Below are positions 1 through 64,000 of a DNA stretch of 64,000 bases, piece after piece; the stretch's first letter is position 1, and each line of letters starts with the position of its first letter. This stretch comes from Williamsoniiplasma luminosum. Lineage in GTDB: Bacteria; Bacillota_I; Bacilli_A; Mycoplasmatales; Mycoplasmataceae. The notes beneath the pieces are model-generated. The model did no database searches. It had not been told where the DNA came from and was given only the letters and a program-made list of their open reading frames with translations. Both the position numbers and the translations under genes were made by a program. The stretch covers positions 868,001 through 932,000 of the forward strand of contig NZ_CP024963.1 in the NCBI RefSeq assembly GCF_002803985.1, in the 5' to 3' direction.

Positions 1-1554
1 TTCTTCATTAATAATTTTAGTATCTGAATAGTATGAATGGAATTGTTTTGAAATTAATTGAATATATTCGCAAATTAAATGTGGAGTTTTATTTTTTGAA
101 GCAATTCGCACGATGTCTGAAAAATTATCCAAAGTGATCAATAATTGAATCTCTTTTTCATGATTTAACAATGTGGTTTTTTCAAATTTTGGTTGGATGT
201 TTTTTTCTTTTGCTTGATTTAGAATTGAATTACATCTCGCTGTTGCATATTGGGCATAATAAACTGGGTTTGAACTAGTTTTTTGTTGAATTAATCCAAT
301 GTCTAATTCCATATGTGATGAACTAGATTTTGAAGCTAACATATATCTTAAAGCGTCTTTTCCAACCAATTCAATTAAATCAACCATTCAAATGGCTGTC
401 CCTTTACGTTTAGACATTTTAAATTCTTGTCCGTCTTTAACAAGACGAACCATTTGACACATTTCAATATCTAAAATGTCTGGACGTGCTCCAAGTAAAG
501 CTAAACCAGCACGCATACGAGCGATGTAACCGTGGTGATCTCCACCTCAAACATTCACTAATTTATCAGCTTTTGTTCTTTCAATACGGATACGATGTGT
601 TGCTAAATCAGGCAGAATGTAAGTAAATGTTCCATCAGATTTGACTAAAACACGATCTTTGTCATCCCCAAAATCAGTTGTTCTTAATCAAAGCGCTCCA
701 TCTTTTTCATATGTTGCATTTTTTTCTTTATATAATTCAAGAGTTTTTTCAAGTTCATGTTTATCATACATTTCTTGTTCACTTGAATAATGTTCGATTT
801 CAACATCAAAATCTTTTAATTGTTGTTTGATAATATCCATGAAAAAGGCAACAGATTTGTATCGAAAAATATCATGTGCTTCTTGATCTAAAATTTGAGT
901 ATCTGTGAATTTAATATCTTTAAATTTATCCCCATATTCAGCCACAAACATTGTTGCAACTTCATCATATGCTTCACCCTTATAAGCAACACTTGGTAAT
1001 TCTGCTTTGACACCAATCATATTTAAATAATAAACAAAAACAGTGACAGCTAAAACGTTGATTTGATTTCCGGCATCATTTGTATAATATTCAGTTTGAA
1101 CATTAAAACCATCTTTTTCTCAAACGCGCTTTAAAGTATCTCCAGTCACAGCATTTCTTGCATGACCAAGATGTAATCAACCAGTTGGATTGGCAGAAAC
1201 TAACTCTAAATTAATGATGTAATTCTTTTGTTCATTTTGTCCATAATTATCTTTTTGGTTCATAATGTTCAAAATAATTGTTGATAATAAATCAGTTTTC
1301 ACTTCCACATTAATAAATCCAATTCCAGCAATTTTAACTGATGAATAATAATCTTTTTGACTTAATTTGTCTCCAATTATTGTTGCTAAATCTTTCGGAT
1401 TTTTGCCCATTTTTTTTGCAAGCATTAAAGCAATAGTTGTTGAAAAATGTCCATTTTCTTTCCCTTTGTTGATCTCGACAATGGGTTCGAGATCAACTTG
1501 CATTTCTTTTAGAATTTCGACTAAATCACTTCTAAAAATATCGATAACTTTCAT
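1..1554 (-). CDS. argS: Arginyl-tRNA synthetase (3' end outside window)
   Basis: Charges tRNA-Arg with arginine in the cytoplasm. The start at 1554 follows AAAAGGAG at good spacing. The N-terminal domain (residues 1 to about 110) is the ArgS-specific additional domain. It is followed by ELVSANPTG, a UGA-coded Trp and LHLGHARNA, which contains the class I HIGH signature at about residue 130. The frame stays open to the left edge, giving about 518 residues; the family is about 550, so only the extreme C-terminus is missing. UGA must be read as Trp throughout. It is separated from frr by about 80 bases and transcribed in the same direction. The identification is secure. Confidence 0.96.
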
Positions 1555-1636
1555 AATTCACTCCTTTTAAACATATAAATATTTTAACTCATATTATAAA
1601 GAAAAAACATTGTTCTACAATGTTTTCTTGGGTTTA

Positions 1637-2191
1637 TTAAATTGTTAACAAGTCTTTTTCTTTGGCTTTAGTTAAATCATCCAATTCTTTGATGTATTTA
1701 TCAGTTAAATGTTGAATGTCTTTTTCAACTCCTTTAATCACATCTTCAGAAACTTCTTTATCTTTTTTGACAAGATCAATTCCATCTCTTCGGGCATTTC
1801 TAATTCGAACTTTGTAGTGTTCCAATTCCTTAGTCACTTTTTTAACTAATTCTTTACGTAAATCTTCTGTTAGGGTTGGGATTTTAATTCTCACAACTTC
1901 AGCATCTGAAACTGGATTTAATCCTAAATCAGCCTTATGAATTCCACCAACAATTTCAGAAACCATGTTGCGATCGTATGGTTTAACCACAATCAAATGG
2001 TGTTCTGGGGTTGTAATTTGGGCTGTTTGATTAAGGGGAGTCATGGTTCCATAATAATTAATCAAAACTGTGTCTAACATGCTTGCATTAGCTCTTCCAG
2101 TTCTTACTTTTCCTAAATAATCTACTCATGCTTGAATAGTTTGTTTCATATCTTTTTCAACGTCATTTAAGACTTTTGTTGTTTCTATCAT
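1637..2191 (-). CDS. frr: Ribosome recycling factor
   Basis: Splits post-termination ribosomes together with EF-G. The protein has 184 residues, the usual family length. Its N-terminus reads [19 protein letters not shown] and contains [15 protein letters not shown], the conserved RRF signature; the C-terminus is the lysine-rich helical hairpin. The start at 2191 has AAGGAGA eight bases upstream; a downstream Met at 2080 would cut off conserved residues. It lies 10 bases after pyrH, the classical pyrH-frr pairing, so the two are almost certainly co-transcribed. Confidence 0.97.
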
Positions 2192-2201
2192 TTCTTTCTC
2201 C

Positions 2202-2915
2202 TTATTTAATAATTGTTGATTCTAATTGATTATTCATCACTTTAACAATGTTGTTTTCACCTTGCATGTCAAAAACTTCGATTTGCAAATTAGCATCTTT
2301 GGCTAAAGTGGCGGCTGTTAAATCCATCACTCTTAAATTTTTATCCGCCACTTCTTTGTGAGTTAGTTCTTTAAACATTTTTGCTTGGGGGTTGTGTTTA
2401 GGATCTGATTCATAAACTCCAGCCACACCATTTTTGGCCATCAATAAAGCATCAGCACCAATTTCAATCGCTCTAATTGTTGAAGCTGTATCAGTTGTAA
2501 AATAACTGAATCCAGTTCCACCGACAAAAATTAAAACATATCCTTCTTTTAATTTTTGACGTGCTTCTTTAAAATTATATGAAACTGTCACAGTTTTTAA
2601 TTCTAACGATGCATAGACTTCAACTTTCGGAAAACCTAAACGGTTTAAGGTTCCGGCCAAGGCCAAACCATTCATATAGGTGGCCATCATTCCCATATAA
2701 TCACCTTCAATTTGTGGTAAACCAAGATCAAGACCTAATTTTCCTCTTCAGATATTCCCCCCACCAATGACAACACCAATTTCCAAACCTTGTTTGCTTA
2801 GTTCGATAATTTGTTGACTAACTGATTCTAAAGCATGTTTATCATAGATTTCATCATCGCTTTTTAAGGCTTCTCCACTTAATTTAAGTAAAATTCTTTT
2901 ATATTTTAAGCTCAT
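2202..2915 (-). CDS. pyrH: Uridylate kinase
   Basis: Phosphorylates UMP to UDP in pyrimidine nucleotide synthesis. The protein has 237 residues. It starts MSLKYKRILLKLSGEAL, a typical amino-acid-kinase start, followed by IGVVIGGGNIWRG, and later FVGGTGFSYFTTDTAS and LLMAKNGVAGVYESDP, the nucleotide and UMP binding segments of bacterial PyrH. The start at 2915 has AGGAG close upstream. It heads a two-gene unit with frr. A terminator to the right separates it from the rpsB-tsf operon. Confidence 0.97.
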
Positions 2916-2981
2916 TTAACTCCTCTTCATTATTTATATTATAACAATAATTAAGGCTATTTAACTATTGATTCATGCACA

Positions 2982-3008
2982 CAAAATAAAAAGGGCGCTG
3001 CCCTTTTT
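2982..3008 (-). terminator. Terminator of the rpsB-tsf operon
   Basis: AAAAGGGC and GCCCTTTT pair around a 3-base loop and are followed by a T-rich run on the minus strand, directly after the gene ending at 3021. Confidence 0.85.
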
Positions 3009-3020
3009 GCCTATTTAAGC

Positions 3021-3668
3021 TTATTTTCTTTTAATTAAAGCTTTGAAATATTCGTCTTCATTTCCATCTTCAACTTTGTGTCCAGTTAATTCTGAATATT
3101 TAACAATTCACACACCAAAAGCAGAATTTAAACTGAATTTTTGACGTCTATAACTTCTTTTACCTTGTACATAATTGATATATACTGCATTTTTAGAATC
3201 ATCTTTGATGATTTTTAAAATTTTAGAATAATCAATTTTTTCACCAATGAAAAGAATTGATTCATCTGTCAATGAGATGGCAAATTTATTTATACCAAAT
3301 CAAATGAAAATCATTAATCCAACTAAAGTTATAAATCCAGCTGCATAAATTCCAATCATAATTCCTAGTAAATTGTTTTCAATATTAAGAACTTCTTTTT
3401 GGGTGTACATCACGATTCCTGTAATTCCTAAAATGGTAACCACAAGCGAAATTGCAATCATTAAATAAATCATTAACGAACTGCGAATGCTAGTTTCTGA
3501 TTTTCTTTGTTTGAATTGAAACAAGTAGTAAATAAATGCTCCAATAATAATCAATGATGCACATAGTAAAATAATTCCCATTGCCAATAATGGCGTTTGG
3601 TGTTCAGAAATATCTGCCAATAGATGATTAGATTTTAAGTTTTTTAAACTAAATAGGTTTGAGTTCAT
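3021..3668 (-). CDS. Membrane protein of unknown function, third gene of the rpsB operon
   Basis: The protein has 215 residues and is readable through one UGA Trp codon. Three hydrophobic segments lie at about residues 27-49, 64-87 and 100-125. A soluble C-terminal part of about 90 residues follows (ISLTDESILFIGEKIDYSKI onward, ending EYFKALIKRK). I do not recognise a family. The start lies one base after the tsf stop, and its GGAGG ribosome site is inside the end of tsf, so translation is probably coupled to tsf. It is the last gene before the terminator. Any link to translation is suggested only by position. Confidence 0.8.
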
Positions 3669-3669
3669 G

Positions 3670-4569
3670 TTAGTTTCCTCCGTTTAATTGTGCCGCCACT
3701 TCACTTGCGAAATCAGCGACAATTTTTTCAATTCCTTCACCAACTTCATAACGAACCATTTCTTTTAATGAAACATTTTTAGCTTTTAAAAATTCTCCAA
3801 CTTTAAATTTTTCATCAATAACAAATTGTTGGTCTGCTAAGTTAATATCAGCTAAACGTTTTGATAATTTTCCTTGTAAAATTCCATGTAAAACATTTTC
3901 AGGTTTTCCTTGTAATTTTGGATCTTCTTTAGCGTTTTCAGTAATGATATGTAATTCAGCATCTTTAAATTCAACTGGCACTTCATTAATTGTACGGTAT
4001 TTTGGAGCCATCGCAGCGACATGCATCGCCACATTGTAAGCATCAGCACTATCCATTTTTCCTTCGAAATCTAATAAGACTGAAACACGACTGTTTGCAT
4101 GGTTATAAAAACTGATTGTGTGATTTGGTTTAATTTCAATTAATTCAAATCTTCTTAATTCAATTTTTTCTCCAATTGTTGCTGTCGCGTGAATTAAAGC
4201 TTCTTTAATTGACATTCCTTTAGCAATTTTGATTTCATGTGCTTGTTCAACTGTGTTGACATTTGCTTGTAATAAAGCATCAGCAATATCATCAATTAAA
4301 GCTAAAAAATCTTTATTTTTAGCAACAAAATCAGTTTCTGAATTTACTTCAAGAATAATTGCATATTTATCGTTTTGTTTGGCAATAGTTACACCTTCAG
4401 CAGCTACTCGATCAGATTTTTTAGCAGCTTTTGCTAAACCATTTTCTCTTAATCAAATAATTGCTTCATCAATATCATTGTTAGTTGCTTCTAAAGCATT
4501 TTTAGCATCCATCATTCCTGCTTGAGTGATGTCACGTAATTCTTTTATTTTTTTTACATCAATAGCCAT
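3670..4569 (-). CDS. tsf: Elongation factor Ts
   Basis: Guanine nucleotide exchange factor for EF-Tu. The protein has 299 residues, full family length. The N-terminal UBA-like domain ([20 protein letters not shown], then [17 protein letters not shown]) and the core segment [14 protein letters not shown] are textbook EF-Ts. The start at 4569 has a weak purine-rich site. It follows rpsB by 13 bases, the conserved rpsB-tsf order. Confidence 0.98.
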
Positions 4570-4582
4570 AAATATCCTCTAA

Positions 4583-5449
4583 TTATTCCTTACCATCTTT
4601 ATCTGGTCTTGGTTTTCAAGTTCTTTTGAAATCGCCATCTTTTTTAAAGTCGCCATCTCTTTTGAATTCACCATCTCTTTTGTAGTATGGTCTTCTTCCT
4701 TGTTCTTCGCCTTCTTCTCTTGGTTTAAAAGTCACAACAGTTTTTAAAGCTGAAGGAACCATTGTCAAGTTAGTTGCTGCTGCAAAAGTATCAACAAAAT
4801 TGTTTACAATAATGTTGATTGATTCTGCCATATCATCATTGGCCGGAACTGGAATACTTACCATGTCTGGGTCCATATTTGTATCAACAAGCGCGATCAC
4901 TGGGATGTTTAATTTCATTGCTTCCTTAACTGCAATTTCATCAGTTTTAGGATCAACAACAACTAAGACAGCTGGTAATTTACGCATTTGCTTAATTCCA
5001 CCTAAAGTTCTTTCAAGTTTTGCTTTTTCTTTTAAGATTCCGATTTGTTCTTTTTTAGTTCTTAAAGCTAATTTTCCATCAGCTTCTTCTTTTTCAATAA
5101 TTCATAAAGCTTTAATTCTTGATGAAATAGTTTTCATGTTGGTTAAAGTTCCACCTAATCAACGTTCATTTACATAGAAATTTCCTGAACGTAAAGCAGC
5201 TTCTTTAACTGCTAATTTAGCAGTTTTTTTTGTTCCCACAAACAAGATGTTTCCACCTTGTTTAGCGATAGTTTCAATTAATCCATTAGCAACTGCTAAT
5301 TGATCCATTGTTTTTTGTAAATCAATAATGTGATTTTTTTTGTTTACTCCAAAAATGTACGGTGCCATTTTTGGATTTCAACGTTTTGTTTGGTGTCCGT
5401 ATTGAACACCTGCTTGAGATAATTCTTCTCTTGTTAAAATTTGTGACAT
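4583..5449 (-). CDS. rpsB: Ribosomal protein S2 with charged repeat tail
   Basis: A small-subunit ribosomal protein of 288 residues. The S2 core begins MSQILTREELSQAGVQYGHQ and includes WNPKMAPYIFGVNKKNHIIDL, LFVGTKKTAKLAV and LPAVLVVVDPKTDEIAVKEA. The last 40 or so residues go beyond the usual end of S2 and consist of DGEFKR/DGDFKK-type units after a GEEQGRRPYYKR linker; this tail is unusual (see findings). The start at 5449 has AAAGGGGAC upstream. It is the first gene of the rpsB-tsf operon. Confidence 0.97.
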
Positions 5450-5597
5450 ATTATGTCCCCTTTCGTTATTCTTCCAAATAGTTCGAACATCAATCACCCT
5501 TTTTATTAAATTTGGGCACTAGATCAATGAATTCCTAAGTGTGTTTGTATATATCTGTTCAGTCATACACAATAAAATTATTATAACCCAAATAATC
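5450..5597 (-). promoter_or_regulatory. rpsB upstream region
   Basis: About 145 bases without a gene. On the minus strand it holds AT-rich promoter-like sequence (a TATATACA stretch near 5550) and a leader of about 100 bases before the rpsB start. I see no certain S2 leader fold. Confidence 0.35.
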
Positions 5598-5627
5598 AAA
5601 AAAAGCCCTTTAATTTGAGCTTTTTTA
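5598..5627 (-). terminator. Terminator after pepV
   Basis: On the minus strand AAGCTC and GGGCTT pair around an A/T loop, followed by seven T, eight bases beyond the pepV stop. Confidence 0.7.
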
Positions 5628-5634
5628 GCAATTT

Positions 5635-6987
5635 TTATTTAGTTAAAAGCACGATTGCTTTAGTATAAATTTCAAGCATTTTTTCTAAATCTTCAATTGG
5701 AACATTTTCATTATAGGCATGCATAGTTGAACGATTAATATCAAATTCAGCCCCAAATGCAACAAGTCCTGGCATCGCTTTAGCATAAGTTCCACCCCCA
5801 ATTGCTAGGGGTTGAGATTTTAAATCTCCAGTTACTTCTTGATAAACTTTCATAATTTTTTGCACCATTTCAGATTCTTTTGGCACATAAACTGAATCTT
5901 CAACTGCCATCACTTCTGAAGTTAAACCATATTTTTTAATTTCTTCAGTAATTTTTGGAATGAATTTTTCTTTTGGTTCAGTGAACACCGGCACTCGATA
6001 GTTAAATGCTAATCTTTGTTTACCGTTTTCGATCTCAATGATTCCTAAATTTTGGGTTAAAACTCCAGTTTCATCTTCGATATTGGGGAATACTTGAGAA
6101 AAATTGTGATTATTGTGAATATGTTCACACATAAAATCAACGATTTTATGTTTAATTCCGACATTTTTCATTGCTTGAAATAAATGTGTTGCTGCATTCA
6201 CACCAAGTCAAGGTAAAGATCCATGACCAGATTTTCCTTTAACCATTAAAAGACCATTTTTGCGTTCGGTTTTAATCCCGTTTTTATTTAAATCTGCTTC
6301 AATTTCTGCTTCTTTTGGTCCTTTGTAACTGATGTAATCAGCCACAACATTGTAAGCTTCTCCACCTTTAATTTCAAAATCAGTTGGATGTGTTCCGTGC
6401 ATATCTAAGTCCACAATTCATTTTTCAGCATAAACCACAGGGAATTCACCATCAGGAACATATCCAGCTGTTGCGACTCCAAAATCAGCAATGTAAGCAC
6501 GAATTGATTCTCAAGTTGTTTCTTCGGTTAAACCAAAAATCATACGAATTTTATATTTATCACTTTGGAAATTGTTATCTTTTAAATATTTAAGACCATA
6601 AAGGTTCATCATTGTTGGACCTTTATCATCAAATGAACCACGTCCAAATAATTTTCCATCTTTAACTAATGGTTCGAATGGAGGTGTTGTTCATTCTTCA
6701 ATATTTCCTGTTGGAACAACATCTAAATGACAAAGAATAACAAATAATTCTTTGTCATCATCACCATAATCTAAAAAACCATAACGATTTTCAGGATCTT
6801 GATAAGTTTTAAAACCAAGTTCGTTTCCTAACTTGATCATGTAATCTAAAACTTCTTTGGTTCCTTCTCCATATGGAGCTTTTGGTTTGGCTTCGGTTTT
6901 AAAAGATTTAATTTTAATTAATTCTTTTGTTTTTTCTAATGCTAATGGAAAGTAATTTTCCATTAGCTGTTGCATGTTAATTTTCAT
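5635..6987 (-). CDS. pepV: M20 family dipeptidase, PepV-like
   Basis: A cytoplasmic zinc dipeptidase that completes digestion of imported peptides. With the ATG at 6987 the protein has 450 residues (PepV proteins are about 470). The metal-site segments are visible: VILCHLDVVPTG near residue 85, GRGSFDDKGP with its bridging Asp, and GLTEETTW with the catalytic Glu; KGKSGHGSLP belongs to the lid domain and AIGGGTYAKAMPG to the C-terminal metal site. An in-frame GTG at 6999 would add four residues; I prefer the ATG. Together with Opp and PepO in this window it forms a peptide-use route. Confidence 0.9.
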
Positions 6988-7055
6988 AGTAAATACCACT
7001 TTTTTTCTATCTTTACTTCTAATTATAAATCTTAAAAGTGGTAATTTTAATAGTT

Positions 7056-7976
7056 TTATTTGATGTTTCTAACTTTTTTCACCAAATCATAGGCTGCATT
7101 GATCTTGGCCATCTTCTCTTTTGCTTGATGTGAATCGTTTTTATCTGGGTGGTATTCCATGGCAAGTTGACGATATTTGGTTTTCAATTCTTGATCAGAA
7201 ATTTGTTCATCAACACCAAGTGTTTTATATGCTTTTCCAAGTTCGCTCGCTTGTTCATTGAAGTTATATGATTGTTGATTTTGTTCAGATTGATTAAATG
7301 AAGAATTGGTATATCTGATTCTGTTAATGTCTGCATATAATTGTTGAATAATAATTTGGACATCATTGTTTAAATTCATGTAAAATTCTTCAATTTTTTG
7401 ATGCAAAAAATGTTTGTAATCATTGTTTTGTTGACCATGAATAATTTTTTGCGGATCTTCTTCTAAGACATTACCAATGATTGCAGGAATAATTTTTTGA
7501 ATATAACAATTAACCATTTGTTCTTGAAAGACATCTAAAAATAGATTGTAATATAGTAATAAAAAATCAATTGCTCGTTGTGATTGCGGTAAATTGATTT
7601 TATCAAAAGCAATTAGTAAATTTCTTTCTTGTTCAATTCAATACTTCATAAAATTTTCTTCATAATGTTTTAAAGTTAATAAAATCAGGTCGATTTTTTT
7701 ACTACTAATATTCTTTTTGATTAATCAAGATTTGATTTCATTATAGTCACTGAAAAACGGAAACACATTAAAAACTTCTTCAATTCCGTAAAAGGGAATT
7801 TGATGAGTTTTTTGGACTCTTTGAAATCAAATCATTTTGTTTTTTTCAAAAACATCAAATGTTCGATCACCTTTTGCCCCTCGTTTTCCTCGTGATTTTT
7901 TATACCAAAAACCACCTGATGATGAAAAAACAGAAATTATTGCAAAGATGATAAGAAAGATAAATATATTGTTCAT
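7056..7976 (-). CDS. Membrane-anchored protein with C-terminal J domain
   Basis: The protein has 306 residues. The N-terminus (MNNIFIFLIIFAIISVF) is a single membrane anchor, followed by a GRKR-type basic stretch, a helical middle of about 190 residues, and a J domain at the C-terminus (about 240-306: AYKTLGVDEQISDQELK, YRQLAMEYHPDKN, AKINAAYDLVKK). The HPD motif that stimulates DnaK is intact. The layout, anchor first and J domain last, resembles DjlA rather than DnaJ; there is no G/F region or zinc finger. It probably recruits DnaK to the membrane. The start at 7976 is the only one that includes the anchor. Confidence 0.8.
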
Positions 7977-8002
7977 AAAAATATTTTACCTTAAAATTAG
8001 GT

Positions 8003-8030
8003 AAAAAAAATAGCCGATATGGGCTATTTT
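8003..8030 (-). terminator. Terminator of the rplU-prp-rpmA operon
   Basis: AATAGCC pairs with GGGCTATT around a short loop, with eight T following on the minus strand. The stem overlaps the rpmA stop codon. Confidence 0.85.
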
Positions 8031-8323
8031 GATTCTTGCATCACAACTTTAACTCTAGTACGTCCTTTGTTAAATCTTTCGTATTTGACAATTCCTGACA
8101 CTAAAGCAAATAATGTATCATCTCCACCACGACCAACATTTTGTCCTGGGTGAATTTTTGTTCCACGTTGTCTAAAAATAATTGATCCTGCATTAGCAAA
8201 TTGTCCATCAGCTTTTTTAGCTCCTAGACGTTTTGATTCTGAGTCACGACCGTTTTTAGTTGACCCTACTCCTTTTTTAGAAGCAAAGAACTGTAAACCT
8301 AATAAATATTTAAATTTCATCAT
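8024..8323 (-). CDS. rpmA: Ribosomal protein L27 (with cleavable N-terminus)
   Basis: A large-subunit protein whose N-terminus reaches the peptidyl transferase centre. The protein has 99 residues: [13 protein letters not shown] followed by [21 protein letters not shown], the L27 core. The [10 protein letters not shown] junction matches the Firmicutes L27 pre-sequence removed by Prp, which is encoded immediately upstream. The first of two adjacent Met codons (8323) is preferred because AAGGAGG, inside the end of prp, sits ten bases upstream. Cleavage is inferred from the known family. Confidence 0.97.
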
Positions 8324-8325
8324 AA

Positions 8326-8637
8326 CTAACGAACCTCCTTTAATTCTACATTTTTTGGATATTGAGCAATGATTGTTGCTAATTGAATTTTTAACATTTC
8401 AAACATCGTTTGAATTTGTTGATTACTATTTTTAAGTTTTAATTCAATTCAATTGTCATCCACAATAATTTCAATATCATTTTCAAATTTTTGATCAAAA
8501 GCATTTAAGGCTCCATTGATGATTCCACTGATTGCTGCACAAACTAAATCTTGTCCATATTCACCAGCTAAAGCATGTCCTGTTAGCTCAATACTTTTGT
8601 ATTCATTATTGTGATAAGTTATTTTTATTTTAACCAT
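8326..8637 (-). CDS. prp: Ribosomal-processing cysteine protease Prp
   Basis: Removes the N-terminal extension of L27 before it joins the ribosome. The protein has 103 residues, complete only when a UGA in the middle is read as Trp. It shows the family's active-site pattern [18 protein letters not shown], with His near residue 22 and Cys near 34. It sits between rplU and rpmA as in Firmicutes. Its stop precedes the rpmA start by two bases, so translation is probably coupled. Confidence 0.93.
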
Positions 8638-8657
8638 CTTATCACTCCTTTACGAAA

Positions 8658-8960
8658 TTATTTAGCAATAATTTCGTCGATTTTTACTTTTGTGTATGGT
8701 TGTCTGTGACCATAAACTTTATTAACATTTTTCTTTGGGTGGTATCTAATAACACGGATTTTTTTATCTTTTCCATGTTTTAGAATTGTCCCCATTACTT
8801 TAGCACCCTTGATAGTTGGGCTACCAATTGTTCCATCGATCATCAATACTTCGTCAAAAGCAATTTTTGAATCAACTTCACCTGTTAATAATTCCACAAA
8901 AATTTCTTGTCCTGGTTCAACTTTAATTTGTTTTCCACCAGTTTTAATAATTGCAAACAT
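8658..8960 (-). CDS. rplU: Ribosomal protein L21
   Basis: A large-subunit ribosomal protein of 100 residues, normal length. Starts MFAIIKTGGKQIKVEPGQEI and contains RVIRYHPKKNVNKVYGHRQP, the conserved C-terminal signature. The start at 8960 has AGGAGG-like GGAGGAAA upstream. It heads the rplU-prp-rpmA operon and is preceded by a structured leader. Confidence 0.98.
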   Translation of the reverse strand: MFAIIKTGGKQIKVEPGQEIFVELLTGEVDSKIAFDEVLMIDGTIGSPTIKGAKVMGTILKHGKDKKIRVIRYHPKKNVNKVYGHRQPYTKVKIDEIIAK

Positions 8961-9075
8961 TATTTTTCCTCCAGTCTAGACTCGCCTTTGCATGTGAGAA
9001 TTAACTTCTACTTGAAACATGCTTTTAAGAGCGGTTGAAACTTTTTAAGATTTCAACTTAATATATAATACACTT
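8961..9075 (-). promoter_or_regulatory. Candidate L21 leader RNA
   Basis: About 110 bases between an AT-rich promoter region (TATATT-like near 9060-9070) and rplU. On the minus strand GTTGAAA and TTTCAAC form a hairpin. A second complex region follows (AAGCATGTTTCAAGT, then TTCTCACATGC, with CATGT/ACATG able to pair). Its place and size fit the known Firmicutes L21 leader, but I cannot confirm the consensus without a covariance search. Confidence 0.5.
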
Positions 9076-9128
9076 TTTTTCATAAAAATGTTTATTATAT
9101 TGGATTTTATTTAGGTTTTTCGGGTAGA

Positions 9129-9157
9129 AAGGCTCACGATGTGAGCCTTTATTTTTT
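9129..9157. terminator. Hairpin downstream of tRNA-Arg
   Basis: AAAGGCTCAC and GTGAGCCTTT form a ten-pair stem with a 3-base loop. The T-rich side lies on the plus strand (TTTATTTTTT), but the stem also directly follows the 3' end of the minus-strand tRNA gene. It may end both directions. Confidence 0.6.
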
Positions 9158-9163
9158 CAATTT

Positions 9164-9240
9164 TGGCGTCCATAGGGAGAATCAAACTTCCGACCTACAG
9201 CTTAGGAGGCTGTTGCTCTATTCAACTGAGCTATATGGAC
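9164..9240 (-). tRNA. tRNA-Arg (anticodon CCT)
   Basis: 77 bases including an encoded 3' CCA. The acceptor arms GTCCATA and TATGGAC pair fully. The D arm contains AGCTCAGTTGAATAGAGC. The anticodon stem ACAGC/GCTGT holds the loop CTCCTAA with anticodon CCT, which reads AGG. The T arm contains the TTTGATTC variant of the usual TTCGA loop. No other tRNA is evident in the window. Confidence 0.94.
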
Positions 9241-9244
9241 ATAT

Positions 9245-9266
9245 AAAAAGGCAAAAGCCTTTTTTG
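9245..9266 (-). terminator. Terminator after the small peptide gene
   Basis: AAAAAGGC pairs with GCCTTTTT around an AAAA loop, directly after the stop at 9270 and just before the tRNA gene. Confidence 0.8.
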
Positions 9267-9269
9267 ATT

Positions 9270-9581
9270 TTAAAGAATATCGTGTGGTTGGTCAATTGGT
9301 TGCACATCATGATGATGTGTAATTACTTCAGGCACATAAACACTTGGTGCTTCGTGCATTTTTGCTTCAATTTCTTTGGTGTTATCTCAACTAACATCAG
9401 ATGCTTTAGATTTAACATGACCTTTAACGTCATCTTTATGTCCAAAGGAAATAATTGCATTAAAAATTCCACCAATAAATTGAATTCCAACTTCCAAGAG
9501 CGCAGCTATACCTCCTAATAAAGCGCCTGTAATATGCCCTCCACTCGTACTCTTAAGTTCTTGTTTTGTAAGTTCCCTCAC
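9270..9581 (-). CDS. Small secreted-peptide candidate with double-glycine leader
   Basis: The protein has 103 residues from the GTG at 9581 (or 106 from a second GTG at 9590). AGGGGTGAT, a strong Shine-Dalgarno, fits the inner GTG. The N-terminus MRELTKQELKSTSGG looks like a double-glycine leader of class II bacteriocins and related peptides. Just after it comes a glycine-rich hydrophobic stretch (HITGALLGGIAALLEVGIQ, FIGGIFNAIISFG), then a polar, His-rich C-terminus (VITHHHDVQPIDQPHDIL). One UGA Trp is needed. It follows rsmI by 20 bases, so the two are probably co-transcribed. No C39 peptidase transporter is in the window. Function is inferred from the leader only. Confidence 0.65.
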
Positions 9582-9601
9582 TTTTATCACCCCTATATAG
9601 A

Positions 9602-10489
9602 TTAGGAATTTTTTTTCATTTTGATGTATTTATTGTAAATTTCATTCTTTTTTAAGTCATAAAGGTCTGAAATCATTTCGCTTGCTCTCTTTAATTTATA
9701 ACCCTCATTTAAATATTTTTCAACAAGCTCAAGCAATTGAGGATCATTCATTTCAAGATTTTGATGCTTGTTGACATCCAAAACAAGCACAAATTCCCCT
9801 TTTTCAACAAAAGCCTCTGATTGAATAAAATCATTGACTTCAACAATATTGCCTTGAATAATTTGCTCATTGATTTTGGTCAATTCTCTGGCAATCATTA
9901 AATCTTGGTGAGGATTAATTTCCATTAAAGTTTTGATCGTGTCTTTGATTCGGTGCACAGATTCATAAAAAACTATCAGATGATCATTGCTATACTTATT
10001 CAACACTTGTTGGAGTTCTTCTTTTTTGGCTTTAAGGTTTTTATTGCGAATAAATCCATAAAATAGATTAGAAATATTGGTGTAACCAGCAATCACCAAC
10101 GCGTGAATATAAGCAGGTCCAACGTTGATTGCTGTTACATTAAAATCAGGATTTAGAGCTCGAATTTTACTGATCACAATTGCTCCGGGATCAGAAATAA
10201 TTGGAGCCCCAGCATCACTCACAATCGCAATATTTTGGTGATTTTCTAACCGCTTAATTATTTGATCAATTTTTTCCACTTCATTAACTTTGTTTAAAGA
10301 AATCAATGGTTTATCAATCTGATATTTTTTAAACAAAGTTTTTGAAGTGCGAGTATCTTCACAAAAAATCACATCCACTGTTTTTAAAATCGAAATTGCT
10401 CGATAAGAAAAATCATCCAAATTCCCAATTGGGGTTCCAACTAAATAAACTGTTGGAGCATCATTTTTAAATGTGTTTTGATTAATCAT
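9602..10489 (-). CDS. rsmI: 16S rRNA (cytidine-1402-2'-O)-methyltransferase
   Basis: Methylates the ribose of C1402 in the 16S decoding centre using SAM. The protein has 295 residues. VYLVGTPIGNLDDFSYRA near the N-terminus, FCEDTRTSKTL, and VSDAGAPIISDPG are signature segments of this tetrapyrrole-methylase-fold family. The start at 10489 has GAAAGGAA upstream. It follows greA after a terminator. The small peptide gene at 9270 lies directly downstream. Confidence 0.95.
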   Translation of the reverse strand: MINQNTFKNDAPTVYLVGTPIGNLDDFSYRAISILKTVDVIFCEDTRTSKTLFKKYQIDKPLISLNKVNEVEKIDQIIKRLENHQNIAIVSDAGAPIISDPGAIVISKIRALNPDFNVTAINVGPAYIHALVIAGYTNISNLFYGFIRNKNLKAKKEELQQVLNKYSNDHLIVFYESVHRIKDTIKTLMEINPHQDLMIARELTKINEQIIQGNIVEVNDFIQSEAFVEKGEFVLVLDVNKHQNLEMNDPQLLELVEKYLNEGYKLKRASEMISDLYDLKKNEIYNKYIKMKKNS

Positions 10490-10501
10490 AAATTCCTTTC
10501 A

Positions 10502-10525
10502 CAAAAAAGGACCTTTTAAGGCCCT
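10502..10525 (-). terminator. Terminator after greA
   Basis: AGGGCCTT and AAGGTCCT pair around a 2-base loop, followed by TTTTTT on the minus strand, three bases after the greA stop. Confidence 0.8.
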
Positions 10526-10527
10526 GA

Positions 10528-10998
10528 TTACTTAACAGATTTAATTGTTATTTTGTAAGGATTTTGAATATCTCTTACTTCAACTGTTTCACCTTCAGGA
10601 TGACCAATCATGGCTTTAGCTAATGGTGATTCATTTGAGACAGTTCCTAAGAAAGGATCAGCTTCAACTGCACCAACGATTTTAACGACTTTAACATCTG
10701 TTAAACCTTTAGTTGTAAATTCAACAGTTGATCCAATTTTAACATTTCCTTTTCTGTCAGCTTTTGTATCAATCACTTTAACTTTTGATATCATTGCTTC
10801 GATTTCATTAATTTTAGCTTCGATTTCTGCTTGTCTATTTCTAGCAGCATCATAATCGGCGTTTTCACTTAAATCACCTTGATTACGAGCTTCAACTAAT
10901 TCAGCAATTACTTGAGGACGCACAATCTCAATCAAATATTTTAATTCTTGTTTTTTTTCTTCCAAACCTTCTTTGGTTAAAATAATTTTTTCAGTCAT
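10528..10998 (-). CDS. greA: Transcription elongation factor GreA
   Basis: Rescues backtracked RNA polymerase by stimulating transcript cleavage. The protein has 156 residues, normal length. The N-terminal coiled coil contains RNQGDLSENADYDAARNRQ, with the acidic tip residues (GDLSENADY) intact; the C-terminal FKBP-like domain contains NESPLAKAMIGHPEGETV. It lies between uvrC and rsmI and has its own terminator. Confidence 0.97.
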   Translation of the reverse strand: MTEKIILTKEGLEEKKQELKYLIEIVRPQVIAELVEARNQGDLSENADYDAARNRQAEIEAKINEIEAMISKVKVIDTKADRKGNVKIGSTVEFTTKGLTDVKVVKIVGAVEADPFLGTVSNESPLAKAMIGHPEGETVEVRDIQNPYKITIKSVK

Positions 10999-11025
10999 AT
11001 TACCATCCTTTTTTAACTTTATTGA

Positions 11026-12795
11026 TTATACATTACTATTTAGAAAATGCATTAAGTTTTTTGTAGTATTTTTATTTTTAATCACTTGGTTTAATTGATC
11101 AAATGAACAATTTTTCATTTGATCAATTGTTGGAAAAATTTTAAACAGGGATTGGATTTTTTTCTCACCTAAACCTTCGACTTTTAAAAGTGAGTTTGTG
11201 AGTAATTGGTTATTTTGTTTTTTTCTGAACCCAGCTTTAGCATACGCATCAACGCGAATTTGCATTCCACTTAGAAAATTATAAATTTGAGATTTTCTTT
11301 CTAATTTAATGATATTTTCTTGAACATCAATTAACTCATTTGTTTTATGATGATCATCTTTGGATAAACCAATGACTGGAATTTTTGCAAGTTTTAAAGC
11401 ATTTAAAACTTGCTTAGCAAATTGCACATGAACTAAACCCCCATCAATAATAATTAAATTTGGCAGTGGTGTTTTTTCATCAAGCATTTTTTGATAGCGA
11501 CGCGATAAAAGATATTGTAATCGATGCAAATCATCGCGTTCTGAAATTTCGATATTGTATTTGCGAAAACTATTTCGATCAGGTTTACCATTTTTATAAA
11601 CAACAACCCCACCAGTCACAAATTCATCACCAATGTTGGAAATATCAAACATTTCGATGTGATGTAAGTATTCTCTTACATCAAGCAAAACACTTAACTC
11701 ATCAAGAATTTGTGCTTCTCTATTGATTGCTGTTCGTTGATTTAAATTTGTGACACGCATAAATTCTTGGGTATTTTGGATGGCGATTGACATTAAATTT
11801 TTTTCAATCTTATTAATTGGATGGGTTGCAATCGTTTTAATTTGAATTGGTAAATCATTTAAATTCAACTCTTTTGGCAGAATCAGTTCATCAGGAATCA
11901 TATTTTTTTTGTAAATTTGGGCTAAATAAAAATCTAAAATTTCATCTAAATCTTGTTCATTATAATCAGCGATGATTTGATCTTTATTAAGTAATTTTCC
12001 ACCACGATAAAACAACATTGTAATGGCAATTTGATCATGATTAAATTCAAAAGCTAAAACATCACGATTTTTATGATCATTTAATTCAACGTTGTTTGAC
12101 TCAACAACAAAACTAAAAGACTTAATTAAATCTTTAATTCTTTGTGCATGTTCAAATTGCAAATTATCAGCTGCCAAATGCATTTTCAAAACTAAATCTT
12201 TTCCCAATGAAGCAATATTTCCGGCAAAAAAACGCGAAATTTTTTGAATTTGGTCTTGGTAATATTTGTGATCAACCTTTTTAAAACAAGCTCCTGAACA
12301 TTGACCAATTGAATAATAAAAGCATGGTTGACCCAAGTTTCCTTTACATCTTCTTAAGGGATAGGTTTGTTCTAACAAACCTAAAATTTTTCGAGCCGAT
12401 GTTCCTTGAGGTAGTGGACCATAACTTTTCAAATATTTTTTATCAAATTTTCGCACATATTTATATTGCGGATCATTTTCATTGGTGACAACAATATATG
12501 GGTATGCTTTATCATCATTTAAAAGAATATTATATTTTGGATGATGTTTTTTGATCAAATTTTCTTCTAACAATAATGCTTCTTTTTCATTATTGACAAC
12601 AAAATAATTCAGATCAACAATATTCCTAACTAGACGCGTGGTTTTGATATTATGAACACGATTAAAATATGATGTGACACGCTTTTTTAAATTTTTGGCT
12701 TTTCCGACATAAATGACTTCACCATTTTTATTTAAATAAATATAACAACCAGATTTTTCTGGTAAATTTTGAATTTTTGTTTGTAACTCTATCAT
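11026..12795 (-). CDS. uvrC: Excinuclease ABC subunit C
   Basis: Makes both incisions in nucleotide excision repair, together with UvrA and UvrB. The protein has 589 residues. The N-terminal GIY-YIG nuclease (GCYIYLNKNGEVIYVGKAKN) is followed by four cysteines of a GNLGQPCFYYSIGQCSGAC segment, a UVR helix pair (QFEHAQRIKDLI), the RNase H-like nuclease (FDISNIGDEFVTGGVVVY) with LIIIDGGLVHV, and C-terminal helix-hairpin-helix motifs (LKVEGLGEKKIQSLFK). It contains no UGA codon, unlike its neighbours. All domains are present. Confidence 0.97.
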   Translation of the reverse strand: MIELQTKIQNLPEKSGCYIYLNKNGEVIYVGKAKNLKKRVTSYFNRVHNIKTTRLVRNIVDLNYFVVNNEKEALLLEENLIKKHHPKYNILLNDDKAYPYIVVTNENDPQYKYVRKFDKKYLKSYGPLPQGTSARKILGLLEQTYPLRRCKGNLGQPCFYYSIGQCSGACFKKVDHKYYQDQIQKISRFFAGNIASLGKDLVLKMHLAADNLQFEHAQRIKDLIKSFSFVVESNNVELNDHKNRDVLAFEFNHDQIAITMLFYRGGKLLNKDQIIADYNEQDLDEILDFYLAQIYKKNMIPDELILPKELNLNDLPIQIKTIATHPINKIEKNLMSIAIQNTQEFMRVTNLNQRTAINREAQILDELSVLLDVREYLHHIEMFDISNIGDEFVTGGVVVYKNGKPDRNSFRKYNIEISERDDLHRLQYLLSRRYQKMLDEKTPLPNLIIIDGGLVHVQFAKQVLNALKLAKIPVIGLSKDDHHKTNELIDVQENIIKLERKSQIYNFLSGMQIRVDAYAKAGFRKKQNNQLLTNSLLKVEGLGEKKIQSLFKIFPTIDQMKNCSFDQLNQVIKNKNTTKNLMHFLNSNV

Positions 12796-12834
12796 ATTAA
12801 TTATTTTATACTTATTAAATCTAGGAACAAGATT

Positions 12835-13554
12835 TTATAAAAGTTGATTGGCATTTTCTAGTTTTTCCTTGATGTGACTAATCAGTAAAAAATTGTATTT
12901 AAAAGAGTATTCATATTCTTCAATTTGGTGGTGATTATATTTTTTAATTTGCAGATTCAAAATGATTTGACGCAGAATTAAAAAAGATAAACCAACTGTT
13001 AAAAAGATTGCTAAAACCACAATTGATAAAATTAATTCTCAATGAAAATGATCAGTTTTAAGTGCTCATTCACTCATGAAACAACCAAAGATTAAACCAC
13101 ATAAAATGACATCAAAAACAAAATATTTAATGTTCAAAAATTTTAATGTTTCTTTGTTTTTGATTTTATGAAAAACATCATTTTGCATAAATTCACCAAG
13201 TTTTAAATTTATTTGTCTGTAATATTCATTAAAGACAAATAAATAACTTTTGGTTCTATTCAATGCATTAAAATCATTTGCAACAATTCTTTGTTTGGTA
13301 TTTTTCAACACTATAAAACCAATAATATTTTTAATTAAAGTTTGAACAGCATATCATAACAAACCACTCAAAACAAAAAATAATAAGTTAATTAAAGAAC
13401 GTGGATTGGGAAGAATATTATTTGTCAGCGATAAAATATTTACAATCAAAAGTAGTAAAGGAATCAAAATCAAAACAGCAGAATAAATAATTCTGCCTTT
13501 GATTTTGTTTAATTGTTCATCAATTCTAAATTTTAAAAAGTCTTTTGTTTCCAT
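12835..13554 (-). CDS. Membrane protein of unknown function
   Basis: The protein has 239 residues and is open only when two UGA codons are read as Trp. Hydrophobic segments are seen at about residues 21-45, 56-80, 143-162 and 174-196, giving about four membrane spans in two pairs separated by a soluble loop with NRTKSYLFVFNEYYRQINLK. The C-terminus is a short helical tail. I do not recognise a family. It lies between uvrC and pepO and has no clear terminator of its own, so it may share uvrC transcription. Confidence 0.7.
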
Positions 13555-13623
13555 CTTTCTTATTATATCAATCTAATTGAAAGTTCTTGCTTTTTAATCA
13601 CAATTTAGAAAAACTAAAAATGA

Positions 13624-13656
13624 TAAAAAAAGATGCAAAATAATGCATCTTCTTTT
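13624..13656 (-). terminator. Terminator after pepO
   Basis: AAGATGCA and TGCATCTT pair around a 6-base loop, followed by seven T on the minus strand. The structure begins at the pepO stop. Confidence 0.85.
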
Positions 13657-15560
13657 TATCAAACTTTAATTCTTTTTTCTGGGTCCAGGTACATTTGATC
13701 ACCTGGTTTTGTATTATATGTTTCATGGAATTCATCAAGATGAATGAAAACTCCATTACATCTAAATTCTTCTGGAGAATGAGGGTCAATCACTAATCTA
13801 GTATGTCTTTCTCGATCAACCATTGTTCTTCTTCAAACCATTGCATTATTTTCAAAGAAAGCCTTTAAATCATTTGGGCATTGCTCTTTGCAAATATCTA
13901 AAGCAGCAGCAAGACCACTTAAATCACCAATGTTTTCTCCCAATGTAAATTTACCATTAACATTGATTCCATCAATTTGATATTGATTATATTGTTCGAC
14001 TAATTTTTGAGTGCGCAAACGATATTGCTCATGGTCTTCATCAGTTCATCAATTATTTAAATTACCAATTTTATCATAACGACTTCCTTGATCATCAAAT
14101 CCATGACTAACTTCATGCCCAATAACAGCTCCAATTCCACCTAAATTTTGTGCTTTAGATTGTTTAATATCATAAAATGGTGCTTGTAAAATTCCGGCTG
14201 GGAAACAAATTTCGTTTGTGTTTGGATTGTAATAAGCATTTACTGTTTGTGGATGCATTGATCACTTATCACGATCAACTGGTAAAGCAATTTCTTTAAG
14301 ATTCTTTTCAATAAAAAACTTCGAAATATTCATCACATTTTCAAATAAACTACCACCATCAACATATTTATTAATGATAATTGAACTGAAATCGTTTCAT
14401 TTGTCTGGATAACCGATTTTAATGGTAATCGCATTTAATTTTTCAATCGCTTGTTGTTTTGTTGTTTGTGACATTCAGTCTAATTTTTGAATTCGATTTG
14501 AATAAATTCTAATTAAATCTTTAACTATTGTTAAAACATCTTGTTTGGCAGATTCTGAAAAATGTTCTTTAATATATTCTTGTCCTATAATTTCACCTAA
14601 TAGCTTATTAACAAATTCAACTGCTTGATTTATTGGGGTTTTCATTTTTTCAATTCCATTAAAAATAGAAGCATATTGAAACTTAATTTCATATATTTTT
14701 TCTGTTAAAAGTTTTGAAAAACTAGATAAAACTTGAAATTTCATAATATCTTTAATTGCTGTTAAATCAGTTTTTAACAGCAATTCATTTAATTTTGCAA
14801 AAAATTTTGGTTCATGTAAAACCATGATTTTAGCTTTATCATAGCCTGTTTGATTGAAATAAGTTTTTCAATCAATAAAACTACATAGTTGATTTAGTTG
14901 AGCAAAATCAACAACATTATAAGTGTTATTAGGATCACGTCATTCTTCTGGTTTAAGCATCACTTTAGCAGCTTCAGTTTCAAAATCAAAAATGGTTTGA
15001 AAAACATTTGCACCATTAAATGAAACACCACTTTCCTTAATTAAACTATTAACATAAATTTCATATGCATTTTTAAGTTCTTGATAACGATTATTTGTTG
15101 GTTCATAAAAATCACGATCACGCATTCCTAAATCTATTGAATCAATTATTGATGCTCGTTGAAAACTATTTTTATCATCACTATCAATACCTATAGAATG
15201 GAAAAATGTAATTTTAAATTCTAGAAAAGATTCAATTAAAAATTTTGTAAAATCTGCTTTTGAACTTAATTGATCAATCTTATTAATGATTGGTTGGATG
15301 GGAGAAATCCCTTGTTCATTTCTCTTATTAAAATTTAAATAATTATCAAAAAGATTTACAATTTGTGTTTGAGCTAAATTTAATTTAGCAGGACTTTTCT
15401 TAAGAGATTCAATCAATTTTTTAACATCATCTAACGATTTTTGATGAAGAATTTCAAAACTTCCTCAACTTGAATAACCATCCGGTATAGGTGTTTTTTC
15501 AATTCATTCTTGATTATAATGTTGATAAAAATTATCTTCTAGTTTCGTGTTTTTTCCCAT
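13656..15560 (-). CDS. pepO: M13 family zinc endopeptidase, PepO-like
   Basis: A neprilysin-type oligopeptidase of 634 residues, close to PepO of lactic acid bacteria. Zinc ligands are visible in [14 protein letters not shown] (HExxH) and GENIGDLSG (the ExxxD third ligand). [13 protein letters not shown] and [12 protein letters not shown] upstream are the usual M13 substrate-cleft segments, and the C-terminus ends like other M13 enzymes ([17 protein letters not shown]). It has no signal peptide, so it acts in the cytoplasm, probably on peptides imported by the Opp system encoded next to it. The start at 15560 has GGAGC upstream. The final codon before the TAA stop is UGA-Trp. Confidence 0.93.
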
Positions 15561-15630
15561 TTTTGGCTCCTTGTTCTATTTACCTAATTAAGTTAAATTA
15601 TATCTAAAATCCTTTTAAAAGGTAAAAAAA

Positions 15631-15677
15631 GAACCTTATTTTGATTAAAATTTTCATTTAATCAAAATAAGGTTTTT
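15631..15677 (-). terminator. Terminator after oppA
   Basis: A long stem of about 18 pairs (AACCTTATTTTGATTAAA against its complement) with a short loop and a T-rich tail, 30 bases after the oppA stop. It closes the opp operon. Confidence 0.9.
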
Positions 15678-15706
15678 AATAAAAATAACATTTGTTGTTT
15701 TTAGTT

Positions 15707-18505
15707 TTATGATCTTCTTGGTCCTTTCATAGGAGCAGCTTGTTTCCCAGAATTATCAGAAAATTCTCATAAATGATCTGCATAAATTGGGTCATTATTT
15801 TTAAATTTTTCTTGTTCAGCTTCAAATTGTTCACGTGTTCATAGCTTAGGAATCATTTTAACACCGAACATACGGAAATGACTAGATCCTGTTGGATATG
15901 TTGGAGATGTAAAATTATTTAGATATGAGATAGTCATTGTAGTACCTAATTTTTTTACTTGCATTGGTAAAATTAAATTCGCGTTTATAATACCATCATA
16001 TTCTGCTTCAGCAAATTTTGTATAACGCTCATGCATAACACCAATTGTATCAGTTGTTTCTACTCTGGTTGTAAATGTTTCAAATGATTTTAATAAATTT
16101 GCATAAATTTTTACACCATTTGGAATCTCGGTAATTAATTTTCCAGGTTTTAATTTGACTGATCTATCAGTTCCTTGAGTCTCTTCTTTATCAAATATTT
16201 TTGTAAGATTTTGATAGTTATCATACTCTCCTCCATATGTTACTGTGTGTAAAAAATTATAAGGGTCAGCATAATCTGGTATTCACCCAGCTATTGATAA
16301 ATCAAATTTACCAGCATTTAGTAAAGTTCTATAACCATCCTGATCTGTTGATACTAGTTCAACTATTTTGAATGGATTATTAGGCACCTCATTAAATAAA
16401 CCAATCATGTTGTGAATGTATCTATTTGAAGTGTTTGAATTAGATCCACTCATTAAAAATTGGAGTTCAACTTGTTTGCCTTCACCAACAGCAAATTTTA
16501 AATCTGATTTAACACGATCTTGAAAAATTTTAATTTTTTCTTTTTCGTATTTTGTGTACAATCCATCTGCTTTAGCTTTTTCAACACTTCCTGCATCATC
16601 AATTTCTTCGTTTTGTTTTATGACAATTGCTTTAAATTTTTCGTAATTTTCTCTATTATCACTAACCTTACCAGCAATATCTTGAGATAGTGCTTGCAAT
16701 GCTAGTAGATCATTTCGACGATGTGCATCATAACCATCATTTAAATTTTTACTAAAATTATAACGAATATCAAACTGAGGATCTTTCTGGTTTGGATCTA
16801 ATCCTTGGGAAATTTTTTTAGCTTCGTCAGTATATTTAGTATTCATGAAATCTAAAGCATAGTCTTTCTTTACTTTATCATCATAATATGTGGCAAAACC
16901 AGATGAAGTATAACTATTTCTAATGAATTTAGAAATTTGTTTTCCATTTTGATCCACTTCATTTTTAGGACCATCCATTGCTTCGGAATAATATTTAACA
17001 AGTTCTGTACGTTCTAGCATGTATGAAATATAAGCTCTAACAGAGTTTTGTGATATTGCAATTGCTGAATCTGCAAGTTTGTCTCCATTTAATTTTGCAT
17101 AATTATAAAGAAGGAAATTGGTAGTTGTACTTGGTTTTTTAATCGCATGCGATCCTGTGAAAACAGGATTGTCATAATCAGAACCAACATACTTATTTCA
17201 ACCACTGGAATCGACTGGATCAAGTGCGACTCCACTGACATCTCCGGCTTCAAAAAATAGTCTTGGTTTAGATATGTCATTCCCAGTAACTGCAGAATAT
17301 ATTTGTCTTTTAACATACGCTTTTTCTTTATTGAAATAGAATGGATTAGTTTTTAAAATTAACGCAGTATTTGGTCCATAACTTTCAACTACATAAGCCC
17401 CTGATACCCAAACCTTTTCTCATGTTCTTCCATAATTGTAACTAGAAAATGATGTGGTTTCATAGTCAACAGAGATTGGGGGCATTGGTGCAAAAGCCAC
17501 GAATGCTGCAATTGATTCGAAGTATTCAGCTGGTTTTTGTAAACGGATTGTTAAGTTATAATTTTCAAGTGTTGGTGTCAATGCATCACCTTCATAAATT
17601 TGGGCATGATTTTTTTTAGTTTTTCCATCAATTATTTCTGCTCCACGTATAATACCACCGTTAGTCATACTTTTAACTACTTCTTTTTCATAATATTCTG
17701 AAGGTTTAGCAGAAATAAAAACAATATCTTTTACCACTTCTTCTTTAATTAAGTTTTGATTATCTCCGCGTGTTTGATGACCAAATTGCTTTTTCCAATC
17801 AAAGGATTTAGCTTTTTTACCATCAGCTCACTCATCTCCACGATTATTACCTCTATCAAGTCATTCACCATATTTTAAGTTGTAATATAAAATTGCAGAA
17901 TCTACAGCCTTAGTAACACGGACATTAGTAACTGTTGGATTTTCAGTACTTGAACCTTTTCTATTGTCAAAAAATTGAGGATATTCTTTTTTTAATGTTT
18001 TAAGAAAATCAACTAGTTCATTTCCCTCAGCCACAATTGAAGATCAAGTTGCTTGATTCTGGGATTGACTGTAATCATTAAAAATAAAACGGAAAGCATC
18101 AAAAATACCTTTTGGTCCGATTTGACCTTTAACTTCATATCCACTATTTGAATTTGAAGGATCTTTTAATCCAGTTCAAGTCGCTTCATCACGAACATCA
18201 AAGTATCATTCAACTTTGCTAGTATTTTTACCTCATCATCGAGCTAAACTACCTTCAAATCCATCATGAGCATTTGGTGTCAGTAATGTATCTTGCATTT
18301 GCGTAATGAATTGTGAATCACTTTCTTCCATACTTGTCCCAGATGACCATGAAATCATAGGAGAATTAAGTATGCTTCTGTATGTTTCTGTATCAACTGT
18401 GCGGTTTAATAATTTTTCATTTGTTAAAGGACCACAAGCAACAACAGTTGTAGTTGTTGATGCGACAAGTCCAATCACGGTTAATAATGATAATATTTTT
18501 TTCAT
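15707..18505 (-). CDS. oppA: Oligopeptide ABC transporter, substrate-binding lipoprotein
   Basis: Binds peptides outside the cell and delivers them to OppBC. The protein has 932 residues, long for the family. The signal MKKILSLLTVIGLVASTTTT leads to the lipobox VVACG, so Cys about 24 is the lipidated residue. The rest is an SBP_bac_5-like fold: NPFYFNKEKAYVKRQIY in the middle and DLSIAGWIPDYADPYNFL near residue 740, a typical OppA segment. Many Trp are UGA. The start at 18505 has AAGGAGG upstream and lies 15 bases after oppF. Position as the last gene of oppBCDFA agrees with the call. Confidence 0.92.
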
Positions 18506-18520
18506 AATTCAATCCTCCTT

Positions 18521-20371
18521 CTATTTGGTTTTAAAATTTTGTTGGTGAATTTTTAATTCACGATCATTGGCATAAACATGATGTCCAGCAGCAATTTCTG
18601 TTCACTTTGGAAAATCTGTAATGTAATCAAAGTGTTCTTTTTCTGGTTCGTATTTAAAGTGCGTTTTGCTTTTTTCTTGTTCAGGATCTGGTAATGGAAT
18701 CGCACTTAATAAAGATTTTGTGTATGGATGAAGCGGATTTGAAAATAATTCATCAGCATCAGCTAACTCAACAAGATCCCCACGATAAATAACTGCAATA
18801 CGGTCAGAGACAAATCGAGCAACACTTAAATCATGTGAAATGAAAACATAAGTCAGATTTAATTCTTTTTGAAATTTAGCAAGTAAATTCATAACTTGAG
18901 CTCGAATGGAAACGTCAAGGGCTGAAATCGGTTCATCAGCTACGATGAAACTTGGTTTCATCACAAGTGCTCTGGCAATCCCAATTCTTTGACGTTGTCC
19001 CCCACTAAATTCGTGTGGGTAACGTGATAAGTGTTCTGGTAACATTCCAACTGATGATAATAATTGTGATATCAAAAATTTCTTCACATCTTTTGGTTTG
19101 ACGTCTTCAGCTGTGATTCATTCACTTTCTGGTTTATCGTGATTACTTCATTCAATATATGTTTGAACTGCTTCTTGACTTTTAAAAAGATGTGGAAAAT
19201 TTTCTAATCCTTCAGCAATAATTCCTTCAACAGGCATTCTGTCATTTAATGAAGAAGCTGGATCTTGGAAAATCATTTGCATTTCTTGTTTTAAGTTATG
19301 TCTTTCTTTTTTGTTCGGAATTTTATAATTTTCCACTTCACGAACTTGTTTTTGAATATGAGGTAATTGCAATAATTCTCTCATGTGTTCTAATTCAGCA
19401 ACTAATTCAAATTTTTGTTTTTCCGTATTTGAAATAATTCTACGTTCAATTGTTTCTATGTGCGTTTTACGCCCACGATCTGTTGATGATAAATCTAGAT
19501 TGAAATAGTGCATATTTCGAGCTTGATCTAACAGGACAGAAATCTTTTTATGATCTTGAACAATCAACTCTAAGAGTTTTCCTAAATCTTTGAAAAATTT
19601 AGAAATTGATGTGTATTTACTATTTAAAACTGCTTCACGAATGGCTTTGATTAATTCTAAATTTTCATAAATTTTATTCTCTAAAGCTTTAGCTTGTAAA
19701 ACGATTTTATAAGTTTGATCTTGATATTTGATAATCGCTTTTCTTAATTTTTTATCAACTTCCACGTTTTGGGCAATTGAGTCCACAAATTGAATAGTTT
19801 TTTCTTGAATACGAATAATTTTTAAAAGACGTTTTAAGTTATCTTTGACAGATTCGGTCACATAATTTAAGTTTTTATCTCTTTTAACTGAAATAATATT
19901 GGTTGATTTTAAATCAACCCCTTCAGCAATCGCACGATCAACTCCATCATCATACTCTTTTAATTGTTTAGTTTTTAAATCATAATTTTTTGAATCGATA
20001 TATTTATGATAAGTACGTTTGAATTCATCAAGATATTCATTCAAACGATTGGTTGTTGTTTTTTGGTTCATTCGCATAATTCGAATATTATGCGAAATTT
20101 TGACGTTTAATTTATTTAAATCTGGTGGTTTCCCATGTGCCACACGACCATTGAAATAAACTGTTCCATCGGAAATCGGTTGAATCCCAATTATCGCACG
20201 ACCAACTGTGGTTTTACCACTTCCAGATTCTCCAATCAATCCAAAAGTTTCACCTTTATAAATATCAAAGTTGACACCTTTGACAGCTTTATTTTTTTTA
20301 CGTCCATGACCGAATTCGATTAATAAATTACGAATTTCAAGAATTGGTTGTTGTTGTTTTTTCTCACTCAT
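18521..20371 (-). CDS. oppF: Oligopeptide ABC transporter ATPase OppF
   Basis: One of two ATPases powering peptide import. The protein has 616 residues, about twice the usual length. Walker [10 protein letters not shown] lies near residue 55 and the Q-loop [13 protein letters not shown] near residue 370. Signature [14 protein letters not shown], Walker [13 protein letters not shown] and switch His (FISHD) follow, then an oligopeptide-type C-terminus ([15 protein letters not shown]). Roughly residues 95-365, between Walker A and the Q-loop, are a helical, charged insertion. It starts 3 bases after oppD. Two UGA-Trp codons interrupt it under the standard code. Confidence 0.93.
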
Positions 20372-20374
20372 AAC

Positions 20375-21934
20375 TTATTCACCTACTCTCGATGCACTGA
20401 TGGTTTCGTGCAATTTATTTAGTTGTTTTGGTTTTTTAATTTTTGGAGCACGTGGATCTAACAATCATGTTTTAGCTCCATGTGTTTTACTAATTTCAAA
20501 CATTGGTGGTTCAACTTCATAATCAATTGCTAAAGCAAATTCATTTCTTGGAGCAAATGGATCACCTTTAATTTCATTAAATAATGATGGAGGTGTTCCA
20601 GCAATTGAGAATAACTCTTCACCTTTTTCACCCAATTGTGGCAATGCACAAAGCAATGCTCATGTGTATGGGTGTTGAGGATTAAAGTAAATATCATGGG
20701 TTGTTCCATACTCGATAATTTGACCAGCATAAACGACAGCCACACGATCAGCGATGTTTGCAACCACTCCTAAATCATGAGTAATGAAAATAACTGTTAA
20801 ATTATATTCGACTTTTAACTCTTTGATTAAATCCAAAATTTGGGCTTGAATTGTCACGTCCAACGCTGTTGTTGGTTCATCACAAATCAAGATTCTTGGT
20901 TTACATGCAAGAGCAATTGCAATCACAATACGTTGACGCATTCCCCCTGAATATTTTCCCGGAATATCTTTATAACGGTTTTCAGCGTTCGGAATTTTAA
21001 CTTTTTTCATCAAATTAATTGCTTCAGCTTTAGCTTCTGCATGACTTAGATTTTGATGTTTTCTTAAAACTTCACTAATTTGTTCTCCAACACTTAATAA
21101 TGGGTTCAAAGAAGTCATCGGATCTTGGAAAATTGTTGCAATGGTTCCCCCACGTAATTTTTTCAAATCCTTAGTTGCTTGATGTTTATTTTTGAAATAT
21201 GTTTGGTTTTGATATTCTCAAAATTCTAACAGAATTTTGATTTGTTGAAGTTCAACTTTTTCTTTAGCCTTAGCTGATTGTAAAATTTCTTCAAGCTTTG
21301 CTTCAAATTCAGTTCAATAATCTTCTTGTGCTAAATAAGCTAAAGTTGTATCAATTGTTGCTTCATCAAGTACACTAACATCGTTGTTTGCTTGTAAAAT
21401 TTTCATCAGCGGTTTAACTTTTAATCGCATTTTTAAAGAAAGGCGATTAAATGAGGCCATTTCTTGATGCGCTGCATTAATTTCTTTTTGCAATGATTCA
21501 ATTGTTTTTTGACTATTTTCAACATCAATATTTTGTTCGATTTGTTTGTTCAAAATTCCAATTTGAATTTTGGCTTTTTTGACACGAGATCTATTGTATG
21601 ATTTAATACTTTTTCGAGCATCTTTTGTTAATGCACCACGGTGAAATTTGATTAAATTGGTTTCAGTTTTGAAATATGCCTCTGGATCATTTTGTGTTTC
21701 TTCATTTGGGTAATACATAATTGAACCACTGGCAATATAACCATTTGATTCCAACATATTGGTCAATGTTTTAGTTAAAACACTTTTACCAGATCCAGAT
21801 TCTCCAACAATTGCTAAAGTTTCTCCATCGTAAATATCAAAAGAAACGTTACGGATTGATGTTAACATTTTTGAACGAACTCTAAATTTTACTACTATAT
21901 CTTTCAATGAAAGAATGATTCTATTATTTTCCAT
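20375..21934 (-). CDS. oppD: Oligopeptide ABC transporter ATPase OppD
   Basis: Partner ATPase of OppF. The protein has 519 residues. Walker A GESGSGKSV lies near residue 45, Q-loop TIFQDPMTSLNPL near 268, signature SGGMRQRIVIAIALA, Walker B ILICDEPTTALD, and switch FITHD. The C-terminus has the peptide-transporter domain (FNPQHPYTWALLCALPQ). Residues about 80-255 are a coiled-coil-like insertion, as in OppF. It lies between oppC and oppF with short gaps, in one operon. Confidence 0.93.
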
Positions 21935-21949
21935 AATGTTTCTCCTTTT

Positions 21950-22945
21950 CTAACGATGATTTTTTGGGTCTAGTGAATCAGCAAACACTTTAGCAACAAC
22001 AAAGAAGATGATCGAAACGACTGTTGTTAAAACTAGTGGGATAACGACTAAGTGTGGGAAATCTTCTCATTTACTTCCAGACATGATTTCATTTAAAATT
22101 TTTCCTAATGATGTTGTTTTGTTTCCATCAGTAAAACCAAAATTTAAGAATGATAATGAGGCATCCATTGAGATTGCACCAGGAACTGCAAAAGTTCCTG
22201 CTTGAATAATTACTGGTAAAATTTTTGGCATAATATTTTTCCTAATAATTCTTCCAGAACTACTTCCCATCGAGATGGAAGCAGTATTATAGTCGGTATT
22301 TTTAACTAAAATAATTTGCACCCTAACTGTTGCAGCAATTCCAATCCAGGCTTGGATTGAAATCCCTAAAACTATCGGTCAATAACCAGTTCCACCAACG
22401 AAAATTACAAATAATAGAAGAATTAGCGATGGAACTAGCGTTAAAATGTTTGTTACTTGAATAAATAAAATATCACTTTTTCTAAAATAACCTCAAATTG
22501 ATCCAAGGAAAATTCCAACTGATAATTGAATGATAGCGATTAAGAAAGCAAACATTAATGTGGTTCTCATTCCAGCTCACATCTTAAGTCACATATCTTC
22601 TCCTTGGACACCTAATCCAAATAGAAATTCTCATGTTGGAGCATATGGTTGCCCTGATGTGATAGGGGCCCCACCATAAGGATTTGGTTTAAATAATGGT
22701 GTTGCTTCTTTGCCTCAAGGTACAACAATTGATAGAATAATGAATGCAATTAAAATTGAAATTGCAATAATAAATGATGGTGATTTGACTAGTAATTTAA
22801 AAACTGATTTTCAATAACTATATGGTTTAGAGTTTAAAATTTCACTTTCAGAACTTTTAGCTCCAACCACTTGGAAAAGAGATGGATCAATTTTATTGAT
22901 GTCAAAATCGTTATTCAAAGTTTTTGTATGGTCTTTTGTTTTCAT
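21950..22945 (-). CDS. oppC: Oligopeptide ABC transporter permease OppC
   Basis: Membrane permease of the peptide importer. The protein has 331 residues, read through several UGA-Trp codons. An N-terminal cytoplasmic stretch of about 45 residues precedes the first span (SPSFIIAISILIAFIILSIV). Five further spans follow, with the ABC-permease coupling region around SMGSSSGRIIRKNIMP, and PGAISMDASLSFLNFGF is a typical OppC segment. The start at 22945 is the first Met of the frame. It follows oppB by 15 bases. Confidence 0.92.
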
Positions 22946-22960
22946 AAAATTTCTCCTTTT

Positions 22961-24301
22961 CTAATTTTTAGTTAAAGTGACACGTGGGTCCATTCAAACC
23001 ATTGATAAATCTGAAATCAATGACCCGAAGATACGCACAAATGCTGCAAATGATACATATCCTAAAATCATAAATGAATCTTTAGTTCCTGTGATGGCTT
23101 TCACCATAAATGATCCCATACCAGGAATTCCTCATTGTTGTTCTGTTAAAATTGACATTCCAAACAATGTGATTGCTAGTTCTAATGGTATGTCACGCAA
23201 GATTCTAATTCCTGCATTTCTGAAAATGTGAATGTAGTAAACACGAGATTCACTCATTCCTTTTGCATAGGCGAATTTAGTGTAGTCCGCTGTCATTTCG
23301 TCAATCACATAACGTCTTGTGAAGATGATGGTTGAAGGCATCATCATACACATTAATGCGATGGTTGGTCAAAACTTGGTTCAGAACGATCCAGAGTTAA
23401 ACATTGCAGAATGCCCAAAGACTTTAATACTTACCAGATATATCCCGACAATGATAACTACAGCCGGGACTGCAATAAATAACATTGAAGTTCCGTTAAT
23501 TACAGTGTCAGTTTTGCGACCTTTGCGTTTAGCTGCTTGAATTCCTAATGGCACTCCAATTAAATAACATAGAATTACAGCAACTGAACCAAAGGCTAAT
23601 GAATAAGGAATTGCATTGGCAAATAATGTCATAATCTCTGTAGTTCCTGGTGTTCCAAGTGATTTAGAAGATACAACCCCTAAATAAATTCAAACAGTTT
23701 TAGTTTCTAAATTAAGTTCAGTAATTGGTCTTCCAATCGCATTTGCAACATCTGATGCTAAACCAGTGAATGTTAGAGGCAATTCTGAAGCATATACAGG
23801 ATCTAATCCGTGAAAAGTAACAGTGGCTCCTGTAACAATGGTTTTAGGAATGAATGGGATGATGTTTTTTAAATAACTTAATAATCGTTCTAATGCGGTT
23901 CCATAAACTCCAAATAATTTCATTCTTTCTTCAAGGAAACGATTATATCTTTCACTACCAATTTTTCCTAAACCAAGTTTGTTTCAATTCTCAGGCATGT
24001 AACTATTAACATCGGTTACAGCATTAACGATTAAAAACAAAATAATGATCGCCATTAATAATGTGATAAGTCCGAATAAAATCCGTTTGGTTGAATACCC
24101 TATTAAAGGGTGAGCTCTTAAAAATTTATATATATTAGCATTTCAATCTTCATATTTATAATATAATTCACGGAGCTTTGACGATTTACCGTACATTAAC
24201 TCATCTTCTAATGATAAGTGTGTTGAATAAATATTAAAATCATGTTCAGTTGCTTGAACCATTTTAAGTTCTTTGTTGTTGTTTTTTAAATCTTTTGGCA
24301 T
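22961..24301 (-). CDS. oppB: Oligopeptide ABC transporter permease OppB
   Basis: First gene of the operon. The protein has 446 residues, longer than the usual 310-330. A cytoplasmic N-terminus of about 60 residues and a large extracytoplasmic loop (residues about 95-215) account for the extra length. The conserved permease core is at the C-terminal side: AIPYSLAFGSVAVILCYLIG, the coupling loop FAYAKGMSESRVYYIHIFRN, and ITLFGMSILTEQQWGIPGMG. The start at 24301 has AAAGGGG upstream; a frame extension further upstream is probably not translated. Confidence 0.9.
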
Positions 24302-24656
24302 ATTTTTACCCCTTTCCAATTTATTTAAATAAAAATGACATTTTATTTCTATATAGATAACATTAATAATTTTAAAAAACAAGAAATAAAATGTTTTTTT
24401 GCATACTGATCGAAAAAAAGCGAAAAAAAGCGAAAAAATAGAAATAATTCTCATTTTTTCCTTCAAAAATGGAATAAATATAATATAATTTAAACAATGT
24501 GCCTATCAGAAAATTAGGCAACAAGCTTTTAATCCATTATAAATGATGAATATTTGTTGTTCATGATGCAGAAAATTTATCGATCATAAATCGTTTTTAA
24601 TTATAGATATAAGAAATAATATGTTTTATGATTAATCTATCGAAGGGGAAACAACA
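24302..24656. promoter_or_regulatory. Divergent promoter region between oppB and the gene at 24657
   Basis: A 355-base gene-free stretch. It contains a direct repeat (CGAAAAAAAG twice and a third partial copy, 24413-24439), a plus-strand promoter candidate (TTCAAA at 24462 and TATAAT at 24484, 16-base spacer), and a transcribed leader of about 160 bases for the plus gene. The leader holds a small hairpin (GCCTA...TAGGC near 24502) and a longer complementary pair (GATCATAAA with TTTATGATTAATC). The minus-strand promoter for opp is not clear to me. Confidence 0.45.
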
Positions 24657-25157
24657 ATGAAAAAAGATAACATACGTGCTTCACTGAAAAAATATCGTGC
24701 TTCACAAAAGCAAGTTCATGCCCAAGAAGTTGAAGAAATACTTCAAGACACATATGATGCTAGTGATCAGAATGCTAAAGTTTATTTTTATCGTCAAAAT
24801 AAAAAACTTCGTTGATGGGGATGAGTGTTACCTTGGGTTTTTGCCCTCGTTGCAACTGGATTATCATTTTTAATTGGTTGACTACTTTATAATGATGTCA
24901 ATTTAAATGGAATTAATGGTGGATGACATGGGGTTGGTTGAGTGAGTTTATCCTTTTTAATTGCTTTTGTTTTTGCTTATATGGTGCTAAGTTGATTCCG
25001 TAATCGTGCTGCTGCTAAATATTTTAATCACAAAGCCAGAAGGTATCAATATACTTTAACTGAGTGAGAAGCCAAAATTATTGTGTGGAAAAAAATTGTT
25101 TTTTTAACATGTTTACCTTTAATTTTAGTAACTGGTTTAACAATTGGTTTATTATAA
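24657..25157 (+). CDS. Trp-rich membrane protein of unknown function
   Basis: The protein has 166 residues. Eight or so Trp codons are UGA, so it is invisible under the standard code. The soluble N-terminus (about 50 residues, MKKDNIRASLKKYRASQKQ) is followed by three membrane spans at about 53-79, 92-114 and 147-166, the first reading WWGWVLPWVFALVATGLSF. It begins after AAGGGGAAAC at 24657. I do not recognise the family. It stands alone between the divergent opp operon and the convergent ftsK, with a strong terminator. Confidence 0.75.
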
Positions 25158-25187
25158 AAAATACCTTGCAATCAAGGTATTTTTTAG
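25155..25187. terminator. Terminator between the 24657 gene and ftsK
   Basis: AATACCTTG pairs with CAAGGTATT around CAAT, with T runs on both strands. It serves the two converging genes. Confidence 0.88.
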
Positions 25188-25204
25188 TTCATGTTAGAAA
25201 CTTA

Positions 25205-27715
25205 TTATTTTTGTTGTTCAATAAATTGCACGATATTTTCAATTTCTTCATCAGATAGATATGCTCCTTGAGCACGTAATAAATCTGATGTTCCAGGTCG
25301 CATAAACAACATATCTCCACGACCAATTAATTTTTCAGCTCCTTGACTGTCTAAAATTGTTCTTGAGTCAGCCCCAGTTGTCACCGCAAAGGCGATACGA
25401 GCAGGGATATTGGCTTTAATTGTTCCAGTAATCACATCAACACTTGGGCGTTGAGTTGCTAGCACTAAATGAATTCCAGCAGCTCGGGCCATTTGGGCAA
25501 TGCGCATAATTAATTCTTCAATAATTTTTTTATCATTATTTAAGAAAAGATCGGCTAATTCATCAATAATCACAACAATAAATGGAAGTTTATCATTGAT
25601 TTTTTTGCGATTATAACTTTCGATATTGCGCACACTTTCATCTTGGAAAAGTTGATAACGGTGATCCATTTCTTCAACAATCATTTTTAATGATTCAATC
25701 GCGGCTTTAACATCATACACAACTGGTTGCAGCATATGTGGAATATTTGAATAAATTGATAATTCAATTTTTTTCGGATCGATCATTAAGAATTTAACTT
25801 CACTTGGGGTTGCTCGCATTAAAATCGAAATGATTAAAGAATTAATCATCACCGATTTTCCAGACCCAGTTGAACCAGCAATTAACAAGTGTGGTAATTT
25901 ATTCAGATCAGCTACAACCGGATGACCCAAAACATTTTTACCTAATACCACATTTAATTTAGCTTCACTTGTTTTAGGAATTGTTTCCATAATTTCACGC
26001 AATGAAACCATCATTAATTTTGTATTTGGAATTTCAATTCCGACTAAATTTTTACCTTGAATTGGAGCTTCGATGCGAATGTTCTGAGTAGCTAGTGCTA
26101 ATTTTAAGTCGTTTTCTAAACTTGTCATACTATTAACTTTGGTCCCTGGTTCTGGTTGAATTTCAAATTTAGTAACACTTGGACCAATAATCGTATTAAT
26201 CACTCGAGCTTTGATTTTGAATTGGTTGAAAACCTCATTAATTGCTTGGGCTTTTGTCACTGCTGCTTGTTTATTTTCATAATCTTTGACCATGTCTTCA
26301 GAAATGATTCTTAATAAATCAATTGGGGGTAACTTATATTCATTTGAATCAACTACTTGTTTATCTTCATATAAATTATCAAAAAACAAAGTATCACTAT
26401 CTTCAGATTCATCAACCATTTCAAAAGGAACATTCAACATTTCTGCTTGTTCAGAAATTTCAGGTTCTGAAATTTCAGATTTTTCTTCTTTCGGACCAAA
26501 AGGAGTTAAGTTGGCTTCTTGGGCAAACAATTTTCGTGCTTCATTTGGATCTAAGTTTCCATAATTTGATTCACCATCAAAATCGGGGGCAACAACTTCA
26601 ATCACAGCAGATTCTGGAGTTGGCTTTTCTTGGGTTTTTCTTCGTGATTGAAAGACAAATGGTTTTTGATTATTTAGTTCTTTTTTAAAATCTTGAGCTT
26701 CTGAAATTGGTTCAATATTTGATAAATCTGAATCCGCATGTTTGTTCACATCGATTTTAGGATCTGTTTCGTTTAAGTTTAATTTAATTGTTTCTTCATC
26801 AAATGAAGGAAGTTTAATTGTTAAATCTGAATCCCCAATTTCAGAATTGTGCGAATCATCAAAAACATTTAATGTTTTCCACATTCCATGTTTTTGATCA
26901 GTGGTTTGAAGTTCATTTTTTGGGTTTGGATTATGTTTAGATTTTAATGATAGAACTCGTAATGCACGCCCTTTTCTTTTGGCTTTTGGTTTGAAAAGGA
27001 AGAAAGGATCACCTGTAAAAATTCAAACCAAATCAATAAATAAAATGAATGTGGCAAGAATAAATGCACCAGGAATTGATAAATAAGAAAAACATCCAGC
27101 CAACAATGTCCCAATTACTCCACCACCATTGTATAAATTAGCATACCCATTAGATGAGATGAAGAAATCCATTTTTGTTGCAAATCCATATGTTGGACCG
27201 AAAATTGAATCAACTTTTCATTGTTCTCAATAAATTTGAAATAATTTAGAAAGAGAATCTTTATCCCAAAGCTTATCAATTGTTAAATTTTTCCCAATCA
27301 CAAGGTGTTGATCATAAATTGCAGTCATTAAAGCAAGTGAGACATATAAACATAAAATTAAAGCGGTTAAGGCGATCATAAAAATAAAACGTTTTTTAAA
27401 TTTGAAACGAATTCCCGAATAAATTGAAATGTCAATGACGATCAAAATTAGATACATTGGAAATTTGAACCAACCAAAAATTAAGTTAAAAATTACATCA
27501 TCAAAAAATTGACCGATGACAGTAATTCTGCCTAAAGAAACGAAAGTAAAAAAGAATAGAAGTAATCCTGTTACAATTCAAGCGATTGAATCTTTTTTAT
27601 GTTTCTTTTTATGTTTTTGAAAAGCGACTGTTCTGTCATCATTAAAATTATGACTAGCAATAATTTCAGGATCGGGCTTTTCTTGTTTAGTTTTTTTTGA
27701 TTGATTTTGGTTCAT
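25205..27715 (-). CDS. ftsK: DNA translocase FtsK/SpoIIIE family
   Basis: A membrane-anchored DNA pump for chromosome segregation at division. The protein has 836 residues. About four membrane spans lie in residues 45-240, then a long acidic linker (about 265-470), then the RecA-like motor: Walker A AGSTGSGKSV near 610, Walker B FIVVIIDELADLF, and VLATQRPSVDVITG. It ends at LSDEEIENIVQFIEQQK, where related proteins usually continue with a winged-helix gamma domain; that domain is absent here. The start at 27715 follows a weak ribosome site and needs UGA as Trp. Confidence 0.93.
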
Positions 27716-27780
27716 TTCTCTCCTAATGTTTTACATCTTTAATTTTACAATATTTAGTTTAAAAAAAGAAAACTAGAATT

Positions 27781-29586
27781 CTAGTTTTCCTTATTATCAT
27801 CTTTTTTTGAATGATTATTGTTGCGTAAATTTGTTTTGGTTGTGTTTCGAGGTTTATAATTTTTGAAATTGTTAATGTTTCTCGAAGCTCTAACATGCGG
27901 AACATATTCTTTTTCATCAATTTCATTGATGATTACAAGCGCCATTGGTTGTTTACCAGATTCTTGTTTAATTGTTGAACGAATTTTGCTCACCATCTCT
28001 TTTTTCAATTCAGCGATATCATAAGCTTTGGGATTTTCTTTAAATTGCTCTTGACCTTTGATGATGATGTTTTCAATTGCTTTTTGCAATAGGTTGAAAA
28101 TGACACCATCATCTTTAATGTAGATCACTCCACGAATTTGAATATCAAGTAAAGAGATAAGTTCTTTATTTCTGGCGTCTAAAGTCGCACCAACAATAAT
28201 CACTCCGTCAGTTGCTAATTGTTTACGTTCGTTTAGAACGACATTCCCAATATCGGCAATTTCAAATCCATTGACATAAACATCATTAGTTTTTTTGATG
28301 CTTTCTTCAGAAATTGCTAAGTGATTTTTCGATAAAATTAAAATTTCTCCATTATCAATAATTCCCACATTTTGGCTTTCCACCCCAGCATCAATTGCTG
28401 CTTGTTCGGCTCTCAAAAAGTCTTTGTATAAAGATTTGATTGGAACAAAATATTTAGGTTTCATAATTGAAGTCATCACTTTAATATCTTCATATGATGC
28501 ATGCATCGATCAAATATTTTTATCTGATAAAGCGACAACACGAGCATCAGTTCGAGCTAGTTCATCTAAAATTTGAGCATGTCTTTTTTCAATCCCAGGG
28601 GCTGGTGGAGTGGCGATAATAATTAAATCTTTTTCTCCAAATTCGACAACGTTGTCATTACCATTGGCGATTTTGGCTAGTTTTGAATATAAAACATCCC
28701 CATTTCCAGCAATAATTAAAACGCCGTTTTCACTTTTCATGTATTCTTCATTGCTAATTAAATCTTCGGGTTTAATACAAAACTTATCACAAATTAAGTT
28801 AGATTCTAAAACCGCTTTCATCGTGTCTCCATAAACAGCAATTTTTCTACCATTTTCTTTGGCAACAGTCACGATTTCACCTAATTTAAAAATATCTTCT
28901 TCAAACAGTCCAACTGCAATTTTAGTTTTCTTTTCCTTAAACGGGGCTGAAATATAATTGGTAATTGTATGATTCGGTACAGTGAAACCACTTCTTGATG
29001 CTGTTTCAGCATCAGAAATTAAGGCCAAAACACCAGCTTCACCAATGTTTGATAGATGACGAAAATCTGTTGAAAAGTATGATTGTTCTTGACCATCAAT
29101 GATGTAATCTCCAGCATAAACAACAATTCCTTTATCTGTGTGGAAAGCGTATCCAAATGATTGCGGAGTTGAACTTGTGGTTCTAAACACTTCAACTTTA
29201 ACGTTTCCAAATTTTAAAATTTGTTTATCCTGAATTATATTTAAATTTTGTTCGATGTTTTTTAATCTGCTTCTTTGAGCTTTAATTTTTAAAACATGAC
29301 TTGTAATTTCATTACAATAAATTGGTAAATTGATTTCTTTACATAAATAAACAACCGATCCCATATTATAAGCTGAACAATTTGAAAGAAAGAGTCCTTT
29401 GATTCTTTCTTTATTTTCTCTTAAAAATTCAAAATTCGGAATCACAACATCAACTCCGAAAATTCCTTTTTCAGGAAATTTAATTCCAGCGTCAAGAATG
29501 AATAAATCATTATCAACTTCTAGAATGTATAAATTTTTCCCTCTTTCGTCTTGCCCTCCAAGGGCAAAAAATCTAATATCTGACAT
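27781..29586 (-). CDS. RNase J-like protein lacking the metal-binding residues
   Basis: The protein has 601 residues with RNase J architecture: metallo-beta-lactamase fold, beta-CASP domain, C-terminal domain and basic Asn-rich tail. FFALGGQDERGKNLYILEV and LDAGIKFPEKGIFGVDVVIP align with RNase J. Where active enzymes carry HxHxDH, this one reads LFLSNCSAYNMGS. EVFRTTHS is changed to EVFRTTSS, and the HVSGH and PVHGE motifs are replaced by MHASYED and PIKSLYK. Only the AGDYIID Asp is left. It is best seen as a J2-type partner or structural subunit of an active RNase J encoded elsewhere. The start at 29586 follows AAGAAGGAA. The call of family is firm; loss of catalysis is inferred. Confidence 0.88.
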
Positions 29587-29877
29587 AGTAAAAATTCCTT
29601 CTTTCTTAGGTTTGAAACTATTGAATGCTTATTATTTCAAGTAGTTTAAAGTAAATCAAATCGCGCTCAACGTTAGATTTGTATGTATCCATTATAAATT
29701 AAAAAACAGGAAAATTTCAAAATTTTAGCAAGCGATAAAATTTTTTAATAGATTAAATAAAAATGGAAAATATGGTTACTTAATTTGTAACAATATTTAT
29801 CCATTTTTGGTTTAGTTAATGGGTCTTTTAATATTAAACATTTGCAATTAACATTTATTAAAATCAAATATTTACTA
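29587..29877 (-). promoter_or_regulatory. Promoter and leader of the RNase J-like gene
   Basis: On the minus strand TTGAAA (29715-29720) and TATAAT (29691-29696) stand 18 bases apart, giving a leader of about 100 bases. The rest (29721-29877) is AT-rich, with a diverged match to sequence beside the second RNA copy (AATATTAAACAT). No gene is seen. Confidence 0.6.
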
Positions 29878-29986
29878 ACAATTTTTGAATTCAATTTTAT
29901 TAATTATTTCATTTTTAAAAAAATTAGCCCTCTTTCGAGGGCACGGCCGCTGTTACAAACGTAATGGGCATAGATGAGGGAACACA
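29878..29986. repeat. Direct repeat copy 1 (3' half of a structured RNA)
   Basis: 109 bases that match 30142-30250 at all but one position (A at 29943, G at 30207). The repeat period is 264 bases. It covers a terminator-type hairpin and GC-rich bases in an otherwise very AT-rich region. Confidence 0.95.
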
Positions 29987-30040
29987 CTGAAGAGGATCGC
30001 GAATCTTTAGTGCTTTGCTAAATGACTTTTCAAAAAGCTT
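29918..30040 (-). ncRNA. Candidate small RNA, copy 1
   Basis: On the minus strand a promoter (TTGTTT at 30071-30076, 18-base spacer, TATATT at 30047-30052) precedes about 120 bases that end in a perfect rho-independent terminator: GCCCTC, GAAA loop, GAGGGC, then a T run (29918-29942). Inside, a hairpin GCACU..AGUGU / AAGA..UCUU carries a loop with the palindrome TCGCGA. Downstream come a single-stranded C-rich segment GTTCCCTCATC and a small stem TTAC-GTTT-GTAA. No open frame or RBS fits it. I do not recognise the RNA family. Confidence 0.7.
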
Positions 30041-30141
30041 CTCTTAAATATATTAGCAAAAAATTGCAAAAAACAATCTTTTTACATGAAAAAAATATTA
30101 AACATCTCAAATTAACATTTGTCAGAATAGACTGTTGATTC

Positions 30142-30250
30142 ACAATTTTTGAATTCAATTTTATTAATTATTTCATTTTTAAAAAAATTAGCCCTCTTTC
30201 GAGGGCGCGGCCGCTGTTACAAACGTAATGGGCATAGATGAGGGAACACA
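30142..30250. repeat. Direct repeat copy 2
   Basis: Second copy of the 109-base unit, one mismatch to 29878-29986. Similarity weakens abruptly upstream of the C-rich segment, where only paired bases are kept in complementarity. Confidence 0.95.
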
Positions 30251-30305
30251 TTAAAGAAGATCGCGATTCTTATTTAATGTTCTGCAAAAAGATTTTATTC
30301 AAATG
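30182..30305 (-). ncRNA. Candidate small RNA, copy 2
   Basis: Tandem paralogue of the RNA at 29918. The terminator (30191-30206) and the 3' half are nearly identical. The upstream hairpin has different arms, ACAUUAA against UUAAUGU and AGAA against UUCU, where copy 1 has other bases, yet pairing is kept around a loop containing ATCGCGAT. Its promoter is less clear (CATATC where copy 1 has TATATT), so it may also be made by read-through from deoA. Confidence 0.65.
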
Positions 30306-30333
30306 CTCCTCATAGATATGTTAGCAAAAAAAA

Positions 30334-30365
30334 TGCAAAAACACACCATTTTGCAATGGTGTGTG
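30334..30365 (-). terminator. Terminator after deoA
   Basis: ACACACCATT pairs with AATGGTGTGT around TTGC, followed by a T-rich stretch on the minus strand, eleven bases after the deoA stop. Confidence 0.9.
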
Positions 30366-30375
30366 TCACAATCTT

Positions 30376-31680
30376 TTATTCAATAATTTCTTTAATTGTT
30401 TTTTCTTCAAAAGGTTGAGAAACAATGTCAAATGAAGTTTTTGCCATTTCATTTCAACTTGCATTCGGTTCTTTGTTTGATAATAAAGTCATTACAACAT
30501 CACCTTTTTGCACTTTTTCATCAGATACTTTATTTAAGTAAATTCCAGCAGCATGATCCAAGTGATCTTCTTTAACTTTGCGGCCAGCTCCTAATTCGAT
30601 TGCTAAAAATCCTAATTGTTGCGCATCGATAAATTTCATATATCCATCTTTTTCAGCTTTAATTTCAATATGATTTTTTGTGGCAAAATTTTTGTCATAA
30701 TCTTCCATCACACTTCAGTCTCCACCTTGAGCTTTGATCATATCAACTAAGTAGTGAGCAGCTTCTCCAGTTTTTAATTTTTGCATCACTGATTTTTTAG
30801 CTTCTTCTAAGTTTTTAAAGATTCCAGCTTTAACCAAAGTGATTCCAACAGCTGTTGCTGAAATATCAATAATATCTTCAGGACCATTACCATGTAATGT
30901 TTCTCATGCTTCTTTGATTTCAAGAGCATTTCCAATCATTCTTCCTAACGGTTTGTCCATATCAGTGATCAAGGCAACGACTTGGCGATTGTGAGCTTTT
31001 CCAATATCAACCATTGCACGAGATAATTCAACAGCTGTTGGAATATCTTTCATGAATGCTCCAGATCCAACTTTCACATCCAGAACAATTGAATCAGCAT
31101 CAATGACTAATTTTTTAGACATGATTGATGCTGCGATTAATGGAATTGAATCAACCATTTCCACAACATCTCTTAAAGCATAAATTTTCTTATCAGCTGG
31201 GGCAATGTTGGCACTTGAACCGATAATACTTAATCCTGTTTTTTCAACAACTTGAATAAATTCTTTTTCAGTAAGTTCAGAATTTCATCCTGGGATTGAT
31301 TCTAATTTATCAATAGTTCCTCCAGTTTGTCCTAAAGCACGTCCAGATAATTTAGCAACTTTGATCCCATATGATGCAACTAATGGTGAAAATATAAATG
31401 AAATTTTATCTCCAATTCCTCCAGTTGAATGTTTGTCTGCTTTTCAACCTTTAATTGCACTTAAATCATAAGTTTTTCCCGAATCAACATAAACACTAGT
31501 TAAATCAGCAGTTTCTTGGGCGCTCATCCCTTTAAAGTAAATTGTTGCTAGAAATGCTGCCATTTGATAATCGGTCACTTCACCAGTTAAAAAAGCATTA
31601 ACAATTCATTTAATCTCTTCTTTTGAAAGCTCTTTACCTTCTTTTTTGTGGGTAATAATATTTTTGAATGAATAATTCAT
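30376..31680 (-). CDS. deoA: Pyrimidine-nucleoside (thymidine) phosphorylase
   Basis: Splits thymidine or uridine with phosphate into base and pentose-1-phosphate for salvage. The protein has 434 residues, normal length. Key segments: [18 protein letters not shown] (phosphate binding), [20 protein letters not shown] (family signature), and [13 protein letters not shown]-like [14 protein letters not shown]. The broad-specificity Firmicutes enzyme (Pdp) and DeoA cannot be told apart by eye. The start at 31680 has AAAGGAGA upstream. A single-gene unit with its own terminator. Confidence 0.95.
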
Positions 31681-31760
31681 TTTTTCTCCTTTTTATTCTA
31701 TTATCTCATTAACATAAAAGAAAAAAATTTAGAATTTTTCTAAATTTTTTAAAATTATCT

Positions 31761-32564
31761 CTATTTTTCTTTAATTTCATTATTTAAAACAAAAATATCA
31801 TTTAAGATTTTTGTTTTACTAGTACGATTTTTTGATAAGGCCATAATTTTAATTTTTTTATCACTTAATCGCACTTCAATTTTAGGATCAGTTAATTGGT
31901 GATCGGCTGTATCAACAGCCACAACTACATTTTGATAATCTTTTAAAAACAAAGTGATCACTTGTTGATTATCAAAAATGACAGGGGCATTTAAAGTTCT
32001 AAATTTATTGGTTGAAACTGGAAATAATTCAATCATTTCAAAGAGATTAGTATTTGGAAAAATGATTGAACCATATGCTGATCTAGCAAATCCAGTCGAT
32101 CCAGATGGAGTAGCAAAAACCATTCCAGTGCCTCTAAACGTTTCTAATAATTCATCATTTATATAGATATCCATTTTGGTTGGTCTGGTATTATTCACAA
32201 TTTTAACTTCATTGATTGAATATCATTCTTCTTGATTATTCGTAATTTTCAATAAACTGTATTCAACTCATTTTTGATTTTTTTCAATTCCAATTGATAA
32301 AATATCTCTAAAATCTTCAACCGAATTATGATTAGTATAAAAACCAATCCCCCCAAATTTAATCGGAATAAAAATAATTTTATCTAAAATATTGGCAAAT
32401 TTATGCACAGCACTTAAAAAAGTTCCATCTCCACCAATCACAAACACATAATCAGGATTAACATCATCTTGAATTGGGTTAGGTTGGGATGCGATGATCT
32501 CTAAAATTTCTTTTTCAATTTCTTTAGATTCTTGGTAACGATTGGTTAAGATTGAATATTTCAT
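31761..32564 (-). CDS. nadK: NAD kinase
   Basis: Makes NADP from NAD and ATP or polyphosphate. The protein has 267 residues. VFVIGGDGTFLSAVHKF holds the GGDGT motif near residue 50; INEVKIVNNTRPTKMDIYIN and GMVFATPSGSTGFARSAYG are the NE/D and GST-GY regions. The start at 32564 (MKYSILTNRYQES) has GAGGTCC upstream; an in-frame upstream extension is hydrophobic and has no family match. Divergent from trpS over 88 bases. Confidence 0.94.
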
Positions 32565-32652
32565 TTGGACCTCAAAAACACTAGTTTTATTATACAATAA
32601 ATAAAAATGATTATTTAAATGGTTTAAAATATAAAAAGAAATGGGAGTTAAG

Positions 32653-33660
<1,008 letters not shown>

Positions 33661-33693
33661 CAAAAAATAAGCAATTTGATTGCTTATTTTTTC
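33661..33693. terminator. Terminator shared by trpS and the converging gene
   Basis: AAATAAGCAA pairs with TTGCTTATTTT around TTTGA. The stem includes the stop codon of the minus-strand gene ending at 33684. Confidence 0.85.
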
Positions 33694-34043
33694 TTTTTTC
33701 AAAACTCTTCATCAAATTGTCATAGCATTTTGTGGGTTTTTTTCAAGTTTCTAGTATTATTTTTTTTAGTTATTAACTTCACACAAACCAAATGAATTGC
33801 CACTAAATTGGTTGGTTCTAAATCAAATTTTTTAGCATTAATCATATCGATGGTTCATGCTAATTTATTATTAACATTTTTGTCATTGGCAAACATTTTT
33901 CTTTCCATATGAACTTTGCAAACATAGCATAAGCGAAAATGATTAGCTGGTTTATTAATTAATTTAGGAGCGTGATCTCACGCTTGTTCTAAATCATTAT
34001 TATCAAAAATTACTTCATTTTTTAGTTCATCAAATCTGGCCAT
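33684..34043 (-). CDS. Small protein of unknown function with a CxxC pair
   Basis: The protein has 119 residues, hidden by UGA codons at three or four Trp positions. Begins MARFDELKNEVIFDNNDLEQ, includes KPANHFRLCYVCKVHMERKM with a CxxC, and ends QFDEEFWKKKK. The CxxC..H could bind a metal, but there is only one pair. UAGGAAC precedes the start at 34043. It shares a terminator with trpS and is followed (to the right) by fruA. No family recognised. Confidence 0.7.
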
Positions 34044-34077
34044 ATAGTTCCTACTTATAAATAATAACATGCTCCAA

Positions 34078-34103
34078 ATAAAAAACCAGTTGCCTGGTTT
34101 TTC
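34078..34103 (-). terminator. Terminator after fruA
   Basis: AAAACCAG pairs with CTGGTTTT across a short loop, followed by T-rich sequence on the minus strand, ten bases after the fruA stop. Confidence 0.75.
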
Positions 34104-34112
34104 ATATTAATA

Positions 34113-36596
34113 TTAAGCAACAATTTGTTGGTTGTATCGGTCAACAAATTCTTGGTGATATTTAGCTCTAACAGCTAATTTATTTTCACGTTGTTGTTCT
34201 TTGATATCTGATAATTTATCTAATTTTTCTTTGTTATTTTTAATATCTTTGATTGTTGATTTTTCAGCTTTACTATTTTCATTAATTTTTCCAAACTCTA
34301 ATTTCATATCATTTTTATGATTTTTGATCGCGGTTTTTTCGTTTGTTTCAATTTCTTTCATAATCGCTTTATTCTTTAAAACTACAGTTTTAAAGTTTTC
34401 TTTGATTTCAACAATTTGGGCTTTTAAACTTTCAATTTTAGCAGTTGATTTAACATCATTGCCTGTTTCTTTTTTAGCAAGTTTATCAGCATGTTTGATA
34501 TTATTAATTTCAGCTTTAATTTCTTCAATTTTATCATTTTTATCATTTCTTAAAACAGTGATATGAATGTTATGCGCTTCACGAACTGATTTTTCAGCCC
34601 CTGATTCTAATTTCATTCATAATCCATAACTCAGAACAGTTACAGTCACTCCGATTGCAACAGCCATGAAGTATCACAATGTGTCTAATCCATAAGGCAC
34701 AGCCCCTAGAATCGCAACAATTGGTCCACCATGAGCAGCAGCATCAGTAATTAAGAATGCTCCAGCAATTCCTCCAGCAACAGCTGAACCCAACACGTTA
34801 CATACAATTGCACGTCTTGGATCACGAATTGCAAACGGAATTGCACCTTCTGAAATTCCGATCATTCCCATGATAATGGCCGCAATTCCTAATCCTTTTT
34901 CATCCTTGTTGTAATAACGAGGGAAAACTAATGTTGAGATACCCATGGCAAGTGGGGCAACTGGAATTCCAGCAGCCATTGCTCCCATTGGTTGTTGAAT
35001 TCCAGCAGTAATTAAGGCTGAAGAGGTAACGAAGGCAATTTTATTGATTGGTCCACCCATATCAAATCCAGCCATCGCTCCAAGTACGATTCCAAGTCCT
35101 AATCCAAGTCCTAATCCAATAGTTCCTGATTGATACGCTTCTTTAATGGCGTTTGAGAATTTTTCCATTACAAATCCAATTGGTCCACCAATTACATAAA
35201 TAAAGATTAATGAGATTCCAATTCCGGCAGTTAGTGGAATGAAGAAAATTGGCATTGCTGGACGAATTGATTTTGGTACATTTCAAGTGTTAACTCATCT
35301 TACAAAGTAACCAACTAGTAGTCCAGCAATAATTGCTCCAATAAATCCAGTTGGAGTTTGAACAGCATCCATTCCTGGTAATGGCATGAATTTACCTGCA
35401 TCGTTTCCAATAAAGGCACCAACCATCGCTGGGGCAATTGCAGCACGACCAGCAATTGAATTAGCAATAAATCCGGCAAGAATTGGAATCATTAATGCAA
35501 AAGCAACTCCTCCAATTTTATCTAAAACAGCTAATGGTCCTCAAGGGTAAAAAATATTTGGGTCTTGAATTAGTTTTCCATCAGGACCAGGGATCATTGG
35601 TCCAGCAGTTCCAGCACTTGGTCCTCAAATTGCTTTTGCAAGCCCGATTGAGAATGCTAAACAGATTCCTCCTAAAACAATAATTGGAATCATGTATGAA
35701 ATTCCGGCAAGAATATGTTGTAAAACACCAACTTTAGCTTTCACTTTGGCCATACTATTTTTGTTATCAAATGAACCTTTATTTGCTTCAATCACATAAC
35801 CTTTGGCAATGGCGTTGTTCACGACAGCTTGCGGGTTTTTAATTGCATCAGAAACTTTTGTTTGGTAAAACTTTTTACCAACAAAACGTTCTTTATCAAT
35901 ATCTACATCAGTGGCAAAAATTACAAGATCAGCCGCATCAATTTCTTTTTGCGTTAATTGTGTCCCGATTCCTTTTGAACCTTGGGTTTCAATACGAATG
36001 TTGTATCCCATTTTAGGAACTTCTGATAACATTCTTTCTTCTGCCATGTAAGTGTGGGCAATCCCCACAACACATGCAGTAATTCCAACAATGTTTAAAC
36101 TTTCAGTTTTTGGTGGTGCAACATCATGTTTCACTTCTTCTTTTTTAATTTCGAAAGCTTTTAAAATTTGGGTTGGAGTTTTGGCTGATTTCATCAGTTT
36201 TTTAAACTCTTCATTCATCAGTTTTAAAGCCACATCACTTAAAATTGCTAAATGTTCATCACCAGATGGTCCATCTGGAATTAACAAGGCAATTGCAATT
36301 TTGGTTGGTTTGTCATCCATTGATTTTCAATCAATTGCTTTTTTGAATCTTAAAACAAGAATCGCTGCTTTTTTGATTTGAGCAATACGAGCATGAGGGA
36401 TAGCAAAACCATCTTCAAACCCTGTCGATCCTTCTTGTTCACGTTTTTCAAAACCTTCGATTAAAAACTTTTTATCTTTTACAAGAATCAATTTCAAAGC
36501 AGCAGCTTGATCAGCAAGAAATTTAAATGCTTCAGTCTGGTTTTTAACATCAATATCAAGAAAGACAAAATTTTTATTCAATATATTTGAATTCAT
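34113..36596 (-). CDS. fruA: Fructose PTS permease EIIABC with coiled-coil tail
   Basis: Imports and phosphorylates fructose (or a related sugar). The protein has 827 residues. Domain order: EIIA (1 to about 150; phospho-His in DGFAIPHARI), EIIB (about 168-265; ITACVVGIAHTYMAEE with the phospho-Cys), EIIC (about 290-660, around ten spans; GLGLGLGLGIVLGAMAGFDM). After the last span about 165 residues of charged, heptad-like sequence form a predicted coiled coil ending DRYNQQIVA. Known fructose permeases end soon after EIIC, so this tail is unusual. A long T tract lies upstream. Four UGA-Trp codons. Confidence 0.94.
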
Positions 36597-36845
36597 TTTT
36601 TTTCCTATCTATTTTTCAAAGTTTATTTGTATAATTCTCACTCTCTAACAAAAATATTTCCACTATAAGTTTCACAAAAAAAAAAAAAAAATCAATTGTA
36701 TTCCCAAATAAGAAGTTATTTGTCTAGAAAACTCGAGTGAAGCACAAAATATAAAAAATAAAATTACAAATTTTTACAAAAGTTTGTGGTTTTGATTGAT
36801 TAAAAATGATAAATAATCACAGCTCAAGATTTTTATTTTTAAGAT
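36597..36845 (-). promoter_or_regulatory. fruA upstream region with a 15-base homopolymer
   Basis: Gene-free. It holds 15 consecutive A on the plus strand (36676-36690), that is T15 upstream of fruA, about 80-95 bases before the start. TATACA-like sequence lies near 36630 and TTATAGT near 36665. I cannot decide which is the promoter. Confidence 0.4.
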
Positions 36846-36877
36846 CAAAAAAACCAAATAAATGTTCTTTATTTGGT
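36846..36877 (-). terminator. Terminator after the membrane protein at 36904
   Basis: ACCAAATAAA and TTTATTTGGT-type arms pair around a short loop, followed by TTTTTTT on the minus strand. Confidence 0.8.
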
Positions 36878-36903
36878 GATTGTATTTTTAAAAATAAGAG
36901 ATG

Positions 36904-37779
36904 TTATTTTGAAGTTGTGTTGATTAAAACTGTCAGTTTTTTCATGTATTTGATCAATTCTTTTTTAGTCATTTTACGTAAATTAACATGGAAAAGTTTA
37001 TTGTTTTTATCAATGGCTGCACGCATTTGGTTAGCATGTTTTTGTAATTTTGAACGTCGTTCTTTGATTCTTTTTGAACCATCTCGTTTTTGTCTTGATT
37101 TTCGATTGCGTTCTTTTTTCAAAGCAGCATCTTTTTGTTGTTGTTCTAATAATTTTTCTGCTTCTTCATATTCTTTTAAAATGTCTGCATATTTAATTTG
37201 AAGCTGTTCAGCATATGCCAACGAAACTTCTTTTGAAGGTTTTACCTTTTTCATTTTTTTAGCAGATTTTTCAATTTCAACATTTGCTTCAACTTGTTGA
37301 ATCTCTAATTGATTTGATGGATTTTCTTGATTTGAATTATTAATTTTTGAAGTCATGTTGACTGGAGTATTGATGATAACTTGAATTTTATTTTGTTCTT
37401 GTTTTGCAAATAAAGAGAAAATTATTGAAAGAAGTGCAAAGCCCATCGCAACTGTTGAAACGATAAGAATGAAATAGTTAGCAACCATATTGAACACAAG
37501 ACTTGTCGGGGTGATAAGTGTTGTTCCGTTGTATCAAAAGAGTTCAACTACGTGTCAAGGTTTTCCATTGATTGCATCTATTCAATAAAAATTAAACCCT
37601 GAATTTAGCGATCAACTTCCTTCTTGAAAGGGCGAAAATACTTCTTTGATTCCTCAATTTGCATCAGCAATTTTTATCGATGTTTGAATATTGATAAGCT
37701 TAATCCCAATACCAAACATCAGCATCGCTAGACTAATACTAAAAAATGTTCAAAAAAGTATTTTCGTTGCTTTTTGCAT
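36904..37779 (-). CDS. Two-span membrane protein with the shared C-terminal domain (paralogue A)
   Basis: The protein has 291 residues. Membrane span 1 lies at about 7-28, an outside loop with three or more Trp (EGSWSLNSGFNF, YNGTTLITPTSLV) at 30-100, and span 2 at about 103-127. A long cytoplasmic part follows: a Lys/Glu coiled coil and a C-terminal block DGSKRIKERRSKLQKHANQM and [16 protein letters not shown]. This block recurs in three other proteins here. It is 45-50% similar by eye to paralogue B at 38118. GGGAGAAAA precedes the start at 37779. No family recognised. Confidence 0.78.
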
Positions 37780-38117
37780 CTGTTTTTTCTCCCTTAGATA
37801 ATAGAAATATTTGGTTCTATTTGTATAATCTTATTTTACCAAATAAAAAAACAATAAAAGTGTATTTATACCCCATTTTTGATTAAAAAAATACATTTTT
37901 ATAGTCAATTAAGAGGACTTTTTTTATTTTTAGTAAAACCAACCTTTTTTTGTTTTGTTTTTATATGGCTTTTTTTGAAAGGGAGCAATTATCTTTCTGG
38001 ATTAAAAAATATAATTAGTCTTTTATTTTTGGATATAAAAAAGAACATCTTTTAAGCAAATTTTTTAAAGAATGAATCTTTAAAAAATTTGATTTGAAAT
38101 GTTCTATATTAAATTTA
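37780..38117 (-). other. Intergenic region between the two membrane paralogues
   Basis: 338 bases without a gene. The right end (38040-38104) is the terminator of paralogue B. The rest is AT-rich and should hold the promoter of paralogue A (TATAAT-like near 37828 on the minus strand). Nothing else is seen. Confidence 0.5.
38040..38104 (-). terminator. Terminator after paralogue B
   Basis: A long stem: outer arms AGAACAT/ATGTTCT and inner arms CAAATTTTTTAAAGA/TCTTTAAAAAATTTG, followed by T-rich sequence on the minus strand. Confidence 0.8.
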
Positions 38118-39074
38118 TTAGATAATATTTGCAACTTGTCTCATGTATTTGATTAACTCTTTTTTAGTCATATCACGTAAATTTACACTGAACAGTTTGT
38201 GTTTTTCATCAATTAATGAACGCATTTTATTAGCATGTTTTTGTAATTCGCTTCGTGGTTCTGCAATTGCATCAGATCCATCTAATTTGGCTCTTTCTTG
38301 AGTTGACATTTGTTGTTTTTTAGCAACTGAATCAGCAAGTAATTTGATGATTTTTTGTCTTTCTTCTTCTTGAGCAGCATTTTTTAAAGCATCTTCATAT
38401 TTTTTACGTTCCAGTTTTTCAGCTTCTTCTTGTTTTTTAAGCGCTTCAGCATATTTGGCTTCAAGTTTTGCTAAATAGTCTTGTGAATTATTCTCATCAA
38501 CTTTTTTAGGTTCAACTGGGGCAACTGGGGCAACTGGAATTGGTTCAGCAATTACAGCTTTGACTGGTTTAACCTCAACTGGGGCTGGTTTTTCAATTTT
38601 GATTTGAGGTTGTGTGTTTTCTTGAACATTAGCATCTTGTGTTGGAGCTGCATTTGGTAAAGTGTTCACGATCACTTGAACTTGATTAGGATTAATCCCT
38701 TGTTTTTTTGAAAAGATAAAGAAGATTAATGATAATAGTGCAATACCCATTGCAACTGTTGAAACGATAAGAATTGCATAGTTAGCAACCATATCAAACA
38801 CTAGGTTTGTTGGGCTAAGAGCAGTTCCATTGTATCAGTGAATATCTTTTACTTGTCAATAATCGCTTCCTTGTTGAATTCATTCATAATTAAACCCCAC
38901 ATTTAACGATCAATTTTTTTCTTTGAATGGTGAAAACATCTCACTTATTTTTCACCCTTCGTCCACTATTGGGGATGTTTGAATATTCAATCATTTGATA
39001 CCAATACCAACTAACAAAGCAGCTATACTAATACCAAAAAATGTTCAAAAGAATATTTTCATTGTTTTTCTCAT
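38118..39074 (-). CDS. Two-span membrane protein with the shared C-terminal domain (paralogue B)
   Basis: The protein has 318 residues. Spans lie at about 5-27 and 102-128, with an outside loop carrying KNWSLNVGFNYEWI and YNGTALSPTNLVFDMVANY, clearly related to paralogue A. The cytoplasmic part has a Pro/Val/Lys linker (EPIPVAPVAPVEPKK), a coiled coil, and the C-terminal block [20 protein letters not shown] and [19 protein letters not shown]. That block is nearly identical to the end of ribosomal protein L20 encoded next to it. GAAAGGAAATT precedes the start at 39074. Function unknown. Confidence 0.8.
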
Positions 39075-39382
39075 TTGTAATTTCCTTTCTGAGACAATGG
39101 AAATGTTTGATCACATCCATTTAATTTTATTCTACCAAATAAAAAATAAAAAAAATTGTGTTATGTAAGCAAAATGAAATATCTAAATTATTTTTTTTCA
39201 AGAAAGGCATATTTTTATCCTTAATCAATCATATTTTTATCCTGATTATGTTTTGGACAAAATATCTATTTTTCATTGTTAAGATCATGTAATTCTAAAA
39301 TTGATGAAGATCACAGTTTTGATAATGTGAAAAATTTTGATCATTAGCGTTTTTGATCACTTAATTAATCAAATTTGAACAT
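39075..39382 (-). other. Intergenic region between paralogue B and rplT
   Basis: About 310 bases, AT-rich, gene-free. It should carry the promoter of paralogue B. TGATCA-containing direct repeats (39230-39360) are seen but I find no clear fold. Confidence 0.4.
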
Positions 39383-39407
39383 AAAAAAAGAACATTTTTT
39401 AATGTTC
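39383..39407 (-). terminator. Terminator of the infC-rpmI-rplT operon
   Basis: GAACATT pairs with AATGTTC around TTTT, followed by seven T on the minus strand. It lies eight bases after the rplT stop. Confidence 0.85.
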
Positions 39408-39414
39408 AAATTTT

Positions 39415-40302
39415 TTATTTTTTAACAACGTTTGCAACTTGTCTCATGTATTTGATTAATTCTTTTTTAGTCATATCACGTAAGTTTGCATCTTTGATTG
39501 TTTTATGATCATCACTAACTAATGAACGCATTTTGTTAGCATGTTTTTGTAATTCACTTCTTGCTTCTTTGATTGAATCAGATCCATCTAATTTAGCTCT
39601 TTCTTCAGTTGACATTTGTGCTTTTTGAGCTTTTGCCGCTTCACGAGCTTTGATTAGTTTTTCTTTTTCAGCTGCTTCAGTTGCTAATGCTAATGCTTTT
39701 TCATGAGCTTCACGTTCTAGTTTTTCAGCTTCTTCATGTGCTTTTAATTCAGCTGCATATTTAGCTTCCATTTCAGCTAAATAATCATGTGAATCAACTT
39801 CTGTTTTTTCAACAGTTTCAATTTTTGGTTGTTCAGTTTTTGGTTTTTCAACTTTTTCAACTTTTTCAATTTTTGGTTGTTCTGTTTTTTCAACTTTTTT
39901 AGCACTTGCTAATTCAACTGGTTTAGCAGTTGATTTAGTTGTTGGTTGCCCTAAACTAGTTTGTGCTAAATGAACAATTTTTTCAAATTCATTTGGATTT
40001 GAAATTGCTAATTCAGATAACATTTTACGGTTAACATCAATGTTTGCTTTTTTTAATCCATTCATAAATCTTGAGTATGATAAACCAAATGGTCTAACTG
40101 CTGCATTAATACGAGTGATTCACAATTGACGGAAATCACGTTTCTTTTGTTTACGCCCAATATATGCGTAAGCCATTGAACGAACTACTTGTTCATGTGC
40201 TTTTTTGTATGATGATTTCTTTGTTCCATAATACCCTTTAGCACGTTTAATTCAACGCTTTCTTCTTGCTCTGGTTACTTTACCAAATTTAACTCTTGCC
40301 AT
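39415..40302 (-). CDS. rplT: Ribosomal protein L20 with a 180-residue C-terminal extension
   Basis: The protein has 295 residues; L20 is normally about 118. Residues 1-117 are canonical L20: [19 protein letters not shown], then [20 protein letters not shown] and [20 protein letters not shown]. After VHLAQTSL the frame continues through a Lys/Glu/Pro linker ([19 protein letters not shown]), a coiled coil (about 185-235), and the block [20 protein letters not shown] and [19 protein letters not shown]. There is no stop or frameshift at the junction. It is the last gene of infC-rpmI-rplT. The extension matches the C-termini of the proteins at 36904, 38118 and 42691. L20 is certain; the role of the tail is unknown. 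Confidence 0.95.
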
Positions 40303-40321
40303 ATTTTCTTACCATCCCCTC

Positions 40322-40516
40322 TTAATTTTGTAATAATCCTTTTAAACGTTTTTCATCAGTTTTATCAACAAATGCTGATTTTCCTAATTGACGTTTTTGT
40401 TTAGTTGTTTTTCCTAAAGCTAAGTGTGAACAATAAGCGTGGCCTCTTTTTAATTTACCACTACCTGTTTTTTTAACACGTTTAGCTAAAGCTTTTTTTG
40501 TTTTCATTTTTGGCAT
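40322..40516 (-). CDS. rpmI: Ribosomal protein L35
   Basis: A small, basic large-subunit protein of 64 residues. Starts [20 protein letters not shown] and contains [20 protein letters not shown], typical L35. It lies between infC and rplT, the conserved order, with AAGGAGAAATA upstream. Confidence 0.97.
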
Positions 40517-40541
40517 AATTTATTTCTCCTTTTTTTGTTCT

Positions 40542-41093
40542 CTAATTTTTCTTTGGCACAACATACATATCTAAGAAACGAGATGTTAGTTTTGCTTCTT
40601 TATCAATTTTTGCAATATCTTCGATTTTGGTAAAAAAGCGATCTAAAGTTGCTTGACCTAAATCTTGATAAGTGATTTCTCTTCCTTTGAATTTTAAAGA
40701 AATTTTTACTCTGTCTCCATCCAACAAGAATTCTCTTGCTTTACGAGCTTTTGTATCTAAATCATGTTCTCCAATATTCACTGTTAAACGAATTTCACGA
40801 TTTTCAGTTTTGACTTGGTTTTTCTTCGCAATCTTAGTTTTCTTTTGCAATTCGTATTTATATTTTCCATAATTTAAAATTTTAGCAATCGCTACTCCAT
40901 TTGGTTGTAAACCAACTTGAACTAAATCTAAACCTTTTTGTTCAGCTAATTCAATCGCTGCTCTTTTTGGTAAGATTCCATATTTATTGCCATCTTCATC
41001 AATGACAAAAATTTCTCTTGCGCGAATAAAACCATTGATTGGATCTTGGTTGTTGTTTCTTGGTTGTCTTGGATTTTTTTGTTTTTCGTCCAT
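40542..41093 (-). CDS. infC: Translation initiation factor IF-3
   Basis: Keeps 30S subunits free and checks start codons. The protein has 183 residues. INGFIRAREIFVIDEDGNKY begins the N-terminal domain; VKISLKFKGREITYQDLG lies in the C-terminal domain. A Lys-rich helix links them. AGGAGAAAG precedes the start at 41093. It is the first gene of the operon, after a leader with an attenuator-type hairpin. Confidence 0.97.
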   Translation of the reverse strand: MDEKQKNPRQPRNNNQDPINGFIRAREIFVIDEDGNKYGILPKRAAIELAEQKGLDLVQVGLQPNGVAIAKILNYGKYKYELQKKTKIAKKNQVKTENREIRLTVNIGEHDLDTKARKAREFLLDGDRVKISLKFKGREITYQDLGQATLDRFFTKIEDIAKIDKEAKLTSRFLDMYVVPKKN

Positions 41094-41096
41094 TCT

Positions 41097-41230
41097 TTCT
41101 CCTAATAATATAAAAAGTGTGCCATTAAATTAGAAAGCACACTTTATCTGTTTTTGATAAATATATTCAACCACTTCATATAAACATTCATGGTGAGCAT
41201 TGTGCTTCTTTTTTAACTTTATTATTATAT
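41097..41230 (-). promoter_or_regulatory. infC-rpmI-rplT leader with terminator hairpin
   Basis: About 130 bases upstream of infC. Near its 3' end AAGTGTGC and GCACACTT pair around an AT loop and are followed by TTTTTATATT, a terminator placed before the operon. Upstream, GAAGCACAATGCTCACCATG and further sequence can form another fold. This matches the position and logic of the Firmicutes L20 leader, in which L20 binds the RNA and causes premature termination. The fold is inferred; a covariance search would settle it. Confidence 0.6.
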
Positions 41231-41263
41231 ATGTTATTTTCTCAAAAATACATATAAATTAAA

Positions 41264-41292
41264 AACAAATGCAAAAAGCATTTGTTTTAAAA
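41264..41292 (-). terminator. Terminator after the EIIB gene
   Basis: AAACAAATGC pairs with GCATTTGTTT around AAAAA, with T-rich sequence following on the minus strand. Confidence 0.85.
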
Positions 41293-41299
41293 AACGAAT

Positions 41300-41599
41300 C
41301 TATTTATGTTCAACAAGGTTTCTAACTTCATTAGTCACATGTTCAACATCTCCACCAATGACGATTTGAAGCGCTGAGTCTCCCAATCTTACTAACCCAA
41401 ATGTTCCAGCTGCTTTAATTTTAGCGTCATCCACACTTTTGTTATCTTTTAAAGTTAAACGTAATCTTGAAGCACAGTTATCAATTGTAATAAAATTGTC
41501 TTTCCCAATTGCATCAACAATTGCTTGTGCTTTAATTAAACTTTTGTTTACTTTAACTTTAGGTTCTTTATCTTTATCTTTTCTAGAAAATAATCCCAT
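41300..41599 (-). CDS. PTS EIIB protein, glucose family
   Basis: A stand-alone phosphocarrier of 99 residues that passes phosphate from EIIA to the sugar. ITIDNCASRLRLTLKDNKSV contains the phospho-Cys in the NCxSRLR motif. GLVRLGDSALQIVIGGDVEH is the usual end. The N-terminus (MGLFSRKDKDKEP) is a short charged leader. In most glucose-type permeases this domain is fused to EIIC; here both EIICs in the window lack it, so this protein probably serves them. GAGGAAA precedes the start at 41599. Confidence 0.93.
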   Translation of the reverse strand: MGLFSRKDKDKEPKVKVNKSLIKAQAIVDAIGKDNFITIDNCASRLRLTLKDNKSVDDAKIKAAGTFGLVRLGDSALQIVIGGDVEHVTNEVRNLVEHK

Positions 41600-41699
41600 T
41601 TTTGTTTCCTCTTTTTATGTTTTGTTTTGTAATATATTGTTAAACTTTATTTTTATTACATTTTATATATTAACACTTTTAGTTAATTTGGGTAAATAA

Positions 41700-42404
41700 T
41701 TAAGTAAATTTTTGAATATCAGACAGATTATATTGTTCCCGAGCTTTATTTCTTTGTAAATTGTTACCCTCAATAAATTTAACTAATTCTTTTTCTTTAG
41801 TTTCAATCTTTTTGATTAAATCATTTTCCTTTTGTTTGGACATAATTTTACGATTATCTAATTGATATTTTAGATCACGCAATTCATCTTCGATTTTGAA
41901 TTGTTTTAAAACTAAACTACGACGAAATTGTTTGTGTTCATCGGTTCATTGGTTTGGTTTGATTTCAGTCAGATCAACAAAATAATCCACATCAATGTGA
42001 TGACATCCTAAATGATGATAACCTTGTTCAATGGCTTGTTTCATGGTCATAATTTTATCGTCATCTTCTAAAGATAAAACTTTGTTTTCGAAGGGACGAC
42101 ACAATTGACAAGCATCTTCTAATTCTTGAACATAAACTGTGCGTTGTAAACGCATCGCTTGTTTTTTACCAAATCAATTGTAAATCCCAAAAAAAGCAGA
42201 ATGGGCGTTTTTAGATGGTGGTTGTAATTGTTTGGTTTCAGTTTTTTTCTGTTTTCTATCATCAATTTTGGTTTTTATTTTCGATCAAGGAATAAAAACC
42301 AACGCAATTAAAACCACAGCAATGAAAATTAAAATACTTCATCAAGGTAAATTTTCAACCCCAGTTCCGTTGTTGGTAACTTCAACTAATAAATTATGGT
42401 GCAT
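41700..42404 (-). CDS. Membrane-anchored protein with a Cys/His motif, unknown function
   Basis: The protein has 234 residues, read through UGA. One membrane span lies at about 22-40 (WSILIFIAVVLIALVFIPW). A soluble part follows with CQLCRPFENKVLSLEDDDK, then about 12 residues later GYHHLGCHHIDVDYF. The last 85 residues are helical and highly charged. The CxxC...GxHxxxCxH spacing recalls the zinc-binding core of phage Mu F-like head proteins, but the resemblance is by eye only. The start lies 3 bases after the stop of a small zinc-ribbon-like gene. Confidence 0.7.
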
Positions 42405-42407
42405 AAA

Positions 42408-42614
42408 TTATTCATTATGATCATTTAAATGATCATAATACTCCTTAATATCTTTGATTAAAACTGCTTGTTTGCGTTCACAAACACTGCACTTTCCTGA
42501 TATTTGATCAGTCAGTTCAAGATCATTAAAATCTTGGGGAAAATCAAATTTTCTTTGTTCTCAACATTGTTTGCAAAACATATAAACTGATGATCAATTT
42601 TGGTTACTTTTCAT
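42408..42614 (-). CDS. Small protein with two CxxC pairs (zinc-ribbon-like)
   Basis: The protein has 68 residues, visible only when two UGA codons are read as Trp. MFCKQCWEQRKFDF and SGKCSVCERKQAVLI each hold a CxxC, about 28 residues apart, as in zinc ribbons. It has an acidic, His-containing end (YYDHLNDHNE). AAAGGAAAACC lies upstream of the start at 42614, and a minus-strand TATAAT lies near 42640. It is immediately followed by the Cys/His membrane protein at 41700, so they form an operon and may work together. Confidence 0.7.
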
Positions 42615-42659
42615 ACTGGGTTTTCCTTTGTATCATAATCAATTATAAAATAAAAATAC

Positions 42660-42685
42660 AAAAACCACCATTAATGGTGGTTGAT
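42660..42685 (-). terminator. Terminator after the EIIC gene at 42691
   Basis: AACCACC pairs with GGTGGTT around ATTAAT, followed by T-rich sequence on the minus strand. Confidence 0.85.
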
Positions 42686-42690
42686 TATTA

Positions 42691-44733
42691 TTAAGAATTA
42701 ATTTTTAATGCTGTATTTTTCATGTACACAATAAGTTCTTTTTTAGTCATATTACGTAGATTTGCATCTTTTAATTTAATTCCTTGTTTTTTTGCTTCGG
42801 CACGAAGTGATGAAGCGTGTTTTTGTAACTCGCTTCTTGCTTCTGTGATTTCAGCTGATCCATCAACTTTAGCACGTTCTATAACTTCTAGTTTTGCATG
42901 TGCTTCTTCATCAACGATTTTTTTAGTTGACAATTTAGCATCATATTTTTTAACTAAATCATTTGTTAAATCTTTTACTTCAGTTTTTGGTTGTTTTGGT
43001 TTTACAACTTTTGGTTTTACAACTTTATCAGTTTTTGGTTTTACAACTTTTGGTTGTTCAACTTTTGGTTTTGCAACTTTTTTGGCAACAACAACTTTTT
43101 CAGTTTTTGCTTGTTCCACTTTTGGTTTGGCAACCACAACTTTATCAGTTTTTGGTGCAACCACAACTTTTGGTTGAACTGGTTCAATATTTGCATTTTG
43201 AACCAAAGTTGCAACTGTAACTTTGGTTTCGGTTTTTGATTCTGCATTTTTAACTTCAACATTAGCCGCCAAACTTGGTGGAACATCATGTTCACGACCT
43301 GGGGTTTGAATATCTAGTTTTGTAATTAAAGTGTAGAAAACAATAAAGTAAACTCCACCAGCAGCAGCTGTTAATGCTAATGTTCATAATGGGTTAGAAG
43401 TTACTCCTAAAGCTCCAGTTTTACTTGCAGCAAATCCTCAAGATTGGGCAAATGAGACAATGTAGTCAATTAATCCCGCCGAGAATCCGAATCCGACCTC
43501 AATTCCCATTCCGGTTGATGCCGCGACAAATAATCCTGTCAAGACTGCATGAATTCCTAGCAAGATTGGTGAGATAAACACAAATGAGAACTCAATTGGT
43601 TCAGTGATTCCAGAAACGATTGAAACAAGTGCAACACCACCTAAGAATCCTGAGACTTTTTTACGGTTTTCCTTTTTAGCTGCAAAAATCATGGCCACAG
43701 CAATCATCGGAATTCCACCCATCATGATTGGGAAGAATCCTGATTGGAAGAATCCTGATCCTTGAATTCCTTTTGTAAATGCAGAAATATCTCCATTTGC
43801 TCAAATTGTCTGACTTCCGATGTGTCCAGTAATTGGGTCAATGACTGGACCTCCAATTGGTAATTGGAATCAGAAGAATGTATTTAAAATTTGGTGTAAA
43901 CCAAATGGTAATAATAAACGATTCAACATCGCATAAACTGCAGTTCCAGGAACTGCCACAGCTGGGTTATTCGGGTTTGCCACTGCTTGTCCAAATAACA
44001 TTAAGACATATTGAATTCATGGTCAAACAATTGCAAATGAGAACGCCACTGGGATTGCAACAACAGTTGCAATCATTGGGACGAATCTTCTTCCTGAGAA
44101 GAATCCTAGTGCTTCAGGTAATTTAACATTTTGGAAGCGATTGTATAAGTATGCAGAAAAACATCCAGCCACAATCCCTCCTAAAACACCGACATTTAAA
44201 ACATACGATCCTCCAACAACCGTCTTGCCGTCACCGGCAAAGTTTTTGACATAGAACAGTGATGATAAGAACCCTGATTGGGCTTGACCTTCAACTGTTT
44301 TATGTCATTCAAATGTTAGAACATTTTTATACATCATTTCAGGTAGTCCGTGTTCAGCATTCATCACAGCAATGATGAAATAAAAGACGGCAGAAACTAA
44401 GGCGACTTCACCTCGATGATCTTTGGCTAAACCAAAAGCAATTCCGATGGCAAATAATAACGGTAAGTTATCAAATGCAACACTACCTGGTTTTTGAATG
44501 ATAAACGAAATTCAATAACCAACATCGTTGGTAATCACACCATTTGCATCAGTTGTGAAAGTCACACCCAAAGCACCGAACCGATTTAAGATCGCAGCGA
44601 ATGGCAATAATGCAACGGGAAATTGCAAGGCTTTACCTAGTTCTTGTAAGAGCATTAAGAAACTAGCTTTTTGATTGGGACTATTTGGAGTACCAAATGT
44701 AGTTTCTTTTTTCTTTTTAATTGATAAGAACAT
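42691..44733 (-). CDS. PTS EIIC permease, glucose family, with the shared C-terminal domain
   Basis: A sugar permease of 680 residues. Residues about 25-480 are EIIC: LPFAAILNRFGALG, PLLFAIGIAFGLAKDHRGEV, GLHQILNTFFWFQLPIGG, and SGITEPIEFSFVFISPILL (the GITEP motif). After DIQTPGREHD, where its paralogue at 45305 ends, about 190 residues follow: a low-complexity Val/Lys/Pro linker (KVVVAKPKVEQAKTEK-type repeats), then [18 protein letters not shown] and DANLRNMTKKELIVYM. There is no EIIA or EIIB domain. The tail replaces the place where EIIB is normally fused. The substrate is not determinable; glucose or a glucoside is likely. Confidence 0.93.
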
Positions 44734-44821
44734 TTAATTTTCCTTTCTTGTAGCGTAATCTTTCATACACTACCTTCATTATATAAAATTAATAAAATTA
44801 TTTTTCCAATATTCATCAAAA

Positions 44822-44859
44822 AAAATGGAAAAAATGGAAATTACTCCATTTTTTCCAAA
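44822..44859 (-). terminator. Terminator after the small membrane protein at 44881
   Basis: A perfect 13-pair stem (TGGAAAAAATGGA and its complement) with a 6-base loop, followed by TTTTTTTT on the minus strand. It may also act as an operator for the EIIC downstream. Confidence 0.75.
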
Positions 44860-44880
44860 GAATCAAGACCTTTTAGGGCT

Positions 44881-45177
44881 TTAAATAAAATATCCAATTC
44901 CGACACCAAATAAAACTAGACCAGCAATGAAACAAACCCCAATGATGAAAAAGTATAAATATTGAATTCAAAAATTAAAAATTTTATGCGTAAATTTTTT
45001 ATCTTCTAATTTAAACCCACGGTTTTGTGCATCTTTTTTTCTTTTTAATACTTCTTTTAAAAGAAAGATCACACCAATCCCTAAAAGCAAACAAACAGCT
45101 CCCACCACAATAAAAATAATGGCTGTTGTTTGTGAGATTGGTGAAGTTGAGTTCGTTAATAAATTAATTGCAATCAT
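44881..45177 (-). CDS. Small two-span membrane protein, unknown function
   Basis: The protein has 98 residues with one UGA Trp. Spans lie at about 19-42 (AIIFIVVGAVCLLLGIGVIF) and 74-97 (YFFIIGVCFIAGLVLFGVGI), joined by a basic loop (LKRKKDAQNRG). AAGGAG precedes the start at 45177 by five bases. It sits between two PTS EIIC genes. It may assist one of them, but only the position suggests this. Confidence 0.7.
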
Positions 45178-45255
45178 CTGGCTCCTTGCAATGATTATGC
45201 CTTAATATCAGAAAAAGATAAATGCGATTAAGGATTTTAACTTATCTCGGGCAAG

Positions 45256-45295
45256 AAAAATTAAACGCAAAAGTGCGTTTAATTTTGAATCAGTG
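45256..45295 (-). terminator. Terminator after the EIIC gene at 45305
   Basis: AAAATTAAACGCA pairs with TGCGTTTAATTTT around AAAG, followed by T-rich sequence on the minus strand. Confidence 0.88.
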
Positions 45296-45304
45296 TTGTT
45301 GTTT

Positions 45305-46951
45305 TTACTTTTTCATCACTTGAATGTTTGTCAAATCTTTTTCACGACCTGGAGTTGGAATATCCAATTTTTTGATTGTGAAATAGAATGAGAAGAAGTA
45401 AACTGGGGCAATTAATGCTGCCAATAATAACATTCATAATGGATTTGAAGTGACCCCATAAACTGGTCCATGAATAAATGCTTCAGCTTTGCTCATTCCT
45501 CAAGAATTAGCAAAAGAAATAATGTAATCAATTAGACCAGCTGAGAATCCAAATCCAATATGCATATGCATCGCAATTCCGATTGCAGCAAAGATAGCTG
45601 TGAAAACAGCATTATATGCTCATAGAATTGGACCAACAAAGATGAATGCAAAGACAATTGGTTCATCGATTCCAGTTAGGGCTGCTACAAACGCAATTCC
45701 AGCTAAGAAAGTAATTGTTTTTTTACGGTTTTCTTTTGGAGCTGCTAACACCATTGCACCAGCCGCAGCTGTTAATCCCCCTCAATACATTGGGAAGTAT
45801 CCAGTTTGGAACGTTCCAGAAATGACTGATTTTTGGAACGCGTTAATATCTCCAAAAACTGTATACATTCCAGCAGTTGCTGATGCTAAATTCCCTGTGG
45901 CAAAAATTGTGTTATTTGAATTTGCAACCAATCCTTGTCTTAGAACAAAGTAATCTTTTCAATTGCTTTCTGTGATACTAATGTTTGTTTGTCAGTGTGA
46001 AGCAATTGCTTGTAAATTGGCGATGTTAAATTTATCACCCCCAAAGGCATCCATATCTAAAACAATTTTTCCATTAATATCTGTAATGTAATTTTCAATT
46101 GGCATTTGGAATCATAAGAAAGTGTTAATAATGTGATGTAAACCAAATGGTTGAATAATTCGATTGACCAGAGCGTATAAAAAGGCACCTGGAATCGATC
46201 AAGCATCACTTGATGAAATTAAACCACCGAATTTAACTAATCCAAATTGGATTCATGGTCAAATTACAGAAAATAGAAAGGCTAATGGTAATGAAACCAA
46301 CATCACCATCATCGGAACAAAGCGACGTCCACCAAAGAAACCTAAAGCTTCTGGAAGTTGAATGTCTTTAAATTTGTTATATAGATAAGCAGTCATCGAA
46401 CCAGAAATAATTCCACCCAACGCTCCAATATCGAGAATGTACTTACCACCTGTTACCTCGATTTTGTTGTTGACCATACCAAATGTTTTAACATAAAACA
46501 ATTCAGAGAAAGCTTTTCCATCATGGGTGTCAAAAGTTAACACCCCTTTATACATCAATGATGGCAAACCACCTTCAATTAAGAAAGCGGTAATCGCCAG
46601 ATACATCAATGCTGCTACCAAAGCAACCTCACCACGGTTTTCTTTGGCTAATCCAAAACCAGTTCCAATTGCAAAAAATAATGGTAAGTTATCAAAAACA
46701 ATGGCCCCTGGTCTTGAAATAATAAATCCAATTCAATTTCCAACGTTTCTAACTCCGTCTTCGATGGGATTTAAATCCATTCCCAACGTTCCAAAACGGT
46801 TTAACAAAGCTGCAAACGGTAGGATCGCAATTGGATATAATAATGCTTTTCCCAGCATTTGCAGTCTGGCAAAAATTCTACTTCAAATTACTCGTGAATT
46901 AGAAGGTTGAAGATTGTTTGAATTTTGTTTTTTTAATTTTAAAAAATTCAT
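45305..46951 (-). CDS. PTS EIIC permease, glucose/maltose family
   Basis: A sugar permease of 548 residues, paralogous to the one at 42691. ILPFAALLNRFGTLG, PLFFAIGTGFGLAKENRGEV, LPEALGFFGGRRFVPM, PFGLHHIINTFLWFQMP and TGIDEPIVFAFIFV (GITEP variant GIDEP) show the EIIC fold with about ten spans. It ends 12 residues after IPTPGREKD with no EIIB and no tail. A 26-bp palindrome overlapping the -35 region (46997-47022) is shared with agaS/deoR, which suggests repression by the DeoR-type protein. Several UGA-Trp codons. Confidence 0.93.
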
Positions 46952-46972
46952 TTTGAGTTTTTCCTTTCTCAT

Positions 46973-47022
46973 AAATTATTGTATTCCTAAAAATAGAAAA
47001 GTGATAAATTTTTATCACTTTT
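46973..47022 (-). promoter_or_regulatory. EIIC promoter with 26-bp operator
   Basis: A perfect palindrome, AAAAGTGATAAA and TTTATCACTTTT separated by two bases (46997-47022). Its left half supplies a TTATCA -35 element on the minus strand, 18 bases from TACAAT. Nearly the same 26 bases stand in the agaS/deoR intergenic region. It could also serve as a terminator for the gene ending at 47066. Confidence 0.65.
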
Positions 47023-47055
47023 TTTAAAATTTTTTTAAGTTTTTAATCAGACAAT

Positions 47056-47102
47056 AAAAACCAACTTATTTTTGATTGATTAAATCAAAAATAAGTTGGT
47101 TA
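47056..47102 (-). terminator. Terminator overlapping the end of the gene at 47066
   Basis: AACCAACTTATTTTTGATT pairs with its complement across a short loop, then TTTTT. The stem contains the last codons and the stop of the gene, saving space. Confidence 0.8.
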
Positions 47103-47644
47103 AATGCTCATAAATCTGGTTCTGTTAGCAACTGAAATTTCACAGATTGGGTGTTGTTGTAACAAACAATTTCAAAAATTAAGGCTTTGGTTTTAAAGTC
47201 ATAAACTGTTTTTAAATAGAAAAGATCTTCAATTTTAAAACTTTGATTAGGTGAGCCTGGAACAATCAATTCAATCACCTTTTGTTGGTGGTCAATGTGC
47301 ATTTGACCATCACTAGTTTTAATCTCTTGATTTTGTTTTCGATTGGAATCTAAATAAGCATCAAAAAGCATTAGTGAATGATTGATTCGGCGTTTTTGAA
47401 TGTAAGCTGATTTTTCAATGTAAAGATCTAAAGATTTATCAAAGACTTTAATCCCAAAATTCATATCTTGAATTTTGGTGGTTGGAATTAAATGATAATT
47501 GCTTTCAATATCGGTGATAATTTTGGATAAATTGATAAAATTTTTATTTCTTTTGTTGGCAATATGCAAAAACGAAAAGAAACAAAAACCTAAAACTAAA
47601 ACCACCGCCACAATGACTGGAATAACTCATTTTTCTCAATTCAT
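47066..47644 (-). CDS. Membrane-anchored protein of unknown function
   Basis: The protein has 192 residues. One N-terminal span (VIPVIVAVVLVLGFCFFSFL) is followed by a soluble domain of mixed helix and strand (IQDMNFGIKVFDKSLDLYIE, IELIVPGSPNQSFKIEDLFY, ALIFEIVCYNNTQSVKFQLL). No family recognised. GAGGAAAT precedes the start at 47644. It is the third gene of the agaS unit, after a small two-span protein. Confidence 0.7.
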
Positions 47645-47656
47645 ATTTCCTCGTTT

Positions 47657-47902
47657 CTACTTAAAATAAGTGCTAATAAACACAATGAAGACCAAAAAAT
47701 CAGCAAGCGTAAATAAAATTAAGAGATATAAAATAAAAAGTTTAAAGTAACGGTTGGTAAATTTTGTTTCGCGAATTTTTAACTCGCGTTTTTCTTTATA
47801 AAAAATTATTGATCAATAAACAAGGGCTGCAATTAAAATTGGTAACATAATTCCTGTCGCGATAATCAATCCAAGCATGGCTTCATGGGATATATTGGTC
47901 AT
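47657..47902 (-). CDS. Small two-span membrane protein in the agaS operon
   Basis: The protein has 81 residues with one UGA Trp. Spans lie at about 9-32 (LGLIIATGIMLPILIAALVY) and 55-79 (LFILYLLILFTLADFLVFI), joined by a basic loop (YKEKRELKIRETKFTNRY). The start lies one base after the agaS stop and lacks a good ribosome site, so translation is probably coupled. Function unknown. Confidence 0.65.
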
Positions 47903-47903
47903 T

Positions 47904-49070
47904 TTATTTTAAAACTTCTTTCTCATAAATTATAACCCCAGCAACAACCCGATTAACTAACCCTGATGGTCAAGGGTTGTCGGGGGTTTTGCCATTATCA
48001 AGTGACTTATAAAAAGCATATAATTGCGTCAAAACAATATAATTTAATCCCAATAAAGCCGTTGAATCTTCTTGAAATTCACAATCAAAATAAAAGTTTG
48101 CTAATGCTTTAGTTTCCAAATTATTTTTATAATCAAAAACAACTAAAGTTTTTGCTTGTTTTTGATGACTTAATTCTTTTAATAAATCAAGGTCATAAAC
48201 TCTTTTATATGGGTCTTGATTCATAAATAAGAACACAATGCTTTCTTGATTTAAAACCGATTTTGGACCGTGTCTAAATCCAAGTGGGGTGTTGTAAAAT
48301 GCTGTTTTTGCCCCAGCTGTAAGTTCTAAAACTTTTAAATGTGATTCTTGAGCAATCCCATTTAAATTTCCAGATCCTAAATAAACAATGCGTTCATGTT
48401 GCATTTGAGCAAGCTTAGCAATTTCTTGATAATGTGTTTTGATATTTAAAGACACCGAAACTGCTAATTGTTCGACTCTTTTAACATAACGATCAAATTC
48501 AAAAATATTAAACACCATTAAACATGCCACCACCATACTTGAATAGCTTGAAGTCATCGCAAATGATTGATCATTTGTTTGTTCTGGTAAAACAATTTTT
48601 AAACAATTTTTTTGGTCTGTGGCAACTTGTAATAATGCCCCATCTTTATTACAAGTAATAATGATGTGCTGAATCTTTTCCACAAATTGATTCATCATTT
48701 TAAAAGTTGCCACAGATTCAGGAGAATTACCACTTCGGGCAAACGAAATTAAAATCGTTGGAGTTTTTGGATTCACATATTCTTCAATATTTGAAACAAT
48801 ATCTGTTGTTGGAATCACTTGAGCATCAATTCCTTGCACAATCAAATCTCTCACAAGGGATGAACCAACAAATTCACTAGTTCCAGCCCCAGTTAAAATT
48901 ACCTTTGTGGTTGGGTGTAAATTTTTTTGTAAAAATTTTTGAATTTCAGCGGCATTTTCTTGAATTATTTGACTAGTTTGGATTCACATTTGTGGTTGTT
49001 GCAGAATTTCAGTTAAAGTGTTAATCCCTTTATTTTCTCTTAATTCTTTTTCGGTAAAATTTAAAATCAT
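47904..49070 (-). CDS. agaS: SIS-domain sugar isomerase/deaminase, AgaS-like
   Basis: A cytoplasmic sugar-phosphate enzyme of 388 residues with two SIS domains. VILTGAGTSEFVGSSLVRDL and LISFARSGNSPESVATFK are in the first, VYLGSGNLNGIAQESHLKVL and PLGFRHGPKSVLNQES in the second. The last is typical of AgaS (galactosamine/tagatose phosphate isomerases). Substrate assignment (galactosamine-6-P or a related amino sugar) is inferred. AAAAGGAGAGC precedes the start at 49070. The gene is divergent from deoR, and the two probably share an operator. Confidence 0.88.
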
Positions 49071-49129
49071 TGCTCTCCTTTTAGATTTAATTTTTTTTCA
49101 CTAAAATTAATCTACCTTTAGTTTAACAA

Positions 49130-49175
49130 AAAAGTGAAAAAAAATTATCACTTTTATAAAAAAAACTATAAAATT
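49130..49175 (+). promoter_or_regulatory. deoR/agaS operator and promoter
   Basis: AAAAGTGA and TCACTTTT are separated by 10 bases (49130-49155), the same 26-bp size and arms as the palindrome at 46997. On the plus strand the right half supplies TTATCA, 16 bases from TATAAA, so a bound repressor would block deoR; agaS starts 60 bases away on the other side. Confidence 0.65.
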
Positions 49176-49199
49176 TTAATAACGAAGAAGGAATTGATT

Positions 49200-49973
49200 A
49201 TGAATAAAATTGAACGTCGAAACGCTGTTGTTGAAGTTTTGAAAAAACGCCAACAAATGTCTTTGAAAGAATACTTTAGCTTGACATTAGAAGCTGGAAT
49301 CGTCAACATTACTGCTAGACGGGATTTAGCGTTTTTTGAAAAAGAACACTTAATTAGTTTAAAAACCGGGTTAATCAAATACATTGGTAATTACCAAATT
49401 GAAAAAACGCGCAACGAACAAATTAATTTAAATCACGCAACTAAAAATGCAATTGGTAAATATGTTGCTGGTCTTTTAAATGAAGACGACATCATTTATG
49501 TGGATCCAGGAACAACAAATGAATTGTTTGTTAAAAACATTAAAACCCCAATTAAACAATTAGTGACAAGTGGGTTGCATATTTTTAATCAAGCCAGGAG
49601 AAACCCCAAAATCAAAGAGATTATTTTAATTGGTGGGGAATTAAAAACCTCGACCGGAAGTTTTGTTGGTGAATATGCTCTTAAAACAATTGAACAAATT
49701 TGTTCTTTTGATAAAGGGATCTTTACTGCCAATAGTGTTGATGAAAATTTGAATTTTTATAATAACAACCAATTAGAAGGTGAAGTTTATCAAGCAGCTT
49801 TGAAAAAAAGCCACCAGAAATTTGCTTTAATTGACCCGAATAAATTTAAAATTAAAGGTGATTATTACAAGGTGGGTGATATTAACACTTTTGATCTTTT
49901 CGTCACTAGTGCTCAAATGCCCAAAAAAATCACTGACCAAATTGCTCCTGAAAAATTAAAAATAACACAATAG
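49200..49973 (+). CDS. DeoR family transcriptional regulator
   Basis: A sugar-phosphate responsive repressor of 257 residues. The N-terminal winged helix (IERRNAVVEVLKKRQQMSLK and ITARRDLAFFEKEHLI, the DeoR recognition helix region) is followed by the phosphosugar-binding domain (VDPGTTNELFVKNI, LIGGELKTSTGSFVG, FDKGIFTANSVDENL). AAGGAATTG precedes the start at 49200. It is divergent from agaS; a shared palindrome suggests it controls agaS, itself and the EIIC at 45305. Confidence 0.93.
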   Translation: MNKIERRNAVVEVLKKRQQMSLKEYFSLTLEAGIVNITARRDLAFFEKEHLISLKTGLIKYIGNYQIEKTRNEQINLNHATKNAIGKYVAGLLNEDDIIYVDPGTTNELFVKNIKTPIKQLVTSGLHIFNQARRNPKIKEIILIGGELKTSTGSFVGEYALKTIEQICSFDKGIFTANSVDENLNFYNNNQLEGEVYQAALKKSHQKFALIDPNKFKIKGDYYKVGDINTFDLFVTSAQMPKKITDQIAPEKLKITQ

Positions 49974-50003
49974 TTCTCTCAAAAGAACTTTGTGTTATTT
50001 TTT
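49961..50003. terminator. Terminator between deoR and crr
   Basis: AATAACACAA.AGTTCT and AGAACT.TTGTGTTATT pair around a short loop with T runs in both directions. The stem includes the deoR stop and serves both converging genes. Confidence 0.82.
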
Positions 50004-50033
50004 CACTATTAATCTTTAATTGAGTTTTTCAAA

Positions 50034-50507
50034 TTATTTGAAAATCGCAATTAAATCACCTTTTTTAACTGCCCCAGTTTTTAAAATTTCCATTTTTTTA
50101 CCCATATCGTTAGTAAAAATAATTGGAGTTTTAATTGAAGGGACTTTATCTTTGATTTTTTTAAAATCAACATCCACTAGTTTATCTCCAACTTGCACAT
50201 TTTGTCCTTGTTCAACAAATGAAGTAAAACCTTTACCATTTAAAGTTACTGTATCAATTCCGATGTGTAACAATAATTCAATTCCACTTTTATGTTTAAT
50301 TCCATAAGCATGTTTAGTTGGAAAAGCAGTTACTAGTTCTCCATCAATGGGGGCCACAAACTCTCCATCAGTTGGATCAATGGCAAAACCATCACCCATC
50401 ATTTTTTCTTTGAAAACATCATCTTCAACTAATTCTAGTCCAATCATTTTCCCATCAACTGGGGCAAAAATTTTCACTTCATTGTTTTTCTTTTTAAACA
50501 ATCACAT
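50034..50507 (-). CDS. crr: PTS EIIA protein, glucose family
   Basis: A cytoplasmic phosphocarrier of 157 residues. VKIFAPVDGKMIGLELVEDD, GDGFAIDPTDGEFVAPIDGE, and ELLLHIGIDTVTLNGKGFTS (phospho-His in HIGIDT) are the EIIA(Glc) signatures. The true start is the ATG at 50507 (MWLFKKK, with UGA as the second codon); AAGGAGAAAAT stands directly upstream. It probably supplies EIIB at 41300 and the two EIICs. It stands alone, convergent with deoR. Confidence 0.93.
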
Positions 50508-50629
50508 ATTTTCTCCTTAAGAATATAAATCTCAAATTTTATTTTACATTATGCGAATATTATTATCAATTTAAAAATGTTATATAATAATTTATGTGTT
50601 GAAAAACAGTGAAAGGACTTATTTTATTT

Positions 50630-51538
50630 ATGGATCATTTAGCAGAATTTCTTTTTAGTCTCATTGCCTCAATTGCTTTGATCTCCTCATTATTTATTTT
50701 TCATAAGTTTTGAGCCAAAACCGCTAAAACTTATTGAGTGAGAATTATCGTGGGTTCATGATTACTAATTGGGGAAATTTGATTTCTTGTCACTAAAGAT
50801 ATTTTTGTCTTTAAATTCGCTGACGGAACACTAAATCCGATGTTTATGTATTGAGAGTTGTGTGCGATTTTAACTGTCACAGCGATCATTTTGATGGTTG
50901 TCCCATCAAAATTAAATTTAGATTTATTTCTTCCTTTTGCGATTTTAGCCCCAATTATTGTGATTGTGGTTCCAACTGCTGATACAAAAAGTTGAGGCTT
51001 TGACAACTTTAGATATTGAAATTACTACTTTGGACACTTAGGACTAATGTTTGCTTATTTATATACTTATTTATTCGGTTATACTAAAGCCAAATTGAGT
51101 TGACAAAGCATCAGAAGATCAGCCGCATTCGCGATTTTCTTAGCTACATTCTTAATGGTTTGAAACATGGCATATTCACCAAACAATCCGCTTGAACCAG
51201 TTCCAGCTGGTGAAGATTTAAATAAATGATGAGGTCCAAATTACCTATACAAATTCTTAATGTATTACTTAGGAATGGGTCGATTCAGTTTATTAAACCA
51301 ATACTTTTTAATGATTTTTGTTTTAATGCCATTGATCTTAACTTTGTGTTGAACTATGTTATATTTCTTAAGACCAATGTATGCAAATTGTGGAACCCAA
51401 AGATTAAAATTTGATATTCATGAAAACATCTTAGGTTTTAGAACAATTTTTACAAAAGCCAATTTTAAACAAACGTCAAAATCATTGCTTAATAAAATTA
51501 CAACTTCAGGCAAAAAACCACCTCTTGATAAAAATTAA
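50630..51538 (+). CDS. YwaF-like integral membrane protein
   Basis: The protein has 302 residues with many UGA-Trp codons. About seven hydrophobic segments are seen, beginning MDHLAEFLFSLIASIALISS. YYFGHLGLMFAYLYTYLFGY and NYLYKFLMYYLGMG resemble the YwaF/TMEM164-type family of Firmicutes and Mollicutes. The role of that family is unclear to me. The C-terminal 50 residues are soluble and basic (KSLLNKITTSGKKPPLDKN). A TATAAT at about 50583 may be the promoter. Stand-alone gene with terminator. Confidence 0.78.
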
Positions 51539-51566
51539 TTTAAGTTACTTATAAAAAATAAATCCA

Positions 51567-51601
51567 ATAATCACACTTTAAAAAATAGTGTGATTTTTTT
51601 G
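51567..51601 (+). terminator. Terminator after the YwaF-like gene
   Basis: AATCACACT pairs with AGTGTGATT around an A-rich loop, then TTTTTTT. Confidence 0.88.
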
Positions 51602-51835
51602 AGCTCGATTATTAAAAGATATTTGCTATATTTTATCTATGAAACAGATTAGCGATATAACTCTTAAATTGAACAGGACATTGATCATCTTAAATATGCC
51701 AAAAATGATCAAGTGCAAGGTTTTACGGCCTTATATTGAATTTAACTTTTTTTGAACTTTTTAAATAAAAACATGTTTTTTAATGGTTTTTAGGTAGTTA
51801 TAGCAATATTTATTCACTTTTTCGATTTTTAATGT
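51602..51835 (+). other. Intergenic region with a possible gene remnant
   Basis: No intact gene. Between about 51640 and 51745 there is a short ATG frame (MKQISDIT...) whose next codons make better protein sequence one frame over (EQDIDHLKYAKNDQVQGFTA, then a stop). This may be a frameshifted remnant of a small gene, but it is too short to judge. Confidence 0.25.
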
Positions 51836-51865
51836 TTGCAAATAAAAAAAAAAAAAAAATATAAT
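51836..51865 (+). promoter_or_regulatory. Lipoprotein promoter with a 16-A tract in the spacer
   Basis: TTGCAA (51836-51841) and TATAAT (51860-51865) are separated by 18 bases, of which 16 (51844-51859) are one A run. Gain or loss of A would change the -35/-10 spacing. This is the arrangement known for phase-variable Vlp lipoproteins of Mycoplasma hyorhinis. The transcript would start near 51872, giving a leader of about 135 bases. Confidence 0.75.
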
Positions 51866-52008
51866 AACTATGATTTGCGGACATTTAAATCAAAATATCA
51901 TTAAATCTTTTCAAATAAATCCTCCGAAAGTTTTTATTTAATTGAAGAATTTGATTGAGATGTGCAAATAAAAAACATTATGAAATAAAAGGAGTTCAAA
52001 AAGAAAGA

Positions 52009-53400
52009 ATGAAAAAATTATTAACATTATTAGGAAGTGTTGGAATGGTTGCTGCAACAGCTGCAACAGTTGTTGCATGTAACCCTGGCAAAAATGATGC
52101 TAAAGTATCTGATTCAACAATAAAAGTTGGTAAACATGGTGAAATCAACCTTACCAGAGATGAAATTAAAGAAGTTGAAGGATACAATGATGTAAAAGCC
52201 TATGAAGAAGGTTTTGTTCCAGCACCAGCTACAAAAGCGGATGCAGAAAAACCAAAACCAGTTTTAGATAAAGTAAAACTTGAAAACGGAGTAATTAGTT
52301 TTACAGGTTTAAAAGAAGGTAAAGCTACAATCGTATTACAAGGGACAAAAAAAGCACCAGTAACACCAGGAACTAAAACTGATGCGGCAGCTCCAAAACT
52401 TGAATTGTTGAAGACAAAATTCACAGTTATTGTTGAACCAAGTAGACAACCAGTAAAATCTATTAAAGAAGTGATCAAAACTCTTGCTTTAGGTGAAATC
52501 GCTGATGTTAAACCAGAAACTATTTTAGCAACAATTAATAAAGTAAATGCTGGTGCAAATCTTCTAGCTACAGATATTAAAATTGAAGTAGGAACAGATA
52601 ACAAATCAGCAAAAATTATTGGTCAAGGTATATTTAACGGAGATGTTACAGTAACTTTTACAGTTAAAACACCAACTGAAGATAAAAGAACAGATATTGG
52701 AACTCTTGTCAAAACATTAGGGAAATTAGAAGTAGATACTACTAAAGATGCAGTTATTGATGCATTTATTGCTAAAAACCCAAATGCAAAATTAGTTAAA
52801 GATGAATTACAAATTAAAGATGAATTAGCTGCAGATGCAACTACAGCTAAAATTGAAGTTAAATCAACTTCAACAACTCACAAAGGTTTTGTAGATGTAA
52901 ATTTTGAAAAAAAACCAGTTGAAGGTTCTAAAACAGATATTGGAACTCTTGTCAAAGTATTAGGGAAATTAGAAGTAGATACTACTAAAGATGCAGTTAT
53001 TGAAGCATTTATTGCTAAAAACCCAAATGCAAAATTAGTTAAAGCTGAATTACAAATTAAAGATGAATTAGCTGCAGATGCAACTACAGCTAAAATTGAA
53101 GTTAAATCTTCAACAACTCACACTGGGGTTGCTGATGTAACTTTTGAAAAAAAACCAGTTGAAGGTTCTAAAACAGATATTGGAACTCTTGTCAAAACAT
53201 TAGGGAAATTAGAAGTAGATACTACTAAAGATGCAGTTATTGATGCATTTATTGCTAAAAACCCAAATGCAAAATTAGTTAAAGATGAATTACAAATTAA
53301 AGATGAATTAGCTGCAGATGCAACTACAGCTAAAATTGAAGTTAAATCTTCAACAACTCACACTGGGTTTGCTGATGTAACTTTTGAAAAAAAAGCATAA
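52009..53400 (+). CDS. Surface lipoprotein with three tandem spiralin-like repeats
   Basis: The protein has 463 residues from the ATG at 52009. The signal MKKLLTLLGSVGMVAATAAT ends in the lipobox VVACN (Cys about 24). Residues about 35-140 resemble a bacterial Ig-like module (ISFTGLKEGKATIVLQGTKK, KLTKFTVIVE-like end). A spacer domain follows (about 150-225). Then three near-identical units of 80-81 residues begin TDIGTLVKTLGKLEVDTTKD and include IAKNPNAKLVKDELQIKDEL. The repeat pattern recalls spiralin of Spiroplasma. GGAG stands 14 bases upstream, rather far; an upstream in-frame ATG (51961 region) lacks a signal peptide and is less likely. Confidence 0.88.
   Translation: MKKLLTLLGSVGMVAATAATVVACNPGKNDAKVSDSTIKVGKHGEINLTRDEIKEVEGYNDVKAYEEGFVPAPATKADAEKPKPVLDKVKLENGVISFTGLKEGKATIVLQGTKKAPVTPGTKTDAAAPKLELLKTKFTVIVEPSRQPVKSIKEVIKTLALGEIADVKPETILATINKVNAGANLLATDIKIEVGTDNKSAKIIGQGIFNGDVTVTFTVKTPTEDKRTDIGTLVKTLGKLEVDTTKDAVIDAFIAKNPNAKLVKDELQIKDELAADATTAKIEVKSTSTTHKGFVDVNFEKKPVEGSKTDIGTLVKVLGKLEVDTTKDAVIEAFIAKNPNAKLVKAELQIKDELAADATTAKIEVKSSTTHTGVADVTFEKKPVEGSKTDIGTLVKTLGKLEVDTTKDAVIDAFIAKNPNAKLVKDELQIKDELAADATTAKIEVKSSTTHTGFADVTFEKKA
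52690..53400 (+). repeat. Three tandem 240-243 bp repeats in the lipoprotein gene
   Basis: Units start at 52690, 52933 and 53173. They are nearly identical at the DNA level (for example Asp/Glu and Asp/Ala differences at two codons, and an extra TCA-ACT pair in the first unit). The near identity implies recent expansion and makes unit gain or loss by recombination likely. Confidence 0.95.
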
Positions 53401-53439
53401 AATAAATACAAAAAACATATTGAAAAATAGTATAAAACT

Positions 53440-53472
53440 TAAAAATCACACTTTTTATAAGTGTGATTTTTA
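53440..53472 (+). terminator. Terminator after the lipoprotein gene
   Basis: AAAATCACACTT pairs with AAGTGTGATTTT around TTTAT, followed by a T-rich tail. Confidence 0.88.
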
Positions 53473-53689
53473 TTTGTCTGTGGGGCTTAAATAAGTTATT
53501 AATTTACAAATGTATCATTTTAATCATATATTTAATCAATTTCCTATAATCTATAATTACAAATTAGAATATCTCTTTGGCATATTGTTGAATTAGTGTG
53601 TTTTTCTATTCAACACCAAATCTTCAATCTTACAAACATATTTAATTATTAAACAAGATCAATAATCATTTTAATCATTGATGCTCAGA

Positions 53690-54474
53690 TTAAAGGATTA
53701 ACAGTCATTTAATATAAATTTCTTTTGTAAAATACTTTTTTAGATAAAAAGCTAAAAAAGTTGCACCAAGTGCTGCAAAAGATATGGGAAGTAAATAATT
53801 TAATCCAAGATCACCTTGACCAAACATTTGATAATTAACTAATAAGTTCATTAAACTTGAAACCATAATTTTTGTATGACTAATTGGGGTTGCTTGTTTC
53901 ATGTTTAAAAAACATCAAAGTAGTAAGATAGGTATAATAATTGCCCCACCCCCATTCCTGTTAATGCGGTAATAATTCCTGCAAAAAAAGGAAATGAACG
54001 CCACTTTTAAAATATTAATTTTGATAGCTTTTTGTTGATTAATCTTGATCAACAAAAAGCTTTTTTATCAACAATTATTTGTTGGGTCTTCTTTTTAAAA
54101 ACATATTCTGACAAGATTAAACAAATCGTGACAATTCCTAAAAAGACAATCATAATGATTTAAATGATAAAAGCATTAAAAAGCGTGTTTAAATAATTAC
54201 CTAAAAAGATGGCTGGGGTTGTGAAAAAAACAGCAACTATAAGAATCAGATAATTAATATTCTTTTTAAAGGATTCAAGAACAACATTAAAAGTGGTGCT
54301 AATAAAAACTAGAAAAGTCGAAATAAATTTAATTTATTCCATAGATTTTGAAGTCAAAATTAGTAAAAATAAAGGAACATATAAGACCCCACCCCCAACT
54401 CCAGAAAGTGAACCTAAAAAAGCAATCAAAATGGTTAAGCAAAACAATAAAATAATTATTTCTATAGTGGTCAT
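53690..54474 (-). pseudogene. TauE/SafE-type permease pseudogene
   Basis: A former eight-span anion exporter/permease (COG0730 type). Starting at 54474 the reading is MTTIEIIILLFCLTILIAFL then GSLSGVGGGVLYVPLFLLI, a clear family N-terminus. In-frame TAA codons break it after TSKSME and after LFNAFII. Near 53960 the second GGGG motif (ALTGMG/GGAIIIPILLL) is split by loss of one G from a run of G. The end (KQATPISHTKIMVSSLMNLL to the Trp-coded C-terminus) is intact. Three separate lesions make it a genuine decayed gene. Confidence 0.8.
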
Positions 54475-54775
54475 TTTAATGTTTCTCTTTATGTTATATC
54501 TTTAACTACTAAATAAATATGTTAGCTCATGAAATGCCTGTTATAAGCCCAATTTTTGGCAACATCGAGTTAATCAACTTGTACATAGTTTTTCTATTAG
54601 TCTTTTTGTACTTTTTATCTTAATAATTTAATTTTTACATTTTTTGAATTTGATTAGACTATTTCTCTTAAAAATAATTTTAAAATTCATTGATATTAGA
54701 AGATAAATACATGAAAAAAGAATTGTTTATTTCATTTAGAAGGTATAATTAATAAAAATAAGGAGGTAATTTATT
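54475..54775 (+). promoter_or_regulatory. Region upstream of the first micro-gene
   Basis: About 300 bases, mostly AT-rich and without a gene. A plus-strand promoter is likely near its end: TTGTTT at about 54724 and TATAAT at about 54745, followed by AAGGAGG before the start. Confidence 0.45.
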
Positions 54776-54892
54776 ATGGATGACATGAAAGAAACATACG
54801 AATGAGTCGTTGCAAATATTGACTCTTGAGAAAAAACAATTTTAAAAGATAAAAATATAATGGGTGCAGTAAAAAGATTGGCTAAAAGATAG
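54776..54892 (+). CDS. 38-residue micro-protein, copy 1
   Basis: Begins MDDMKETYEWVVANIDSW and ends MGAVKRLAKR; both Trp codons are UGA. A perfect AAGGAGG lies nine bases upstream, and a TATAAT promoter about 30 bases upstream. The second copy 250 bases away keeps the protein (identical WVVANIDSWEK core and KRLAKR end) while its DNA has changed, a sign of selection for the protein. No signal peptide; acidic start and basic amphipathic end. No family recognised. Confidence 0.72.
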
Positions 54893-55025
54893 TAAATATA
54901 ATTGCATTTAACTATTTTAGCTTTGCAAATTTTTACACATTAAAAAATGTTTTAATAAACATCAAAAACAATTATGTTTTAATTTAAAGAACATAATTAA
55001 TTCAAATAACAGGAGGTCGTTTGTT

Positions 55026-55136
55026 ATGGAAGAAAAAAATTATGATTGAGTCGTTGCAAATATTGACTCTTGAGAAAAAAATATTAAAAAAGATAAATAT
55101 GTAATGGGTGCATTAAAAAGATTAGCCAAAAGATAA
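55026..55136 (+). CDS. 36-residue micro-protein, copy 2
   Basis: Begins MEEKNYDWVVANIDSWEK and ends MGALKRLAKR. ACAGGAGG precedes the start. The upstream sequence (AAGAACATAATTAATT) is a diverged version of the first copy's promoter. The duplication covers promoter, ribosome site and frame with a period of 250 bases. It may be transcribed alone or after copy 1, since no terminator lies between them. Confidence 0.72.
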
Positions 55137-55162
55137 TCAATCTCAGCATATTTATGTAAAAA

Positions 55163-55192
55163 CTAAAATACTAGCAAAAGCTAGTATTTTTT
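55163..55192 (+). terminator. Terminator after the micro-genes
   Basis: AAATACTAGC pairs with GCTAGTATTT around AAAA, then T run. Confidence 0.88.
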
Positions 55193-55205
55193 GATTAAAG
55201 AAACA

Positions 55206-55260
55206 AAAAATACCAATTGAAATCACAAGTGCAACACTTGTAATTTCAATTGGTAAAAAA
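55206..55260 (-). terminator. Terminator after the purine permease
   Basis: A stem of about 20 pairs (TACCAATTGAAAT.ACAAGTG with its complement) around CAAC, followed by TTTTTTG on the minus strand. Confidence 0.88.
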
Positions 55261-55277
55261 TGAGTTTTAAAGCATAT

Positions 55278-56738
55278 CTAATTCATAAAGGCGTAAGCCA
55301 CTAAGTAGATCACGAAGACAAAATCTAAGATCCAGACTAAGTAATGAACTTGTTTAGCGCGTTTGGTAGCAATCGCCCCAATTGAATAAGCAATAATTCC
55401 TACAACAATTCCATTGGCAATTGAATAGGTAATAATCATAAAGAGAATTGTGAAAAAGGCTCCAAGTCCAATTTCGGTTTTACTTCATTCAATATCCATA
55501 ATTGATTTAATCATCACAGTTCCAATAAAGACGGTAGCCGCCCCACTTAAACAATCAGGCATCATTCTAAAAATGGGAAATAAAGCTAAACTTAAAAGAA
55601 AGCCAAAACTTGTAATGATGTTGGCAAAACCAGTTCTCGCCCCTTGCATAATTCCAACACAGCTCTCTGTGTAACATGCCATATGTGAAACTCCTAGTCC
55701 AGATCCTAAAACAGTTGCCCCAGCGTCAATCACTAAGGCTTTATGTGAAAGTTGTTGGTTTAACCCAGATGCACGATTCATTTCAATATTGACACTTGTC
55801 AATGTTCCTGTCGCATCAAAAAAGTTTAAAATAATAAAGATAAAAATTGAGATATACATTGTTGGTTTAGCTCAAATCACTGGGTTTAAAAATTGTTTAT
55901 ATGTATTTTCTAGATTCGAAAAGAACCCTTTAAATTCATCATAATTCCATTGTCCAGCTTTTCATTTGGCAGCCCCAAATGAATGTTGAATTGCTTCATT
56001 ATCAGTTACATTGGCTAAAATAATTGCAATAATAAATCCCCCAATTAGCATGACAATAATTGGGGCAAAGAACTTTTTATAAAATAAGATAATCGCCCCA
56101 AATAGAACCACAGTTCCTAAAATTATCCCTGGGTAATTTAATTTAAAATTTGATAAATTAGCAACTGGTAAACCTGATGCTGATTTTTCAACTCAACCCA
56201 TATTCACAATTCCGACATAAGCGATGAAAAATCCAATTCCAACCCCAATCGCTAAGTGAATTGAGTGCGGTAAACTTTTGATTAACATCACTCGTAATTT
56301 TGTCACTGACATAATACAAAAGATAATTGAAGAAATTGTTGTCGCAATTAATGCTCCTTCATAACCAATCCCACCTTGATTGGCAATGTTAAAGGAAAAC
56401 ATCGCGTTGAGCCCCATGCTTGGGGCTAGTGCAATTGGGACATTGGCACAAACCCCCATGATAAATGTGGCAACAAATGAAGTTAGGGCAGTGGCGACAA
56501 ACACACCCCCGGCATTCATAAATTGGTTTGGATCAGCCACACTTTGAGCTTTTCCTAATAAGTTTGGTTCAACTGATAAAATATAGATCATTGATAAAAA
56601 GGTACTAATTCCACCAATAATTTCCTTTTTAAAAGATGTATTAAAATCACTAAATTTAAAATATTTAGCGATTTTATTATTCTGAAGATAATTTTGTTTT
56701 AAGCTTTTATCAGCTTTAAATGTTTTATTCTTGTTCAT
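55278..56738 (-). CDS. Purine base permease, AzgA/PbuG family
   Basis: A proton-coupled importer of hypoxanthine, guanine or adenine. The protein has 486 residues with about 12 spans. FKKEIIGGISTFLSMIYILS, ALAPSMGLNAMFSFNIA (family motif) and SHMACYTESCVGIMQGARTG (the second signature) identify it. Trp codons are UGA. The start at 56738 follows AGGAGT. A purine riboswitch lies directly upstream and should turn the gene off when purine is plentiful. Guanine/hypoxanthine is the likely substrate given the riboswitch type. Confidence 0.92.
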
Positions 56739-56805
56739 TAAACTCCTATTTTCTTAAAACCAAAAATAGAAAATTTAAAAATAAGCCACTAGGTGAAAGT
56801 GTTTA

Positions 56806-56948
56806 AACAAAAAAGCTCTATTAATTTGGTTTTTATCCCGTAATTAATAGAGCTTTGCAGCAAAGTTCAATAGTAACTTATAGTAATTAGATCGGTCTAA
56901 TTGTAGAAACACCAACCCGTTATGTTGGTTTATACAAGCGCTATTAAC
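56806..56948 (-). promoter_or_regulatory. Purine riboswitch with terminator
   Basis: Minus strand. The aptamer (56865-56948) has P1 (GTT.TAG.CTT with AAG.CTA.AAC), J1/2 TATAA, P2 CCAAC/GTTGG with loop ATAACGG, J2/3 TGTTTCTACA, P3 ATTAG/CTAAT with loop ACCGAT, and J3/1 ACTATA. A C stands at the position that selects guanine over adenine. L2 and L3 keep the GG/CC pairs for loop docking, but L3 is one base short. The 5' strand of P1 (AGTTAATAGCG) is nearly complementary to the first arm of the terminator (GCTCTATTAATT, 56806-56857). Ligand binding should therefore favour termination. Confidence 0.9.
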
Positions 56949-57079
56949 TACATAATCATTTTATCTTTTTTTTGCTTGTTAATACAAAATTTTATAAACA
57001 AAATTAGATTTTGCAGTAAAATTTTGTAAAAAATTACAAAAAATCATCTTTAATCGTATTCACATTAATACTTTCTTGA
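56949..57079 (-). promoter_or_regulatory. Promoter of the purine permease transcript
   Basis: TTGTAT and TAAAAT are 18 bases apart on the minus strand, just upstream of the riboswitch. The remainder is AT-rich and contains the 3' flank of the protease gene; no clear terminator for the protease gene is seen except a weak TTTTGTAA/TTACAAAA hairpin near 57010-57040. Confidence 0.5.
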
Positions 57080-59290
57080 TTACAATTCGATATCAATATC
57101 GATATCACCATAATTGAAAATTGAAATTATGTTTTCAAAATTTAATTCTTCAAAATTTATTAATGAATTCTCTGCAATCTCTTTTAAATGCACCATAATT
57201 CCATACTCAACAGAAGGAATCCCATGATTAAGTAGATCCATTCTTTCAACAACAAAAGAAAAAGACTCTTTACTCTTTAATGAAATTGGGTTATTTTCAC
57301 TAAAATTCTTATCAAAAACAACTGTATTCGGATTATATTTTCCAAAATATTCCTTTAAAGCCTTTTCGTCAGCATCAACGCTATCTTTTTTTGATATTGG
57401 ACTTAATATATTACTTCGTGAGGACCCATTCTTTTGAGCTAACCTAAAACTTATATCTAAAGGAGAATATTCATCTCCGATTTCTATTTCATTAGGAATG
57501 TTGTAACAAACAGAATACGAAGCTGAAAATTCTGTTTTATTTGAACTATTAATAGGAAGATTTACATCGATTTCATATTTGCCTTTTGTATCAATAAAAC
57601 CTTCTATAAAAATAAAAATATCATTTTCACCTTTTAATATTTCAAGATCTGGAATACCATGTGAATTTGATTTCGATAAATAATTGATCACCGCTCTCGC
57701 ACTTTGGGGAGAAATTTTAAAATTTTCAATTAAATATGCAACTTTTCTAGTTACCAATGGCGTTGAAAATGAAGTTCCATTTTCAATCTTTAAGTTCTCA
57801 GATAAACCAGGTAATGAATGAACAATTGGTCCACCCCAATATGGATTACCCCTATTGTTTCCGAATTCATAACAATTCGGTTTTTGATACATTCCAAATA
57901 TTTTTCCAGATCCAGACCTTTCTCATTCTAGAACTTTTCCAGTTGTTCTTGATTTATATAAACTCCCCACAGATATAGATGTTAAAGAATCTGCTGGAGC
58001 ACTTAAATTTCTATTTTCTGAATTACCAGCAGATGTTACAATTTGAACTCCAAATTCAAATTGTAATTTATCTATCAATTTTCCAAAAGGAGTTATTATT
58101 AGTTCGTTATAACTTTTCTCAGAACCTAAAGAAATGTTTCAAATTTTAATTTCATGATAATTTTCTGAAATAATTTTATGTATTTTACGCATTAACATGG
58201 ATGTTAAAATTCTTCCCTTTGGTAAAACATTAAAAGATCTAACTCTAAATATCCCTAATCCATCTTTTTCTTCGTTTATAAAATCATTTAATGAAATTAT
58301 TGACGCAACTTGTGTTCCGTGATCCAAATCTTCGTTTTGATGGATTTCCAACATATCATATTGGCTTTCAATAAATTTTTGTTCTCATCATTCATCAATA
58401 TATTTAACTCGAGAATCTATAAGACCGATCACGGTTTTATTAATATCTTCATTTTTTATAATGGGCAATTCCACTTTGCTGCTTTGAATGAATTCTTGAA
58501 CATCTAAATCAATTTCAATATCATTCATAGTTTGTGAAAAAATAAATGGATATTTTGTAACAATTTGATTGACTTTTTCAATATCGATATTTCAAAACTC
58601 TGAAGCAATTAAAGATTCTTCACTTATATCGATTCCATTATCTAAAAGTAAATCAATAATTTTATTGAAATTATTGATTTTAAGATCTAGGAATGAAAAA
58701 ATTGGTGTTTTTTCAAATGGTTCTATTAAATTTATTTTTAATTCAAGTATATTCACAAAATCGTCTAACAACTTTTTATGCATAGTTTTTAATGAACTGT
58801 ATTTAAGAGTTATTAGTTCTTTTATTTTTTGGTTTTTTTCTTCAGCTTTTTGATTAGAATTGGTTATTTCAGTAACTTCCTTTTGAAAAATGGGATTTTT
58901 CAATATGAAATCTTCAACCTCGCACATATTGTCGATTGTTTTATCCAAATCAGAAATAGATAAAGAGTAAATTACATCTATGCGTTCTAACTTATTATTA
59001 CGATTGAAAATATATTTAGACCCTATTTGATTCGGTCCAGAAAACTCATGATTTACTAAAATCGCTTGAATCCTAAATGTTTTAGGGACAACCCTTTTAT
59101 ACGAAACCGTCACAGGAAATTCTGCAAACTCTTGGAAATCTAAAAAATACTTTTTAATATTTTTTAATGATTCTATTGAATCATTTATGGTTTTTTTCAT
59201 ATCATAGTTTCATTTTTCAAATGAAAATTTTCTTCCCGTAAACTTATTAAGTTTGGTTTTAGGTTGACTATATATAATAATTTTGGACAT
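57080..59290 (-). CDS. ietS: Subtilisin-like serine protease, IetS-type
   Basis: The protein has 736 residues. Residues 1-290 are a family-specific N-terminal region without signal peptide. The S8 catalytic domain follows: VIGLIDSRVKYID (Asp) near 310, DLDHGTQVASIIS (His) near 345, VTSAGNSENRN (oxyanion Asn), ENGTSFSTPLVTRKVA (Ser) near 505. The C-terminal 200 residues are a beta-rich accessory domain. No signal peptide and no propeptide, so it works in the cytoplasm. Its ATG overlaps the stop of the AAA ATPase by one base. The pair matches the IetAS anti-phage and plasmid-incompatibility systems. Several UGA-Trp codons. Confidence 0.85.
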
Positions 59291-60300
59291 TATTTAACTT
59301 TAGCCTTTCTTTGAAGTGTTGATTTAGAAACCCCCATTGCATTTTCTAAATCCCGGTAAGTAATATCAAATCCAATAAGATCAGTGGTGTCCAATTGCAA
59401 AATTTCAATTAAAGATTTTACTAAACTTTGATTATGAATTAAACTCTTAGTTACAACCTCATCAACAATTGCATAACTTATTTTATCCAAACTATTTTTT
59501 AATATTTTATACAATACTTTTTCATCGATTTTTAATTCAAATTCAGCAACTTTATGTAAAAACATGCTCATCATTTTATCAATATCAATATCGTTTTTTT
59601 TGATTCTTACATTAAATCTTCTAACTGTAGATTCGTCAATCAGGTCGTCTCTATTTGAAATTGCAAATAAAATGGAACCGTTTGGCAAATCATCCAATGA
59701 CTTATTAAAATTTCCTATCATTCTGTGATATTCATTGTTCATATCTAAATCTCTAGACCCTATTATAGAATCAAATTCATCGATTAAAATTATTGAATTA
59801 TCATAGACACTTCTAATTTCCTCAAAGACTAAATCAATATTTTTTTGTGTTTCTCCTAATTTATAAGATATTAATTTTGATGCATTTATTGAATAAAGTT
59901 GTCTACCAGATGCTTTGCAAATACTTTTTACAAATGTTGTTTTACCCGTTCCTGGTCTTCCTGTTATTAAGATTTTCAATCCTTTCATCTTATAAATAAT
60001 TTTTTCATTGCTAATTAAATTTAAAATTTTTTCTTCTTCATGATCTAGTTCCATCATATCTTCTATATGATTCTCTAACTTTAAAATTTTTATTGGCTGC
60101 ATGTTTTTAAATTGAGAAGAAGTCTTTGAACTAGTATTTCTATTCCCCATCATATCAAGAAGGATTTTTGACTCATTATTTAAATTGCTTTCAACAAACA
60201 ACTGGTGTATTTTTTTTAAAATCTGCAACGATTCTGTATTTTCTACTTGATTTGAAATAAATTCAGCAATTTTTAATAATTCTTTATCTGCAATATTCAT
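59290..60300 (-). CDS. ietA: AAA ATPase, IetA-type
   Basis: The protein has 336 residues. The first 100 residues are helical. The ATPase core shows Walker A ITGRPGTGKTTFVKS near 113, Walker B SIILIDEFDSIIGSRD near 173, sensor LFAISNRDDLIDES and the arginine pair TVRRFNVRI. The last 20 residues (TYRDLENAMGVSKSTLQRK) look like a helix-turn-helix tail. It is translationally coupled to the protease, with which it forms the IetAS defence pair. GGAGG precedes the start at 60300. It could also bind the iterons upstream; this is inferred. Confidence 0.85.
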   Translation of the reverse strand: MNIADKELLKIAEFISNQVENTESLQILKKIHQLFVESNLNNESKILLDMMGNRNTSSKTSSQFKNMQPIKILKLENHIEDMMELDHEEEKILNLISNEKIIYKMKGLKILITGRPGTGKTTFVKSICKASGRQLYSINASKLISYKLGETQKNIDLVFEEIRSVYDNSIILIDEFDSIIGSRDLDMNNEYHRMIGNFNKSLDDLPNGSILFAISNRDDLIDESTVRRFNVRIKKNDIDIDKMMSMFLHKVAEFELKIDEKVLYKILKNSLDKISYAIVDEVVTKSLIHNQSLVKSLIEILQLDTTDLIGFDITYRDLENAMGVSKSTLQRKAKVK

Positions 60301-60329
60301 TCAAATAACCTCCATAATTCTTTATCCTT

Positions 60330-60335
60330 ATTATA
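60330..60335 (-). promoter_or_regulatory. -10 element of the ietAS promoter
   Basis: TATAAT on the minus strand, 30 bases upstream of ietA. I see no good -35; the first iteron is centred about 46 bases upstream of the expected start of transcription. Confidence 0.6.
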
Positions 60336-60363
60336 TACAAATTCAAAAATGAATTAGCATTAA

Positions 60364-60436
60364 TTTGGGACAAAATTAATATTTTTGGGACAAAGATATT
60401 ATTTTTTGGGACAAAGATAATATTTTTTGGGACAAA
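60364..60436. repeat. Four iterons upstream of ietA
   Basis: TTTGGGACAAA occurs at 60364, 60384, 60405 and 60426, with spacings of 20, 21 and 21 bases, about two helical turns. Each is a near-palindrome (TTTG-N3-CAAA). All lie on one face of the helix just upstream of the ietA promoter, as operator or activator sites would. Confidence 0.9.
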
Positions 60437-60495
60437 AACAATATTTTTAACACATCCTTTTTCAAAGGATAAAGCTTTAAGAATAAATTTTAGAT

Positions 60496-60581
60496 AAAAA
60501 ACGCAGTTGGATCAACGTATTGACCCAACCGCTACAAGAGATACATCTTGCTACACTTTAATCATTTACTACTTAATGATC
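60496..60581 (-). ncRNA. Candidate small RNA between ptsI and ietA
   Basis: On the minus strand a TATAAT (60588-60593) precedes about 85 bases that end in a strong terminator: GCGGTTGGGTCAA and TTGATCCAACTGC pair around TACG, followed by TTTTTT (60496-60532). Upstream hairpins (CAAGA-TGTA-TCTCTTG and ATCATTAA.TAAATGAT) are possible. No frame with a ribosome site fits. It could be a free RNA or an attenuated leader of ietAS. Confidence 0.55.
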
Positions 60582-60623
60582 ACTTCAATTATATTCTTTG
60601 ATTTCGAAAATGGATAATTTAAA

Positions 60624-60653
60624 TTAAAAAAGTGATTCAAAATCACTTTTTTA
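60624..60653 (-). terminator. Terminator after ptsI
   Basis: AAAAAAGTGATT and AATCACTTTTTT pair with almost no loop and are followed by T-rich sequence on the minus strand. Confidence 0.85.
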
Positions 60654-60655
60654 GA

Positions 60656-62380
60656 TTATTTTAAGTTGTTTAAGAAATCATCAACTAAAGCAAGAACTTG
60701 TTCATCAGTTTCTAATTGTAATGCTTTGTTGGCTAATTTTTCAGCATCTTTCATGTCGATTTGACTCATCAATTGACGAGCACGTAACATTGAAGAAGCA
60801 CTCATTGAGAAAGCATCTAATCCTAATCCCATTAACAATGGAATTGATTGAACATCTCCAGCCATTTCGCCACACATTCCGACTCAACGATTTTGGGCAT
60901 GTCCTCCATCAATGGTCATTTTAATTAAACGTAGCAATGATGGATTAGTTGGTTGGTATAAATACGAAACTTTTTCACTCATACGGTCTGCAGCCATTGA
61001 ATATTGGACTAAATCGTTAGTTCCAATTGAGAAGAAGTCAGCATATTTAGCAAATTGATCAGCATTAACAGCGGCAGCTGGAATTTCAACCATCATTCCG
61101 ACTTGGACATTTTTGTCATAAGCAATATTTTCTTGGTCTAATTCTTTTTTGCATGTTTCAACAAAGGCTTTAGCATCTTTAAATTCATCAACTGTTGCAA
61201 TCATTGGGAACATAATTCCTAATTGTCCAAAAACAGAAGCTCTTAACAAAGCACGAATTTGGTCACGGAAAATTTCTTTTTTATCTAAAGAGAAACGAAT
61301 TGCACGATACCCTAAAAATGGATTCATTTCATGTGGGAATTCAAAATAAGATAATTTTTTATCTCCCCCAATATCCAATGTACGAATAATTACAACTTTA
61401 TTATTCATTGATTCCATCACATTTTTATAAGCCACAAACTGTTCTTCTTCAGTTGGGAAATGATCGTTGTCCATGTATAAGAATTCAGAACGGAATAACC
61501 CAATTCCTTCGCCCCCATTTTCAATGACACCTTCAACATCAGTTGGTGAACCGATATTTGCTTCAATTAATTTTTCTTGTCCATCTTTGGTTTTTGTTGG
61601 GACATCTTTGAATTTTTTTAGTTCATTTTTAAAAGCAATAAATTGTTCGGCTTGAACTTGGTATTGATCAATGATTTTTTGGTCAAGACCAAGTTCAACA
61701 ATTCCATGAGTTCCATCTAAGGCAAAAACTTCTCCATCTTTGACATCACTTGTAATTGTTTTTAACCCTAAAACGGCTGGAATTTCTAAGCTTCTGGCCA
61801 TAATTGCAGCGTGACTAGTTCTTCCCCCAATATTAGTTGCAAATCCTTTAACAAATTTTTTGTCTAATTGCGCAGTTTGGCTTGGAGTTAAATCTTCAGC
61901 AACAATAATCACTTCTTCTTTAATTGTTGTTAAATCAACAATTTTAATCCCCATTAAATGTTTGATAATTCTTGAAGAAACGTCCTTAATATCAGCACTT
62001 CTTTCTTTGAAATATGGATCATCCATTTCCATAAACATACTATAATAATTATTTGCAATCGTATGTACAGCAAATTCAGCATTGACTTTTTGGCTATTAA
62101 TCATTTCCAAATATTCATCTTTCATCGCTGGATCTGCGGCAATATCTTTATGCGCTTCAAAAATGGCGGCTTTTTCTTCACCAAGTTTTTTTTCTGTTGA
62201 TTGTCTTAAACTTTCTAATTCTTCAACAGAAATTGAAATTGCATTTTCTAATTTTTCAATTTCAGCTTTAATATCTGAAACTTGTTTTTGTTCAATGTTC
62301 ATGTGTTCTTCAACAAGAACTAAGGCTTTTGCAACAGCAATTCCTTCACTAGCACCGATTCCTTTAATTTTTTTATTCAT
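60656..62380 (-). CDS. ptsI: PTS enzyme I
   Basis: Transfers phosphate from PEP to HPr, the first step for all PTS sugars. The protein has 574 residues. KIKGIGASEGIAVAKALVLV begins it; GGRTSHAAIMARSLEIPAVL holds the phospho-His (near 188); FRSEFLYMDNDHFPTEEEQF, VVIIRTLDIGGDKKLSYFEF and FFSIGTNDLVQYSMAADRMS form the PEP-binding barrel; the C-terminus reads WVGMCGEMAGD. The ATG at 62380 (AGGTGAAAC upstream) is preferred over a 20-residue extension. It supplies FruA and the EIIA at 50034. No ptsH is in the window. Confidence 0.96.
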
Positions 62381-62545
62381 TGTTTCACCTACTTTGAAAT
62401 TATATAATAAAAGAGGTGTTTTATGTAGGGTTCTAGGCACAAAAATTAGTAATTTTTTGTAAAATTAACAGACCACTATTATAAATATCGTTGTCAAAAT
62501 TGCTTATAATTAATATATGTGCAAATATCGAAGGAGAACATGACT
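62381..62545. promoter_or_regulatory. Divergent promoters of ptsI and alaX
   Basis: TATAAT-like elements on both strands: near 62398-62404 for ptsI and at about 62504-62509 for the plus-strand gene. No operator is recognised. Confidence 0.5.
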
Positions 62546-63910
62546 ATGGAAAAATTAAGAAATTTTATTAAAGAACAAAATGATTTTAAATCTTCAGATT
62601 TAAAATCTGAATTTGTTGGCGAAGAAAATTTAGAGGCAAAAGGGGTTAATGTCATTTTATTACATGATGGAATTAATGAAATCAAACAAGCTCACAACCA
62701 AGTTGTTTATGCCGTTTTTGATCAAACACCATTTTATGCTGAAAAAGGTGGACAAATCAATGATCGTGGAACTATTCAATGAGCTGGAGGAAGTGGGATT
62801 ATAATTGATGTCCAACCAACAAGTGAAGGGATTAATATTCACGAAATTGAAATCCAAGGCGAGTTAAAAGTTGGGGACAAGGTTGATGCCAAGGTTGATA
62901 AAATTAAACGTTTATTAACAATGAAAAACCATACAGCCACCCATTTAACAACAGCTGCAGCTTACGAAGTTTTAGGACCAAGTTTAGATCACACAACCTC
63001 ATTTAATGATGAACACGGAATGCGCAAAGATTTTGCATATCACCGTGCTGTGACTCAACAAGAATTGGCTAAAATTCAAAGTCTAACTTTGAAAAGTATT
63101 CATGATGCAATCGCTAGAGAAATCCATTTCACAACCCCAGATGAAGCAATTAATAAATATCATGCGCTTTCTTTTGATGGTGATAAATTTGATGAAGATA
63201 CACTTGTTCGAATTATTAGATTTGGTAATTTTTCATGTGAACTTTGTGCTGGAACCCACGTGCCAAATACTAAAGATTTAGAAGATTATGTGATTACCAA
63301 TCTGGAATCTAAAGGGAATGGTCGATTCCGTATTAAAGCATTAACAAGCTATGAAACAGTTAAAAACCATTATGATAATTTGTTGGATGAACAAAACAAA
63401 AAACTTGGGTCACTAATTGCTAAATATAACGGCATGAAAAATGAAAACTGTAATAAAAACATTGATCATGCGATTAATGAAATCCAATTGATTGAACACA
63501 ATCGAGAAAATATTCATTTATTTCAAACTCAACTTGATGAATTGTCTGAATTGCTTCGAATTTTAGAAAAAGAAGTTGCGAAAAAAAATGAAGCCAATAT
63601 TTTTCAAGAAATTAAAGATCTTAAACCGCAATTAAATGCTGATGGCATCAATGAAATTAAGTTCGAAAAAGATAATTTAAACATCACCGTTTTAAGAAGT
63701 ATTGGTGAAGAATTCAAGAAAAATTATGCTGACCTGATTGTGATTTTAAAAAGCCAATCAGAAGAAGGTAATTTCATTTATGTCACAATTAGTGAATCAT
63801 TAAAAGGTAAAGCTTCAGCTGTTGAAATTTTAAGAAATCAAAAAGATATCGTGGCTAAAGGTGGGGGTAATGAATTAGCTGCCCAAGGAAAATACGAAGT
63901 TATCAAATAA
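62546..63910 (+). CDS. Alanyl-tRNA editing protein, AlaX-type with C-Ala domain
   Basis: The protein has 454 residues. It lacks the aminoacylation domain and begins in the region that links to the editing domain (FYAEKGGQINDRGTI). Editing-site zinc ligands are visible: KNHTATHLTTAAAYEVLG (HxxxH) near 130 and FSCELCAGTHVPN (CxxxH) near 230. A coiled coil (about 285-350) and a C-Ala/DHHA1 domain follow (AVEILRNQKDIVAKGGGNEL). It should hydrolyse Ser- or Gly-tRNA-Ala. The inner ATG at 62546 has AAGGAGA at better spacing than the ATG at 62540. A complete alaS is presumably elsewhere. Confidence 0.88.
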
Positions 63911-63948
63911 CTGGAAACATTAAAAAGATTTGGAGAGATTTAAGCATT

Positions 63949-64000
63949 ATGAGCAATAAAAACAAATGAATAAATTGATCACTTTTTATTGTTGTCACCA
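63949..64000 (+). CDS. Start of a gene running out of the window
   Basis: The ATG at 63949 follows GGAGAG. The 17 visible residues (MSNKNKWINWSLFIVVT) have two UGA-Trp codons and look like the start of a membrane protein. It lies 38 bases after the AlaX gene. Too short to identify. Confidence 0.5.

Follow-up and report, generated by a model that had tools for sequence, protein, structure and literature searches.

What is encoded by the tandem repeat that separates deoA from rnjA in Williamsoniiplasma luminosum? We analyzed a window of 64,000 nucleotides (contig NZ_CP024963.1, positions 868,001 to 932,000), and all positions given below count from its first base unless another locus is named. 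The repeat has a period of 264 and lies on the minus strand, in the intergenic interval between the two genes. The interval and its borders are as follows.

30376-31680, minus strand: deoA, pyrimidine-nucleoside phosphorylase (Pfam Glycos_transf_3 and PYNP_C)
30341-30364, minus strand: intrinsic terminator of deoA (10-bp stem and T-run), the upstream border of the tandem pair
30142-30250, minus strand: 109-nt block, copy 1 (comparison of the copies)
29878-29986, minus strand: 109-nt block, copy 2, with one base different (comparison of the copies)
29691-29720, minus strand: rnjA promoter TTGAAA-18-TATAAT (11/12 consensus matches), the downstream border
29586-27781, minus strand: rnjA, RNase J (Pfam)

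Exactly as the first-pass annotation had described, the two 109-nt minus-strand blocks are 264 nt apart and differ at a single position (C/T). Upstream of the blocks the identity between the copies was approximately 70%, rising to approximately 85% around the motif TGC-TAAYAT, and the upstream segment that contains this motif was 77% identical over 43 nt. The 109-nt identity runs approximately 39 nt beyond the terminator T-run, into an AT-rich spacer, and the sequence flanking the identical block on either side was approximately 60-70% identical between the copies. Because the identity of the blocks includes this spacer, it points to recent duplication or gene conversion and not to conservation of a seed. 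Judged from the alignment, the near-identity of the blocks reads as the mark of a recent gene conversion or of a second duplication.

Each copy contains the parts of a putative transcription unit, with starts predicted from the -10 boxes and ends set by the terminators.

30318-30326, minus strand: putative extended -10 box of unit 1, TGC-TAACAT (TGN extension; hexamer 4/6, not decisive)
30184-30311, minus strand: unit 1 (U1), putative small RNA of approximately 128 nt
30191-30206, minus strand: U1 terminator hairpin, GCCCUC-GAAA-GAGGGC (terminator scan)
30050-30058, minus strand: putative extended -10 box of unit 2, TGC-TAATAT (TGN extension; hexamer 4/6)
29920-30044, minus strand: unit 2 (U2), putative small RNA of approximately 125 nt
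29927-29942, minus strand: U2 terminator hairpin (terminator scan)

The same GAAA-capped terminator closes each unit, as had been noticed before; it consists of GCCCTC-GAAA-GAGGGC followed by TAATTTTTTT and is oriented along the minus strand. Three terminator-like sites (U1, U2, and deoA) were detected in the region, compared with 0.3 expected in shuffled sequences, and the GCCCTC..GAGGGC hairpin was found nowhere else in the window beyond the two units. Each TGN-type extended -10 box lies approximately 120-130 bases 5' of the terminator of its own unit. In Mesoplasma florum, the promoter motif is as a rule TAWAAT with a TGN extension and without a -35 element (PMC7745072). The general motif TGNTANNNT has a density of 1.7 per kb on each strand of the window, so its mere presence before the units is weak evidence; that a -10-like box is kept at the matching place in both copies may count as better evidence. 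An intrinsic terminator belonging to deoA and a promoter belonging to rnjA enclose the units, which are therefore not parts of these genes. Of the features expected from independent sibling sRNA copies, the copies and their terminators are present and the promoters are predicted. The locus probably comprises two tandem minus-strand transcription units with predicted promoters and terminators. The GC-rich cores reported earlier were recovered, at 51-54% GC compared with 30% for the window, and the predicted transcripts have 41-44% GC against the same 30%; other 50-nt stretches in the window also reach 0.54-0.60 GC.

The predicted folds supplied the following elements.

30246-30280, minus strand: U1 stem-loop 1, two-part hairpin with the loop AUCGCGA
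30210-30233, minus strand: U1 stem-loop 2, GCCC-A-UUAC-GUUU-GUAA..GGC
29982-30013, minus strand: U2 stem-loop 1, two-part hairpin with the loop UUCGCGAUCC

Full-length predictions gave both stem-loops and the terminator in U1 and U2 alike, in agreement with the earlier description of a two-part hairpin upstream in both copies with TCGCGA in its loop. U1 was more stable than its shuffles (z -2.3), and the fold of U2 was no better than its shuffles (z -0.9). Between the copies, stem-loop 1 carries two pair changes, with both bases altered in one of them (U-A to C-G) and a single base in the other (A-U to G-U), and a 3-nt deletion on its 5' side is absorbed by a register shift. These changes had been taken as covariation in support of the fold; they are within chance, since random substitutions of equal number and kind on U1 folded as well as U2 or better in 22-33% of cases and 240 of 500 pair shuffles were as good. 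On these counts, two copies cannot carry a claim of covariation. The palindrome TCGCGA occurred five times in the window compared with 2.7 expected, which is not a significant enrichment, and the palindromes in the two loops descend from a single ancestral copy. Dimer formation through the self-complementary loop, proposed from the palindrome alone, was not supported. We give very little credence to the view that the units are a species-specific sibling sRNA pair forming homodimers or heterodimers by a kissing loop, UCGCGA, and sharing one common targeting linker.

The C-rich linker between the first two stem-loops was the other element to which a function had been attached.

30235-30247, minus strand: U1 C-rich linker GUUCCCUCAUC, with predicted partial pairing to a 5' GAGGAG

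The segment GTTCCCTCATC had been presented as unpaired; in the predicted full-length transcripts, part of it pairs with a 5' GAGG(AG)/GAG segment. The strict conservation of GUUCCCUCAUC appears to be a by-product of the recent conversion or duplication that homogenized the blocks, and it is a weak sign of function because the identity continues approximately 39 nt past the terminator. When compared with the 49 ribosome-site regions of the window, the linker performed no better than shuffled linkers (P 0.24). A genome-wide complement search returned five one-mismatch sites outside the units, and the near-matches examined lay within long open frames, none of them at a ribosome site or start codon. 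With the linker partly paired as well, these results do not support a strictly conserved seed that would be free to pair with GAGGG-type ribosome sites, and a single-stranded seed complementary to the ribosome sites of targets, as expected from sibling sRNAs, was not found. rnjA ranked first by linker duplex energy among 51 window genes; it was rejected as a linker target, as 14% of shuffled linkers did equally well and the GAGGGAA site is absent in the sister species.

No third copy was found in the genome, where only AT-rich chance matches appeared. The covariance search that the first-pass annotation had called for, run with a model built from both units, turned up no convincing relative among 60 family genomes or, with laxer settings, in the three congeners; the matches in family and genus were weak (E 0.5 or worse). 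BLAST against 198 genomes of the order yielded only short AT-rich matches, a pattern scan of GTDB contigs was empty, a deoA-anchored GTDB scan returned only distant Firmicutes, and plasmids, phages, and viral contigs gave chance matches only. The Rfam search was without a match to the units, consistent with the earlier statement that they belong to no known RNA family. The copies are so far known from this genome only, and as the units were not found in the other genomes searched, there is no sign of selection. Two copies, one compensatory pair, and no homologue in the genomes searched are less than would be expected of a conserved structured RNA. In one congener (G085), deoA adjoins rnjA and the units are absent; in a sister genome (G153), the two genes are separated by a protein gene and by an unrelated block of higher GC. 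This block (L193:4335-4484, minus strand) is predicted to fold and has the deoA terminator on one side and a membrane-protein gene on the other; it gave no convincing alignment or covariance match with the units and is not in Rfam.

The main rival to the small-RNA reading is that an intergenic stretch containing a terminator (a spare one of deoA or a remnant, for example) was recently duplicated in tandem as a neutral event, and that any transcript is functionless. Such an origin would fit the occurrence of the units in one genome only, the near-identity that takes in approximately 39 nt of AT-rich spacer past the terminator, and the 5' halves, which are approximately 70% identical and whose fold is not significantly preserved. 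However, a promoter-like box and a hairpin are kept in the drifted half, and a GC-rich structured core persists in a genome of 30% GC; we consider this explanation unlikely, though far from negligible.

Downstream of the tandem pair we detected a further RNA element, which is separate from the tandem RNAs and was identified by pattern search and covariation.

29659-29679, minus strand: conserved rnjA leader hairpin

Of the 60 family genomes, 15 from four genera (3/4, 7/7, 1/1, and 4/4 of those searched) have the pattern of this hairpin, AAUCUAACG-N4/5-CGCGAUU, and each has it a single time, always 5' of rnjA. A reversed-pattern control gave no match, and there was no other match to the pattern among the 198 genomes of the order. 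The hairpin has 6 + 2 pairs with all cells paired, and its two outer pairs vary (U-A, A-U, or G-C in one, and C-G or U-A in the other). Its covariation score was reached in 0 of 500 shuffles and slid controls also failed, a result to be read with the caveat that related sequences can exceed shuffles. The hairpin matched no Rfam family and is possibly a control or stabilizing element of the RNase J mRNA. Judged by its distribution and pair changes, it appears better supported evolutionarily than the tandem units, and it bears on RNase J control in near-minimal bacteria, including Mesoplasma florum, which we take to be genome G032 of the same family. Elsewhere in the window, an Rfam match to the 2dG-I riboswitch (56939-56876, minus strand; 56.1 bits), a family described from M. 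florum, is followed by a terminator-like hairpin and lies upstream of a gene for a 486-aa multi-pass membrane protein resembling a purine permease.

The units might instead be tandem attenuators or terminators within a long rnjA leader, in which the upstream CCCUC and the terminator arm would compete for GAGGG and thereby control read-through into rnjA. Their position directly upstream of rnjA on the same strand suits this idea, as does the presence of CCCUC twice per unit, with either able to pair with GAGGG. In contrast, the near-consensus promoter and the leader hairpin of rnjA are both downstream of unit 2, the units are absent from relatives whose rnjA carries the same leader, and the local terminator hairpin dominates the predicted folds. 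Neither a place within the rnjA transcript nor retention in relatives, as expected of a cis-attenuator, was found, and we regard attenuation of rnjA as improbable.

Protein-coding readings were considered for both strands. On the minus strand, inspection of both units revealed no open frame kept in register between the copies, and leader peptides were rejected for this reason. The plus strand contains two frames antisense to the units.

29885-30010 and 30149-30277, plus strand: frames of 41-42 aa, with a hydrophobic N-terminus followed by an Arg-rich center

If these frames were small protein genes, their being open in both copies would be expected, as would the pattern of change in the drifted part, where a two-base change leaves the amino acid unaltered (Leu TTA/CTG), another change is conservative (K/R), and the indel measures 3 nt. 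However, they start with TTG without a ribosome site, have no Pfam match, and are opposed in direction to the terminators, and they cannot be counted as independent, given the 109-nt identity. The frames are probably due to chance, and small protein genes at this place are very unlikely. The U6-like small RNA MCS4 of Mycoplasma capricolum (RF02713) is a small stable RNA of a mollicute, similar to the putative products here in size and host group. It deserves almost no credence as the identity of the units, nor does any other known family below the Rfam thresholds: MCS4 resembles the units in neither sequence nor structure, was not matched in the region even at E values of up to 5, and was rejected after no match above the cut-off appeared in any of the 60 family genomes.

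With slightly better than even confidence, we explain the locus as two non-coding transcription units in tandem, restricted to this lineage, that encode two sibling sRNAs of approximately 125 nt. The tandem pair is a candidate set of small-RNA genes; the analysis establishes its duplication, terminators, position, uniqueness, and predicted folds, and we infer the promoters, the transcription, and the small-RNA nature of the products. A tandem duplication of approximately 264 bp would have given rise to the pair, the 5' halves would have drifted afterwards, and gene conversion or a second duplication would recently have homogenized the 3' halves. Each RNA would start at its extended -10 promoter, form three stem-loops, and end at its own intrinsic terminator. 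If functional, the RNAs would most likely act in trans, with the C/U-rich linker between stem-loops 1 and 2 pairing with purine-rich sites in mRNAs; such pairing and its targets are speculative and are proposed because other sibling sRNAs pair in this way. Mollicutes are not known to have Hfq, and the host is a wall-less, near-minimal bacterium. Few trans-acting RNAs have been characterized in mollicutes, and if expressed, the units would represent newborn sibling sRNAs of this group, seen shortly after they were duplicated and homogenized.

Two known groups of small RNAs resemble the units. LhrC1-5 of Listeria monocytogenes (RF00616) are multicopy sRNAs of 111-114 nt with a C-rich motif and intrinsic terminators (PMC6794450), and they share with the units the multiple copies, similar size, C-rich motif, intrinsic terminators, and Gram-positive lineage. 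LhrC appears to be the looser parallel, with three UCCC motifs compared with the one CCCUC linker per unit. The units did not reach the Rfam gathering cut-off for LhrC, and a weak match (E 0.26; 26 bits compared with a cut-off of 110) coincided with the deoA terminator and had the opposite orientation. NmsRA and NmsRB of Neisseria meningitidis are tandem, 70% identical, and composed of three stem-loops with a UC-rich stretch between stem-loops 1 and 2 (PMC5362039). They differ from the units in that their host is unrelated, in that they are expressed and have proven targets reached by anti-Shine-Dalgarno pairing whereas the units are putative small-RNA genes, and in that the linker of the units is partly paired in the predicted folds. 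A similar mode of action would hold for the units only if these are expressed and have targets. The likeness lies in similar tandem copies within one intergenic region, three stem-loops (predicted in the units), a C/U-rich stretch between stem-loops 1 and 2, and separate promoters (predicted here) and terminators; in their order of hairpin, C-rich linker, hairpin, and terminator, the units match the published description of NmsRA and NmsRB (PMC5362039).

Follow-up and report, generated by a model that had tools for sequence, protein, structure and literature searches.

A run of sixteen A's lies in front of a surface lipoprotein gene of Williamsoniiplasma luminosum, and we consider it likely that this A16 tract is a slippage-prone promoter spacer acting as a stochastic switch of the gene. 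The tract was found in a 64,000-nt stretch of the chromosome (the window), where it nearly fills the 18 nt between TTGCAA and TATAAT at 51836-51865; on this point a sequence-only reading of the same DNA was exact, as can be read directly from the letters. What that reading overlooked is that A16 is one of 13 such tracts in the genome, several of which stand before genes other than surface antigens. The layout recurs across the family, and this family-wide pattern of a shared putative switch element with a set point for its length is a more interesting and newer result than the single locus.

According to the proposed mechanism, A16 would separate the -35 and -10 boxes of a sigma-70-type promoter that drives the lipoprotein gene. 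Replication slippage (slipped-strand mispairing) would add or remove single A's, so that the -35/-10 distance would move from 18 to 17 or 19 and transcription would be raised or lowered reversibly. Separately, in-frame recombination among three near-identical 240-bp repeats of the gene could alter the size of the protein. From the observed anatomy of the site, the non-random tract and the recurrent layout we infer slippage in populations, an effect of length on expression and the transcription start. The reading is probably right as to the mechanism and putative as to the effect on expression.

The A16 tract is genuine, and chance does not account for it. In the window, the number of A/T runs falls off steadily over lengths 1-8, followed only by two runs of 16, while Markov models of the window predict, depending on their order, 173-562 runs of at least 9 and 0.2-4.3 runs of at least 15. 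The whole genome (1.03 Mb, genus Williamsoniiplasma) contains exactly 13 A/T runs of at least 12 (two of 15, eight of 16 and three of 17), with none of 12-14 anywhere and at most 11 of 9-11; counted with overlaps, A12 has 66 matches and A9 has 116. The flanks of the other long run of the window read TTGA-T16-GTGAAACTTATAGT, which suggests that it may be a sister switch of the lipoprotein tract. A search of a plasmid collection gave no match.

In a consensus scan of 51530-53520, the TTGCAA-18-TATAAT site agreed with the consensus at 10 of 12 positions and ranked at the top of three promoter-like sites. Shuffled versions of the same region yielded on average 10.2 such sites, more than the real sequence, and the consensus match alone is thus weak evidence. 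The sigma-70 layout with a homopolymeric spacer (TTG and TANNNT flanks, 15-19 nt apart) is present at the locus. As a terminator-like repeat follows the upstream gene, the lipoprotein gene probably needs a promoter of its own, for which the A16 site is the best candidate by consensus. Two features of the locus count against a switch: the leader of about 135 nt exceeds that of most other A-class loci, and another promoter-like stretch, weaker and noticed by eye, lies closer to the gene. An Rfam search of 51500-53600 gave no match. Attenuation or termination as the main function of the locus was ruled out, with no hairpin abutting the tract. We also noted an imperfect 28-nt direct repeat (79%; 51837-51864 and 51963-51990), the core of which, TGCAAATAAAAAA, recurs beside the ribosome-binding site; the copy at 51963-51990 is possibly a second, weaker promoter or the remnant of a duplication.

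Table 1. Features of the lipoprotein locus, the second long run of the window and genes behind the tracts of the genome.
Feature	Position in window	Strand	Basis or remark
-35-like hexamer TTGCAA	51836..51841	+	sequence reading, consensus scan
Spacer, 18 nt: AT + A16 (A16 at 51844-51859), putatively slippage-prone tract	51842..51859	+	
-10 hexamer TATAAT, abutting the A16 tract	51860..51865	+	
Predicted leader, no Rfam match	51866..52008	+	deduced; start about 6-7 nt past the -10 by analogy with M. florum (excerpt of PMC7745072)
Likely ribosome-binding site AGGAG, within the leader	51990-51994	+	
Lipoprotein gene, 463 aa, ATG at 52009	52009..53400	+	Vmc-like/plasma lipoprotein signal peptide
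Three in-frame repeats of 243, 240 and 225 nt (81, 80 and 75 aa)	52690..53397	+	
Probable terminator (inverted repeat, then a T run) of the gene upstream (50594-51538)	51566..51598	+	deduced
Terminator-like hairpin 3' of the lipoprotein gene	53440..53472	.	scored on both strands
Second A16 run of the window (T16 on the - strand)	36676..36691	-	79 nt before a PTS EIIA/EIIB gene
L059, A16 lipoprotein locus	51836-51865		
L051, lipoprotein-like gene			seven Spiralin domains
L057, lipoprotein-like gene			tract 335 nt away
L060, lipoprotein-like gene			no lipobox cysteine
L061, lipoprotein-like gene			DUF285 repeats
L056, C5 DNA methyltransferase			tract 35 nt before start
L053, RpiR-type regulator			
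L058 and L062, PTS sugar-transport genes			
L063, GH1 glycosidase			
L054, 169-aa protein			no family assigned

The claim that the downstream gene codes for a lipoprotein with tandem repeats was borne out by NCBIfam signal-peptide matches (LP_plasma, 37.0 bits against a cut-off of 24; XXplasma_LP, 30.8 against 19.3) and by three in-frame repeat units beginning at residues 228, 309 and 389. A tandem-repeat scan returned 2.9 copies of 240 bp with 95% match at 52689-53394. Over the first two thirds, repeat 2 departs from bases that repeats 1 and 3 have in common, and towards the end repeats 2 and 3 match, a pattern that looks like the result of recombination between units. All Pfam matches of the lipoprotein fell under the cut-off and were judged to be chance, and no Vlp family was among its Pfam and NCBIfam matches. 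A sequence pattern derived from the protein retrieved 82 matching stretches, none of them a relative. Its single-sequence fold has a mean pLDDT of 45.5, and the beta-alpha-alpha-beta-beta-beta fold modelled for the repeat is of low confidence.

Lipoprotein or lipoprotein-like genes lie behind seven of the 13 tracts (L051, L052, L055, L057, L059, L060 and L061). At 12 of the 13, no ATG-started open reading frame of at least 100 aa crosses the run, and the L062 tract is spanned by a 104-aa antisense frame. Most of the tracts are placed where a one-base slip would be expected to raise or lower a gene. Of 19 lipoprotein-like genes examined in the genome, five carry a tract at most 170 nt upstream and 13 have no run above 9, the L057 tract being further up; because these 13 go without, the tracts mark particular genes and not lipoproteins generally. 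They are scattered over the chromosome, and L051 and L052 form the sole near-identical promoter pair, to which the A16 lipoprotein does not belong.

A/T run lengths are strongly bimodal in the 60 family genomes, as if each had a genome-specific set point. Runs of at least 14 number 1,054 and occur in 52 of the 60, eight genomes having none. Runs with a length of exactly 11 are far fewer, 17 in total, and come from 10 of the 60. The mean tract length per genome lies at 15-18 in 48 of the 52 genomes, the exceptions being G033 (14.9), G050 (14.5, two tracts), G037 (19.8) and G053 (20.8). When genomes were sampled more widely from the order, such runs turned up in 87 of 119; 31 of the 119 belong to the family, and outside it the figure is 59 of 88. 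G003, of the same genus, has no run of at least 14, and tracts can therefore be missing from a whole lineage. At matching loci in relatives the tracts are mostly 16 long as well, so that length variation across species is small, which counts against a switch. The papers that literature searches on homopolymeric phase variation in Mesoplasma, Spiroplasma and Entomoplasma and on mycoplasma repeat lengths brought up do not, by title and abstract, describe the family-wide pattern; the Vmm (2002) and Vmc (2006) papers may hold more.

For a test of the layout, tracts were oriented by their downstream gene and only the flanks were scored, for a TTG in the 6 nt before the run and a -10-like hexamer starting 0-8 nt after it, with the mirrored side as control. 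In the discovery set (10 genomes, 64 tracts, 50 oriented), TTG was found at 29 tracts vs. 5 in the control and a -10-like hexamer at 40 vs. 9, with G as the next base in 38. A fresh set of six genomes (92 tracts, 85 oriented) gave 40 vs. 7 and 53 vs. 25, respectively. G009, G011 and G026 follow the rule clearly, and support for it is weak in G012 (-10-like 4/13 vs. 6/13 in the control), G047 and G053 (TTG 1/10). Pooling of the 135 tracts of all 16 genomes results in 69 vs. 12 for TTG and 93 vs. 34 for the -10-like hexamer, with Fisher p values of 1e-14 and 7e-13 that are optimistic because related loci were pooled. Among random stretches nearby, 10% contain TTG and 41% a -10-like hexamer, and for the latter reason the -10 test is informative mainly against its control. 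The implied spacer has a mode of 15 and falls at 15-18 in 29 of 43 measurable cases of the main group. The A16 locus itself, with its spacer of 18, was scored as a miss in the strict TTG test, since its TTG starts 8 nt ahead of the run and the test covered 6 nt; this too counts against a switch. The promoter-spacer reading is well supported by the comparison, as the same order of TTG, homopolymer and -10 recurs family-wide, including genomes from outside the discovery of the rule.

On the coding strand, 111 of the 135 oriented tracts are T runs and 24 are A runs. Among T-class tracts of the discovery set, TTG is present at 21 of 36 and a -10-like hexamer at 30 of 36. The 40 nt upstream of T-class tracts fold better than shuffles (mean z -2.20; 55/111 below -1.5). 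A hairpin stands directly before the T run at L054, L076, L079, L084, L113, L199 and other T-form loci. As T-form runs often follow a hairpin, their sequences suggest that the terminator of the upstream gene and the promoter of the downstream gene may share the run.

C5 DNA methyltransferase genes have a tract before the start in seven genomes including that of W. luminosum (L056, L071, L096, L106, L110, L117 and L118). It is an A run in W. luminosum, G001, W. lucivorax, G004 and M. grammopterae and a T run in G007 and M. seiffertii, and because A and T versions precede one gene type, selection would seem to act on the run as such. In a set of 27 methyltransferase loci, a run of at least 14 lies within 130 nt upstream in three (W. 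lucivorax, M. seiffertii and M. grammopterae), and M. lactucae and more distant loci have no run of that length within 130 nt (two of the 27 loci are shorter there). The arrangement possibly represents a promoter-switched phasevarion. Textbook phase-variable DNA methyltransferases usually have the tract within the coding frame. L056 resembles these systems in carrying a tract close to a methyltransferase gene and differs from them in having it in the promoter region.

The strongest caution comes from M. florum, whose mapped promoters have a strong TAWAAT -10 and, as far as the excerpt of PMC7745072 goes, no clear -35 box, so that the length of the spacer may be less important than supposed. 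The corresponding alternative, which we think unlikely, is that the tract slips around an equilibrium of about 16 in a promoter driven by the -10 alone, where length has a small effect, the length pattern is mutational and the promoter context mostly reflects tolerance. Per-genome means at 15-18 and the few runs of 11 fit it, as a mutational attractor without selection could suffice for both. Such a promoter would have no need of the TTG that is enriched at the tract edge over the mirrored side, and S. melliferum promoters do show TTGACA (excerpt of PMC5138195). Given the TTG enrichment, the flanks suggest that tract promoters may be a special class dependent on the TTG of the -35.

The tight hold of lengths near 16 across species would also suit a fixed structural element, a rigid or curved A-tract or a contact like that of an upstream element, which sets promoter strength and does not switch. 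This is decidedly improbable: a bent-DNA or contact element needs no perfect uninterrupted run and is not expected to function equally as poly(T), and 13 of the 19 lipoprotein-like genes lack a run above 9 in the 170 nt upstream. That the long T runs are simply the U-tracts of intrinsic terminators and resemble promoters at their flanks by accident draws on the folding upstream of T-class tracts, and seems hardly credible in view of the TTG and -10-like hexamers that these tracts carry in the discovery set; at the A16 locus, which is A-class and has no abutting hairpin, it does not apply. Homopolymers are error-prone in sequencing and the W. luminosum genome is a single consensus, yet an artefact of sequencing or assembly is very improbable as the source of a run length for which the same bimodal pattern appears in 52 of 60 family genomes.

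A slippage-prone promoter spacer has a precedent in the Vlp system, to which the sequence-only reading had likened the locus. Vlp repeat units are short, far below the roughly 80 aa of the repeats in the A16 lipoprotein. In M. hyorhinis, ON/OFF switching of Vlp goes with insertions and deletions in a promoter poly(A) tract (PMC10502178, in excerpt). The two systems share a homopolymeric A tract in a surface-lipoprotein promoter and a repeat region able to give size variants (same excerpt), and the A16 locus likewise has a lipoprotein signal peptide with Cys and three in-frame tandem units in the 3' part of the gene. The likeness therefore holds for mechanism (promoter poly(A), lipoprotein, repeats) and fails for membership: the A16 lipoprotein is a single gene with no clustered vlp family of near-identical promoters and N-termini, the 13 tracts are scattered and also precede non-lipoprotein genes, and M. 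hyorhinis is a distant lineage. For the A16 locus, Vlp is best used as an analogy.

In the Spiroplasma-group lineage, which is nearer, M. mycoides Vmm is a lipoprotein switched through promoter repeat length, by dinucleotide changes (PMC2628566, in excerpt). The A16 locus differs in its one-base unit, and its spacer is AT + A16 and not (TA)n, no (TA)9 being present in the genome. The signal peptide of the A16 lipoprotein scores as similar to that of Vmc, the M. capricolum system, and homopolymeric or dinucleotide repeats have been reported upstream of certain lipoprotein genes of that species and of M. mycoides (PMC2996958, in excerpt).

Most discussion of phase variation concerns pathogens of animals that face immune pressure. 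W. luminosum shows the same promoter-spacer layout in a mollicute associated with insects, many members of the family are insect- or plant-dwelling, and the genes behind the tracts include those for metabolism and a methyltransferase in addition to those for surface antigens. We tentatively propose, with somewhat more doubt than belief, that the Entomoplasma/Mesoplasma/Spiroplasma group possesses a lineage-wide contingency system of A/T-run promoter spacers, with a set point of about 15-18 nt and a slippage attractor that empties lengths of about 9-13. It would switch lipoproteins, a DNA methyltransferase (a promoter-controlled phasevarion), sugar transporters, a glycosidase and a regulator; its poly(T) runs would double as U-tracts of upstream terminators, and A16 would be one unit of it. 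Since run lengths jump sharply from 8 to 15-17, the tracts can be counted in a genome sequence alone, and they offer a clean natural system in which to ask how slippage determines the length of a repeat.

Elsewhere in the window, on the - strand at 57080-60315, a gene for a 736-aa subtilisin-type protease-like protein adjoins one for a 341-aa AAA ATPase-like protein, both recognized by eye, and the pair is possibly a two-gene system. Four copies of a 21-bp repeat lie at 60364-60448, just upstream (- strand) of the ATPase gene.

What the first reader, a model, noticed from the sequence alone, without database searches (positions are those of the whole stretch)
57080..60300. IetAS-type defence pair in a mollicute
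A cytoplasmic AAA ATPase and a subtilisin-like protease overlap by one base. Walker motifs and the catalytic Asp/His/Ser/Asn are intact, and the protease has no signal peptide. Established knowledge: IetA/IetS pairs were described in plasmid incompatibility in Agrobacterium and later among anti-phage systems. The ATPase presumably senses the invader and activates the protease.
Basis: partly seen in the sequence, partly recalled or inferred. Interest (0 to 1): 0.72.

Follow-up and report, generated by a model that had tools for sequence, protein, structure and literature searches.

The report
Autoregulated IetAS protease toxin-antitoxin pair
This mollicute carries a known kind of two-gene unit, an ATPase that restrains a toxic cell-internal protease; the new point is that the ATPase also ends in a DNA-binding domain and that a row of evenly spaced repeats in front of the operon matches that domain, here and in relatives across many bacteria, so the unit most likely controls its own expression.

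Summary
In a table-4 genome an AAA+ ATPase (59290-60300, -) and an intact cytoplasmic S8 protease (57080-59290, -) overlap by one base; PADLOC profiles call them IetA (1.1e-26) and IetS (5.7e-35). They are not housekeeping: 36 of 320 genomes of the order have an ietS match, and a sister species lacks the pair between the same flanking genes. Nor is this new for mollicutes: the mycoplasma homologue (TA132/133) was shown in 2019-2021 to be a toxin-antitoxin pair, where losing the ATPase alone is lethal. So the ATPase most likely restrains the protease rather than activating it; anti-phage function here is untested. New here (not found in the open papers searched): IetA ends in a helix-turn-helix, and upstream of ietA lies a four-copy array of TTTGTCCC at 20-21 bp. 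Arrays of that period precede ietA in most IetAS loci checked, in several phyla; the motif follows the HTH rather than the ATPase clade; the four mollicute IetA with eroded HTH lack it; in many Firmicutes two copies flank the -35 box. Best reading: IetA is antitoxin and autorepressor in one protein. One clade without a recognisable HTH still has arrays, unexplained.

The parts
59290..60300 (-). ietA: AAA+ ATPase with C-terminal HTH (336 aa from 60300; alternative in-frame ATG at 60315)
   Evidence: Pfam AAA 1.1e-25, PADLOC IetA 1.1e-26
59938..59961 (-). Walker A, GRPGTGKT (P0002 residues 119-126)
   Evidence: G119, G122, G124, K125 invariant
59776..59781 (-). Walker B D179-E180
   Evidence: invariant in 63 IetA
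59296..59388 (-). C-terminal helix-turn-helix of IetA (P0002 residues 310-340)
   Evidence: three helices, block pLDDT 93-95; for relatives
57080..59290 (-). ietS: S8 (subtilisin-like) protease, 736 aa, no signal peptide seen
   Evidence: PADLOC IetS 5.7e-35
58415..58417 (-). catalytic Asp292 codon
   Evidence: invariant
58319..58321 (-). catalytic His324 codon
   Evidence: invariant
58022..58024 (-). oxyanion-hole Asn423 codon
   Evidence: invariant
57770..57772 (-). catalytic Ser507 codon
   Evidence: invariant
60364..60451 (-). putative operator array: four direct repeats with core TTTGTCCC at 60429-60436, 60408-60415, 60387-60394, 60367-60374 (spacing 21, 21, 20 bp)
   Evidence: no other exact copy in the genome
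60330..60335 (-). likely -10 box TATAAT of ietAS (no good -35)
   Evidence: read; the consensus scan is no better than shuffles
60503..60532 (-). terminator-like hairpin after ptsI; it separates ptsI from ietAS
   Evidence: 13 pairs, 6 G-C

Best explanation
A chromosomal, probably horizontally acquired IetAS module that works as a toxin-antitoxin type conflict unit. IetS is an intracellular subtilisin-like protease that is toxic when free. IetA, an AAA+ ATPase of the Cdc48/Vps4/proteasome-ATPase branch, keeps it in check, presumably by direct contact. IetA also carries a C-terminal HTH that binds the 21-bp-spaced TTTGTCCC array upstream of its own gene (sites two helical turns apart, so on one face of the DNA) and represses the operon. 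When IetA is lost, inactivated or drawn away (phage takeover, loss of the locus), the operon is derepressed and IetS is freed, cuts cell proteins and stops growth. Shown here: the pair, its motifs, the HTH, the array, their co-occurrence, the patchy distribution. Shown by others in mycoplasma homologues: protease toxic, ATPase neutralises. Inferred: HTH-array binding, repression, trigger, targets, defence benefit.
For: Family: (PADLOC IetA/IetS). Toxin-antitoxin genetics in mycoplasma homologues: PMC6755753, PMC8562856. Genomes agree: every ietS match in the order has an ietA match just upstream, while ietA also occurs alone; ietS is split in G184 while ietA is whole. HTH. Array; controls 0 of 222 with a TGTCC pair. 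Motif follows HTH; eroded HTH, no array in 4 of 4 mollicute cases. Copies flanking the -35 box in 22 of 56 pairs. Split of functions between two ietA copies in G036. Accessory nature.
Against: No binding, expression, toxicity or phage data for this pair. A clade of short IetA without a recognisable HTH still has arrays in L044 and L045. In the window the array lies upstream of the likely -10 with no good -35, so activation is possible. Identity to the tested mycoplasma pairs is low (about 22-27%). NCBIfam IteA/IteS cut-offs are not reached.
Confidence: 0.72

Rival explanations
1. ATPase-activated protease: IetA recognises a phage or plasmid product and unfolds it for, or switches on, IetS, like an ATP-dependent protease.
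For: The AAA+ fold is closest to protein unfoldases: proteasome ATPases, FtsH, Cdc48, Vps4; the ATPase and protease genes are tightly coupled.
Against: In mycoplasma homologues the protease kills without the ATPase (PMC6755753, PMC8562856). It does not account for the HTH and the array.
Confidence: 0.15
2. The array is a site for another protein (host activator or repressor, plasmid or phage factor), or a remnant such as transposon ends, and IetA's HTH has other targets.
For: Arrays also occur with IetA lacking a recognisable HTH (L044, L045). In the own genus-family a plasmid-like contig of G175 has three such pairs without ietA.
Against: Motif type tracks the IetA HTH and not the ATPase clade; eroded HTH goes with no array; no second, inverted array at the other end of the window's operon; similar arrays in many phyla.
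Confidence: 0.12
3. Housekeeping ATPase and protease of protein quality control.
For: Classic AAA fold, cytoplasmic location.
Against: ietS matches in 36 of 320 genomes of the order and 2 of 4 of the genus; empty site in a sister species; relatives on plasmids and phages.
Confidence: 0.02

Closest known systems
TA132/133 (JCVISYN2_0132/0133, MMCAP2_0132/0133), AAA-ATPase / subtilisin-like protease toxin-antitoxin module of Mycoplasma mycoides
   Same: Same class of bacteria, same two protein families, ATPase gene first, genes overlapping or adjacent; homologues found in several mycoplasma species and four tested as functional (PMC8562856).
   Different: Low sequence identity (about 22-27% to mycoplasma IetS); different genomic site; function of the window's pair untested. 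The papers read do not mention an HTH or the 21-bp array.
IetAS of the PADLOC / Gao-type anti-phage set and IetA-IetS of the Agrobacterium plasmid pTiC58 (plasmid stability and incompatibility)
   Same: Both subunits match PADLOC IetA and IetS models; the pTiC58 pair is cited as the model for the mycoplasma module.
   Different: Under NCBIfam equivalog cut-offs for IteA/IteS (82.9 of 510 and 82.7 of 900 bits); chromosomal; no phage or plasmid data here. The pTiC58 paper itself was not held.
Type II toxin-antitoxin operons with an autorepressing antitoxin
   Same: Antitoxin gene first, overlapping genes, HTH in the antitoxin, repeated sites at the promoter.
   Different: The antitoxin is an AAA+ ATPase and the toxin a 736-aa protease; the operator is a long array with two-turn spacing; repression is inferred only.

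Membership tests
IetAS (PADLOC models) | AAA+ ATPase matching IetA models | tested here: met
   PDLC04232 1.1e-26, PDLC02196 1.2e-25
IetAS (PADLOC models) | S8 protease matching IetS models | tested here: met
   PDLC02197 5.7e-35, PDLC02201 6.8e-34
IetAS (PADLOC models) | ietA directly followed by ietS on the same strand | tested here: met
   one-base overlap; same order in relatives
IetAS (PADLOC models) | intact Walker and catalytic residues | tested here: met
IetAS (PADLOC models) | anti-phage activity | not testable with these tools
   needs phage challenge
NCBIfam IteA (NF042959) / IteS (NF042956) equivalogs | score above the curated cut-offs | tested here: not met
   82.9 of 510 bits, 82.7 of 900 bits; a distant relative, not an equivalog
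Mollicute TA132/133 toxin-antitoxin module | homologous AAA-ATPase and S8 protease pair with ATPase first | tested here: met
   (Mesomycoplasma hyorhinis, a species listed as carrier in PMC8562856)
Mollicute TA132/133 toxin-antitoxin module | protease toxic alone, neutralised by the ATPase | not testable with these tools
   shown by others for homologues only
Type II toxin-antitoxin with autorepression | DNA-binding domain in the antitoxin and repeated sites at its own promoter | tested here: met
   presence of both; the binding itself is not testable here
Housekeeping protein quality control | present in all relatives at the same locus | tested here: not met

The most novel reading that the evidence does not exclude
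IetA is a DNA-tethered sensor: its rest state is an AAA+ oligomer docked on the two-turn-spaced array. Invading DNA that carries matching sites, or a change of its ATP state, draws it off, which derepresses the operon and frees the protease; this would join autoregulation, plasmid incompatibility and phage defence in one mechanism for IetAS in general.
Probability: 0.15. Interest if true: 0.75.

Novelty: new member of a known kind. Interest (0 to 1): 0.48.

Why it matters
A 2025 paper still calls the mechanism of IetAS unknown (PMC11878078). The conserved HTH and the 21-bp array give a concrete DNA target and a simple assay for how this protease system is kept silent, and they recast IetA as antitoxin and repressor in one protein. 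The array is also a sequence mark for finding divergent IetAS loci and for telling intact from decayed ones. For mollicutes it ties a toxin already proposed as a kill switch to its own control element.

Tried and rejected
Housekeeping pair: rejected by distribution and empty site. A genome-wide regulon: exact motif found only in this array. Scan of viral contigs for the operator pair: 120 loci, none with IetA nearby, and about as many as chance would give by my own rough estimate, so uninformative. First genome scan with IetA peptides found nothing; repeated with an IetS alignment. The simple rule 'no HTH, no array' fails for one clade (L044, L045). The sigma-70 promoter scan is no better than shuffles in this AT-rich stretch. 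Fold searches listed AAA+ ATPases for IetA and subtilases for IetS; IetA's N-terminus and IetS's N- and C-terminal parts were barely tested. The pTiC58 paper is not held; its upstream region was not examined, and anything said of it beyond the titles and citations read is from memory. The lag test used 60 shuffles and one search used 99, so their p-values are coarse.

Full report
WHAT IS THERE. Under genetic code 4 the window holds two overlapping genes on the minus strand: an AAA+ ATPase (59290-60300; the in-frame ATG at 60315 lacks the GGAGG that precedes 60300) and a 736-aa S8 protease (57080-59290). The ATPase stop and the protease ATG share one base. Pfam gives AAA at 1.1e-25 and Peptidase_S8 at 4e-19; PADLOC gives IetA at 1.1e-26 and IetS at 5.7e-35; PHROGs gives phrog_3757 over nearly the whole ATPase and phrog_3964 over most of the protease. 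NCBIfam IteA/IteS match but far under their cut-offs. In alignments with relatives the catalytic D292, H324, N423 and S507 and the ATPase core residues do not vary.

NOT HOUSEKEEPING. IetS matches in 36 of 320 genomes of the order and in 2 of 4 of the genus. The pair lies between ptsI and a permease; a sister species with 83% identical ptsI and permease proteins has an unrelated 184-aa ORF between them and no ietAS there, and a 34% identical ietS elsewhere. Relatives sit on plasmids and phages, some near Shedu, TIR-domain or restriction-modification genes.

WHAT IS KNOWN. The homologous pair of Mycoplasma mycoides (0132/0133) is a toxin-antitoxin unit: ATPase knockout alone is lethal, the double knockout viable (PMC6755753); protease alone nearly abolishes transformation of M. 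capricolum and the ATPase rescues it, also for homologues of M. feriruminatoris, M. bovis and M. gallisepticum (PMC8562856). So the ATPase restrains the protease. The same asymmetry shows in the genomes: every ietS match in the order has an ietA match just upstream, while ietA also occurs alone, and in G184 ietS is split by a stop while ietA is whole.

THE OVERLOOKED PARTS. (1) IetA ends in a helix-turn-helix. The predicted model (63 sequences, mean pLDDT 85) has helices 310-315, 320-327 and 331-340 with block pLDDT 93-95 for residues 301-340. Pfam HTH_38 hits 20 of 63 IetA (the position of those hits was not printed), and HTH_23 and Xre-like-HTH hit the C-termini of two relatives, below their curated cut-offs. 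IetA from plasmids and phages outside mollicutes show HTH-like C-termini as well, judged by eye. (2) Directly upstream of ietA, between a terminator-like hairpin after ptsI and a TATAAT box, lie four TTTGTCCC copies spaced 21, 21 and 20 bp. No other exact copy was found in the genome.

THE ARRAY IS WIDESPREAD. Of 66 non-redundant loci from bacterial genomes and viral contigs, 43 have a self-repeat at lag 20-22 with p <= 0.05 against shuffles. Over all 115 loci pooled, the best lag is 20 or 21 in 63; upstream of 222 other genes of the genome and viral loci it is so in 18. A TGTCC pair at 18-23 bp is seen in none of those 222 controls and in about half of the ietA loci.

THE MOTIF FOLLOWS THE HTH. 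Mollicute loci: S[KR]S-type HTH, 24 of 24 with the TGTCC or TGTCT pair; SYST(I/F)RR type, TTACTCA arrays in 3 of 3; DRRT type, GTACA arrays in 2 of 2; SKAG type, TGTACACC in 1 of 1; eroded HTH, 0 of 4. Over all sets, HTH class against operator gives 64/9 versus 4/38 (Fisher p about 2e-17); the classes were drawn after looking at the data and the sequences are related, so this p overstates the case. The stronger point is the dissociation: the window's ATPase part is 36-39% identical to L006-L008, whose HTH (17-20%) and motif differ, and 21-24% identical to mycoplasma IetA, whose HTH (mostly 27-38%) and motif agree.

A NATURAL SPLIT. In G036 two ietA copies precede one ietS. The first has a TGTCCC/TTCCC pair upstream and an intact HTH but has lost conserved ATPase residues (G154N, D179Y, R232K, R233S in P0002 numbering); the second keeps the ATPase residues, but its HTH is eroded and no repeats precede it. 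This fits a division of two jobs, DNA binding and restraint. It is one case.

MECHANISM. In many Firmicutes two copies flank the -35 box (for example TTTGTCCCAAAATATTGACATTTGTCCC; a -35-like hexamer lies between the copies in 22 of 56 pairs), where a bound protein would block RNA polymerase. I therefore take IetA as autorepressor and antitoxin. In the window itself the array ends upstream of the likely -10 with no good -35, so activation cannot be excluded. IetA's ATPase resembles protein unfoldases, so restraint may involve ATP-driven remodelling. What releases IetS, and what it cuts, is unknown.

LIMITS. Nothing here measures binding, repression, toxicity or phage defence. The literature library holds open-licence papers only; in it I found no description of the HTH or the array. 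A clade of shorter IetA without a recognisable HTH has arrays of other motifs in L044 and L045, which this model does not explain.

Noticed in passing
window 56876-56939 (-): Rfam 2dG-I riboswitch (2'-deoxyguanosine class described from Mesoplasma florum), 56.1 bits against a cut-off of 51, upstream of the permease gene 55278-56738; the stretch is conserved in the sister species. Ligand not tested.
   Followed up: partly
L073:7536-12012 (G036): Two ietA copies before one ietS: the first with HTH and repeats but changed ATPase core residues, the second with an intact ATPase core but eroded HTH and no repeats; looks like a split of IetA's two jobs.
   Followed up: partly
L044, L045, L017, L047, L042, L050: A clade of short IetA (about 310-320 aa) without a recognisable HTH; L044 and L045 still have 20-21-bp arrays (GTGTATAG, TTAAGTGT), so some other DNA-binding part may be involved.
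   Followed up: no
L354, L361, L363 (G175 contig 2): Three identical copies of a TTGTCCC pair at 21 bp on a small contig of a same-family genome in which no ietA lies nearby; a possible decoy or an unrelated repeat.
   Followed up: no
window 51955-53400 (+): Lipoprotein-like ORF with three near-identical repeat units of about 80 residues (TDIGTLVK.LGKLEVDTTKDAVI...) at its C-terminal half.
   Followed up: no
L078:7590-8144: In the sister species the site between permease and ptsI holds an unrelated 184-aa ORF on the opposite strand, so the site may be an insertion spot.
   Followed up: no

What the first reader, a model, noticed from the sequence alone, without database searches (positions are those of the whole stretch)
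60364..60436. Four helically phased iterons at the ietAS promoter
TTTGGGACAAA is repeated four times with 20-21 base spacing, the nearest copy centred about 46 bases before the expected transcript start, while a -35 element is missing. This is how activator sites are placed. The ATPase ends in a helix-turn-helix-like tail (AMGVSKSTLQRK), so it could bind its own promoter. Self-controlled iterons would be new for IetAS as far as I know.
Basis: partly seen in the sequence, partly recalled or inferred. Interest (0 to 1): 0.7.

Follow-up and report, generated by a model that had tools for sequence, protein, structure and literature searches.

The report
Antitoxin ATPase and its promoter boxes
A bacterial toxin-antitoxin (and phage-defence) gene pair carries evenly spaced DNA boxes at its promoter, and comparison of many bacteria indicates that the antitoxin ATPase itself reads those boxes with a small DNA-binding tail, which would make the pair self-regulating.

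Summary
In detail: four exact TTTGGGACAAA copies, 20, 21 and 21 bp apart, between a terminator-like hairpin behind ptsI and the ietA -10. The genome's three other exact copies lie inside open frames. IetA relatives from many phyla end in a predicted C-terminal helix-turn-helix (HTH). 73 of 96 loci with the common HTH type have paired TGTCCC boxes exactly 20 or 21 bp apart at their own promoter, against 6 of 8418 control windows. Relatives with changed HTHs have changed boxes (TTACTCA, TGTACA, TGTCTCA). Four relatives without the recognition-helix arginine (R331 here) have T or A, not C, at box position 6, and the tree needs four separate changes. Six loci that lost the HTH lack the boxes, but four of them also show no IetS. 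Across the family the downstream box mostly sits between -35 and -10, so negative autoregulation is likelier than the proposed activation; in this window the array lies further upstream and the sign is open. IetAS-type pairs are published toxin-antitoxin modules, and self-operators fit type II antitoxins. My searches of the held papers found no HTH or operators for IetA. DNA binding itself is untested.

The parts
60426..60436 (-). box 1 (distal), TTTGTCCCAAA toward ietA
   Evidence: exact match
60405..60415 (-). box 2, TTTGTCCCAAA, 21 bp from box 1
60384..60394 (-). box 3, TTTGTCCCAAA, 21 bp from box 2
60364..60374 (-). box 4 (promoter-proximal), TTTGTCCCAAA, 20 bp from box 3; its TGTCCC starts 37 bp before the -10
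60330..60335 (-). -10 hexamer TATAAT, no recognisable -35
   Evidence: consensus match only, start site not mapped
60309..60313 (-). Shine-Dalgarno GGAGG before the ietA ATG at 60300
   Evidence: sequence
59290..60300 (-). ietA: AAA ATPase, 336 aa (an upstream in-frame ATG at 60315 also exists); Walker A GRPGTGKT, Walker B ILIDEFD read by eye
   Evidence: PADLOC IetA E 1e-26; Pfam AAA
59293..59388 (-). IetA C-terminal HTH (residues 305-336); recognition helix 326-335 with S327 and R331, both invariant in the 53 sequences of A2
   Evidence: AlphaFold; alignment A2; Pfam HTH matches of the tails, weak
57080..59290 (-). ietS: S8 subtilase, 736 aa with TGA=Trp, overlapping the ietA stop by one base
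   Evidence: PADLOC IetS E 6e-35; Pfam Peptidase_S8
60503..60532 (-). intrinsic-terminator-like hairpin after ptsI (ptsI named by reading), separating the array from the upstream gene

Best explanation
The four boxes are operators of the ietAS operon, read by the C-terminal helix-turn-helix of IetA itself. IetA, the AAA ATPase antitoxin of the subtilase toxin IetS, binds one box per HTH. Boxes two helical turns apart lie on one face of the DNA, so an IetA oligomer can hold two or more at once. In most of the family this covers the -35/-10 region and should repress the operon, so IetA level sets its own supply and toxin and antitoxin stay in step, as with type II antitoxins. In this window the array sits upstream of a promoter without a -35, and it probably acts as a repressing (or else activating) array by the same contact. 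Shown here: boxes, HTH prediction, dedicated location, covariation. Inferred: binding, oligomeric contact, sign of regulation.
For: (1) IetA with such a tail is widespread, with an IetS-like frame downstream in 69 of 70 genome-contig loci and 36 of 40 Mollicute loci. (2) Of 96 loci with the SKS-type HTH and at least 90 nt upstream, 73 have two TGTCCC boxes exactly 20 or 21 bp apart (at most one mismatch in all), against 6 of 8418 control windows from the same loci; by clusters at 90% protein identity, 62 of 81. (3) Different HTH, different box: NxSYSTxRR with TTACTCA, DRRT with TGTACA, GMSRSTLQRM with TGTCTCA; the 20-22-bp repeat has p<=0.01 in 9 of 10 loci of the window's clade (clade). (4) Residue 7 of the recognition segment (R331 here): 82 of 84 loci with R have C at box position 6 in at least one box, 0 of 4 with L, K, L or F do (p=6e-6; within Mollicutes 23 of 24 versus 0 of 4, p=2e-4). 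The tree needs four separate changes; starred branches force at least two. (5) Lost or truncated HTH: 0 of 5 have the pair and 0 of 5 a significant repeat; a sixth, L198, also has none although it is 83% identical to L076, which has both. (6) In 317 genomes of the order the exact pair occurs in 27; 18 of these hold an IetA, and there every match is at ietA. (7) Later loci: 8 of 9 with intact HTH have the pair (at most 88% identical to earlier ones).
Against: No binding or expression data. 23 of 96 loci miss the strict pair: four are the non-R loci with altered boxes, others show one box, variants such as CGTCCC, or an inverted unit, and in L052 and L108 I saw none. L151 keeps R but has TGTCCT twice; L049 keeps R with TGTCCA. 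Of six HTH-lost loci, four (L084, L147, L158, L198) also show no IetS frame, and L148b is the downstream copy of a tandem pair, so HTH loss is partly locus decay. The R-C6 rule was found in the same data, so its p-values are descriptive. Class-2 IetA without this HTH also have phased repeats in 3 of 10 loci, so there another DNA reader must exist. The own tail's best Pfam HTH match (E 0.003) is below Pfam's cut-off, and Foldseek with the tail gave nothing significant. In this window the boxes are 37 bp from the -10, not 13-16.
Confidence: 0.77

Rival explanations
1. IetA binds the boxes but activates the operon: positive autoregulation compensating for the missing -35.
For: No -35 at spacers 15-19 and nearest box centred near -46; all boxes phased at two turns; L134 has a similar gap of about 35 bp (read output). 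For the related sgiAT operon the authors suggest that it needs positive activation to be expressed (PMC5006074, passage); whether SgiA has the tail was not tested.
Against: In 38 of 47 genome contigs pairs and 16 of 22 Mollicute pairs the downstream box starts 13-16 bp before the best -10 hexamer, and TTGAC lies between the boxes in 28 of 47 (0 of 22 in Mollicutes), a place an activator would not easily tolerate. In relatives of the same clade (L139, L136) the last box sits at the -35 position, and in L138 and L017 it overlaps a -10-like hexamer (by eye). Many Mollicute promoters lack a -35 anyway (recalled).
Confidence: 0.2
2. The boxes are read by another, unlinked host regulator, and IetA's tail has a different job.
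For: Class-2 ietA loci without this HTH still have phased repeats in 3 of 10 cases.
Against: Box sequence changes with the IetA recognition helix, in four separate lineages for one residue; in the 18 IetA-bearing genomes with the exact pair it occurs only at ietA; the arrangement follows the gene across phyla.
Confidence: 0.06
3. The boxes are a DNA docking or stability site rather than a transcription control, for instance holding the IetA-IetS complex inactive on DNA, or acting like a partition or incompatibility site.
For: The pair on pTiC58 is titled as determining plasmid stability and incompatibility (Yamamoto 2009, title seen only in reference lists; the paper is not held); about six boxes in L017 exceed what simple repression needs.
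Against: The boxes sit at the operon promoter and overlap it in most pairs measured; the Agrobacterium pAt2 IetA examined here has, by eye, neither this tail nor a box pair.
Confidence: 0.1
4. Chance or slippage-derived tandem repeats in AT-rich DNA without function.
For: AT-rich genome; 20-21 bp units could arise by slippage, and in some relatives (L017, L133, L156) the whole unit is nearly identical.
Against: Here the box is exact in all four units while the spacers differ; conserved across phyla; 6 of 8418 control windows.
Confidence: 0.01

Closest known systems
IetAS / SgiAT / mycoplasma TA132-133 (AAA ATPase antitoxin with S8 subtilase toxin)
   Same: Same gene order, families and one-operon layout; PADLOC IetA and IetS models match. 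Toxin-antitoxin activity was shown for mycoplasma pairs (PMC8562856: abstract, passages and sections 7 and 15 read; PMC6755753: passages read) and for sgiAT (PMC5006074: passages read; PMC10954446: passages only).
   Different: What I read of these reports no HTH, operator or autoregulation by IetA. The Agrobacterium pAt2 and Klebsiella plasmid IetA examined here end, by eye, without this HTH and lack the boxes. One PADLOC model, PDLC02196, reaches over the tail in several proteins, so tailed members are already inside the catalogue.
Type II antitoxins that repress their own operon
   Same: Antitoxin gene first, DNA-binding domain in the antitoxin, operators at the operon promoter (general knowledge).
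   Different: Here the antitoxin is an AAA ATPase and the boxes are 20-21-bp direct repeats, in arrays of two to about six.
DnaA (AAA+ ATPase with C-terminal HTH that binds boxes in its own promoter)
   Same: Architecture: AAA core, C-terminal HTH, about 9-mer boxes in its own promoter (recalled).
   Different: No sequence relation tested; role differs; works like it at most in architecture.
Iterons of plasmid replication genes
   Same: Direct repeats of about 20 bp upstream of the gene whose product reads them (recalled).
   Different: No replication gene or origin identified here; IetA is not a Rep protein.

Membership tests
IetAS | AAA ATPase matching IetA models | tested here: met
   PADLOC IetA E 1e-26; NCBIfam 82.9 bits, far below its equivalog cut-off of 510
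IetAS | adjacent S8 subtilase matching IetS models | tested here: met
   PADLOC IetS E 6e-35, Pfam S8 E 4e-19; NCBIfam 82.7 bits, below its cut-off of 900
IetAS | toxin-antitoxin or anti-phage activity | not testable with these tools
   published for relatives only
Self-regulating type II antitoxin | DNA-binding domain in the antitoxin | tested here: met
   by prediction only: AlphaFold HTH, weak Pfam HTH matches; fold search not significant
Self-regulating type II antitoxin | cognate operators at the operon promoter | tested here: met
   boxes plus covariation; cognate in the sense of covariation, not binding
Self-regulating type II antitoxin | direct binding and repression | not testable with these tools
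   needs gel shift and reporter
Iteron-controlled plasmid replicon | replication initiator encoded next to the repeats | tested here: not met
   neighbours are ptsI, ietA and ietS on a 1.03 Mb contig; ptsI named by reading

The most novel reading that the evidence does not exclude
The box array is not only an operator but the sensor: a ring of IetA, parked on phased boxes through several HTHs, keeps IetS inactive, and removal or titration of IetA from its DNA during phage or plasmid invasion both derepresses the operon and frees the protease. A AAA ring held by two to six boxes two turns apart would be a new way to wire a toxin to DNA.
Probability: 0.12. Interest if true: 0.88.

Novelty: new variant of a known kind. 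Interest (0 to 1): 0.62.

Why it matters
I found no report of how IetAS-type pairs are controlled in the papers I could search. The boxes, the HTH and one residue-base pairing give a directly testable rule, seen in loci from mycoplasmas to records titled as Bacillota, Actinomycetes and Saccharibacteria. It gives a signature for finding the tailed form and a natural series of matched helix-operator pairs for a small HTH.

Tried and rejected
Search for other box pairs in the genome: none. Pfam on whole proteins shows no HTH among the 25 families listed; the tails alone give weak hits to many HTH families, so I name no HTH family. A profile of the tails against PDB sequences gave nothing better than E 0.02. 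Foldseek on the isolated 67-residue tail: nothing significant. Foldseek on the whole model: only AAA ATPases in the 50 rows listed. Phylum-level sampling added no new loci. The PADLOC profile over the family was useless because it also matches FtsH-length proteins and all 14 control genomes. Searching papers for the box letters gave 714 papers, of which the 20 listed are unrelated. The first search for IetAS or IetA gave 410 papers, mostly on endometrial ultrasound among the 20 listed; the phage-defence papers in that list were not opened. In one search my pattern misread three helices (L060, L104, L130); one search uses the corrected assignment. Gene starts in relatives were chosen by my own scoring and may be wrong in single loci (L042, L050, L204). 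Class-2 IetA relatives were set aside: they lack this HTH and I found no DNA-binding part in them.

Full report
Observation. The window holds four exact copies of TTTGGGACAAA at 60364, 60384, 60405 and 60426. Read toward ietA they are TTTGTCCCAAA. The genome (1,031,560 bases, one contig) has three other exact copies, all inside open frames, and no other TGTCCC pair at 12-17 bp. The array lies between a terminator-like hairpin on the ptsI strand (60532-60503) and a -10 at 60335-60330 without a -35. ietA (59290-60300) overlaps ietS by one base. PADLOC, Pfam and NCBIfam searches place them as IetA and IetS relatives, though below NCBIfam's strict cut-offs.

Relatives in the order. IetA was sought in 320 genomes with the single protein and in 317 with an alignment of 16. 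In one search, 39 loci in 36 genomes scored E<=1e-80 (counted by me); the weaker matches include fragments, class-2 relatives and FtsH-length proteins. Reading upstream showed phased direct repeats at most ietA promoters, with a box sequence that differs between relatives: TGTCCC in most, TGTCTCA in L136, TTACTCA in L131, L133 and L134, TGTACA in L138, L017 and L038, an unclear TTACA in L152. The IetA tail differs in parallel.

Relatives elsewhere. I dropped five with low model scores (L078, L085, L101, L114, L116) and four that repeat order loci or are broken (L039, L058, L068, L089), and moved L038 to the Mollicute set, leaving 70. Nearly all end in a tail like GFTVREIEILTGVSKSQVSRELK; 61 of the 69 with at least 100 nt upstream have at least one TGTCC within 160 nt of the chosen start. 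Their titles name Bacillota such as Streptococcus and Lachnospiraceae, Actinomycetes, Saccharibacteria and other Patescibacteria, Spirochaetes, Akkermansia and proteobacteria; many are metagenome bins. An IetS-like frame follows in 69 of 70 of these, 36 of 40 Mollicute loci and 9 of 10 class-2 loci.

Counts and controls. A TGTCC pair 19-22 bp apart occurs in 69 of 109 loci and in 3 of 7868 control windows. With at most one mismatch over two TGTCCC and spacing of exactly 20 or 21, the count is 52 of 68 genome-contig loci and 21 of 28 Mollicute loci with SKS-type HTH (the 28 include four non-R loci, none with the strict pair), 0 of 5 with lost HTH, 0 of 10 class 2, 0 of 8 with divergent HTH, and 6 of 8418 control windows. 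One locus (L102) with too little upstream DNA was left out. Clustered at 90% identity the 96 loci make 81 clusters, 62 with a pair; at 70%, 54 and 40. A motif-free test against shuffles finds the repeat at p<=0.01 in 9 of 10 loci of the window's clade (L152 p=0.056), 0 of 5 HTH-lost, and 3 of 10 class 2. In the order, the exact pair occurs in 27 of 317 genomes (the reversed control pattern in 4); 18 of the 27 hold an IetA, and there every match is at ietA. Those 18 are half of the 36 IetA genomes. The other nine have no IetA at E<=1e-80; of these I looked only at G172.

Residue-base coupling. Counting from S325, the seventh residue of the recognition segment is R331 in this IetA and invariant in the 53 sequences of A2. 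Among SKS-type loci with a TGTCC box, 82 of 84 with R have at least one C at position 6 and 0 of 4 without R do (23 of 24 versus 0 of 4 within Mollicutes). By box, 144 of 155 have C with R and 0 of 7 without. On a tree of 58 proteins without their tails, the four non-R loci need four separate changes, with at least two forced by starred branches; HTH loss likewise needs four (its bootstrap had not settled and 24 forks are open). Exceptions: L151 and L049 keep R without C6. The rule was found in these data, so its p-values are descriptive.

Later loci. Of 19 further loci, five are 100% identical in IetA to loci already used (L186, L188, L189, L191, L207), L209 repeats L203, L205 and L185 lack upstream DNA, and L206 is another type. 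Of the nine fresh ones with intact HTH, eight have the pair (L204 does not; its start may be misplaced). All nine have the R; none tests a non-R helix. L198 has lost the HTH and has neither box nor IetS frame in the stretch held.

Geometry. In 47 of 47 genome contigs pairs and 22 of 22 Mollicute pairs the spacing is 20 or 21 (searched range 19-22). The downstream box starts 13-16 bp before the best -10 hexamer in 38 of 47 and 16 of 22. TTGAC lies between the boxes in 28 of 47 and 0 of 22. This is where a repressor blocks RNA polymerase. In the window's clade the last box is 23 bp (L139, L136), 37 bp (this window) or more from the -10, or overlaps a -10-like hexamer (L138, L017); except for the 37 these are my readings.

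Structure. AlphaFold on 53 sequences (mean pLDDT 82) gives an AAA core and C-terminal helices 305-310, 315-322 and 326-335. The tail alone folds with lower confidence (mean pLDDT 75). Pfam matches of the 41 tails are weak and spread over HTH families, the lowest E-value listed for a common one being HTH_38 at 5.5e-6; the own tail's best is an antitoxin Xre-like HTH at 0.003, below the cut-off. A fold search with the tail is inconclusive.

What is known. The AAA ATPase/subtilase pair is a working toxin-antitoxin module in mycoplasmas (PMC8562856, abstract, passages and two sections; PMC6755753, passages) and in SGI1 (PMC5006074, passages, whose authors suggest that sgiAT needs positive activation). 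The primary Agrobacterium paper is not held. Searches for IetAS with HTH, IetA/IetS/subtilase, AAA-ATPase with subtilisin-like, toxin-antitoxin and autoregulation, sgiAT with promoter (of its nine papers two opened, by passages), S8/AAA/antitoxin/mycoplasma and IetAS with promoter, ATPase and protease showed me no report of HTH or operators for IetA. Subscription papers are mostly outside this library.

Judgement. IetA reading its own boxes is very likely; negative autoregulation is the likelier sign for the family; for this window the sign is open. HTH loss with box loss is weaker evidence than the residue coupling, because four of the six loci also lack IetS.

Noticed in passing
L156 (G004:C1), L020, L021: Class-2 IetA relatives without this HTH also carry 20-21-bp direct repeats upstream (L156 about seven copies of a TACCACCATTTTTATACTTTT-like unit; L020 AGTGTATA; L021 TTAAGTGTT); what reads them is unknown.
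   Followed up: partly
L092, L098, L112, L105: Relatives ending in SRGLNNE seem to carry the box pair upstream of the -35, in L092, L098 and L112 inverted as a unit (TGTTCC-like plus TGTCCC-like); read by eye.
   Followed up: no
G172:C2 (L179, L180): Three identical TGTCCC pairs in repeated copies on a 27 kb contig with repeated frames that look transposase-like by eye, in a genome where one search lists no IetA.
   Followed up: partly
L148 (G033:C1:667535-669700): Two ietA copies in tandem; the first keeps HTH and a box, the second has lost the HTH and has no boxes.
   Followed up: partly
L184 (Paenibacillus phage Yyerffej): A phage-borne IetA-like ATPase with a different HTH-like tail (GISPSTVNHHLKK) followed by a peptidase gene; no obvious box pair upstream.
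   Followed up: no
window 52009-53400: Putative lipoprotein (by eye) with three near-identical repeats of about 75 residues (TDIGTLVKxLGKLEVDTTKDAVI...).
   Followed up: no
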